Below, one piece after another: positions 1-33,506 of a stretch of 33,506 bases of DNA. The position numbers and the translations under genes are program-made. The notes beneath the pieces are model-generated. The model was not told where the DNA came from, did not search any database, and saw nothing but the letters and a program-made list of their open reading frames with translations. Location: positions 1-33,506 of the forward strand of contig JALWRC010000108.1 of NCBI GenBank assembly GCA_027080725.1, read 5' to 3'. Each line of letters begins with the position of its first letter. Positions within the stretch are counted from its first letter, which is position 1. This DNA comes from Saprospiraceae bacterium (GTDB lineage: Bacteria > Bacteroidota > Bacteroidia > Chitinophagales > Saprospiraceae).

Positions 1-2
1 CA

Positions 3-32
3 AAAGGTAAGAAAAATATGCCTAAAGCTTAA
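3..32 (+). CDS. possible 3' end of a gene cut by the window edge
   Basis: An open frame enters from the left edge and ends at TAA (30-32), reading a lysine-rich tail KGKKNMPKA. A strong terminator begins 30 bp downstream, as expected after a plus-strand gene. Only nine codons are visible, so no product can be named and this could be chance. Confidence 0.2.
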   Translation, partial: KGKKNMPKA

Positions 33-61
33 AGGAGCGCTTAGGGTTTTAATTCATATCC

Positions 62-97
62 AAAAAAAGGCATCCGGTGGACCGGATGCCTTTTTTT
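62..97. terminator. bidirectional intrinsic terminator
   Basis: Sixteen base pairs (62-77 with 82-97) enclose a TGGA loop. The GC-rich core GGCATCCGG/CCGGATGCC is flanked by A-runs on the left and T-runs on the right, so it works in both directions. It would end whatever enters from the left and back up the SRP RNA gene from the right. Confidence 0.9.
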
Positions 98-116
98 ATT
101 CTTTAAACAAAAAAAA

Positions 117-206
117 CGAGGAACATATCGCACCGCTACAACTCCCTACCCTTGCTGCATTTCTGCCCTGGGGGAATTCAGGAGGAGCTGGTCGTATATC
201 CCTCGC
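117..206 (-). ncRNA. ffs: signal recognition particle RNA (small SRP RNA, 4.5S type)
   Basis: RNA scaffold of the signal recognition particle; it binds Ffh and directs membrane and secreted proteins to the translocon. On the minus strand the apical domain reads CAGGGCAGAAATGCAGCA: a GNRA-type GAAA tetraloop closed by a short stem, with the CAGG and AGCA strands that form the Ffh-binding internal loop. The rest folds into one long rod: GAGG (204-201) pairs with CCTC (121-118), ATAT with ATAT, and the AGCTCC segment with GGGAGTT. A U-run (116-111) follows, then the terminator at 62-97. The gene starts 17 bp after the RluA stop. A -7-like box (TATACTTG, 213-206) sits right at its 5' end, so the exact start is uncertain by several bases; processing from an rluA read-through transcript is also possible. 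Confidence 0.85.
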
Positions 207-222
207 AAGTATATCAAACGCC

Positions 223-948
223 CTATTCGCGTTTTTGTTCCAACTTAAAATCCCAAAACAAATCCCATCTTCCTCCCTTAGGGAAGGGCGCTCTGATTCT
301 CAATGGCGTACGTTTGACGGGATGCTCGAAAAAAATCTGACCACTGTGCAAATACAATCTTTCTCCTGATTGAAAACGGCTTCCGTAGCGCCTGTCTCCC
401 ACGACAGGACACCCAACATGAGCGAATTGGGCTCTTATTTGGTGGGAACGCCCGGTATGAAGCTGTACTTCGAAGAGAAAGAACCCATCGATGTTTGCAA
501 CCAATTGGTATTCCAATACCGCTTTCTTTGTTTTCTTAGCTTTTTTGAAGGGGACATCCTTAACAATAAGCCGGTTTTTGGCTTCATCCTTGCGGACAAA
601 ATGCTCCAGGCGCCCACTAAATGAATCCGGTGCATTCTCGGTGAGGATGTAATAAGTCTTCTTGACCTTGCGCTCACGAAAGAGCTCGTTCATCCTGGAT
701 AGTGCTTTGCTTGTTTTAGCAAACACCAAAACACCCGTTGAAGGCCGGTCAAGCCGGTGGGTTACCCCCAGAAAGACATTGCCCGGTTTTTCATCTCTCA
801 AACGGATAAACTCCTTTACGTAATCAGGTAGCGTCTCATCATTTGTCCGGTCACCCTGGACTAAAATTCCGGCCGGCTTGTTGACCACTAAGAAGTGATT
901 GTCTTCGTAGAGAATAATGCGTTCGATATCGCGAAAGGTCATAGGCAA
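223..948 (-). CDS. RluA-family RNA pseudouridine synthase
   Basis: Converts specific uridines in rRNA or tRNA to pseudouridine. The 241-aa protein is the catalytic domain alone. The family signature HRLDRPSTG is at residues 64-72, with catalytic Asp67; the second conserved stretch, LHTGRSHQIRAQ, lies at about 163-174 and is followed by GDRRYG. There is no N-terminal S4 domain, so it belongs with the short RluA/RluC/RluD relatives (Bacteroidota often carry several), and the exact target base cannot be read from sequence. The start at 948 gives MPMTFRDIER; a second ATG two codons later is equally possible. It is the only protein gene in its transcription unit, with the SRP RNA immediately downstream. 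Confidence 0.88.
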   Translation of the reverse strand: MPMTFRDIERIILYEDNHFLVVNKPAGILVQGDRTNDETLPDYVKEFIRLRDEKPGNVFLGVTHRLDRPSTGVLVFAKTSKALSRMNELFRERKVKKTYYILTENAPDSFSGRLEHFVRKDEAKNRLIVKDVPFKKAKKTKKAVLEYQLVANIDGFFLFEVQLHTGRSHQIRAQFAHVGCPVVGDRRYGSRFQSGERLYLHSGQIFFEHPVKRTPLRIRAPFPKGGRWDLFWDFKLEQKRE

Positions 949-1011
949 AATTTAATGCTTCCACTCAAAGACAGCATTCAAATTAAAAAAAATCTTAAAT
1001 ATAAGTTCCCA

Positions 1012-1019
1012 CAAATGTA
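1012..1019 (-). promoter_or_regulatory. Bacteroidota -7 box for the RluA-family gene
   Basis: The minus strand reads TACATTTG, a full match to TAnnTTTG, giving a start near 1006 and a leader of about 58 nt. No TTTG is seen at the -33 position. Confidence 0.4.
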
Positions 1020-1177
1020 TAACATTATCCTCGAACCATACCTATTCGATTGGCAAACCCTTCCTATTTATTCTTCCGGCCGGGAAACCATTGATTTACC
1101 TTTAATATGAAATGGCTCTATTGACATCATATGGGAGTTAATTTTCATATATTTCCCTTTTAAAAACAAATATTTAA

Positions 1178-1189
1178 CCATTTCATACC
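1178..1189 (-). repeat. dispersed 12-mer GGTATGAAATGG, exact copy
   Basis: Exact copy on the minus strand in the AT-rich gap before ald. A partial copy in the opposite orientation (TATGAAATGG, 1104-1113) lies 64 bp away, making a wide inverted pair. Other exact copies: 10111, 28412, 29704, 32966. Confidence 0.75.
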
Positions 1190-1305
1190 TAAACAAACAT
1201 CTGCTCGCCCTATTCGTACCGCTCTACAAAGTACGCATTAAATATGTTTATAATTTTGCCATTTTTTTCATATAAATTACAAATTATCAAAATCAATCAT
1301 CCATT

Positions 1306-1321
1306 TGGCACGCAATTTGCA
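1306..1321 (+). promoter_or_regulatory. sigma-54 (RpoN) promoter, consensus match
   Basis: TGGCACGCAATTTGCA matches the RpoN consensus TGGCACGN4TTGCW at every specified position, with GG at -24 and GC at -12 and the required 12-bp offset. Transcription would begin about 1331-1334. The AT-rich upstream stretch (1000-1300) could hold an activator site, but no clear one is seen. No sigma-54 activator gene is in the window. Confidence 0.65.
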
Positions 1322-1331
1322 ATTAGGGTAA

Positions 1332-1402
1332 ACGTGAGTTTTGAGTTTTGGTTATTAAATGGAGATATGCCTGTATAATCCCTTATGCAGGCATTCTTCT
1401 TT
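1332..1402 (+). ncRNA. candidate short RNA or attenuated leader from the sigma-54 promoter
   Basis: A transcript from the sigma-54 promoter would meet a strong hairpin/U-tract terminator after only about 65-70 nt. That predicts either a small RNA or an attenuated leader of ald, which begins 170 bp further on. The segment has no convincing reading frame (an ATG after GGAGAT gives three codons). Inferred entirely from the promoter-terminator pair. Confidence 0.35.
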
Positions 1403-1406
1403 TTTC
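1367..1406 (+). terminator. intrinsic terminator ahead of ald
   Basis: Twelve consecutive pairs (1367-1378 with 1383-1394, one G-T wobble) close a 4-nt TCCC loop. The 3' side runs into TCTTCTTTTTT. It stands on the upstream side of ald, so it must end a transcript that starts before the gene. Confidence 0.75.
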
Positions 1407-1567
1407 CCCTAAGGGTTACCGGGAATGGGTCGAGTCCCTGAAACACCTATAATACAAGTGCATACAAATTCATAGAATTTATCAATCAAAATTCTGTATT
1501 AATTTTATTGCCTCTAAGGTCCAGGTATGAAATATTCAGCATATTTTTACGCCCAAAACCAAATATC

Positions 1568-2683
1568 ATGATAATAGGAGTACCAAAAGAAATTAAGCCC
1601 AATGAAAACCGGGTAGCACTCACCCCTGCAGGCACCCTGGAGCTAGTCAAAAGAGGGCACAAAGTCTACATCCAATCCACCGCCGGCCTGGGAAGTGGAT
1701 TCAAGGATGAAGAGTATCGAGAAGCCGGAGCTGAAATCCTTCCGACGATTGAAGCCGTCTATGACATTGCAGAGATGATCGTAAAGGTAAAAGAACCTAT
1801 CGAACCGGAGTATAAGCTCATCAAAGAAGGGCAGCTGCTATTTACCTATTTTCACTTTGCCTCAGGAGAGGCCTTGACACATGCCATGATAGAGCAAAAG
1901 CCCATTTGCTTGGCATATGAGACGGTTCAGCTAAGTGACCGTTCGTTGCCGTTACTGATCCCCATGTCAGAAGTAGCCGGCAGAATGGCTATTCAAGAAG
2001 GGGCAAAATATCTTGAAAAGCCCCAAAAAGGAAGAGGGATTCTTCTTGGGGGTGTACCTGGAGTTCCCCCTGCCAAAGTACTTATCTTAGGAGGAGGGAT
2101 TGTCGGCACCCAAGCTGCAAAGATGGCTGCAGGTCTGGGGGCAGACGTAACCATACTGGACATCAATCTACAGCGCCTACGCGAATTGGCGGACATTATG
2201 CCGGCCAATGTTTCGACTATTTTCTCCAATGAGTACAATATCCGGTCATTGATCAAGACCAGTGATTTAATCGTAGGAGCGGTATTGATCCCCGGAGCCA
2301 AAGCCCCTAATCTCATCACCAGGGGGATGCTTAAAGATATGAATCCGGGGACAGTCCTCGTAGATGTCGCCGTCGATCAGGGAGGATGTATCGAAACCTG
2401 TAAGCCGACGACCCATGCGGATCCAGTTTTTATTATTGATGACGTGTTGCACTATTGTGTAGCCAACATGCCGGGTGCTGTACCTTACACTTCTACCATT
2501 GCACTTACCAATGCAACCCTCCCCTACACCATTCGACTGGCGGAGAAAGGTTGGAAGCAAGCCTGTGCCGAAGATGAAGCACTAAAAAAAGGTCTGAACA
2601 TCATTGAGGGAACCGTTGTTTATAAAAGTGTAGCCGACACTTTTGGGCTGCCTTATACGCCGGTTGACGATTTTTTTGAGTAA
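1568..2683 (+). CDS. ald: alanine dehydrogenase
   Basis: NAD-dependent interconversion of L-alanine with pyruvate and ammonia, a cytosolic link between nitrogen and central carbon metabolism. Starting at 1568 gives 371 aa, the normal family length, and the standard N-terminus MIIGVPKEIKPNENRVALTP; the frame is open 20 codons further upstream, but that part is not family-like. Substrate-site residues Arg15, Lys75 and His96 are in place, the Rossmann motif GGGIVGTQAA lies around 175, and the conserved VDVAVDQGG is near 270. No strong Shine-Dalgarno is present. The sigma-54 promoter and terminator upstream (1306-1406) may control it. It stands alone; the next gene has its own promoter overlapping the ald stop. 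Confidence 0.95.
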   Translation: MIIGVPKEIKPNENRVALTPAGTLELVKRGHKVYIQSTAGLGSGFKDEEYREAGAEILPTIEAVYDIAEMIVKVKEPIEPEYKLIKEGQLLFTYFHFASGEALTHAMIEQKPICLAYETVQLSDRSLPLLIPMSEVAGRMAIQEGAKYLEKPQKGRGILLGGVPGVPPAKVLILGGGIVGTQAAKMAAGLGADVTILDINLQRLRELADIMPANVSTIFSNEYNIRSLIKTSDLIVGAVLIPGAKAPNLITRGMLKDMNPGTVLVDVAVDQGGCIETCKPTTHADPVFIIDDVLHYCVANMPGAVPYTSTIALTNATLPYTIRLAEKGWKQACAEDEALKKGLNIIEGTVVYKSVADTFGLPYTPVDDFFE

Positions 2684-2694
2684 AATTACTTTTG
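2663..2694 (+). promoter_or_regulatory. promoter of the small HTH gene
   Basis: TACTTTTG (2687-2694) fits the -7 box TAnnTTTG, with GTTG at 2663-2666 as a partial -33 element 20 bp upstream. The start would be near 2700, leaving about a 54-nt leader. The -7 box begins 4 bp after the ald stop codon. Confidence 0.5.
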
Positions 2695-2753
2695 TCTGTT
2701 CAAATTATCGTATTTTTAACCGTCTATCTACTAACGTTCAAAACTAACCGCAT

Positions 2754-3014
2754 ATGGAGATAATCATTTCCTTTAACGAACTTCGACAAATCAAACACAG
2801 CTTGCCTACAGGATCCGTCCACCGGATTGCCGAAGAGCTCAAAATAGAAGAGCAAACCGTTCGAAATTATTTTGGTGCCAAGAAGTACGAAGACGGAAAA
2901 ATTGTCGGAAAGCACATCAGCCCGGGCCCGAATGGTGGATTTGTCAAGCTCGAAGATGATACCATTCTCAATTTAGCCAAGCAAATATTAGAAGAGACCA
3001 CCGTGAAGCAATAA
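2754..3014 (+). CDS. small helix-turn-helix DNA-binding protein
   Basis: An 86-aa cytosolic protein of a type common in Bacteroidota and usually labelled only DNA-binding protein. Residues about 20-45 form a helix-turn-helix (GSVHRIAEELKIEEQTVRNY) in which a helix ending IAEELKI is followed by the recognition helix TVRNYFG. A glycine-rich stretch, HISPGPNGGFVKLEDD, is typical of the group and is followed by a short C-terminal helix. There is no ligand domain, so it may be a nucleoid-associated or simple regulatory protein; targets are unknown. It has its own promoter (2687). The weak hairpin with TTTTTCTTTTT just after the stop may be its terminator. Confidence 0.75.
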   Translation: MEIIISFNELRQIKHSLPTGSVHRIAEELKIEEQTVRNYFGAKKYEDGKIVGKHISPGPNGGFVKLEDDTILNLAKQILEETTVKQ

Positions 3015-3132
3015 CGCGCTCGCGGTTTTTCTTTTTGTATCGCTATTCTTCAGACGACTCCTACGGTTTGATTCAGGTATAAGGAAGGTAATTTATCTCT
3101 TCTTCCCCTTGCTAAGCGCAATGCTATTGAGT

Positions 3133-3200
3133 CGTGCCATCATGTTATGGCACAGCTGTAATCGAGTCGATCCTGAGGGGTGCACCTTCAGTCCGACATC
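3133..3200. other. two adjacent inverted repeats between the HTH gene and aroC
   Basis: The 249-bp gap between convergent genes holds two hairpins. The first is GTGCCAT/ATGGCAC (3134-3140 with 3147-3153, 6-nt loop). The second is about 3166-3200: CTGAGGG/CCTTCAG around GTGCA, with an outer GTCG/CGAC clamp. Neither is followed by a T-run, so they are not ordinary terminators. They could be 3' UTR structure of either gene. Confidence 0.4.
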
Positions 3201-3263
3201 ATTTTCGAGTGGCTTACTCCAAAACTGCGATTGCGGTCTGGCATAATTGTAGTCTAATGAAAA

Positions 3264-4346
3264 CTATAATTTTGATACCCGGGACAACAACCAGTAATCA
3301 CAAATCACGATTGCTGCCATAGCCTCAACGATAGGTACGGCGCGCGGTACTACACATGGGTCGTGTCGTCCTTGCGGAGTGTAGGATGTTTTTTGAAATG
3401 AGGTATCTATTGTTTCTTGTTCTTGAATAATCGTAGACACAGGTTTAAAAGCCGCTGAAAAAACAATATCCTGTCCATTGGATATGCCTCCTTGTACTCC
3501 ACCACTAAAATTGGATCGCGTGGTAACTTGTCCTCTATCGACATCGAAGAGGTCATTCATCTGTGAGCCTTTCATGCGGCAACTTTCGAATCCTGCACCA
3601 ATCTCAAATCCCTTACACGCAGGAATGCTCAAAACCGCACTTCCCAAGGCGGCATGCAGCTTATCAAAAACAGGCTCTCCCAATCCTGGTGGCACTCCTT
3701 GGACATGACATCGCACAATTCCTCCAAGGGTATCTCCAACCGCTTTTACTTCAAGAATGGCGTCCTCCATTGCTTTTGCTGTTGTAGAATCCGGACACCG
3801 TACAATATTGGACTCTATCGTTGATGCCAGTAGCGAGTTGTTATCCAACTCCTTCACCGAAATGTCTCCTATGGAATGCGTATAAGCAATAATGTTAATA
3901 CTTGCCTGTCGCAGTACCATTTTGGCTATGGCACCCGCAATGACCCTTGCCAGAGTTTCACGTGCTGAGGCACGTCCTCCACCCCTGTAATCGCGATGCC
4001 CATATTTAGCCCGGTAGGTATAGTCTGCATGAGAAGGACGAAAGATATCTTTGAGATTCGAATAATCTTGGGAGCGGTTATCCTTATTATAGACCATAAC
4101 CGCGATGGGTGTGCCTGTCGTAATCCCTTCGAAAACACCGGATAATATCACCGGCTCTTCGGGTTCCTTTCTTGCAGTGGTTACCTTGGATTGTCCAGGG
4201 CGACGTCTTTGGAGTTCAGATGCGATAAAGTCCGTATCAAAGGGCACCCCACTTGGGCATCCATCGACTATCACACCTACGGCAGCGCCATGAGACTCTC
4301 CAAATGTGGTCACTCGAAAGACCTTGCCAAATGTATTGCCTGCCAT
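3264..4346 (-). CDS. aroC: chorismate synthase
   Basis: Last step of the shikimate pathway: removes phosphate from 5-enolpyruvylshikimate-3-phosphate to give chorismate, using reduced FMN. The start at 4346 gives MAGNTFGKVFRVTTFGESHG, the usual N-terminus, and a 360-aa protein of normal length; a longer frame upstream would overlap the previous gene. FGESHG (14-19) and GGGRASARET are the family signatures for substrate and flavin binding, and SGVPFD and RRRPGQ are also present. It is the last gene of the minus-strand run, 14 bp after the TrmH-type gene. Confidence 0.96.
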   Translation of the reverse strand: MAGNTFGKVFRVTTFGESHGAAVGVIVDGCPSGVPFDTDFIASELQRRRPGQSKVTTARKEPEEPVILSGVFEGITTGTPIAVMVYNKDNRSQDYSNLKDIFRPSHADYTYRAKYGHRDYRGGGRASARETLARVIAGAIAKMVLRQASINIIAYTHSIGDISVKELDNNSLLASTIESNIVRCPDSTTAKAMEDAILEVKAVGDTLGGIVRCHVQGVPPGLGEPVFDKLHAALGSAVLSIPACKGFEIGAGFESCRMKGSQMNDLFDVDRGQVTTRSNFSGGVQGGISNGQDIVFSAAFKPVSTIIQEQETIDTSFQKTSYTPQGRHDPCVVPRAVPIVEAMAAIVICDYWLLSRVSKL

Positions 4347-4360
4347 AACACTAAGATTTG

Positions 4361-5008
4361 CTATTCTTCGATCCAATCTTCACGAATTGCCCAGTCTCCT
4401 TTGCTTCCCGTTTCGTGTCGTTGAATAAAATCATTCAGAAGTTCCTTGCTCATCGACTCTGTTTGAGTCGGATTGTTTATGTACATGTTTTTTGCATCAC
4501 GCTGTCTGAATACTTCATAAAGAATTATCCCGCAAGATACGGAGATATTCAGACTCTGTACCATGCCCATTTGCGGAATATACACATTGGCATCTGCGTA
4601 TTTCATCGCTGCTTCGGATAAGCCATCGGCCTCATTGCCCAATAAAAGCGCAAATCCTCCGGTAAAATCCGTTTGATAAATGCTGGTTGATTGGCGTACG
4701 AGATGGGTCGCGAGTATCCTTTGATACTTTTTCTTAACACGTGTCAGACATGTATCTAAATCCTGATAGAGGCGGACATCCACCCATTTGCGCGCGCCGG
4801 CGCTCGTCCTTTTGCCTACTTTTAATCCCCTCTTTTTGAGATGATCCTCCGTATAAATCACATAGATTTCGCTTATCCCCACGCTCTCACAAGAGCGCAA
4901 TACCGCAGCGATATTGTGTGCGTCATGAACATTTTCCAGCACCACCGTCATGTCCATTTGGCGCCTGGCGGCAGCATAGCGAATCCGCGCTTCTCTCTCC
5001 GGTGTCAT
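4361..5008 (-). CDS. trmH: SpoU/TrmH-family RNA 2'-O-methyltransferase
   Basis: SAM-dependent 2'-O-ribose methyltransferase of the SPOUT class, most like tRNA (Gm18) methyltransferase TrmH. All three SpoU motifs are visible: HNIAAVLRSC (about 31-40) with the catalytic Arg, GNEADGLS, and IPQMGMVQSLNISVS near the knot. At 215 aa, with a C-terminal tail after the knot and no N-terminal substrate-binding domain, it fits TrmH better than RlmB. Its ATG overlaps the stop of the DUF4296 gene by ATGA, so the two are probably translationally coupled. The precise substrate is inferred from the family. Confidence 0.85.
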   Translation of the reverse strand: MTPEREARIRYAAARRQMDMTVVLENVHDAHNIAAVLRSCESVGISEIYVIYTEDHLKKRGLKVGKRTSAGARKWVDVRLYQDLDTCLTRVKKKYQRILATHLVRQSTSIYQTDFTGGFALLLGNEADGLSEAAMKYADANVYIPQMGMVQSLNISVSCGIILYEVFRQRDAKNMYINNPTQTESMSKELLNDFIQRHETGSKGDWAIREDWIEE

Positions 5009-5370
5009 TTACCTCTTGGTTTTACTACTTGATCCCGCTTTCCCTTTGGCTTCAACTTCATTTCGGCCTCTGTCTCTGTCAGAATTTCAGAATATAGGGA
5101 ATCCAGCAAAGAAAAGTCATTCTTCAACAATTCGATATCGTGATCAATATCCCTTTGGGACACCTGATGAATTTTAGCAATTTGCTCCATATAAGCGCTA
5201 CTTATACTGTCCCTGTACTCCTTCGGGTGTCCATTGACATTGATATCTACGAGATACATATCCTTCACTACATCCCGGAGTTTTTGTCGGGACATATGGT
5301 ACACCTCGTGTTTTCTGCAAGAGACAAAAGCGACTAAAAACATGATGACAGATAGCGTTTCTTTCTTCAT
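5005..5370 (-). CDS. DUF4296-like small lipoprotein
   Basis: A protein of about 121 aa starting MKKETLSVIMFLVAFVSCRK: a short charged start, a hydrophobic stretch and a lipobox ending in Cys18, so it is likely lipid-anchored in the envelope. The mature part is mainly helical and charged (residues 25-121), with a VVKDMYLVDI segment and spacing like the Bacteroidota-specific DUF4296 family, whose role is not known. The frame is open upstream, but the lipobox and the ATGA overlap with the sixA stop at 5367-5370 fix the start. Its own stop overlaps the trmH start in the same way. The lysine-rich C-terminus is unusual for the mature end of a lipoprotein. Confidence 0.7.
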   Translation of the reverse strand: MKKETLSVIMFLVAFVSCRKHEVYHMSRQKLRDVVKDMYLVDINVNGHPKEYRDSISSAYMEQIAKIHQVSQRDIDHDIELLKNDFSLLDSLYSEILTETEAEMKLKPKGKRDQVVKPRGK

Positions 5371-5864
5371 TTTGGCAATATTTTGGGATAGTAGTAACCT
5401 CTCAATTGTACCCGCTGAAAGTCGAAAACAGACCAATCATCGATATCCGTCTCAACCCAAATAACGCCGCAGGTCGGAACATTGTCTGTCAATCCCGGCT
5501 GAACACTATTGGCGATATGGGTCATTGTAGGATTGTGCCCGATAAGAGCGACGTTATTAACTTCTTCCTCCAGCCCCCAAAGCTGTTGCAAATACATTTC
5601 CATTCCTTCCAGATAAAGGGATTGGACGGGTATGAAATACTCTTCCGGCACCTGAAAGGTTTGTTGAAAGTAGCGCCCCGTTTGCTGTGTGCGCCGTGCT
5701 ATACTCGGGTATATTCTATCCAGTCCCGAGACTTTCTCAAGCATGAAGTCAGCCATCTTAGGAGCATCTTTCTTTCCTCTGGAATTGAGAGGGCGCTCCC
5801 AGTCCTTTAGCCGAAGGTCTTCCCAACTCGACTTCGCATGTCTGATAAAAAGTATATTTCTCAT
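5367..5864 (-). CDS. sixA: SixA-type histidine phosphatase
   Basis: Small member of the histidine phosphatase superfamily (165 aa). The catalytic RHA motif is at the N-terminus (RHAKSSW, 8-14, phospho-acceptor His9), and a second conserved His is in ALIGHNPTM near residue 110. SixA in Escherichia coli acts on phosphohistidine of signalling or PTS proteins; here the substrate is unknown. The protein consists of the core domain only. Its stop overlaps the next gene by ATGA, and it follows the AAA+ gene by 73 bp. The mix of AAA+, phosphatase, lipoprotein, methyltransferase and aroC suggests a housekeeping operon, not one pathway. Confidence 0.85.
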   Translation of the reverse strand: MRNILFIRHAKSSWEDLRLKDWERPLNSRGKKDAPKMADFMLEKVSGLDRIYPSIARRTQQTGRYFQQTFQVPEEYFIPVQSLYLEGMEMYLQQLWGLEEEVNNVALIGHNPTMTHIANSVQPGLTDNVPTCGVIWVETDIDDWSVFDFQRVQLRGYYYPKILPK

Positions 5865-5937
5865 GCCTTATGTTATTTTGGATCGACCGAAAATTCCCAC
5901 CCCATAAGAGACTGAGGCCGGATCGAGATCCTCTTTC

Positions 5938-8559
5938 TCATGGTCTAAATCCTATCCGGGACCGCTCGAACAAACTATCGTAATTAATCTCCTTGTACGC
6001 TTTGATGTCCGCCGATGTAATCCGCTTTTTTTGTCCGATCTCTCTCCCGGCTTCCAGAAGTTTTGCAATCCGGATATTGTGATGTTTGATAATCTTTTCG
6101 ATCACCGCACGGATAACCCGAGCATTCCCAAAATACTTATCCCGTTTTCTGTATAACTCAAGGGTAATTTCCTTCAACATAATAGTCGCTTTGTTGTCGA
6201 GTTGATACCCTTCGGAAAAAATCATCTCAGAAGCGATCTTCATCAAGTCTTCTGCGTTATAGTCTTTAAACTTCAGCACTCTATCAAATCTGGAGGACAA
6301 GCCCGGATTGGATTTCAAAAACTTATCCATATTCTCAGGATAGCCCGCTACAAACAGGAAAAACTCGCCTCTCATATCCTCCATGCGCTTTACGATGGTA
6401 TTAATCGCTTCACTCCCATAATCCCCTGTACCGGCAGTGTGTTGGGTCAATGCATAGGCTTCATCAATAAAAAGCACACCGCCCTTGGCTTCATCGATTT
6501 TTTCTGCGGTTTTTATGGCAGTCTGCCCTAAGAATCCGGCCACCAACCCCTGGCGATCCGTCTCTACCATGTGTCCTCTCTCAAGGATGCCCAGTGCCTT
6601 ATAAATTTTAGTTAATATTCTAGCCACAGTAGTCTTTCCCGTCCCGGGATTCCCGACAAACACCGTATGAAGGGAGAATTTGGAGAGGACGTCATCTCCT
6701 ACCGCCAGATGATACTTAATCAAACTCACAAAATCATAAATTTCTTGTTTAATTTCCCGCATTCCGATCAAGGATTCCAATTCGTCCAAGGCCATTTGGA
6801 GTAACTGTTCATCTACGGGAATAATCGGCAAATGGTATTTGAGTCCTTTTTGTACCAATTTGACATCCTCTAACTTAATCGTAGAAAGCTCATGCTTATT
6901 GGTGGTCAGAGGAGTGCCTCCCATAACCCTCAGGCCCATCTGCACCTTGCACTTCTCAATCAAGTCAAAAACAAACCGTGCATTACCGAAAGTGCGATCA
7001 CGCGAACGGAAAGCTTTGAGTATCATATATTCGAGCTCTTTTCTCGCTCCGGGAGTAAGTCTTACTTCCTTCTTTGAACAGGCGATGTCCGCTATTTGGT
7101 ACAGCTCCTGTGGCAGATAGTCTTTGAAATCATAAAACAGTTTAAAACGCGACTTCAGCCCCGGATTAGAGTCCATAAAATGCTTCATCTCCTTGGGATA
7201 TCCCGCCACAATGATGGCGAGGTCACCCGGGCCATTGGACATCTCCTTGACCAATATTTCTATGACTTCTCTACCGAAATCTTTACTATCGTCATTGGTC
7301 CTCGCCAGGGCATACGCTTCATCGATAAAAAGCACACCACCCCGGGCTTGATCAATCACCTTCTTCACTTTTGGTGCAGTTTGGCCGATGTATTCCCCGA
7401 CTAAATCCACACGGTCCACGGTATGCACATGTCCTTTTGACAAGAGTCCCATCTTATGATACAACATACCCATCATCGCAGCGACGGTGGTTTTGCCTGT
7501 CCCCGGATTGCCGGAAAAAACCGAGTGAATATTAATTTCTTCATCCTCCTTGAATCCATTCTTCTTTCGGTGTTGCAAAAACTTAATGTACTTGGCGTGT
7601 TCCCTTACCTGACGCTTAATGCCTTCCAGACCAACCAAATTATCCAACTCTTGCAACACTTCCTCAAAAGTCAAGGGTTGCAGATGAGCGGGGATGCCCC
7701 CCGGCGCTGGGCCGTATTCATAGGAAACTTCACAAAGCCCTTCTTCAAAAAACTCATCCACTTCAAAATAGGCCGTCGCCACAATTCTATCTAAGAAAAT
7801 CAAATCCATGCTATAAGAACCGGGACGCCAAGACCCTTTGGTATTGCTCCCCCACCCAATCGATAGACTTATCTCCTCTTCGCCCTTATGGATGGTATTC
7901 ATCCGGATTACTTGTCCTTTGAGTTCGTGGACTTCATTAATAAACTTAACGATGAGTTCGCACTGCCAATCTCGCTGAATGTTGAGGTTCTTTAGTTTTA
8001 TTTCGGCATAAATATACCTCGTCTCATCTGCGCTAAACACATGATAATAATCCCGTTCGTCCAAGTGAACGTCCTCATAGTCTCCTTCATACAGTTTGAC
8101 AGAAGTCACTTCAAAGTAGGGATTGACGTCTGCATTGGCTGACTCAGCATGCTCGATGTAGAAGTATTTTACACCGGCCTTGACTCCGTCCACCCAAGCC
8201 TCCCAAAAATAGGTACCCCTTTTCCAAAAGCGACCGGGCTCCTTGTGTCCCCATCCTTCACGAACATACACCATGTGTTGGTGTTTCCCCACTTTTTTAC
8301 GCACTTGAATTTTGCATACTTCCCGCAATTTGTCCGCCTCGACGTGAAAGCATTTGAGTTCGACATTGGCCACCCAATTTTCCTGTTCTATTTGCTTATT
8401 AATTAAGCCTAGTTCGGCATAGATATAAGTCGTCTCCGCCGCATCAAATACCTGGCGGTACTTCTTCTGATTGTGTGCCAACCATTCTGTGGAGGCATAG
8501 GTTTTTAAGCTAAAGAACTTAAACTTAGCCTTATGGTCCTGTTGGGGAAATTCAGTCAT
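5938..8559 (-). CDS. tandem CbbX/SpoVK-type AAA+ ATPase with duplicated N-terminal domain
   Basis: An 873-aa cytosolic protein with two complete AAA+ modules of the CbbX/SpoVK/EccA class. Module 1 (about 297-570): Walker A GNPGTGKTT 350-358, Walker B VLFIDEAYAL 409-418, AGYP 452-455, NPGLKSRF 465-472, sensor-2 region GNAR 525-528. Module 2 (about 582-850): Walker A 636-644, Walker B 695-704, AGYP 738-741, NPGLSSRF 751-758, GNAR 811-814. Both look active. Ahead of them lie two copies of a domain of about 100 residues (34-137 and 171-268) sharing a VF-x-A-x-ET-x-YIYAE start, a W followed by hydrophobic strands, a GWG and a W-x-x-G-x-Y; the composition is beta-rich. I do not recognise this domain. 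Relatives remodel protein complexes (CbbX acts on Rubisco). The target here is unknown. First gene of the minus-strand run; its probable leader contains a large inverted repeat. Confidence 0.85.
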   Translation of the reverse strand: MTEFPQQDHKAKFKFFSLKTYASTEWLAHNQKKYRQVFDAAETTYIYAELGLINKQIEQENWVANVELKCFHVEADKLREVCKIQVRKKVGKHQHMVYVREGWGHKEPGRFWKRGTYFWEAWVDGVKAGVKYFYIEHAESANADVNPYFEVTSVKLYEGDYEDVHLDERDYYHVFSADETRYIYAEIKLKNLNIQRDWQCELIVKFINEVHELKGQVIRMNTIHKGEEEISLSIGWGSNTKGSWRPGSYSMDLIFLDRIVATAYFEVDEFFEEGLCEVSYEYGPAPGGIPAHLQPLTFEEVLQELDNLVGLEGIKRQVREHAKYIKFLQHRKKNGFKEDEEINIHSVFSGNPGTGKTTVAAMMGMLYHKMGLLSKGHVHTVDRVDLVGEYIGQTAPKVKKVIDQARGGVLFIDEAYALARTNDDSKDFGREVIEILVKEMSNGPGDLAIIVAGYPKEMKHFMDSNPGLKSRFKLFYDFKDYLPQELYQIADIACSKKEVRLTPGARKELEYMILKAFRSRDRTFGNARFVFDLIEKCKVQMGLRVMGGTPLTTNKHELSTIKLEDVKLVQKGLKYHLPIIPVDEQLLQMALDELESLIGMREIKQEIYDFVSLIKYHLAVGDDVLSKFSLHTVFVGNPGTGKTTVARILTKIYKALGILERGHMVETDRQGLVAGFLGQTAIKTAEKIDEAKGGVLFIDEAYALTQHTAGTGDYGSEAINTIVKRMEDMRGEFFLFVAGYPENMDKFLKSNPGLSSRFDRVLKFKDYNAEDLMKIASEMIFSEGYQLDNKATIMLKEITLELYRKRDKYFGNARVIRAVIEKIIKHHNIRIAKLLEAGREIGQKKRITSADIKAYKEINYDSLFERSRIGFRP

Positions 8560-8623
8560 AGGTCATGGTCTATTCAAAAAATGAATCTTATTATCCTTTA
8601 CGCGGATTGGCTTCTCCAGGAGA

Positions 8624-8699
8624 ATTGTCCGGCGATATTTTACCGTGTTCATTGCTTGCTATGAACACCGGTTAATTATCAACAGGTGTACCGGACAAT
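8624..8699. repeat. nested inverted repeat in the probable leader of the AAA+ gene
   Basis: Outer arms ATTGTCCGG (8624-8632) and CCGGACAAT (8691-8699) match perfectly over 9 bp. Inside is an 11-bp hairpin with one bulge (8642-8652 with 8661-8672, bulge C8668, loop TGCTTGCT). A separate palindrome TTCTCC-A-GGAGAA lies just outside (8612-8624). If transcription starts near 8724, the whole structure is in the 5' UTR of the AAA+ gene. No T-run follows, so it is not a simple terminator. It could be a cis-acting RNA element or the remains of a small mobile element. Confidence 0.7.
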
Positions 8700-8728
8700 G
8701 GTTCTACAAAAGCGCACCGTAGTAACAA

Positions 8729-8736
8729 CAAATATA
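8729..8736 (-). promoter_or_regulatory. -7 box for the AAA+ operon
   Basis: The minus strand reads TATATTTG, a perfect TAnnTTTG. The start would be near 8724, giving a leader of about 165 nt. No TTTG is found 19-21 bp upstream. Confidence 0.5.
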
Positions 8737-8843
8737 CAAATTATGATTGGAATCATTTGGCGTAATATTTATCACCAAATTGCACTATAAAATAAACAGG
8801 TCTAATGCGTACTATTGGAGAAAAAAGCTTGAATCCGTTTTGA

Positions 8844-8969
8844 ATTAATGGTTTTAGGGTAATTCTTTCTCGCAAAGGCACCAAGATACAACAATATCCA
8901 CGTTTAAATGAGGAAGCGAGAAAGATATTGGAAGCATTGCCACGAATTACATTATCCAATCCCCCCTTT
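8844..8969 (+). pseudogene. possible protein-coding remnant without a start codon
   Basis: Between TGA (8841) and TAG (8967-8969) a 41-codon plus-strand frame reads like protein, including LSRKGTKIQQYPRL and NEEARKILEALPRI, but there is no ATG. The first part also resembles CGCAAAGGCACCAA, a short repeat seen again at 13317. It may be a decayed gene end or chance. The rest of the 600-bp divergent gap (8560-9159) holds only the promoters and the inverted repeat. Confidence 0.2.
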
Positions 8970-9041
8970 GACATTCGAGTGTAGGCTTACCCATAGATAT
9001 AATTTAACAATTAAAAAGCGGTGCTTCCTCAAACAAATCAC

Positions 9042-9049
9042 TATATTTG
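9042..9049 (+). promoter_or_regulatory. -7 box for the TPR lipoprotein gene
   Basis: TATATTTG, a perfect TAnnTTTG, predicts a start near 9055 and a leader of about 105 nt ending in the A-rich stretch AAAAATAAACATAG before the ATG. No clear -33 box. Confidence 0.5.
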
Positions 9050-9159
9050 CGCATCATAACAAATACCATAAGTTCGCCTTTTGACGTTACTTAAACATCC
9101 AAGTGAATTACGGTTTACCGGTGCGCATTTCGTTCATTGATCATTAAAAATAAACATAG

Positions 9160-10065
9160 ATGAATCGTTTTATTTCTTATTGTTTGTCTCTATTGCTTTT
9201 TATCACATTAAGTCACTGCAAAAGCGACAACGGCGGGGCTATTGACAACGAGTTTAAGACCATAGAAGATGCATTTTATAAAAACAAGAACTGGGAATCG
9301 TACAATCTGCTCGTCAGCCACATCAAAAAGCGTCTGGATGAGTATTCTGACAAACCTGCACTCAAAAAAGAGATATTACTCAAAGGGATAAAGGCGGCTG
9401 AGGCCATGCGTTCGTACCCTGATGCTTTGGGCTTTGAGCTCAATCTAGTCAAAGATTATCCTGAAGACAAGGAATTATTGGATCGAACCTATCACCTTGG
9501 GGAGCTTTACGGAGGATTGGACAAGAGAGAGGCGATGACCGTCGTCATGGCCTCTCTTAAAGAGCATCACGGAGACACCCCCGCTGGTGCCAAGGCGACT
9601 AAGAATCTCACTTCGGACTTCCCGGGATTAGAGGAGTACATGTTACTGCTGCGCCAACGCGTATTTAATGACTCCGTCACTCAAAATAAGACCTGGATCA
9701 GGACTTTTGTCGAGGCGAGTGAAGCTTATGCTCTCGCCAACCCGGAAGACAAAGAGAAAGCACCGGTGCTACTTCACCAAGCTGCTGAAGCCTCCCGCAG
9801 TATGGGGGCTTTTGACCGCGCCCTTATGTTTTACGACTGGATATTGGACAAATACCCCAATTCGCCTAAAGCATCACAAGCGTTATTTCTCAAGGCATTT
9901 ACCTACGACAACAACAAAAAAGATATTGCCAAGGCAAGGGAATATTACAATGAATTTCTAAAGAAATACCCCAATGACGAATTTGCCGACGACACCAAAT
10001 TCTTACTGAGCAATTTAGGTAAATCTGATGAAGAAATCTTAAAGCAGCTTACGAGTAAAAAGTAG
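9160..10065 (+). CDS. TPR-repeat lipoprotein
   Basis: A 301-aa envelope lipoprotein. The signal sequence MNRFISYCLSLLLFITLSHC ends in a lipobox with Cys20, and the mature protein begins KSDNGG. The rest is helical with tetratricopeptide-type repeats, clearest at 200-280: FDRALMFYDWILDKYPNSP and AREYYNEFLKKYPNDEFADD, the latter spaced as in the YbgF/BamD group. Such proteins scaffold other envelope proteins; no enzyme motif is seen. It may relate to BamD-like assembly proteins, but the fit is only at the level of repeat architecture. It has its own promoter (9042) and is convergent with the smr gene 50 bp away; no terminator hairpin was found between them. Confidence 0.8.
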   Translation: MNRFISYCLSLLLFITLSHCKSDNGGAIDNEFKTIEDAFYKNKNWESYNLLVSHIKKRLDEYSDKPALKKEILLKGIKAAEAMRSYPDALGFELNLVKDYPEDKELLDRTYHLGELYGGLDKREAMTVVMASLKEHHGDTPAGAKATKNLTSDFPGLEEYMLLLRQRVFNDSVTQNKTWIRTFVEASEAYALANPEDKEKAPVLLHQAAEASRSMGAFDRALMFYDWILDKYPNSPKASQALFLKAFTYDNNKKDIAKAREYYNEFLKKYPNDEFADDTKFLLSNLGKSDEEILKQLTSKK

Positions 10066-10110
10066 AATTTATTAGGCACACGCCATTTTAAGGCCTTTGT
10101 GGATAGTCTG

Positions 10111-10122
10111 CCATTTCATACC
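10111..10122 (-). repeat. dispersed 12-mer GGTATGAAATGG, exact copy
   Basis: Exact minus-strand copy overlapping the end of the smr gene: the TGA inside the 12-mer is the stop codon. Confidence 0.75.
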
Positions 10123-10631
10123 AGCCACACTTCAGTAGTTCCTTCATTTAGCGGGATAATCAAGTGCACGGCGTCTTTGTAGGATGATTTCAGCAGGTGC
10201 TCTACCTCCGCTTTTAATGTCCCCTTGCCCTTACCATGTACGATAGTCACCCGTTTTAATCCTGCTTCAATAGCTCCGTCCATGAATTTACGAACTTCCG
10301 CCATCTGGACTTGCAAAATTCTAATGGGCTCTGCATTCTTATAATGTGGCTTCAAGGATTCAATATGCAAATCGATACTCGAAGGGATGTTGTGCAATCC
10401 AGTTTGCCTTTTGGGTTCAGCCAACTCTTTTGAAAGTGCTTCCAATTTTTCATCCTCACTACTTTCTTCCTTTGCCAATTCGACTTCACGGTGATGTACC
10501 ACGAGGCGCTCCCCCTTCATTTTGATAACGACCATTTCTCCTTCGACTCCCTCAAAGGTACCGGCAATAGATGTCCCTTTGACGGTCAACTTATCTCCGA
10601 CCCACAAATCGTTAATTTCTGATTGTCTCAT
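10116..10631 (-). CDS. Smr-domain protein
   Basis: A 171-aa cytosolic protein with an N-terminal beta-rich part (residues 10-55, VGDKLTVKGTSIAGTFEG, similar to the small barrel before Smr domains) and a C-terminal Smr domain (about 84-171). The Smr hallmarks are IDLHIESL and the glycine loop VHGKGKGTL, the putative nucleic-acid-binding or nuclease loop. Smr domains occur at the end of MutS2, and alone in nucleases and ribosome-collision factors. Many Bacteroidota versions are longer, with a DUF2027 region, so this is a short form. The function is not specific enough to name. The GGTATGA that ends the gene belongs to the dispersed 12-mer. Confidence 0.82.
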   Translation of the reverse strand: MRQSEINDLWVGDKLTVKGTSIAGTFEGVEGEMVVIKMKGERLVVHHREVELAKEESSEDEKLEALSKELAEPKRQTGLHNIPSSIDLHIESLKPHYKNAEPIRILQVQMAEVRKFMDGAIEAGLKRVTIVHGKGKGTLKAEVEHLLKSSYKDAVHLIIPLNEGTTEVWLV

Positions 10632-10679
10632 AGGCCTCTTATTATGGCAACAAAGAGCAATAAGGAGGAATTACAACAC

Positions 10680-11615
10680 TTACCCCTTAAGAGCGGTCAG
10701 TACTGCGGCGACCACTTCTTCATTGGATGGAACGGGGGCGGGCACGAAAGTTGCTCCCGTCAATCTTTCATATAAACTTATATATCGCTTGGAGATTTCT
10801 TCGACAAAGGCATCCGGCATAACCGGCATAATCTCCCCGTCACGTCCTTGAAATCCATGATCCATTAAAAACTCGCGAACGAACTCCTTCGAGAGTTGCT
10901 GCGGATCTTCCCCTCGCTCCATCTTAAGTTCATAATCATCCATAACAAAATACCGCGAACTGTCAGGGGTGTGGACTTCATCCATTAAAATGATCTCATC
11001 ATCGAAATAACCAAATTCATACTTTGTATCGACCAAAATAAGGCCCCTTTCATGGGCCATTCTTGTTCCCGCATCAAAAAGGGCTCTGGTGTATTGCTCC
11101 AAAATCGCATAATCCTCCTTGGATATCAGCCCGGTAGCCAATAAATCACCGAGAGCAATATCGATGTCGTGGCCTTGCTCGGATTTGATTGCAGGAGTAA
11201 TAATGGGGTGCGGCAGCTTTTGTGATTTTTTTAGTCCATCGGGAAGTACATTGCCACAAATAACCCTTGCCCCATCGCGGTATTGCCGCCAAGCACTTCC
11301 GGCGAGATAGCCACGAATTACCATTTCCACTCGAATCGGCAAACAGGAATGTCCGACGGAAACATACGGCAAAGGCGTGGACAACAACCAATTGGGGACC
11401 ACGTCAGATGTCGCCTTTAAAAAAAAAGCGGCAAGTTGATTGAGCACCTGACCTTTAAACGGAATAGTACGCGGCAAAATATGGTCAAAAGCAGAAATGC
11501 GATCAGATGCCACCATCACGACTATATTATCTTGCAGGGAATAAACATCTCGCACCTTCCCTCTGTAATGCGAAACTTGTCTTGGAAACACCAACGGACC
11601 GGAGCTTGAACTCAT
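10680..11615 (-). CDS. purC: phosphoribosylaminoimidazole-succinocarboxamide synthase (SAICAR synthetase)
   Basis: Joins aspartate to CAIR using ATP in de novo purine synthesis. The 311-aa protein has the usual features: GKVRDVYSL (19-27) at the ATP site, SDRISAFDHILP, the RGYLAGSAW substrate segment, LVDTKYEFG and LMDEVHTPDSSRY. The length fits the longer bacterial and yeast-like form. The ATG at 11615 lies 20 bp after the stop of the Nudix-like gene, so they probably share a transcript. About 48 bp separate it from the downstream Smr gene. No purine riboswitch is seen upstream. Confidence 0.96.
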   Translation of the reverse strand: MSSSSGPLVFPRQVSHYRGKVRDVYSLQDNIVVMVASDRISAFDHILPRTIPFKGQVLNQLAAFFLKATSDVVPNWLLSTPLPYVSVGHSCLPIRVEMVIRGYLAGSAWRQYRDGARVICGNVLPDGLKKSQKLPHPIITPAIKSEQGHDIDIALGDLLATGLISKEDYAILEQYTRALFDAGTRMAHERGLILVDTKYEFGYFDDEIILMDEVHTPDSSRYFVMDDYELKMERGEDPQQLSKEFVREFLMDHGFQGRDGEIMPVMPDAFVEEISKRYISLYERLTGATFVPAPVPSNEEVVAAVLTALKG

Positions 11616-11635
11616 AGCACGAAAAGATATGGGGG

Positions 11636-12052
11636 TTATATATTTCTCAAAAGGTTGCGGTCAAAAAGGATGTCTTTCAATTCCTTCAACAAGGCATATT
11701 CATTGGGCAAGACCCGTTTGAAAGCGTCCTTGACCATCATATAAGTCCCTTGCTCCAACTCCGGCAATTTTTCCTTAATCTTTCCCTTCACCAAGGCAAT
11801 ATCGCTCTTGATCAGCCCTCTAATAGAGGGGATCTCATGCCAATCTCCTTCGACTGCCATCCCTTTAATCACCTTACCTTTGCCTTCCTCGATGGCTTCA
11901 AGCTCGATGACTTCATTATTATCAAAATCGATGTCGACCTTTTCTCCCCCGGGAAGGGTCCAATCGCCCCCTTCACGTTTAATCATTAGAATCTCAAGAC
12001 CCTTTTCATGAAATCGATAAACAATCAGTCGAACTTGATCCAGTACTGTCAT
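11636..12052 (-). CDS. Nudix-like protein with degenerate Nudix box
   Basis: A 138-aa protein beginning MTVLDQVRLIVYRFHEKGLE, followed by LMIKREGGDWTLPGGEKV, which is the usual approach to a Nudix box. The box itself is altered: the GG and an E-x-x-EE cluster (LEAIEEGKG, about 52-60) remain, but the conserved Arg of REUxEExGU is Leu and the spacing is irregular, so hydrolysis is doubtful. It may be a binding protein or an enzyme with altered specificity. It has its own promoter (12076) and heads a unit with purC. Confidence 0.6.
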   Translation of the reverse strand: MTVLDQVRLIVYRFHEKGLEILMIKREGGDWTLPGGEKVDIDFDNNEVIELEAIEEGKGKVIKGMAVEGDWHEIPSIRGLIKSDIALVKGKIKEKLPELEQGTYMMVKDAFKRVLPNEYALLKELKDILFDRNLLRNI

Positions 12053-12075
12053 GGTGTCAAATATTTTTTGCTATA

Positions 12076-12083
12076 CAAACATA
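12076..12083 (-). promoter_or_regulatory. -7 box for the Nudix-like/purC unit
   Basis: The minus strand reads TATGTTTG, a perfect TAnnTTTG, with a start near 12070 and an 18-nt leader. The -33 box is not evident. The remainder of the gap up to 12283 has no gene; a one-mismatch copy of the dispersed 12-mer (GGCATGAAATGG) is at 12250-12261. Confidence 0.5.
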
Positions 12084-12283
12084 CGACAAATTCCAAAGAA
12101 AGAACGCGTAGAAGTTTGCATTATTTCCCCTTTTCGTCTTAAATGAGAGGAGGGCATTTCTGCGCCGGAAATACAACGACCGAACATTAAGGAGCATTAT
12201 TCCGGTGTCAGACAGGCGTCCTAACCCTATATTTAGAGGATTATTAAGTGGCATGAAATGGTTGAAACCCGGCAAGGATATCC

Positions 12284-12946
12284 CTATCCCTTGAGTATTT
12301 CATACATACTCATAGCAGTTAGAATTTTTGCTTCGTCGTCAGAAAGTGGCTCTACATGCTCAAATGCTCTACCTGCATAATTCTCAGACATATTTCCGGG
12401 ATTGAGCATGGCGACCTCCTTACTATTTACGGTAATCGCTTTCATTTGGAGTCCTCCATCCGACGCGGCAATCACCTTTCGGCCATCTTCAGAAATGAGT
12501 TGACCATCCGGTCGGAGAAAGCCCATAAACTCTCCATCAACATATACTTTGACTTGATTTTTGTCTCCTTCATAAATGATCTCATGGTCCTTGGTCCGGA
12601 CGACCAGCATCCCCATTTTATCATGCTTAGAAAGCTTATAAGCGTATGCTGCGAGCGGCTCCGAATAAATGCTTTTAATTACTCCTGTCACTGTCTTTAC
12701 CCATCCTTTTCTTCGCACTTTTTCTTCTCTGTCCAGACTCAGCAACTCCATTTCCTCCGTCTTCCACGGAATCAATTTATCCATCCAAGGGGCGATCTCA
12801 TCACGAAGCAGTTTGAGGTCCTTCTTCAGGTTGGCCTTTTTACCCCCTCCTCCAACTCCGAAGACAAAAGCCAGAATCTGGTACAAGATGTAAAATCCAC
12901 CTGCAAAAACGATAAGGCTCTGCAATAATTTTATAAATGCGCCCAT
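12284..12946 (-). CDS. membrane-anchored protein of unknown function
   Basis: A 220-aa protein I do not recognise. Residues 5-31 (LLQSLIVFAGGFYILYQILAFVFGV) form one hydrophobic segment, then a glycine/lysine stretch GGGGKKANLKKD, so it is probably an inner-membrane anchor with the bulk in the cytoplasm. The soluble part is a charged helix (40-85, about 45 residues) and a beta-rich domain (88-190) with repeated short turns such as DGEFMGFLRPDGQLISEDG. No catalytic motif, lipobox or cysteine pair. It stands alone in orientation with the Nudix-like gene downstream after a 230-bp gap. Confidence 0.65.
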   Translation of the reverse strand: MGAFIKLLQSLIVFAGGFYILYQILAFVFGVGGGGKKANLKKDLKLLRDEIAPWMDKLIPWKTEEMELLSLDREEKVRRKGWVKTVTGVIKSIYSEPLAAYAYKLSKHDKMGMLVVRTKDHEIIYEGDKNQVKVYVDGEFMGFLRPDGQLISEDGRKVIAASDGGLQMKAITVNSKEVAMLNPGNMSENYAGRAFEHVEPLSDDEAKILTAMSMYEILKG

Positions 12947-13406
12947 ACTAAACCATGTTTATTGGCAACATCAATGGTGTAGCCGGATGAGTTGTAAGTA
13001 TTTCTTTTTACTTTCTCAAAGTGCTTTACCATTAAAGTTGCATTTATTGTTCTAATTCCCAAAAGTAGGAGATACAAGCAAATACATCAAATGTCGCCTT
13101 GTCCTGTTTATCCGACTTCAATATCCTTTAAGTGAGCAGGGATAAGGCAATAATTGATTGAAATAAGATTACTTGGACAAAAATAATCAGAATTTCAAAA
13201 TCCGTCAGCTTTGGTTGAGCCGCCAAGTAGAAACTAAAAACCATCACAAAGGAAAAAGTTCACAGATATGAATAAGATGAATTGATTAATTTGAGTTTTT
13301 GAAATGGTAACATTCTGCAAAGGCACCAATTGGTTCGATGCTTCTATTCCCCAAACTATGCTGGCACCTCATGTGGAGCACCATTATGTACCAAGCCGTA
13401 CAGCTT
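12947..13406. other. 460-bp gap with no gene found
   Basis: AT-rich and broken by stops in all frames. It holds TATTTTTG on the minus strand (13185-13178), a possible -7 box more than 230 bp from the next gene, and GCAAAGGCACCAA (13317-13329), which also occurs at 8872-8884. No RNA fold or terminator was convincing. Confidence 0.5.
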
Positions 13407-14273
13407 CTACAAATACGAACGCAATTTACTTTTAGAAAAGGCCCTTCTCAGTCGCCTTATTGCCCGGTCGCGAACTTGTCGCACTCTTTCTTTGGACAAT
13501 CCCATGCGCTCACTTATCTCTTCCACAGTAAGTTGTTTTCTACCATTGAGTCCATAGAAAGCAGTTAAAATTTCGGCCTCTCTCGGCGCCAGTTTAGAAA
13601 GTCCTATATTCAACTCATCGCGCAGGGACTCCTTCATCAGATTTAAATCCGGAGCATCTTCCTCATTGGAACCCGAAATCACATCGACCATGGTAAAGTC
13701 ATCTTCCCCTCCGGCCAATGGTGCGTCGATGGACAAGTGCTTTTTAAGACTTCGCATTGTCTCTTCTATCTGCTCTTCAGAAAGCCCCAGCATCCCGACC
13801 AATTCTTGTTTGGTGGGCTCCCGTTCATGCTTTTGCACGAAACTCAGAATCGCCTTATTGACCCGGGAGTAGGCACTAATCTTACCACTGGGGATGCGCA
13901 CTAAACGAGAATACTCCACAATGGCTTGCAATATCGCATTGCGTATCCACCACACTGCATAGGAGATAAATTTAAACCCCTTTGTCTCATCAAATCGCCT
14001 TGCTGCTTTAATCAAACCGACATTGCCTTCATTGATCAGATCACTGAGCGACAGACCATTGTTCTGGTATTGTTTGGCGACAGAGACTACAAATCGAAGG
14101 TTGGCACGGACCAATTTCTCAAGAGCTGCATCATCACCATTGCGGATGCGCCGGGCCAAAGCGGCCTCTTCCTCAGGTGTGAGCAAATCAAAGCGATTGA
14201 TCTCTTGAAGATAATTGGATACAGAAGCACTATCCCGCTTGGTAATCTGCTTTATAATCTTAAACTGCCTCAT
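13407..14273 (-). CDS. rpoD: RpoD-family RNA polymerase sigma factor
   Basis: A 288-aa sigma-70 factor of group 1/2. It carries region 1.2 (SVSNYLQEINRFDLLTPEEE), regions 2.1-2.4 (LRFVVSVAKQYQN to YAVWWIRNAILQA), region 3 and region 4.2 (ISERMGLSKERVRQVRDR). Region 1.1 is absent, as in Bacteroidota primary sigma factors, which are about this size. Region 2.4/3.0 reads VEYSRLVRIPSGKIS where many primary factors have SRIVRLPLNKIG, so it may be a group-2 paralogue and not the housekeeping factor; the window cannot decide. It is 138 bp downstream of dprA's end in reverse order (that is, upstream of dprA on the minus strand), with no clear promoter. Confidence 0.88.
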   Translation of the reverse strand: MRQFKIIKQITKRDSASVSNYLQEINRFDLLTPEEEAALARRIRNGDDAALEKLVRANLRFVVSVAKQYQNNGLSLSDLINEGNVGLIKAARRFDETKGFKFISYAVWWIRNAILQAIVEYSRLVRIPSGKISAYSRVNKAILSFVQKHEREPTKQELVGMLGLSEEQIEETMRSLKKHLSIDAPLAGGEDDFTMVDVISGSNEEDAPDLNLMKESLRDELNIGLSKLAPREAEILTAFYGLNGRKQLTVEEISERMGLSKERVRQVRDRAIRRLRRAFSKSKLRSYL

Positions 14274-14411
14274 CTACTGCAATAAGTCTAGCGAATTTAT
14301 CCCTTTCTCATTCTTTCAAACATGAAGATATAAATTTTCGCGTAATTCAGCGTTATTATTGAAGTTGTTTTGCAGGTTACTATAGGGAGAGGACATTTAG
14401 TGCCCTGCGCA

Positions 14412-15509
14412 CTAATACCGGATAAATCTCGTACCGGGACAACTACAAACCAGCCCCTTCATCTCCATCGTCAGCAAGACAGCCCCCAGTGTACTTATAG
14501 GCAATCCGGTTTGTTCTATCAAATAGTCCATTGAGACCTCTTCCCCTCTAGGCAGTACCTCCATCACCACCGCCTCATTGCCTTCGAGAAGAGGGAAGAG
14601 TTCCATTTGGACACCTGATTGCTCTTTGGGGAGCTTCCAGAACAAGGTATCTGCAATTTGCTCAGCAGAGGTTACCAACTGAGCGACCTGTTTGGATATC
14701 AAATAATTGGGTCCCTCTGACATGGGGTCATCTCCTCTTCCCGGTACAGCAAATACTTGTCTATCGTAATCACTTGCATATTGTACGGTGATCATAGATC
14801 CTCCACTTCTACCACTCTCCACGACCAGAAGGGCATCGCAAAGCCCGGCTATAATACGGTTGCGCATCGGAAAGCGCTCTTTTTGAGGCTGCACCTCCGT
14901 AGGAAACTCTGTAACCAATCCTCCGTGACCGATCATCCGGCCTGCCAACTTACGATGTGCCGCCGGATAAATCGTATCCAATCCATGTGCCACCACTCCA
15001 ATCGTTTCCATCCCAAATTCCAATGCGCTGGCATGGGCTACTGCGTCAATACCATATGCCAAACCACTGACAATCACCACATCATACCCCTTTAATCCCT
15101 CTATTATCTGCCGGACCATACGCTGACCATAACCTGTACTGCTCCTCGTCCCCACAATCCCGAGAATTCTCCTACTGTTCAAAGCAGGTTCCCCTCTATA
15201 AAACAAAAGCATAGGGCCATCGGGAAGACTCTTCAGTCGATAGGGGAAGTCTTCGTCCCAATAGGGCAAAATCCGGATATCCCTTTTCTGCATTTGCTGA
15301 ATCTCTCTTTCAATCAGGGCCTCCGGGTCGACACTTTGCAAAGCACGGATCAGGTGCTCGCCTATACCCGGTATAGACAGCAGCTTATCCTTAGATGATT
15401 GGAATACCGCCTCTGTAGATCCACAGTAGGCCGTCAACGTCTTAGCAGTCACCGAGCCCACGCCCGGAATTTTAGTCAATGCTATTAAATAGCGTGTCTC
15501 TTTATCCAT
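14412..15509 (-). CDS. dprA: DNA-processing protein DprA
   Basis: Loads RecA on incoming single-stranded DNA during natural transformation. The start at 15509 (MDKETRYLIALTKIPGVG) gives 365 aa; the frame is open further upstream, but that part overlaps the preceding gene and is not family-like. N-terminal helix-hairpin-helix repeats (IPGVGSVTA, IPGIGEHLI; residues 12-60) precede the Rossmann-like core with GIVGTRSSTGYG, SGLAYGIDAVAH and RFPMRNRIIAG. A winged-helix-like C-terminal domain (about 300-365) is also present, so the protein is complete. It follows the TMTC-like gene by 13 bp. DprA is widespread, so on its own it does not prove competence. Confidence 0.94.
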   Translation of the reverse strand: MDKETRYLIALTKIPGVGSVTAKTLTAYCGSTEAVFQSSKDKLLSIPGIGEHLIRALQSVDPEALIEREIQQMQKRDIRILPYWDEDFPYRLKSLPDGPMLLFYRGEPALNSRRILGIVGTRSSTGYGQRMVRQIIEGLKGYDVVIVSGLAYGIDAVAHASALEFGMETIGVVAHGLDTIYPAAHRKLAGRMIGHGGLVTEFPTEVQPQKERFPMRNRIIAGLCDALLVVESGRSGGSMITVQYASDYDRQVFAVPGRGDDPMSEGPNYLISKQVAQLVTSAEQIADTLFWKLPKEQSGVQMELFPLLEGNEAVVMEVLPRGEEVSMDYLIEQTGLPISTLGAVLLTMEMKGLVCSCPGTRFIRY

Positions 15510-15522
15510 CGAAATCAGGGTG

Positions 15523-17451
15523 TTAATTCGAGGATAAAGATAACGCTTTTTTTCTATATACTTGTGCGTGTTGGAGTAAAACTTTCGGATTGTACTTGGG
15601 ATGGGATTCGGTTTGCAACATCTTCGCGAAATGCTCATATATCTCTGCCATATGATTAAAATACTGGCTATCATGCGCTATATCTTCGCCGAGAGTCATA
15701 TAATGCAACGCAAAAGAGTATTGCTGCTTTTTGCGGTAAAGCTCTTGATATCCGACCTTGTCTAGGAATCCAATCAACCTATCTCTTAGACTACTCCTCT
15801 TTTTTAGATATTTGATGTAGTCATTGATATAAGGGATACCCGGCTTATGCAGGATGATCTCTTGAAAAGCATTGAGCAAGTGTTCGGTATTTCCGTCCAT
15901 TTTGTACCTCTCGGCAGCCACTCCGGCTCTCATCTTCCATGCGTCGAAATAATCCGGCACGATACGGGTCGCCTTTGCAAAATAGTGGTCCGCTATCTCC
16001 AGGTGCGATGCCTTGTCTTCACCGGAGGAAGACTGAGCCATTTTATAATGAGAGACTCCCATAAACAGATTTATTCTTGCGCTATTCTTCGATACCTTAA
16101 CCGCCGCTTGATTCAAGGTAAATCCGTCGTGCCAGTCCGGGATGCGAGCATAGGTTTTTCCTGCATATCCCAGTGCAATGCCCACAAAAAGCAAGGCCAC
16201 CGGCCACTTCCATTTTGTACTGTAAAATCCTTTTAGGCCAATCAAACTAAGGGCCGTCACAAACCCAAAGGAGGGCAAAAACAAAAAGCGTTCATTCATA
16301 AAGGTACCGATGGTAAACGGGACATTAGACACGATAAAGAGGGTGCCGAGGTAAAACAAAATCAGGTATGAAAAAACGCGTTTTCTCTTCCACCCATACC
16401 AAGCTAAAGCGAGTAATAAAAGATAGAGCCCTCCACTCAATAACACGCCGGCATCTCCCCAATGTTTAATAGGGATGTGATACGGATAATAATCATGTGT
16501 CAATGGATGCGGGAAAATCAACAGCTTGACATACAACCCTAAAGTGTAAAGGATCGTAGCCCACTTCTCCGACGGGCGCATCTCCAGGAAGGGATTATTC
16601 ATCAGGGATTCAAATTCGAGCTCCTCGCCTGCCGAAAATCCTACCAAATAGTACCTCCACACCAGGTAAATCACCGATACCACTACAAAAAACAGGAATA
16701 GACGGAATGCTTGCTTAGTCGAAGCGCCGGCAAAAAACCACACGGCCAACGGGGCCAAAACGGCGAGAGACAAGACGTGCTCCTTGGACAAAATACCCAA
16801 CAAAAAAGTCCCTATAGCGGTAAGGAGAAATAACTTCTTAGAGCGCCGCACATACAGATATAACATCCAAAGCGTCAGCATCACAAAAAGTAATGCCAAT
16901 ATCTCATCTCGCCCTTTAATATTGGCTACCGCCTCCGTATGAACCGGGTGCAACGCAAAGAGAAGGGTTCCGATGTCCGCAACATTAATTCGCTTGTCAT
17001 TAAATTGAGGAAAGTACAAAAACAAGACCTGATATAAGACAAATAGTACTAACAAATAAAGTATAACATTTATAATATGCGCCCACTTGGCACCCCCTCC
17101 CCACAATGCATTTTCGATGGCAAAGGTCGCCAGAGAAAGGGGGCGATAACGGGCTCCTTCAACCAGATTGCGCTGCCCTTGAAAATACCCCGCAAAACTG
17201 TCTTCTGTCCAAATCTTAAACATCCCTTTCCACCCATCTTGCACATAAGTATTCTCAGAATAAACCAATTTGTCATCCAAGACAAAATCAAAGTCCACGG
17301 TCTGATAATACAGCAAAAATGTAATAATCAGAATAAGTCCCAACTTCAACTTGTCCACCAAAGACGGGTTTACGGCATTTGAGGCGGGAGCGGAAGGAAG
17401 CACTTTAGACTGCTGCTGTGCATTTCGATTTTTCTTCTTTGTTTTTGCCAT
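15523..17451 (-). CDS. TMTC/DUF1736-like multi-membrane-span protein with TPR tail
   Basis: A 642-aa polytopic membrane protein starting MAKTKKKNRN at 17451 (a longer open frame upstream runs through the promoter and is not used). The first span begins near 35, then the first external loop has FDFVLDDKLVYSEN, the acidic motif expected of GT-C glycosyltransferases. About ten further spans follow to about 470, with HPVHTEAVANIKGRDEI, a block characteristic of the TMTC family (GT105 O-mannosyltransferases in animals; DUF1736). The C-terminal 170 residues are TPR-like helices (ADHYFAKATRIVPDYFDAW). By analogy it may transfer sugar from a polyprenyl carrier to protein, but the bacterial substrate is unknown. 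Its own promoter is at 17488; dprA follows after 13 bp. Confidence 0.75.
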   Translation of the reverse strand: MAKTKKKNRNAQQQSKVLPSAPASNAVNPSLVDKLKLGLILIITFLLYYQTVDFDFVLDDKLVYSENTYVQDGWKGMFKIWTEDSFAGYFQGQRNLVEGARYRPLSLATFAIENALWGGGAKWAHIINVILYLLVLFVLYQVLFLYFPQFNDKRINVADIGTLLFALHPVHTEAVANIKGRDEILALLFVMLTLWMLYLYVRRSKKLFLLTAIGTFLLGILSKEHVLSLAVLAPLAVWFFAGASTKQAFRLFLFFVVVSVIYLVWRYYLVGFSAGEELEFESLMNNPFLEMRPSEKWATILYTLGLYVKLLIFPHPLTHDYYPYHIPIKHWGDAGVLLSGGLYLLLLALAWYGWKRKRVFSYLILFYLGTLFIVSNVPFTIGTFMNERFLFLPSFGFVTALSLIGLKGFYSTKWKWPVALLFVGIALGYAGKTYARIPDWHDGFTLNQAAVKVSKNSARINLFMGVSHYKMAQSSSGEDKASHLEIADHYFAKATRIVPDYFDAWKMRAGVAAERYKMDGNTEHLLNAFQEIILHKPGIPYINDYIKYLKKRSSLRDRLIGFLDKVGYQELYRKKQQYSFALHYMTLGEDIAHDSQYFNHMAEIYEHFAKMLQTESHPKYNPKVLLQHAQVYRKKALSLSSN

Positions 17452-17487
17452 GGAGTATGAAATTGTTGATTGCCGGGTACCGAAAAG

Positions 17488-17519
17488 CAAATATAGCAAA
17501 TAACCGGTGCTTGGACAAA
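17488..17519 (-). promoter_or_regulatory. promoter of the TMTC-like/dprA unit
   Basis: Best Bacteroidota promoter in the window: on the minus strand TTTG (17519-17516), 20 bp, then TATATTTG (17495-17488), a perfect -33/-7 pair. The start is near 17482, with a leader of about 30 nt. The MITE-like element ends 14 bp upstream of the -33 box. Confidence 0.75.
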
Positions 17520-17533
17520 TGCAGGCTCCCCAT

Positions 17534-17768
17534 GTGTGTATTACAAAGTGCACTAAAATGAGCCAATGCATTGTTTTGTCACTATTTTTGCACGCAACAC
17601 TTCTAAAGCACATAACCCATTGCATCGAGCAAAAATACCGCCAAAACGGCTTTAGGTGCTGCCCCCTCGCACTTCACCGTCGCACGTACAGGGGTAAAAG
17701 ATGGCATCCCTATGGGATTACTACAGTTTCTCAAATCAAAAAAAGGTGCACTTTGTAATATACACCAC
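17534..17768. mobile_element. MITE-like element with terminal inverted repeats
   Basis: The two ends are inverted copies sharing TATTACAAAGTGCAC: left end 17534-17554 (GTGTG before the core), right end read on the minus strand from 17768 (GTGGTGTA before it). CCCCAT occurs directly on both sides (17528-17533 and 17769-17774), as a target-site duplication would. The interior is about 190 bp with no transposase. Minus-strand frames run through it (a stretch such as GMPSFTPVRATVKCEG, 17603-17785; and the N-terminal extension of the TMTC frame), but they look like passengers. It fills the gap between panC and the TMTC promoter. A related end is at 33173. Confidence 0.55.
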
Positions 17769-17798
17769 CCCCATAGGAGGCACAAAAAATATCTCTTT

Positions 17799-18644
17799 CT
17801 AAAAAGGCAGATTATCTATCAAACGCACTTCTCCGAGCCAACAGGCCACCAATGCCACCATTTCCCCTTCATGCCCCCACTCGTATAAGACGGACAGATC
17901 GGCCCTATTGCAAACTGTGAGATATTCGAGACGAAAGCCCGGGAAATCCAGCAATTGTCTCCCCTCCTCCAAAGCTCTTGCCAAAGGGATGTCCTCACGG
18001 AAGGAGGCCCGGAGCCAAACCAATGCTTCGAAGAGTTTGCCCGCTCGCATCCTGTCCACCTCAGAAAGTCTTTGATTGCGGGAGCTCATGGCCAAGCCGT
18101 GCAATTCTCTTACCGTCGGAACCATTTGTAAGTTCGGGGGATGGGGATAGCTCTCCAGCATCTTCCGTATAATAGCCACTTGCTGATAGTCTTTTTGCCC
18201 CATATACAAATTATCCGGGCGCACGATATCCAAAAGTCTACTCACCACCTGGGCCACTCCTTGAAAATGTCCCGGCCGGAAAGCCCCTTCCAAGATGCTA
18301 TCTAAATGGCCAAATTCGATAGGTACCCATGCCTTTACCCCCTTTGGATAAATGTCCTCCACCTCTGGCAGAAACACGACATCCGCCCCTTCCTCGTCTA
18401 GCAATCGCAAATCCCGGGTGGTATCCCTAGGATACTTTTCCAAATCCTTTGGGTCATTGAACTGAGTGGGATTAACAAATATACTGCAAACGGTACAGTC
18501 ACTACCCTTCCGGGAAGCACGTATCAGGCTCAAATGCCCCTCATGCAGTGCCCCCATGGTTGGGACAAAGCCAATCGTCCGGCCCTGCTCCCTTTGTTCT
18601 TTGACCCAACGGCCCAATGCATCCGGCGTCTTAATTACACGCAT
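17799..18644 (-). CDS. panC: pantothenate synthetase
   Basis: Condenses pantoate and beta-alanine with ATP, the last step of pantothenate (vitamin B5) synthesis, in the cytosol. The 281-aa protein has the nucleotidyltransferase HxGH motif, HEGH (34-37) in VPTMGALHEGHLS, FVNPTQFNDPKDLEKYPR, the active-site GAFRPGHFQGVAQVV, MGQKDYQQ, and MSSRNQRLS corresponding to the KMSKS-like loop. Length is normal. Its start lies inside the end of the GH113-like gene (14-bp overlap), so it is translationally coupled to that gene, although no pathway link is evident. No panB or panD is in the window. Confidence 0.96.
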   Translation of the reverse strand: MRVIKTPDALGRWVKEQREQGRTIGFVPTMGALHEGHLSLIRASRKGSDCTVCSIFVNPTQFNDPKDLEKYPRDTTRDLRLLDEEGADVVFLPEVEDIYPKGVKAWVPIEFGHLDSILEGAFRPGHFQGVAQVVSRLLDIVRPDNLYMGQKDYQQVAIIRKMLESYPHPPNLQMVPTVRELHGLAMSSRNQRLSEVDRMRAGKLFEALVWLRASFREDIPLARALEEGRQLLDFPGFRLEYLTVCNRADLSVLYEWGHEGEMVALVACWLGEVRLIDNLPF

Positions 18645-19716
18645 CTTTATACCATTTTTTAATTACTTGAATAGAAGGCTTCCCTTGAGGTGTGTAGTCC
18701 TTATCCTTGGGGAAACCGGTATAATCCAAATTATTGGGGTACCATTTCCACAAAAACCCTCCGGCCCACCAAGGCTCGTCCCAAAAACTCTCATACAGTG
18801 CATCCAAGGCTACCGCTTGTGCTTTGTAGTTGACTTTGTACGCATCTATATCCGGTTCCAATATCCAATGTCCCTTAGCCGTGAAGTCGACACTTAAGTA
18901 ACCGTACTCTGTAAAGAGGATTTGCTTGTTATAACGTCGAGAAAGCGTCTGAAGTCGTAATTTAGTCTGTTGCCAAGATGCGAGCAGTTCATGCTTCGCA
19001 GGTTGGCGGCTCTCAGACAGAGGAAAATATGCACTTACGCCGATGACATCCATCTTTGCCCAAAAGGGGATCTCCTCAAAGTAATCCCAGTTGGCTGAGA
19101 AGGTGAGTTTACCGTGATACACTGCTCTAACCTGCTCGATCAGACGGGACCAAAAGCGATAACGAAGGAGAATGCTGTGTTTAAACTCGGTGGAGAAACA
19201 AAAGAGTTCGACCTTTTCCTCCTCAGCCATTTCAGCCATTTGGAGGACATATGCGCTGTATCTTTTCTCCCATTCTTCCCACTCTTCCCTGGTATCAAAC
19301 TTCAAGTGCCCCACCCATCCCCCGGGGATATACACATGAGGTTTTAACATCACCTTCAGTCCCTTCTCGTGGGCCAGTCGAATGGATGTGTGTACGCCTT
19401 CCGGACGTTCCCCCCACCATTGCAACGACACATCGTACTGCAATCCGGTACTCCCTTTGGGCGCAAATGCATAGGGCACGATACTTACCCACTCAGCCCC
19501 CAGCTGGCAGATTTCATTAAACGGGGGATGGTTAAATGAATCCGGAGGAGCGACTAAGGCAATTCCCTTAATTTTAGAATTACTCAGATGTATGAGGGTA
19601 TCAGATTGCACCGGAAGGGAGTCTAACGGTGAAATGGGTACCATTTCATAACTAAAAAAGACGGTCAATAATACCCAAAAGAGCAGGAAAAAACTTTTGA
19701 TAGAACAAACTTGCAT
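18631..19716 (-). CDS. GH113-like secreted glycoside hydrolase
   Basis: A 361-aa protein with an N-terminal hydrophobic segment (residues 7-24, SFFLLFWVLLTVFFSYEM), a signal peptide or anchor without a lipobox. The rest matches a TIM-barrel hydrolase of the GH113 type (beta-mannanase or similar): GAEWVSIVPYAFA near 75, GLKVMLKPHVYIPGGW at about 120, FCFSTEFKH with the likely acid/base Glu near 177, and LFTEYGYLS with the likely nucleophile Glu near 275. Many Bacteroidota proteins of this kind are uncharacterised, so the substrate is open. It starts 2 bp after the thiI stop and overlaps panC by 14 bp, giving a tight thiI-GH113-panC unit. Confidence 0.75.
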   Translation of the reverse strand: MQVCSIKSFFLLFWVLLTVFFSYEMVPISPLDSLPVQSDTLIHLSNSKIKGIALVAPPDSFNHPPFNEICQLGAEWVSIVPYAFAPKGSTGLQYDVSLQWWGERPEGVHTSIRLAHEKGLKVMLKPHVYIPGGWVGHLKFDTREEWEEWEKRYSAYVLQMAEMAEEEKVELFCFSTEFKHSILLRYRFWSRLIEQVRAVYHGKLTFSANWDYFEEIPFWAKMDVIGVSAYFPLSESRQPAKHELLASWQQTKLRLQTLSRRYNKQILFTEYGYLSVDFTAKGHWILEPDIDAYKVNYKAQAVALDALYESFWDEPWWAGGFLWKWYPNNLDYTGFPKDKDYTPQGKPSIQVIKKWYKDACN

Positions 19717-19717
19717 A

Positions 19718-20902
19718 CTAAGCCCTGTTTAGAGTCAAGACCTCTGATGCATCAAGCGCCGCCTGAATGAGAGCAGGGCTATCTAAGCGCTCAAAAACTT
19801 CGTCAACCTCTTCCATTTTAGCCCGTGTTACCGGACGACGTGGAACGAACAAGGCGCAGGTGTCATCGTGTGGGATAATCGAAATATCATACGTCCCGAT
19901 CTCTCGTGCACGTTGGACAATCTCGCGCTTACTCAATGCGACAAGGGGCCGTAAGATCATTCGGTGAGATGCTGCCTGGATAGCCGCCATGTTTTCGAGT
20001 GTCTGAGTAGCCACTTGCCCTAACGAGTCACCGGTCACGAGTGCATTTGCATGTTCTTGCTCCGCAATTCTATTGGCTATCATCAACATCATCCTGCGCA
20101 ACAGCACCAATCTCATACGAGGTACTTGTAGCCGGATAATGGCCTGTTGGATGTCATAAATCGGGACTAAATACAGTTTGATTTTTGGGTGATATTTGGC
20201 GATTGCTACCAACAATTGCTTCACTTTGTCTATGGATTTCGGAGAAGTCATAGGTACGGCATGAAAATGAACAGCAATAATCTTTAGCCCTCTCACCATC
20301 GCCATATGTGTAGCGACGGGCGAATCAATGCCTCCCGACAGCAAGGACACTGCCGTCCCGGAAGACCCCACCGGCAGACCTCCTATCGCGGGAAATAATT
20401 TGTGAAAAATCAAGGCTCTCCCTTTTCTAACCTTCACTCTCAACCATAAATCCGGGTGACTCAGGTCAACTTTCTTATTCAACCGGGTGGCGACTTCCGC
20501 TCCAATCTCCCGGTTTAAGTCCAGAGAGGTAAATGGAGCACTCTTGTCGATGCGTTGGGATGACACTCCGAAGGTCGCAAATTCCCCTTGCACCTCTTGA
20601 GCGATATCAAAGGCGACCTTGATTATCTCTTGCTTATCCGGTTGACAAATACGTGCAAAGTAATAGGAAGATATCCCGGGAGTCGTACGCACCTTTTCTA
20701 CCAGTCGTTCCTTATCTTCTCGGGTCATCTCTTGATCGTCCATTTCAATAAAATAGGAGCCTCCATGCGCTCCCTCATATTTCAACAGATGCTTATAATC
20801 ATGCAACTTTGCCTTGAGATTTCGAATCAACTGATGCACGAAGTCCCTTTGATTTTTTCCTTTCAAATATATTTCATCGTAATTGATGACCAACAATTTC
20901 AT
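19718..20902 (-). CDS. thiI: tRNA 4-thiouridine synthase ThiI
   Basis: Adenylates tRNA uridine-8 and replaces oxygen with sulfur; in many bacteria it also supplies thiamine thiazole. Starting at ATG 20902 gives 394 aa (a TTG two codons upstream is an alternative). An N-terminal ferredoxin-like/THUMP region occupies residues 1-165. The PP-loop is SLLSGGIDSPVA with SGGIDS at 189-194. A late Cys349 in DDTCALFVPRRP corresponds to the conserved catalytic Cys of the family. There is no C-terminal rhodanese domain, which E. coli ThiI has, so sulfur delivery must come from another protein. No TPP riboswitch was seen in its long leader. Confidence 0.93.
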   Translation of the reverse strand: MKLLVINYDEIYLKGKNQRDFVHQLIRNLKAKLHDYKHLLKYEGAHGGSYFIEMDDQEMTREDKERLVEKVRTTPGISSYYFARICQPDKQEIIKVAFDIAQEVQGEFATFGVSSQRIDKSAPFTSLDLNREIGAEVATRLNKKVDLSHPDLWLRVKVRKGRALIFHKLFPAIGGLPVGSSGTAVSLLSGGIDSPVATHMAMVRGLKIIAVHFHAVPMTSPKSIDKVKQLLVAIAKYHPKIKLYLVPIYDIQQAIIRLQVPRMRLVLLRRMMLMIANRIAEQEHANALVTGDSLGQVATQTLENMAAIQAASHRMILRPLVALSKREIVQRAREIGTYDISIIPHDDTCALFVPRRPVTRAKMEEVDEVFERLDSPALIQAALDASEVLTLNRA

Positions 20903-20942
20903 ATCCAATTAATTTAGGTAGTCCATGCCACCACATCCCCAA

Positions 20943-20961
20943 TGACCCCGGCCACGGGTCA
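20943..20961. other. hairpin in the thiI leader
   Basis: TGACCC (20943-20948) and GGGTCA (20956-20961) form a 6-bp stem with a 7-nt loop. It lies 41 bp before the thiI start in the predicted 175-nt leader. The rest of the 402-bp thiI/pyrR gap holds the two promoters and a one-mismatch 12-mer copy (21146-21157) and nothing else seen. Confidence 0.35.
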
Positions 20962-21081
20962 ATCAATATTCGACCATACTGCAGTCCGGCAAGTAGCAAT
21001 CACCTCGATTCTTGGATTTCTTGCAATCAATAACTACATCCGCATCATTCTAATCGGGGTGTGATATCCCTTTTGGGCACA

Positions 21082-21089
21082 CAAAGATA
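21082..21089 (-). promoter_or_regulatory. -7 box for thiI
   Basis: TATCTTTG on the minus strand, a perfect TAnnTTTG, with a start near 21077 and a leader of about 175 nt. No -33 TTTG was found. Confidence 0.45.
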
Positions 21090-21291
21090 AACAAACTACC
21101 CGACAATTGATGTCATCTCTAAATGACAGGTTGACTGCGAAACTCCCTTTTCATACCAACCTGCCATTCCCATTTATCAGAGTAGCATGCTTCACGTGTA
21201 AGTACGCGTAATACACTTTGATGAAAGAAATCCCACCTAAACGTTTAAAAAAACCCGGTGTAGTAGCGCACAAGGTTCTATCCAATTGACT

Positions 21292-21299
21292 TACCTTTG
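21292..21299 (+). promoter_or_regulatory. -7 box directly before pyrR
   Basis: TACCTTTG is a perfect TAnnTTTG. Its last base is 6 bp before the first pyrR ATG (21305), so transcription would start at or next to the start codon. No -33 TTTG was seen. Confidence 0.5.
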
Positions 21300-21304
21300 C
21301 GGAG

Positions 21305-21862
21305 ATGATGAATAAACGAGGTAAAAATATACTTAGTGGGGAGCGGTTTGGGTTGACCCTGACTCGACTATGCCATCAAATCATCGAACACTATCCAAAA
21401 TTCGACAATCTATGTCTCATAGGAATCCAGGAAAGCGGTGTCCGGTTTGGCGAGCGCATCCGAAGTATTCTCTCCACATTGGTCGATAAGCAAGAGATTC
21501 CTTTTGGCAAATTGGACATTACATTTTTCAGAGATGACTTTCGCAGGCGGGATGAGCCCATTTCAGCGAAGCCCACGGAGATAGACTTTCTCATCGAGGG
21601 CAAAACCGTACTTCTTGTGGACGATGTATTGTACTCAGGCCGGACCATTCATGCTGCCATGACAGCTTTGCAGCAATTTGGCAGACCGGACAAGATCGAA
21701 TTAATGGTGTTGGTGGACCGAAGGTTTAACCGCCACTTCCCCATTGAAGCGGATTACGTAGGGATTACTGTAGATGCATTAGACCAAGCTTATGTTCGGG
21801 TGGATTGGAAGGAAGAAGAGGGCAAGGACCGCATCATGTTTTACGCAACAGAAAGAAAATAG
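21305..21862 (+). CDS. pyrR: PyrR: bifunctional pyr operon regulator/uracil phosphoribosyltransferase
   Basis: Binds UMP and pyr mRNA in Gram-positive bacteria, and has uracil phosphoribosyltransferase activity. The 185-aa protein has the PRPP-binding loop VLLVDDVLYSGRT (102-114), DITFFRDDFRRRD (71-83), IGIQESGVRFGERI and LVDRRFNRHFPIEADYVG, all PyrR-type. Two ATGs start it (21305 and 21308). A -7 box ends 6 bp upstream, which predicts a leaderless or nearly leaderless mRNA. It is followed by pyrB after 3 bp, a common pyrR-pyrB pair. No anti-antiterminator consensus is seen ahead of it, so control by classical PyrR attenuation looks unlikely here. Confidence 0.93.
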   Translation: MMNKRGKNILSGERFGLTLTRLCHQIIEHYPKFDNLCLIGIQESGVRFGERIRSILSTLVDKQEIPFGKLDITFFRDDFRRRDEPISAKPTEIDFLIEGKTVLLVDDVLYSGRTIHAAMTALQQFGRPDKIELMVLVDRRFNRHFPIEADYVGITVDALDQAYVRVDWKEEEGKDRIMFYATERK

Positions 21863-21865
21863 ACC

Positions 21866-22798
21866 ATGGCAGACAAAGCGCTATCCACGAAACACTTGTT
21901 GGGCATAAAATACATTACTCGTGAAGATATCGCACTCATTTTTGAGACCGCCAAAGAATTCAAACAAGTCATCAATCGCCCCATAAAGAAGGTACCATCA
22001 CTACGAGACATCACCATCGCCAATTTGTTTTTTGAAAATTCGACAAGGACAAAACTATCATTCGAACTGGCTGAAAAGCGATTATCGGCAGATGTTATCA
22101 ACTTTTCTTCCTCCTCCTCTTCGGTAAAGAAGGGGGAGACCTTGCTCGATACTGTCAACAATATCCTCAGCATGAAAGTTGATATGGTCGTCATGCGTCA
22201 TCCTGCGCCCGGAGCTCCCATGTTTTTATCCAAACATATCGATGCCAGTATTATCAATGCCGGGGACGGCACCCATGAGCATCCCACACAAGCTCTACTC
22301 GATGCATTTTCGATGCAGGAGGCTATAGGGGATCTCACCGGCAAGCGAATTGTCATCGTTGGAGACATCACCCATTCACGCGTAGCTTTGAGTAATATTT
22401 ACTGCTTGCAAAAACTGGGAGCGGAAGTCATGGTCAGTGGCCCCCCTACCCTCATCCCTCAAGACATTGGGGCCTTGGGTGTACGGGTCGAATACGACGT
22501 CAAAAAAGCCTTGGAATGGTGCGATATTGCCAATGTCTTGCGCATCCAGCTCGAGCGGCAAAACATCAAGTATATCCCAAGCCTACGCGAGTATTCCGCT
22601 TATTATGGGATAGACAAGCGATTGCTTGACAGCATTAGCAAAAAAATAACAATCATGCATCCCGGCCCTATAAACAGAGGCGTCGAACTCAGTTCTGACG
22701 TAGCCGATTCTGATCAATCCATCATCTTACAACAAGTTGAAAATGGTGTAGCAATACGGATGGCTGTCCTTTTCTTAGTCGCAGGCCTTAAGCAGTGA
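21866..22798 (+). CDS. pyrB: aspartate carbamoyltransferase catalytic subunit
   Basis: Carbamoyl phosphate plus aspartate to N-carbamoylaspartate, the committed step of pyrimidine synthesis. The 310-aa protein has ENSTRTKLSFE (STRT 59-62, carbamoyl-phosphate loop), MRHPAPGAP, DGTHEHPTQALLDAF (HPTQ 139-142), and MHPGPINRG at the C-terminal aspartate site. Length is normal for a catalytic chain; no PyrI follows, so allosteric control of the E. coli type is not expected from this locus. The start is CCATGG, 3 bp after pyrR, so the two are co-transcribed. Confidence 0.97.
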   Translation: MADKALSTKHLLGIKYITREDIALIFETAKEFKQVINRPIKKVPSLRDITIANLFFENSTRTKLSFELAEKRLSADVINFSSSSSSVKKGETLLDTVNNILSMKVDMVVMRHPAPGAPMFLSKHIDASIINAGDGTHEHPTQALLDAFSMQEAIGDLTGKRIVIVGDITHSRVALSNIYCLQKLGAEVMVSGPPTLIPQDIGALGVRVEYDVKKALEWCDIANVLRIQLERQNIKYIPSLREYSAYYGIDKRLLDSISKKITIMHPGPINRGVELSSDVADSDQSIILQQVENGVAIRMAVLFLVAGLKQ

Positions 22799-22862
22799 TT
22801 ACCTCCGCGCTTTGGGCTGGACACCTGCCTATACACTACCATCTACGTAAACCTAAGATTCT

Positions 22863-23831
22863 ATGAAAAATAAACTCCAGTTGTTTGCAAAAGGGATATC
22901 TATGGGGATTGCAGAAGTCATCCCGGGTGTATCCGGAGGAACTCTTGCGTTCATTACGGGCATATACGAGCATTTACTAGAAAGCATCAGCGCTATTTTT
23001 AAAATGGAGACCATTTATCAATTGCGCTCAAGGGCCTTCAAAAATTTATGGGAACGTATCGATGGCCCCTTCCTATTGAGCTTAATGTTAGGGATGCTAA
23101 CCGGTGTGGCTATTGGTGTGGCAAGTGTTGTTTCCCTTTTGACTAAATATCCACCGGTGATTTGGTCATTTTTCTTTGGGCTTATCCTCGGTTCGGTAGT
23201 GTACATCGGGCGACGGATAAAAAACTGGAACATTTACAAAGCTCTGGGGTTGCTTTGTGGAGCAGGTTTTGCATGGTACATTACGGGACTTCCTATACAA
23301 GAGGCACACTCTTCAATGTGGTATGTCTTCTTGAGTGGAGCTATCGCCATTTCTGCCCTTGTCCTTCCCGGGATATCAGGGAGTTTCATGTTGCTGATTA
23401 TGGGTATGTATCTTTATATCATAGATGAGAATCTCAAGGGATTCTTTCAGAATCCGGGAGTGGGTAAGTTGGTAGTGATTATTGTATTTACTGCCGGAGC
23501 GCTCACCGGTCTGATTTCTGTAGTGCGATTACTCCACTATTTGCTAAAGAAGCACCATGACCTTGTTCTTTCGATTCTCACGGGTTTTATGTTGGGGTCG
23601 CTCCATAAGATTTGGCCCTGGAAGAATGTAGTTGCTTGGTTAAACAAGGACACACACGAAATCATCACAGGCCCTATAAAGCAAGATGTAGCTTATAAGA
23701 TTATTCAGACACAAAATGTTTGGCCGGATGCATATACGATGTCCTCTCCAATGTTAACTACCTCTATCGCAGCGCTTCTGATAGGGGTCGCGACAGTACT
23801 AGGGATAGAATATTTCGCCGGGAAACATTAG
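22863..23831 (+). CDS. popT: DUF368 membrane protein (PopT-type polyprenyl-phosphate transporter)
   Basis: A 322-aa inner-membrane protein with about eight or nine hydrophobic segments. The DUF368 signature is present near the start: GISMGIAEVIPGVSGGTLAFI (residues about 11-31), with a second related re-entrant-like block, ALVLPGISGSFMLLIMGMYLY, near 165, the two-fold pattern expected of the family. DUF368 proteins (PopT) have been linked to returning undecaprenyl phosphate to the inner leaflet after peptidoglycan and glycan assembly. The gene starts 64 bp after pyrB with no clear promoter and may be in the same transcript. A bidirectional terminator (24014-24047) ends it; the 180 bp between contain only an imperfect inverted repeat at 23896-23929. 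Confidence 0.85.
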   Translation: MKNKLQLFAKGISMGIAEVIPGVSGGTLAFITGIYEHLLESISAIFKMETIYQLRSRAFKNLWERIDGPFLLSLMLGMLTGVAIGVASVVSLLTKYPPVIWSFFFGLILGSVVYIGRRIKNWNIYKALGLLCGAGFAWYITGLPIQEAHSSMWYVFLSGAIAISALVLPGISGSFMLLIMGMYLYIIDENLKGFFQNPGVGKLVVIIVFTAGALTGLISVVRLLHYLLKKHHDLVLSILTGFMLGSLHKIWPWKNVVAWLNKDTHEIITGPIKQDVAYKIIQTQNVWPDAYTMSSPMLTTSIAALLIGVATVLGIEYFAGKH

Positions 23832-24013
23832 CACAATGCTCATATAACAACAACGCATATAAATTTGCTTTTTTCATCGGACTCTTACCCCTACTCCTAT
23901 AAATAATGTAACACTAAAGACATTATAGGTCGCATCTCCGTATTTTCTTTTATAGCACCGCGAGTCAGGGGATAAGACCTCTTTTAGCACGATATGAATT
24001 CACCGATACACAA

Positions 24014-24047
24014 AAAAGGCATAGCATCAGATGAAGCTATGCCTTTT
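24014..24047. terminator. bidirectional terminator between popT-like gene and arsR-type genes
   Basis: AAAAGGCATAGC (24014-24025) pairs fully with GCTATGCCTTTT (24036-24047) around a 10-nt loop. A-runs on one side and T-runs on the other serve both convergent genes. Confidence 0.9.
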
Positions 24048-24073
24048 AATCTTTATAAAACTGACTTATAAGC

Positions 24074-24412
24074 TTAATTCGTTTTCTTAGCCAACAACCA
24101 GGATTGCTCCTTTTTTAAAAAATTATTGACAGCTCTATTCGCTCTGGATACGACATCGTAATCGATGGAATAGTACTTAAATTTTCCCTCTTTTTCAAAT
24201 TTCAATACCCCTGCATTTCTCAAAACTCCGAGATGTTGGGAGGTAATGGACTGTTCGAGCTCTAATGTCCGGTAGATTTTTCGCACATGAGTTTTCCCCT
24301 CCCCATCAATAAACTCCAACAATTTTAGCCGAAGTGGGTGAGCAAGTGCCCGCATCAATTCGACACAATAATCGAGTTTGTCATAACGTATAACAATCTT
24401 AGTCTTTCCCAT
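24074..24412 (-). CDS. ArsR-family winged-helix regulator (first of two)
   Basis: A 112-aa transcription regulator. The helix-turn-helix lies at about 42-75 (RKIYRTLELEQSITSQHLGVLRNAGVL), followed by the beta-wing KFEKEGKFKYYSID. The metal-binding ELCVCD of classical ArsR is missing, so it may sense another signal; Cys17 is its only cysteine. The neighbouring 24638 gene is a paralogue, sharing LEQS(I/V)xSQHL and GKF-x-YYS. Neither is next to an obvious target such as an efflux pump; they lie between the popT-like gene and tsaB, in opposite orientation to the former. Its own -7 box is at 24463. Confidence 0.85.
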   Translation of the reverse strand: MGKTKIVIRYDKLDYCVELMRALAHPLRLKLLEFIDGEGKTHVRKIYRTLELEQSITSQHLGVLRNAGVLKFEKEGKFKYYSIDYDVVSRANRAVNNFLKKEQSWLLAKKTN

Positions 24413-24462
24413 CTAGTTTTCCTATTTTGAGTTCTTTGTAGTTTTATAATCACCTTAGGTTG

Positions 24463-24470
24463 CAAATTTA
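24463..24470 (-). promoter_or_regulatory. -7 box for the first ArsR-type gene
   Basis: TAAATTTG on the minus strand fits TAnnTTTG, with a start near 24458 and a leader of about 45 nt. No -33 box is seen. Confidence 0.4.
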
Positions 24471-24637
24471 TGAACATTTCGCAAACCCCAACTAAAATCA
24501 CATTAGTTTTTTTTGTAATTTATAAAAGAAATAGGTCGATGGCCACCAAAGACTGGTTAAATCGTAATCGAATTAGTGCATATTGTCATTATTTTGAGGA
24601 TATTTTTAATGATTTTTGTCAGTTTCAGGTAAAATTA

Positions 24638-24979
24638 CTATTTTCCGACAAGCTCTTCGATCAATCTGGCAATCTGCTCCAGCCTGTCCCGATCTAAGGA
24701 ATAATAGATAAACTTACCTTGTCTATCCGTCTTCACCACTCCGGCGCGACGAATAATGGCTAGATGTTGAGAAGCTACAGACTGTTCTAAACGAAGTTTG
24801 ATATAAATATCAGTCACCGTCATCTGTTCATACTCATCCAAAAGATCAATAATCCGTTGACGCAACTTGTGGTTAATCGCTCTTAGAACGAGCACCGCTT
24901 TGCGCAACTTTGCATAATCCAATGGAATATTGGAGCCTCCTTTTTTTAGAATTACGGTTTCGTTTTTCTTACTTTTCAT
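24638..24979 (-). CDS. ArsR-family winged-helix regulator (second of two)
   Basis: A 113-aa paralogue of the gene at 24074. After a basic N-terminal tail (MKSKKNETVILKKGGS) comes a helix-turn-helix at about 55-85 (TDIYIKLRLEQSVASQHLAIIRRAGVV) and a wing GKFIYYSLD. There is no cysteine at all and no metal-binding motif, so it cannot be a classical cysteine-based sensor. The two copies differ clearly outside the DNA-binding region, suggesting an old duplication and possibly different targets or a heterodimer. The upstream CACTTTTG near 25010 is one base from a -7 box. Confidence 0.85.
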   Translation of the reverse strand: MKSKKNETVILKKGGSNIPLDYAKLRKAVLVLRAINHKLRQRIIDLLDEYEQMTVTDIYIKLRLEQSVASQHLAIIRRAGVVKTDRQGKFIYYSLDRDRLEQIARLIEELVGK

Positions 24980-25132
24980 GTTTTACAAAGTTTGTTAGTT
25001 CTCGGAATACAAAAGTGATAGGGGAAATCGCGTTCCAAAAAGTCTTTTGGCCCACATTTTTTCAAAAAAAAACTAACAATAAATCACTCAATCGCCAACA
25101 CGCATGTGTAATTAACTGATTTTGTGCTAATT

Positions 25133-25831
25133 TTAGAATAAAGATTTTTTTGAGATGGTAATGTTGGGAGACTTCAAATAATGGGGTTCAAAATAAGCGA
25201 GGTCCACAAAGTCTTTATTTAAGCAGGCCCTCCAAGCCGCCGGAATCATATTGGAGGCGCGCACTGGTACCTCCATATGTTCAATGGTAGAGGGTTTAAA
25301 ATGAGCTACAAACTTATCGGCTCCCGGCCCGCCAACAACTATTCTATCCGCTTCCTCCAAGTAAGATAAAAACACTTTTTCCTCCAAAATCAAAGCGTGA
25401 ATTGGATGTATCTCTCTGCCAGCACCATCGTACAAAGCAGTATAGACTTCCATTCTACGGGCGTCCAACATAGGGACATAATACGTCCTCCTGTCATTTT
25501 TTCCTTCCCGCTCTATCATCTTGTCCGCGATACCACGCAATGTACTCACCGCTATTAATGGGAGCCCTCCGGCATAGCATATTCCCTTAGCAGTAGAAAC
25601 TCCTACTCTAAGCCCGGTATAAGACCCCGGGCCGGCACTTACTGCCACTGCACTAAGATTGCGAATAGATACATCGCACTCCTTCAACAAGGCTTCTATT
25701 AGTACAGTCAGCATCCTTGTATGGCTCATGGGTTCATTGGCCACACGCTCGCCGATAAAATCGGCTCCATCTTGTAGGGAAACGGCACACACATCGGTGC
25801 TGGTCTCAATATTTAAAATCAGTTCAGGCAA
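25133..25831 (-). CDS. tsaB: tRNA threonylcarbamoyladenosine biosynthesis protein TsaB
   Basis: Scaffold partner of TsaD and TsaE in making t6A37 on tRNAs that read ANN codons. The 232-aa protein has an ASKHA-type fold start (LILNIETSTDVCAVSL), SAGPGSYTGLRVGVSTAKGI (about 65-84), and PMLDARRMEVYTALYD, all TsaB signatures. The best start is TTG at 25831; no ATG with matching N-terminus exists nearby. It follows ctpA by 44 bp and probably shares its transcript. Confidence 0.92.
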   Translation of the reverse strand: MPELILNIETSTDVCAVSLQDGADFIGERVANEPMSHTRMLTVLIEALLKECDVSIRNLSAVAVSAGPGSYTGLRVGVSTAKGICYAGGLPLIAVSTLRGIADKMIEREGKNDRRTYYVPMLDARRMEVYTALYDGAGREIHPIHALILEEKVFLSYLEEADRIVVGGPGADKFVAHFKPSTIEHMEVPVRASNMIPAAWRACLNKDFVDLAYFEPHYLKSPNITISKKSLF

Positions 25832-25875
25832 TAAAACTCGTCTTTATGTCTTTCTTACTAAAATACTACCCACCG

Positions 25876-27516
25876 TTACGGCTGAAGCAGTTTGCGGTAA
25901 GTTTGCTTATCATTGAGTAAATCAATAGCGGCAGTCACTTCCGGATCATTAGAGAGATTATGTCGTTTTACCCCTTTGATGTAATAATTGCGTCCTATTA
26001 CATCGCGCTCAATAAGATGAACAATCTCTGATTTGGCATCCATCAAAAGCTTTTCCTGCTGACCCGGCAAAGCCTGTTCAAGTGCCTTCAACTCCCGCTC
26101 TATAGAAGATACAAGCCCATCTTTTTCCGCTTTTTTTCGCAAGGCATTAATCGCCTCCTTCGTCTCCCCCTCAAAAACATAATTAGACTCCGACAAATAC
26201 TTCTTAAACATATCGAAAACTGCTTCCTTACATCCCATCGAATCACATTGGGCGTTCAAATCCTCTTTATACTTGGTCACAAACTTAAAGATCATATAAT
26301 TACGCTGCAAATCCCAAACGATGGAAGGATGCTTTGGTTTGGGAAGTTTGACATCGGGTGTCACCGCCCCGCCACCATAGACAGACCTTCCATTTTGTGT
26401 TTTAAAGAGCGTACGCAGCGAATCGGGTAGGTCCTTCTTTTCCCCGTGGTCGTAATATGCGCTTTGGATACAACGACCGCTCGGGGTATAATACTTAGCT
26501 GTCGTAAGTTTGACCTTAGAGTTGTAACCGATATCAAAGGTATTTTGCACGAGCCCTTTGCCATAGGTCCGTTGGCCCATTATGACTCCCCGGTCCAGAT
26601 CCTGCGTCACTCCACTGACGATCTCTGAAGCAGAAGCAGAATGCGCATTGACCAACACCACCAATGGTATCGTATCGTCGATAGCACTATGCGGCGTCAG
26701 GTACTCTCTTCGACTATCCGGAAGCCGTCCTTTGGTGAAAACGACCAATTGACGAGCGGGGTTAAACACATTGACCACCCCAACTGCTTCCCGGAGGAGT
26801 CCACCACCATTCTCTCTCAGGTCCAGGATTACACCTTTAATCCCCTCCTCCTTTTCCATGCGTTGCAAGGCTCGTCCTACATTCTTGCCGGCATTTTGGG
26901 TAAAGGTCGTCAAGGAAATATATCCGATCCCATCTCGCACGACCCCACTATACGGCACGTTAGGGATGTGGACTTCTCCTCGCGTCACTTCCACTTCCCG
27001 CATTTCTTGGCTGCCGATATTTCTAACTTTGACCTTCACCTTACTATCGGGAGCGCCCCGCATTATCCTGGTCACTTCCCGTGTGGTCTTTCCCCGAAGA
27101 TCCTTCCCTTCGATGGCGATGATTTGGTCTCCCACCTCTAAACCGGCCTTCTTTGCAGGCGAATCTTCGTACATTCCCGTAATGGTGACATAGTCATCAA
27201 TCTGCCGGACTGTCGCCCCGATGCCATCGTACTTGCCGTCCACTTCCAGTCGATAATTCTCCACATCTGTCTCAGAAATAAAGCGTGTAAACGGGTCGAG
27301 TGATTTGGTCATGGCATCGAGGCCCCGCTTCATCAAATCTGCCGGATCGATTTCGTCGACATAATTGGCATTGAGCTGCTTGTATGCATTGGCGAAGAGC
27401 TCGATACTCTTGGTTATTTCAAAATACTTGTCTCTCACCGGTTTGAAAGCGACCAGCGAAAGCCCTAAAAATCCTATCAGAAGCACATTTCTCAATAATC
27501 TAAACCTGTTGTTCAT
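25876..27516 (-). CDS. ctpA: S41-family C-terminal processing peptidase (CtpA/Prc type)
   Basis: Envelope serine protease that trims protein C-termini. Starting at ATG 27516 (MNNRFRLLRNVLLIGFLGLS) gives 546 aa; a GTG three codons earlier is an alternative. Residues 8-24 are a signal peptide or anchor. A helical stretch precedes a PDZ domain (about 93-185; DGIGATVRQIDD, AGLEVGDQIIAIEGKDL) and the S41 catalytic domain with the SASASE motif (293-298) and Lys320 in TYGKG, the expected Ser/Lys dyad. The C-terminal 200 residues are charged and helical, as in many Bacteroidota versions. It is followed closely by tsaB; no clear promoter was found upstream. Confidence 0.93.
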   Translation of the reverse strand: MNNRFRLLRNVLLIGFLGLSLVAFKPVRDKYFEITKSIELFANAYKQLNANYVDEIDPADLMKRGLDAMTKSLDPFTRFISETDVENYRLEVDGKYDGIGATVRQIDDYVTITGMYEDSPAKKAGLEVGDQIIAIEGKDLRGKTTREVTRIMRGAPDSKVKVKVRNIGSQEMREVEVTRGEVHIPNVPYSGVVRDGIGYISLTTFTQNAGKNVGRALQRMEKEEGIKGVILDLRENGGGLLREAVGVVNVFNPARQLVVFTKGRLPDSRREYLTPHSAIDDTIPLVVLVNAHSASASEIVSGVTQDLDRGVIMGQRTYGKGLVQNTFDIGYNSKVKLTTAKYYTPSGRCIQSAYYDHGEKKDLPDSLRTLFKTQNGRSVYGGGAVTPDVKLPKPKHPSIVWDLQRNYMIFKFVTKYKEDLNAQCDSMGCKEAVFDMFKKYLSESNYVFEGETKEAINALRKKAEKDGLVSSIERELKALEQALPGQQEKLLMDAKSEIVHLIERDVIGRNYYIKGVKRHNLSNDPEVTAAIDLLNDKQTYRKLLQP

Positions 27517-27601
27517 AATACACACTTAATTTCACTTTTCCAATGCCCTAATAACGAAGGGGAACGGATTAATATTTCACAATAAAGAGTATGGCACAAT
27601 A

Positions 27602-28405
27602 TCAATCGGCCTCCTCCAGAAATTCAAAAACTGCATTATAAAAAATTTCCGGCTGCTCGGCATGAACCCAATGACCTGCCCCCGGAATAACTTCTAATAC
27701 AGCTCTCGGAAAATGCTGCTTGAACAGCTCAAAGTCCCTGTCGGACACATAAGCACTTTTGCCCCCTTTAACCAATAGGGCCGGTATCCCATGGGGCCCT
27801 CCCGGATCCACCGCTGCAATCAACCTTGGATAGTGCAACTTAAAGGCTTGGAGGTTAAGCTTCCATTCGAACCCTCCGTCCTTACAGCGTTTCAAATTTT
27901 TCATCAGAAAAAGAGCAATGGCCCGGGACGGCACCATCGTCATCAATTGCGCTTCGATCTCCTGCCTGGTGGCGACGGCAAGGTCAACGCGAGTGAAGGC
28001 CTCCAAGATACTCAGATGTCCCGGAGGATATGCCCTCGGGGCAATATCTACGACCACTATTTTATCCATCCTCTCCGGATACTTCGCGGCAAATGCCATT
28101 GCCGTCTTCCCCCCCATCGAATGCCCCATCAATGTTGCTCTCTCCATGCCCTCCTCCTCCATTAGCAGTCCGACATCTTCCGCCATGAGATCATAATTCA
28201 TCTCAGAGGTATGAGGTGAACGCCCGTGATTGCGCGCGTCAACGAGAAAAACCCGGTAATAATCGGACAAGCGCCGCCCGAGTGTTTGCCAGTTGTCTGA
28301 CATCCCAAACATCCCATGAAGGATGATAAGAGGCGGGCCACTGTCGCCCAATCTTTTGCGGAACAATGACACCGGCGCTCCGGACAATAATTTTTGATGT
28401 GCCAT
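27602..28405 (-). CDS. alpha/beta-hydrolase, esterase YbfF-like
   Basis: A 267-aa cytosolic hydrolase. The oxyanion segment ILHGMFGMSDNW (28-39) is followed by VDARNHGRSPH (55-65), the nucleophile elbow GHSMGGK (94-100, Ser96), and the catalytic His245 in GAGHWVHAEQP. A probable acid lies around 210-220 (YVSDRDFE). The arrangement, including DxRNHG and GHSMGGK, is that of YbfF-like acyl esterases. The physiological substrate is unknown. An exact copy of the dispersed 12-mer is 6 bp upstream of its start. The gene appears to stand alone, between ctpA and a remnant. Confidence 0.85.
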   Translation of the reverse strand: MAHQKLLSGAPVSLFRKRLGDSGPPLIILHGMFGMSDNWQTLGRRLSDYYRVFLVDARNHGRSPHTSEMNYDLMAEDVGLLMEEEGMERATLMGHSMGGKTAMAFAAKYPERMDKIVVVDIAPRAYPPGHLSILEAFTRVDLAVATRQEIEAQLMTMVPSRAIALFLMKNLKRCKDGGFEWKLNLQAFKLHYPRLIAAVDPGGPHGIPALLVKGGKSAYVSDRDFELFKQHFPRAVLEVIPGAGHWVHAEQPEIFYNAVFEFLEEAD

Positions 28406-28411
28406 TTTTAT

Positions 28412-28423
28412 GGTATGAAATGG
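28412..28423 (+). repeat. dispersed 12-mer GGTATGAAATGG, exact copy
   Basis: Exact plus-strand copy, 6 bp upstream of the start codon of the minus-strand esterase gene. Confidence 0.75.
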
Positions 28424-28431
28424 TGAAGTCT

Positions 28432-28608
28432 CTACAAAAAATACACTCCTACAAACCGCAAACCTAACATTGCTATATGGTCGACGTCTAATGAAGCGCT
28501 ATAGCCTGATTTCAAAACATCAGAGAAGGACTTTTGTTTTGCTTCCACTTTCTCCCAAGGTAAGAAAAGCCGGAATGCATCGCCCTGTACTCCCACTTCA
28601 AAGACCAT
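28432..28608 (-). pseudogene. 58-codon frame, possibly the tail of an outer-membrane protein gene
   Basis: A minus-strand frame of 58 codons begins at ATG 28608 inside the last codons of xthA (11-bp overlap) and ends at TAG 28432. The peptide is protein-like, with alternating hydrophobic strands and no stops: it includes GDAFRLFLPWEKVEAKQKSF and ends IAMLGLRFVGVYFL. The last strand and terminal aromatic/leucine resemble the final strand of an outer-membrane barrel. It could be a small translated gene coupled to xthA or the 3' remnant of a larger gene left after rearrangement. Function unknown. Confidence 0.35.
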
Positions 28609-29365
28609 CAAATTCCACCACCACCGGACAGTGGTCCGACTGCATGGCTTCATTGGCATGACGGGCCGAGATTATCTTACTCGACAAATCCGGGGTAACA
28701 CAAAGGTAATCGATGCGCCAGCCTTTATTCTTAGCGCGCGCTCCGGCACGGTAGGTCCACCACGAAAAGGATACCGTATCCGGATGGATGTACCGGTACG
28801 CATCGACAAAACGGCTCTTGCAAATAGCATCCAACCAGGCGCGCTCCTCCGGGCGATATCCGGAAGGGTTGTCCTTCCTGTCCGGATTGTGAATGTCGAG
28901 GCGGGTGTGCACAATATTGTAATCCCCTCCTACGATAAGCGAAGGGTGTTCCTTTAGTTTTTCATCAAGATAGTGTTCAAAATCGAATAAAAACTGCATT
29001 TTAAAGGCGTGCCTCTCCTCGCCACTGCTTCCCGAAGGGATATAAACATTGACCACGGCAAAATCCCCAAAATCCGTAAGGAGCACACGCCCCTCCCGGT
29101 CGTAGATATCCATCCCCATTTGATGTTGTATGGCGATTGGTTTTCGCTTGGTCAAGGTGGCGACTCCGCTATAGCCCTTCTTCTCTGCATAACTCCAATA
29201 GGTATGATACCCCAAAGCTTCAAACTGGGACACATCCACTTGCCCCTCTTGTATTTTAGTCTCCTGTAGTAGCAAGATATCCGGCTGCTCTTCCACTATC
29301 CACTCCAAGATGCCCTTTTTCAATGCAGCCCGGAGACCGTTTACGTTATAGGTTGCGATTTTCAT
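28598..29365 (-). CDS. xthA: exodeoxyribonuclease III (AP endonuclease)
   Basis: Base-excision repair nuclease of the exonuclease III type, acting on abasic DNA. The 255-aa protein starts MKIATYNVNGLRAALKKG; the metal-binding Glu35 is in LLLQETKIQ, Asn at GGDYNIVH, and the C-terminal DY and SDHCPVV motifs (RIDYLCV about 225; QSDHCPVV about 244-251) complete the active site. Length is normal. Its only upstream sequence is 30 bp after the tRNA terminator, so it depends either on leak-through or on a short promoter that I cannot identify. A small overlapping frame follows its end. Confidence 0.95.
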   Translation of the reverse strand: MKIATYNVNGLRAALKKGILEWIVEEQPDILLLQETKIQEGQVDVSQFEALGYHTYWSYAEKKGYSGVATLTKRKPIAIQHQMGMDIYDREGRVLLTDFGDFAVVNVYIPSGSSGEERHAFKMQFLFDFEHYLDEKLKEHPSLIVGGDYNIVHTRLDIHNPDRKDNPSGYRPEERAWLDAICKSRFVDAYRYIHPDTVSFSWWTYRAGARAKNKGWRIDYLCVTPDLSSKIISARHANEAMQSDHCPVVVEFDGL

Positions 29366-29391
29366 ATTCTATCGAATTCAATAGGGTTTAA

Positions 29392-29421
29392 AGAAAAAGC
29401 CTGTCCAAACGAACAGGCTTT
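29392..29421 (-). terminator. terminator of the initiator tRNA gene
   Basis: On the minus strand a 9-bp stem AAAGCCTGT/ACAGGCTTT (29396-29404 with 29413-29421, 8-nt loop) is followed by a T-rich run. It lies 7 bp after the tRNA and 30 bp before xthA. Confidence 0.8.
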
Positions 29422-29427
29422 CCTTAG

Positions 29428-29500
<73 letters not shown>

Positions 29501-29548
29501 ATATGTTATTCTTTTCTTTTCTTACTGCCCATACTTTCTATGGGACTG

Positions 29549-29556
29549 CAAAGATA
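29549..29556 (-). promoter_or_regulatory. -7 box for the initiator tRNA gene
   Basis: The minus strand reads TATCTTTG, a perfect TAnnTTTG. The start would be near 29544, leaving about 44 nt to be trimmed from the tRNA 5' end. No -33 TTTG was found. Confidence 0.45.
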
Positions 29557-29703
29557 CAATACATTATTGATACGGGATGCATTTTCTGCTTCCTTTTTTA
29601 CCAATTTACACTATTATTGCAACCAATAATGCAGATAGTCCGGGATCCGTGCGCCGGGATTCTAACCCTTCGGGAAAGGATGTAAGCTTCACTACAGAGT
29701 CCA

Positions 29704-29715
29704 CCATTTCATACC
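29704..29715 (-). repeat. dispersed 12-mer GGTATGAAATGG, exact copy
   Basis: Exact minus-strand copy in the tRNA-glmM gap, about 110 bp before glmM. Confidence 0.75.
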
Positions 29716-29824
29716 CCTTCATCATAAAACGCCCGAGCCCTCAACAAAACACCACAAATAGAGTTGTATACACCGAAAGAACAACGATACTATAATATAT
29801 TCACCAAACACCAAGCAATAGACA

Positions 29825-31216
29825 ATGACATTAATTAAATCTATCTCCGGCATTAGAGGCACCATCGGGGATCCTGCCGGACAAGGATTAACACCGATTG
29901 ACATCGTAGAATCTATCGCCGGTTATGGACAATGGATCAAGTCCCACAGTCCGGCCCAACGCCCGGTTGTCGTGATTGGGCGTGACGGACGCATCTCCGG
30001 ACCGATGGTCCACGGATTGGCGACCCATACACTCAATATGATGGGCATTGACGTATTGGATGCGGATCTATCCACGACTCCGACCATCGAAATGGCGGTG
30101 GGATGGATGAAGGCGGATGGCGGGATCATCATCACAGCAAGTCATAACCCAGCACATTGGAATGCATTAAAATTCCTCAACAACAAAGGGGAATTTATCT
30201 CAGCGGAGGATGGGCAGAGCATTTTGAATACCATTGCTCAAGGGAATATCGACTTTGCAAGTATAGAGCACTTAGGTACCACTCGCCCATTAGCTGACCT
30301 CTATCCCCGGCATGTCGAAGACATCTTGGCAATGCCTTTCGTACATGCCGGAGAGGTAAAGGATAAGGGCTACCGGGTAGTCGTCGACTGCATTAACAGC
30401 ACCGGGGCTTTGGCACTTCCACCCCTGCTCGAAGCGCTTGGTTGCGACTACGTACTGATCAACGATGAAGTAAACGGTCGATTTGCCCATACACCGGAGC
30501 CCTTGACCAAGCATCTTACCCAACTCAGCGACCGCGTCCAAAAAGAAGGGGCAGATCTCGGCATTGCAGTGGATCCGGATGTCGATAGACTGGTATTCAT
30601 GGACGAAGAGGGACAGCCCTTCAACGAGGAGTACACGTTGGTCGCCGTTGCGGATTACATATTATCACAACAGCCCGGCAATACGGTATCCAACCTGTCC
30701 TCTACACAAGCTTTGGCGGATGTCACTCATCAACACGGGGGGCAATATTTTGCTGCTGCCGTGGGCGAAGTTAATGTGGTCAATAAAATGAAAGAAGTCC
30801 ATGCCATTATTGGCGGCGAAGGCAATGGGGGCATCATCGCCCCGGATTTACATTATGGAAGGGATGCGCTGGCCGGTATTGCCTTGTTTTTGACCGGACT
30901 TGCGAAGCGGGGAGGCGCCGTCTCCCAGTGGAAAGCTGCCCTACCCCAGTATGAGATGTACAAGGACAAAATCCAACTCAACCCCGAATGGGATGTCCCT
31001 GCATTACTCCATCGTATGGCCAAAAAGTATCAACCCACCCAAGAGGTACTCACTATTGACGGGGTAAAAATTCTCTTCGAAGACCGTTGGGTACACCTCC
31101 GGCCTTCCAATACTGAGCCCATCATCCGGGTTTATACCGAAGCCCCGACGGCTGATGCTGCGGAGCAATTGGCAAAGCGATTCTCAAAAGAATTGATGGA
31201 GTTCATCGAAGGTTAA
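29825..31216 (+). CDS. glmM: phosphoglucosamine mutase
   Basis: Interconverts glucosamine-6-phosphate and glucosamine-1-phosphate for UDP-GlcNAc synthesis. The 463-aa protein belongs to the alpha-D-phosphohexomutases: phosphoserine loop TASHNPA (Ser106), metal site DPDVDR (250-255), sugar-specificity loop GGEGNGG, and phosphate-binding RPSNTEP near 425. The GEGNGG loop and the GlmU-like gene nearby favour GlmM over a general phosphomannomutase, though the fold alone does not settle the substrate. It is convergent with the SpeE-like gene, with only 9 bp between stops and no terminator. Confidence 0.88.
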   Translation: MTLIKSISGIRGTIGDPAGQGLTPIDIVESIAGYGQWIKSHSPAQRPVVVIGRDGRISGPMVHGLATHTLNMMGIDVLDADLSTTPTIEMAVGWMKADGGIIITASHNPAHWNALKFLNNKGEFISAEDGQSILNTIAQGNIDFASIEHLGTTRPLADLYPRHVEDILAMPFVHAGEVKDKGYRVVVDCINSTGALALPPLLEALGCDYVLINDEVNGRFAHTPEPLTKHLTQLSDRVQKEGADLGIAVDPDVDRLVFMDEEGQPFNEEYTLVAVADYILSQQPGNTVSNLSSTQALADVTHQHGGQYFAAAVGEVNVVNKMKEVHAIIGGEGNGGIIAPDLHYGRDALAGIALFLTGLAKRGGAVSQWKAALPQYEMYKDKIQLNPEWDVPALLHRMAKKYQPTQEVLTIDGVKILFEDRWVHLRPSNTEPIIRVYTEAPTADAAEQLAKRFSKELMEFIEG

Positions 31217-31225
31217 ACAAACCCA

Positions 31226-31894
31226 TTATGTATTGTTCGTCCCCACCAACATCGCATTGAGGTCGAGGACGATCTTTTGTGCTTCGGGGAATACTTGCTT
31301 AAAAACAGAAGAATAGTATCTCCTTGTATCTGCCTTGGAGTGTGCGTCCCGGTACAGCCGGTTAAAGATTAATATGCCCCCCGGAGCCAGCAAGTTTTGC
31401 ACGGACTTCAGGAAAGAGATGCTTTGAAAAACCGGCGGGATCACGTCATCTACAAAGATATCCACACAAATCATGTCATAACGCCCCTCGCTATACGACA
31501 CATAGGCTGCCGCATCGGTATGCAAAACGGATACCGGAGCATTTAATGCTCCGAGAACATACTTGGAAGCCAGGGCGATCACCTCTTCATCATACTCTAC
31601 CGCTGTGTAATTGGCGACTACACCAAAATCGCGTTCGAGCATATAAGGGATACTACCCAGTCCCATCCCTAACAAGAGCACTTCTCCCGGAGGGCTTTCC
31701 TTAATGCGCATCTTTTTGAAGAGTTTGTAAAAATTGGCGTACCGGCTGCCATAAGAATATATCGCGTGTTTGGTATAGAGTTGGTACTGCCCTTTCGAAA
31801 GGCAAACGTTAAGGATAACACCATCCCTGCCCCGCACAGACTCCAGGGGAATGTCGTACAAATAACTCAATATCTTTTTCCACTTACAAATCAC
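31226..31894 (-). CDS. spermidine-synthase-like methyltransferase-fold protein
   Basis: A 222-aa soluble protein with the Rossmann fold shared by spermidine synthases and SAM-dependent methyltransferases: VLLLGMGLGSIPYML (about 72-86, motif I), TAVEYDEEVIALASKY, MICVDIFVDDVIPP with the DxF..D in the substrate site, and a later strand GGILIFNRLY. Typical SpeE proteins are longer, so this may be a small relative with another substrate. It starts with GTG at 31894, 19 bp after the stop of the GlmU-like gene, so the two probably share a transcript. Confidence 0.7.
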   Translation of the reverse strand: MICKWKKILSYLYDIPLESVRGRDGVILNVCLSKGQYQLYTKHAIYSYGSRYANFYKLFKKMRIKESPPGEVLLLGMGLGSIPYMLERDFGVVANYTAVEYDEEVIALASKYVLGALNAPVSVLHTDAAAYVSYSEGRYDMICVDIFVDDVIPPVFQSISFLKSVQNLLAPGGILIFNRLYRDAHSKADTRRYYSSVFKQVFPEAQKIVLDLNAMLVGTNNT

Positions 31895-31913
31895 AGAATT
31901 CTATTGGCGAGAT

Positions 31914-33107
31914 TTACCCTTTTGGACGAAAAGCCTCTGTACGGTCAAACACATTCTCAAGGATATGGCGCATGGCTGGGTCGAGCACTTTGCCTCGTCG
32001 CTTCATCACTACCCCGGCCACTTCCAAGGCCTTGTCCAATCGATAGGTCCGGATACCCTTCGGCCCTCCCCAGGAAAATGAGGGAATAAAATTGCGTTGA
32101 TACCCCGCCCCGTAGATATTGGCAGAGACCCCTACAACGGTGCCGGTATTAAACATGGTATTGATTCCGCACTTCGAATGGTCACCCATAATCAATCCAC
32201 AAAATATCTTGCCGGTCGCCACAAAACGCTCCGTGGGATAATGCCATATCCTTACCTCCGAATAATTATTCTTCAGATTGGACGTATTTGTATCCGCCCC
32301 GAGATTGCACCATTCTCCCAAAACCGAATTGCCCAGATAGCCATCGTGTCCCTTGTTGGAATACCCCATCATTATAGCGTTATTAATCTCCCCGCCGGCT
32401 TTACAATGCGGCCCTATCGTCGTCCCGCCATAAATCTTCGCCCCCATTTTCACGACACTGCCCTCCCCTATTGACAAAGGCCCCATCAAGGAGCTTCCCG
32501 GCAAAACTTTTGCTCCCCGGCCTATATAAACAGGACGGGTTGCGTCGATAATCGCCCCGCGTATTTCTACCCCCTGCTCCACAAATAATTGATCTCCAAA
32601 AACGGTATTCCCGGAGGAGATATCCATTGTCTCCCTCCCTTTAGTCAATCGCACGAAATCACGCTCAATCTCATCAAAGTTGACTCCAAACAAATCCGGT
32701 GGCCGCAGCAATACGACGAGTTTATCTCCTGCACATTCCCTATACACAACATCCTCGTCCTTCTGCCCCGCCAAAAAAGCAGTGGTAGCCTTCTGCCCCA
32801 GTCGAGCAGCGACCCAGAATCCCTCCTTGGATTGCAACGCCTCTCCTAATTGAAGACGCCTAACTCGCTCCAACAAATATTTCGTTGGTAGGAGTCTGCT
32901 ATTAATCAACAGATTATCCTCATAAATCTGAAGGGGATATATCGCTTGTAAGTAGTCTTTGGTATGGTATGAAATGGTCGACCCTAGGTCATGTCTCCAC
33001 TTTTCGGCCAGGGTAAGGGCTCCTACCCTCAATTCGGCAACCGGCCGGGTAAAGGTCAAAGGGAGAAAATCCTCCCAAAGCGTATCTACAAGAATCGTAT
33101 TCGTCAT
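31914..33107 (-). CDS. GlmU-like bifunctional protein (Bacteroidota alternative form)
   Basis: A 397-aa cytosolic protein matching the Bacteroidota-specific alternative GlmU family. The N-terminal half (1-180) is a reduced nucleotidyltransferase-like domain (TILVDTLWEDFLPLTFTRPVAELR), lacking the classical GlmU pyrophosphorylase signature. The C-terminal half (185-380) is a left-handed beta-helix of hexapeptide repeats (PVYIGRGAKVLPGSSLMGP, SIGEGSVVKMGAKIYG) as in acetyltransferases. It likely catalyses acetylation and uridylylation to UDP-GlcNAc; the closely placed glmM supports this. An exact dispersed 12-mer copy lies inside its N-terminal coding part (32966). Confidence 0.82.
   Translation of the reverse strand: MTNTILVDTLWEDFLPLTFTRPVAELRVGALTLAEKWRHDLGSTISYHTKDYLQAIYPLQIYEDNLLINSRLLPTKYLLERVRRLQLGEALQSKEGFWVAARLGQKATTAFLAGQKDEDVVYRECAGDKLVVLLRPPDLFGVNFDEIERDFVRLTKGRETMDISSGNTVFGDQLFVEQGVEIRGAIIDATRPVYIGRGAKVLPGSSLMGPLSIGEGSVVKMGAKIYGGTTIGPHCKAGGEINNAIMMGYSNKGHDGYLGNSVLGEWCNLGADTNTSNLKNNYSEVRIWHYPTERFVATGKIFCGLIMGDHSKCGINTMFNTGTVVGVSANIYGAGYQRNFIPSFSWGGPKGIRTYRLDKALEVAGVVMKRRGKVLDPAMRHILENVFDRTEAFRPKG
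32966..32977 (+). repeat. dispersed 12-mer GGTATGAAATGG, exact copy
   Basis: Exact plus-strand copy within the coding part of the GlmU-like gene, so it is not restricted to gaps. Confidence 0.75.
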
Positions 33108-33126
33108 ATCCTACAAAATATGACCG

Positions 33127-33158
33127 TAAAGATACATTAAATTTTTTATTAATGTATC
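33127..33158 (-). promoter_or_regulatory. dyad and near-consensus -7 box before the GlmU-like gene
   Basis: GATACATTAA (33131-33140) and TTAATGTATC (33149-33158) form a perfect 10-bp inverted repeat with an 8-nt AT loop. The minus-strand TATCTTTA (33134-33127, one base from TAnnTTTG) overlaps its left arm, about 20 bp from the ATG. It looks like an operator on a promoter; the regulator is unknown. Confidence 0.5.
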
Positions 33159-33172
33159 GATGAAACGTGGGA

Positions 33173-33200
33173 GTGTGTATAACAAAATGCACTTTTTTTG
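33173..33200 (+). repeat. single end related to the 17534-17768 element
   Basis: GTGTGTATAACAAAATGCAC and the T-run after it match the ends of the MITE-like element (two mismatches to the TATTACAAAGTGCAC core), including a following TTTGA and later GAGAAA like the right-hand end. No opposite end was found before the window edge, so it is a degraded or partial copy. Confidence 0.45.
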
Positions 33201-33506
33201 AAGAATCATGAGAAAGACGCATGAGCAATACATAACTTCAGGAGTAAAAATTCCTTAGGTGCCTGATTGCACCACAAGACCATTGACCAGTAAATATTTA
33301 TGGTTTAGATAAGTCTTTTGGTAGCTCTTTAGCAGATGTCCATTCTTCAGTCAAGGTTAAGAGAGGCTATTCTATACAGGGTAGATGTATTATATGGCCT
33401 ATTCCGGCGAAATTCCAAGCGGGAACCGGCGCTAACCCGGGATAGTGTTATTATATCTTCTATGGTCTAAGTACCATTAAGGCACAGTTTTCACTTCGAA
33501 GCATAG
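33201..33506. other. right-hand end of window, no gene found
   Basis: No long frame. A minus-strand run of 21 sense codons (about 33363-33298, including LTEEWTSAKELPKDLSKP) lies between two stops and reads like protein, but is too short to identify. Confidence 0.4.

Follow-up and report, generated by a model that had tools for sequence, protein, structure and literature searches.

A predicted sigma-54-dependent small RNA family of the Saprospiraceae with a seed complementary to the start regions of secreted surface proteins

The window, i.e., the whole stretch of 33,506 nucleotides that was analyzed (contig JALWRC010000108.1 of assembly GCA_027080725.1), probably contains one copy of a family of regulatory RNAs of ~70 bases that is found in the Saprospiraceae and is under sigma-54 control, as judged from sequence comparisons. 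It is likely, and we hold this view with fairly good confidence, that this predicted RNA of ~70 nt (1331-1400) acts in trans by pairing with the start regions of mRNAs for surface proteins, thereby lowering their expression. The promoter, the conserved RNA, the covarying terminator, the complementarity to start codons, and the presence of rpoN and of genes for activators in the genome are evident from the sequence. The features of the locus are listed in Table 1.

Table 1. Features at and next to the putative small RNA gene (positions in the window)
Feature	Position	Strand	Basis or remark
Sigma-54 (-24/-12) promoter TGGCACGCAATTTGCA	1306..1321	+	Correct spacing; sequence match and comparative support
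Predicted 5' end of the RNA with a lineage-specific additional TGAGTTT repeat	1331..1343	+	Start-spacing rule of sigma-54 promoters
Near-invariant seed AGTTTTGGTTATTAAAT	1344..1360	+	Predicted to be unpaired; complements translation starts of targets
Linker GGAGAT	1361..1366	+	Complementarity continues across the linker at the site of the 35-aa ORF
Terminator stem-loop	1367..1394	+	Stem of 12 bp (4 G-C) with a TCCC loop, then TCTTCTTTTTT; compensatory changes in relatives
T-rich tail of the terminator	1395..1405	+	Sequence
ald (alanine dehydrogenase), frequent neighbor, probably outside the unit	1568..2683	+	Name as in the first-pass annotation

The first-pass annotation had described a sigma-54 promoter followed by a hairpin with a T-run, and both are indeed present ahead of ald, separated by 45 bases. 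When both strands of the whole window were scanned, an exact TGGCAC-N5-TTGC was found only at this promoter; with one mismatch allowed, there were four matches versus 1.03 expected. The terminator pattern by itself is at chance level, with seven terminator-like sites versus 5.9 expected in positions 1-6000. Transcription from sigma-54 promoters starts ~12 nt past the GC of the -12 element. The predicted transcript (1331-1406) folds with a free energy of -21.2 kcal/mol (z -3.8), which is better than 200 out of 200 shuffled sequences. The minimum free energy and centroid structures of the short RNA are one identical hairpin, and the mean unpaired probability of the seed is 0.81. The promoter-hairpin unit is taken as real because promoter, seed and hairpin co-occur in relatives, and this comparative support is decisive. 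The small RNA under sigma-54 control that had been proposed earlier is thus supported by this conserved set of elements, of which the promoter-hairpin pair is retained in relatives, and by the presence of rpoN (an ORF of 503 aa) in the genome. The sigma-54 activator domain gave eight hits in the genome, two of which were strong; thus, two strong enhancer-binding proteins are encoded, one with, by eye, a receiver-like N-terminus. The genome also encodes one RRM protein of 81-87 aa. An Rfam search revealed no match at 1306-1406. Elsewhere in the window, a small SRP RNA (Rfam RF04183) is located at 112-213 on the reverse strand, and it is adjoined by a strong hairpin with A and T runs (62-97).

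A search with positions 1270-1590 as the query in 60 related genomes yielded matches in seven, and short stretches located between the promoter and the hairpin recurred elsewhere too. The pattern AGTTTTGGTTATTAAWT is present in 37 of 150 genomes of the family, a number in which sRNA genes and target sites are pooled, versus three hits for the reversed pattern used as a control. The loci with this pattern fall into three classes. Type B, which resembles the copy in the window, accounts for 29 rows and type A for 24; the third class comprises the remaining places, and in many of these the reverse complement of the seed is found directly 5' of a start codon. Type B usually reads TATGAGTTTTGGTTATTAAATTGAGTAATGCCCGTG...CACGGGC and type A GTGTAAGTTTTGGTTATTAAATTGTAAAATTCGTTTTTGCTC...GAGC, each followed by a T-run, and the seed is common to both. 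In type B, the seed comprises 12 consecutive columns that are invariant across 29 copies. Double changes preserve five of the eight pairs of the terminator stem in type B and four of the eight in type A; these counts are descriptive, since the loci in the models had been picked from hits. Type A is also found in tandem arrays of four copies each (L151, 2247-3401; L152, 2695-3328), where five of the six copies inspected have a sigma-54 site of their own and one copy in L152 has no visible site. A second conserved box, TTGTAARATTCGTTT, is present in type A, e.g., in L030 (1738-1802, reverse strand). By eye, it resembles the complement of codons 2-7 of several targets; the order is wrong for a single continuous duplex with the targets, and the box could pair weakly with the seed of the type A RNA itself.

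Covariance models detected type B in 120 and type A in 143 of 298 genomes of the family at E ≤ 0.01; the models also picked up copies of the other type. At stricter limits, 79 of 150 genomes were sRNA-positive (32 with type B, 68 with type A, and 21 with both), where positive means R1 at E ≤ 1e-6 or R2 at E ≤ 1e-4, weaker or unlisted hits were scored negative, and five genomes (R2 E 1e-4 to 1.1e-3) were added to the positive set for their seed-pattern hits. The genome of the window itself contains one strong copy, and a second model hit is weak. Searching one genome per species (84,980 species) with the exact type B pattern yielded 57 loci, which according to the record titles belong to Saprospiraceae (46), Aureispira (1), Saprospirales (1), Chitinophagales (1), or are named only Bacteroidetes or Bacteroidota (8); all of these records are MAGs. 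The type A model matched three of 395 genomes of the class, all from the family of the window, a search that is informative for type A only, as the window's own type B copy was below detection at that limit.

The 57 type B loci were collected by RNA sequence alone, irrespective of the promoter, and 54 of them have a sigma-54 site (TGGCA[CT]-N5-TT[GT]) within 45 nt upstream; the background for this test, with the last base dropped, was 41 of 18,568 windows (0.22%). In these loci, the seed is located 13-23 nt past the -12 position; given the start rule of ~12 nt, the RNA would thus begin 1-11 nt ahead of it. A seed-like match is present within 700 nt upstream of the type B copy in 31 of the 57 loci. 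Among the 36 type-A-like copies listed, 27 have a sigma-54 site and four a sigma-A site, and five were assigned neither by the script; two of these five appear sigma-54-like by eye. L290, a type-A-like copy in which the script found no promoter, may not be an sRNA.

In the sigma-A group of type A, a dyad, ACATATT-N12-AATATGT, is found at a near-fixed position. Its score reaches at least 11 of 14 in 43 of 44 sigma-A type A promoters, among which there may be near-identical strains, versus 3.3% of the shuffled sequences. Of 54 type B promoters, 17 reach a score of 11, 15 with the dyad at one common position relative to the -24 box, versus 1.3% of the shuffles. In the lineage of the window, the dyad is unconvincing, with scores of 9 in the window and 10 in the copy of G001 (L197). 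A tentative and rather doubtful extension is that many Saprospiraceae have a switch of twin sRNAs, in which sigma-A and sigma-54 promoters would drive the same antisense seed from one shared operator, ACATATT-N12-AATATGT, which abuts the -24 box in type B. One regulator and two forms of the polymerase might then set a surface layer of T9SS proteins with cohesin and dockerin domains, and the lineage of the window would have kept only the sigma-54 arm.

A GTG at 1334 opens a frame of 14 codons (VSFEFWLLNGDMPV, 1334-1378, forward strand) that overlaps the seed, and the locus could therefore be read as a gene for a short peptide. This frame is, by eye, also open in G001 and G067, and many type B copies read ATG-AGT-TTT-GGT-TAT-TAA. 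However, the general type B frame comprises only five codons, several copies have no ATG there, and type A reads GTG-TAA in 24 out of 24 copies. Moreover, the conserved bases follow the pairing site and not the reading frame, and we consider a peptide very improbable.

Two further suggestions of the first-pass annotation, i.e., an attenuated leader of ald and a link to nitrogen, depend on the neighboring gene. The ORF at 1568-2683, which we take to be ald, has its ATG ~165 bases past the terminator. If the RNA were a cis-acting leader, sigma-54 would start the ald transcript, the hairpin would end it early, and read-through would be regulated. Consistent with such a role, 19 of the 57 type B loci have ald downstream in the same orientation and no more than 600 bases away, and the sequence before its ATG is alike in G000 and G001. 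In total, an ald-like ORF is present in the stored flank of 25 loci, with the remaining ones located further downstream (four) or at the other side and on the other strand (two). However, 38 of the 57 loci have a different arrangement: in 32, the flank stored for the locus contains no ald-like ORF, although these flanks extend at least 900 bases downstream in 52 of the 57. Furthermore, the short RNA, which is the part covered by the folding, adopts a single hairpin, conservation is centered on an unpaired seed that has complements in other mRNAs, and a weak duplex is predicted between the sRNA and the ald start (-19.3 kcal/mol). Thus, a role as ald leader is quite unlikely. The nitrogen link has the adjacency of ald as its only basis and is unsupported; the mRNAs identified as targets encode secreted surface proteins. 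Other neighbors of the 57 loci are ORFs that presumably correspond to rluA (24 loci) and mqnA (20 loci). Directly 5' of the ald start, GCATATTTTTACGCCCAAAACCAAATATCATG (1535-1570, forward strand) is identical in the sister genome G001.

In the genome of the window, three sites complementary to the RNA were found. One of them is at the start codon of a gene for a protein of 179 aa with a signal-peptide-like start (L075; duplex of -29.4 kcal/mol) and another at the start codon of a hydrophobic ORF of 35 aa (L076, with homologue L080; -39.6 kcal/mol), where the two differences from perfect complementarity both leave G-U pairs. The third is in the 5' leader of a gene for a T9SS protein of 1,632 aa (L298, with homologue L085; -38.5 kcal/mol), in which cohesin scored over the cut-off and dockerin below it. 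The doubled TGAGTTT of the window's lineage is mirrored in the leader of this giant protein in both L298 and L085. The site is located 184 nt before the ATG, and such a distance from the start codon argues against the proposed mode of action. With the antisense strand of the sRNA gene set aside, these three sites are the top windows of the duplex scan, and the next one is at -27.8 kcal/mol; the background had a mean of -16.1 kcal/mol and an sd of 3.1 (4,150 windows covering about a tenth of a megabase, the three sites included). The site in L075, by itself, would not stand out at the scale of a whole genome. A site at the HU gene (L077) was rejected as a target, as its duplex (-18.5 kcal/mol) is at background level.

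Across the family, the reverse-complement sites commonly have the form TTTAATAACCAAAACTCAATCTC-ATG, with a near-fixed gap, and in the extended sites ACT is mostly separated from ATG by 7 nt; ORFs with signal-peptide-like starts follow. The predicted targets are of two classes, i.e., giant T9SS proteins and small secreted proteins. Complete ORFs of the giants encode 1,375-1,782 aa. Five giants were scanned: the T9SS sorting tail was over the NCBIfam cut-off in all five and over that of Pfam in one, whereas in Pfam cohesin was over the cut-off in two, and dockerin exceeded it in two and fell short of it in the remaining three. Four small proteins were scanned, and no family match over the cut-off was obtained for these. 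Giant-protein sites are present in 14 of 79 sRNA-positive versus one of 71 sRNA-negative genomes (P 7e-4), and the extended complement TTAATAACCAAAACT in 16 of 79 versus three of 71 (P 3e-3). The two subsets were delimited post hoc, when the sites had already been seen, and the P values are uncorrected for the shared ancestry of the genomes.

In 150 genomes, the short site TAACCAAAACT-N5-9-ATG gave fewer hits than the reversed pattern used as its control (141 versus 188), and since this generic site is not above the control, only extended or family-specific sites were used as evidence. Signal-peptide-like ORFs follow the short site in 52 of 81 cases in sRNA-positive and in 26 of 50 in sRNA-negative genomes (P 0.20); this contrast covers 131 sites (133 minus two sRNA genes), which are part of the short-site list, from which previously recognized sRNA genes had been removed along with some further sites. 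In addition, TAACCAAAACT is found before the ATG of SusC-like genes in the sRNA-negative genomes G021 (L334) and G149 (L333), and it may represent a general A-rich start region. Five genomes (G073, G093, G026, G162, and G109) have convincing target leaders and no convincing sRNA; the laxer rerun of the sRNA search on these leader-only genomes used the type A model alone. Inspection of 20 loci with the exact sigma-54 type A seed pattern revealed no clear new targets. Cognate duplexes were stronger than non-cognate ones only where the lineage has a variant sRNA (G000, G001, G111, and G135), in a comparison of 25 listed sites from 21 genomes, in which one search pattern passed over some loci and the type B RNAs, including those of G000 and G001, were of unequal length. 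The variant type A RNAs of G111 and G135 fit their own targets best, with the exception of each other.

From these elements, we infer that the RNA is transcribed and that it represses rather than activates, and the same applies to the inducing signal and to any helper protein. An activated enhancer-binding protein would allow the sigma-54 polymerase to start the RNA from the promoter, and the transcript would stop at the hairpin (1367-1400), yielding an RNA of ~70 nt. Its unpaired 5' seed would pair with mRNAs around the start codons of secreted surface proteins, and the duplex over the start region would most likely prevent access of the ribosome, resulting in repression. In response to a sigma-54 signal, the cell would thus reduce its surface layer, whilst type A copies, driven by sigma-54 or sigma-A, would place the same seed under other promoters. 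The RNA could also be a genuine sigma-54 transcript whose main role is to activate or stabilize the mRNAs of surface proteins or to titrate an RNA-binding protein, e.g., one of the RRM type. An RRM protein is encoded in the genome of the window, and the FopS RNA of Bacteroides is described as binding to RbpB (PMC11697453). However, at most of the extended sites, the pairing covers bases adjoining the start codon. Pairing next to a start codon is usually repressive, and we regard a main role in activation or titration as unlikely.

To our knowledge, little is known about base-pairing sRNAs in Bacteroidota beyond Bacteroides. CrcZ and GlmY are sigma-54-dependent small RNAs that act by protein sequestration; the RNA described here shares their sigma-54 dependence, as predicted from its promoter, but its conserved part is an antisense seed. 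The Rfam library includes a Qrr family, and in an Rfam scan of 12 loci of the new family (to E 1), no Qrr match was obtained and no family was above threshold; membership of Qrr was rejected on this basis. An overlap of one locus (L155) with BTnc005 (24.5 bits versus a gathering score of 174.8; E 0.13) was attributed to chance, and it adjoins a palindrome that also attracts microRNA models. The Qrr RNAs of Vibrionaceae are similar in being transcribed from a sigma-54 promoter (PMC10162802). They also base-pair in trans and, in several genomes, occur as sibling copies, and they differ in phylum, seed and targets, the genome of the window having one strong copy. Qrr is under LuxO or SypG control, and the two strong enhancer-binding proteins of the window's genome are unassigned. 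The terms sRNA and small RNA are absent from the main text of a survey of sigma-54 regulons (PMC12316311), and the best-ranked literature matches listed contained no report of this family or of a sigma-54-driven base-pairing sRNA for Bacteroidota. Because the family comes with a promoter type, a seed and candidate targets, it makes the role of sigma-54 in Saprospiraceae testable, and it offers a possible handle on the control of their giant secreted surface proteins.

FopS and GibS are paralogous sRNAs of Bacteroides thetaiotaomicron (PMC11697453). They resemble the Saprospiraceae RNAs in being from Bacteroidota, in a length of ~65-70 nt, in the presence of several copies, and in a conserved 5' seed whose pairing sites in the mRNAs of outer-surface proteins are close to the start codon. 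Both systems also include an RRM protein. Whereas FopS has sigma-ABfr promoters and represses SusC-like transporters, the Saprospiraceae family has mostly sigma-54 promoters, with the sigma-A type in one group of type A, and matches giant T9SS proteins and small secreted proteins. The best reading is that the RNA would be a sigma-54-dependent sRNA that pairs in trans with ribosome-binding sites and works like Qrr, as regards sigma-54 control, or FopS, as regards size, the location of the seed and targets at start codons, where the likeness to FopS is one of description rather than of compared sequences.
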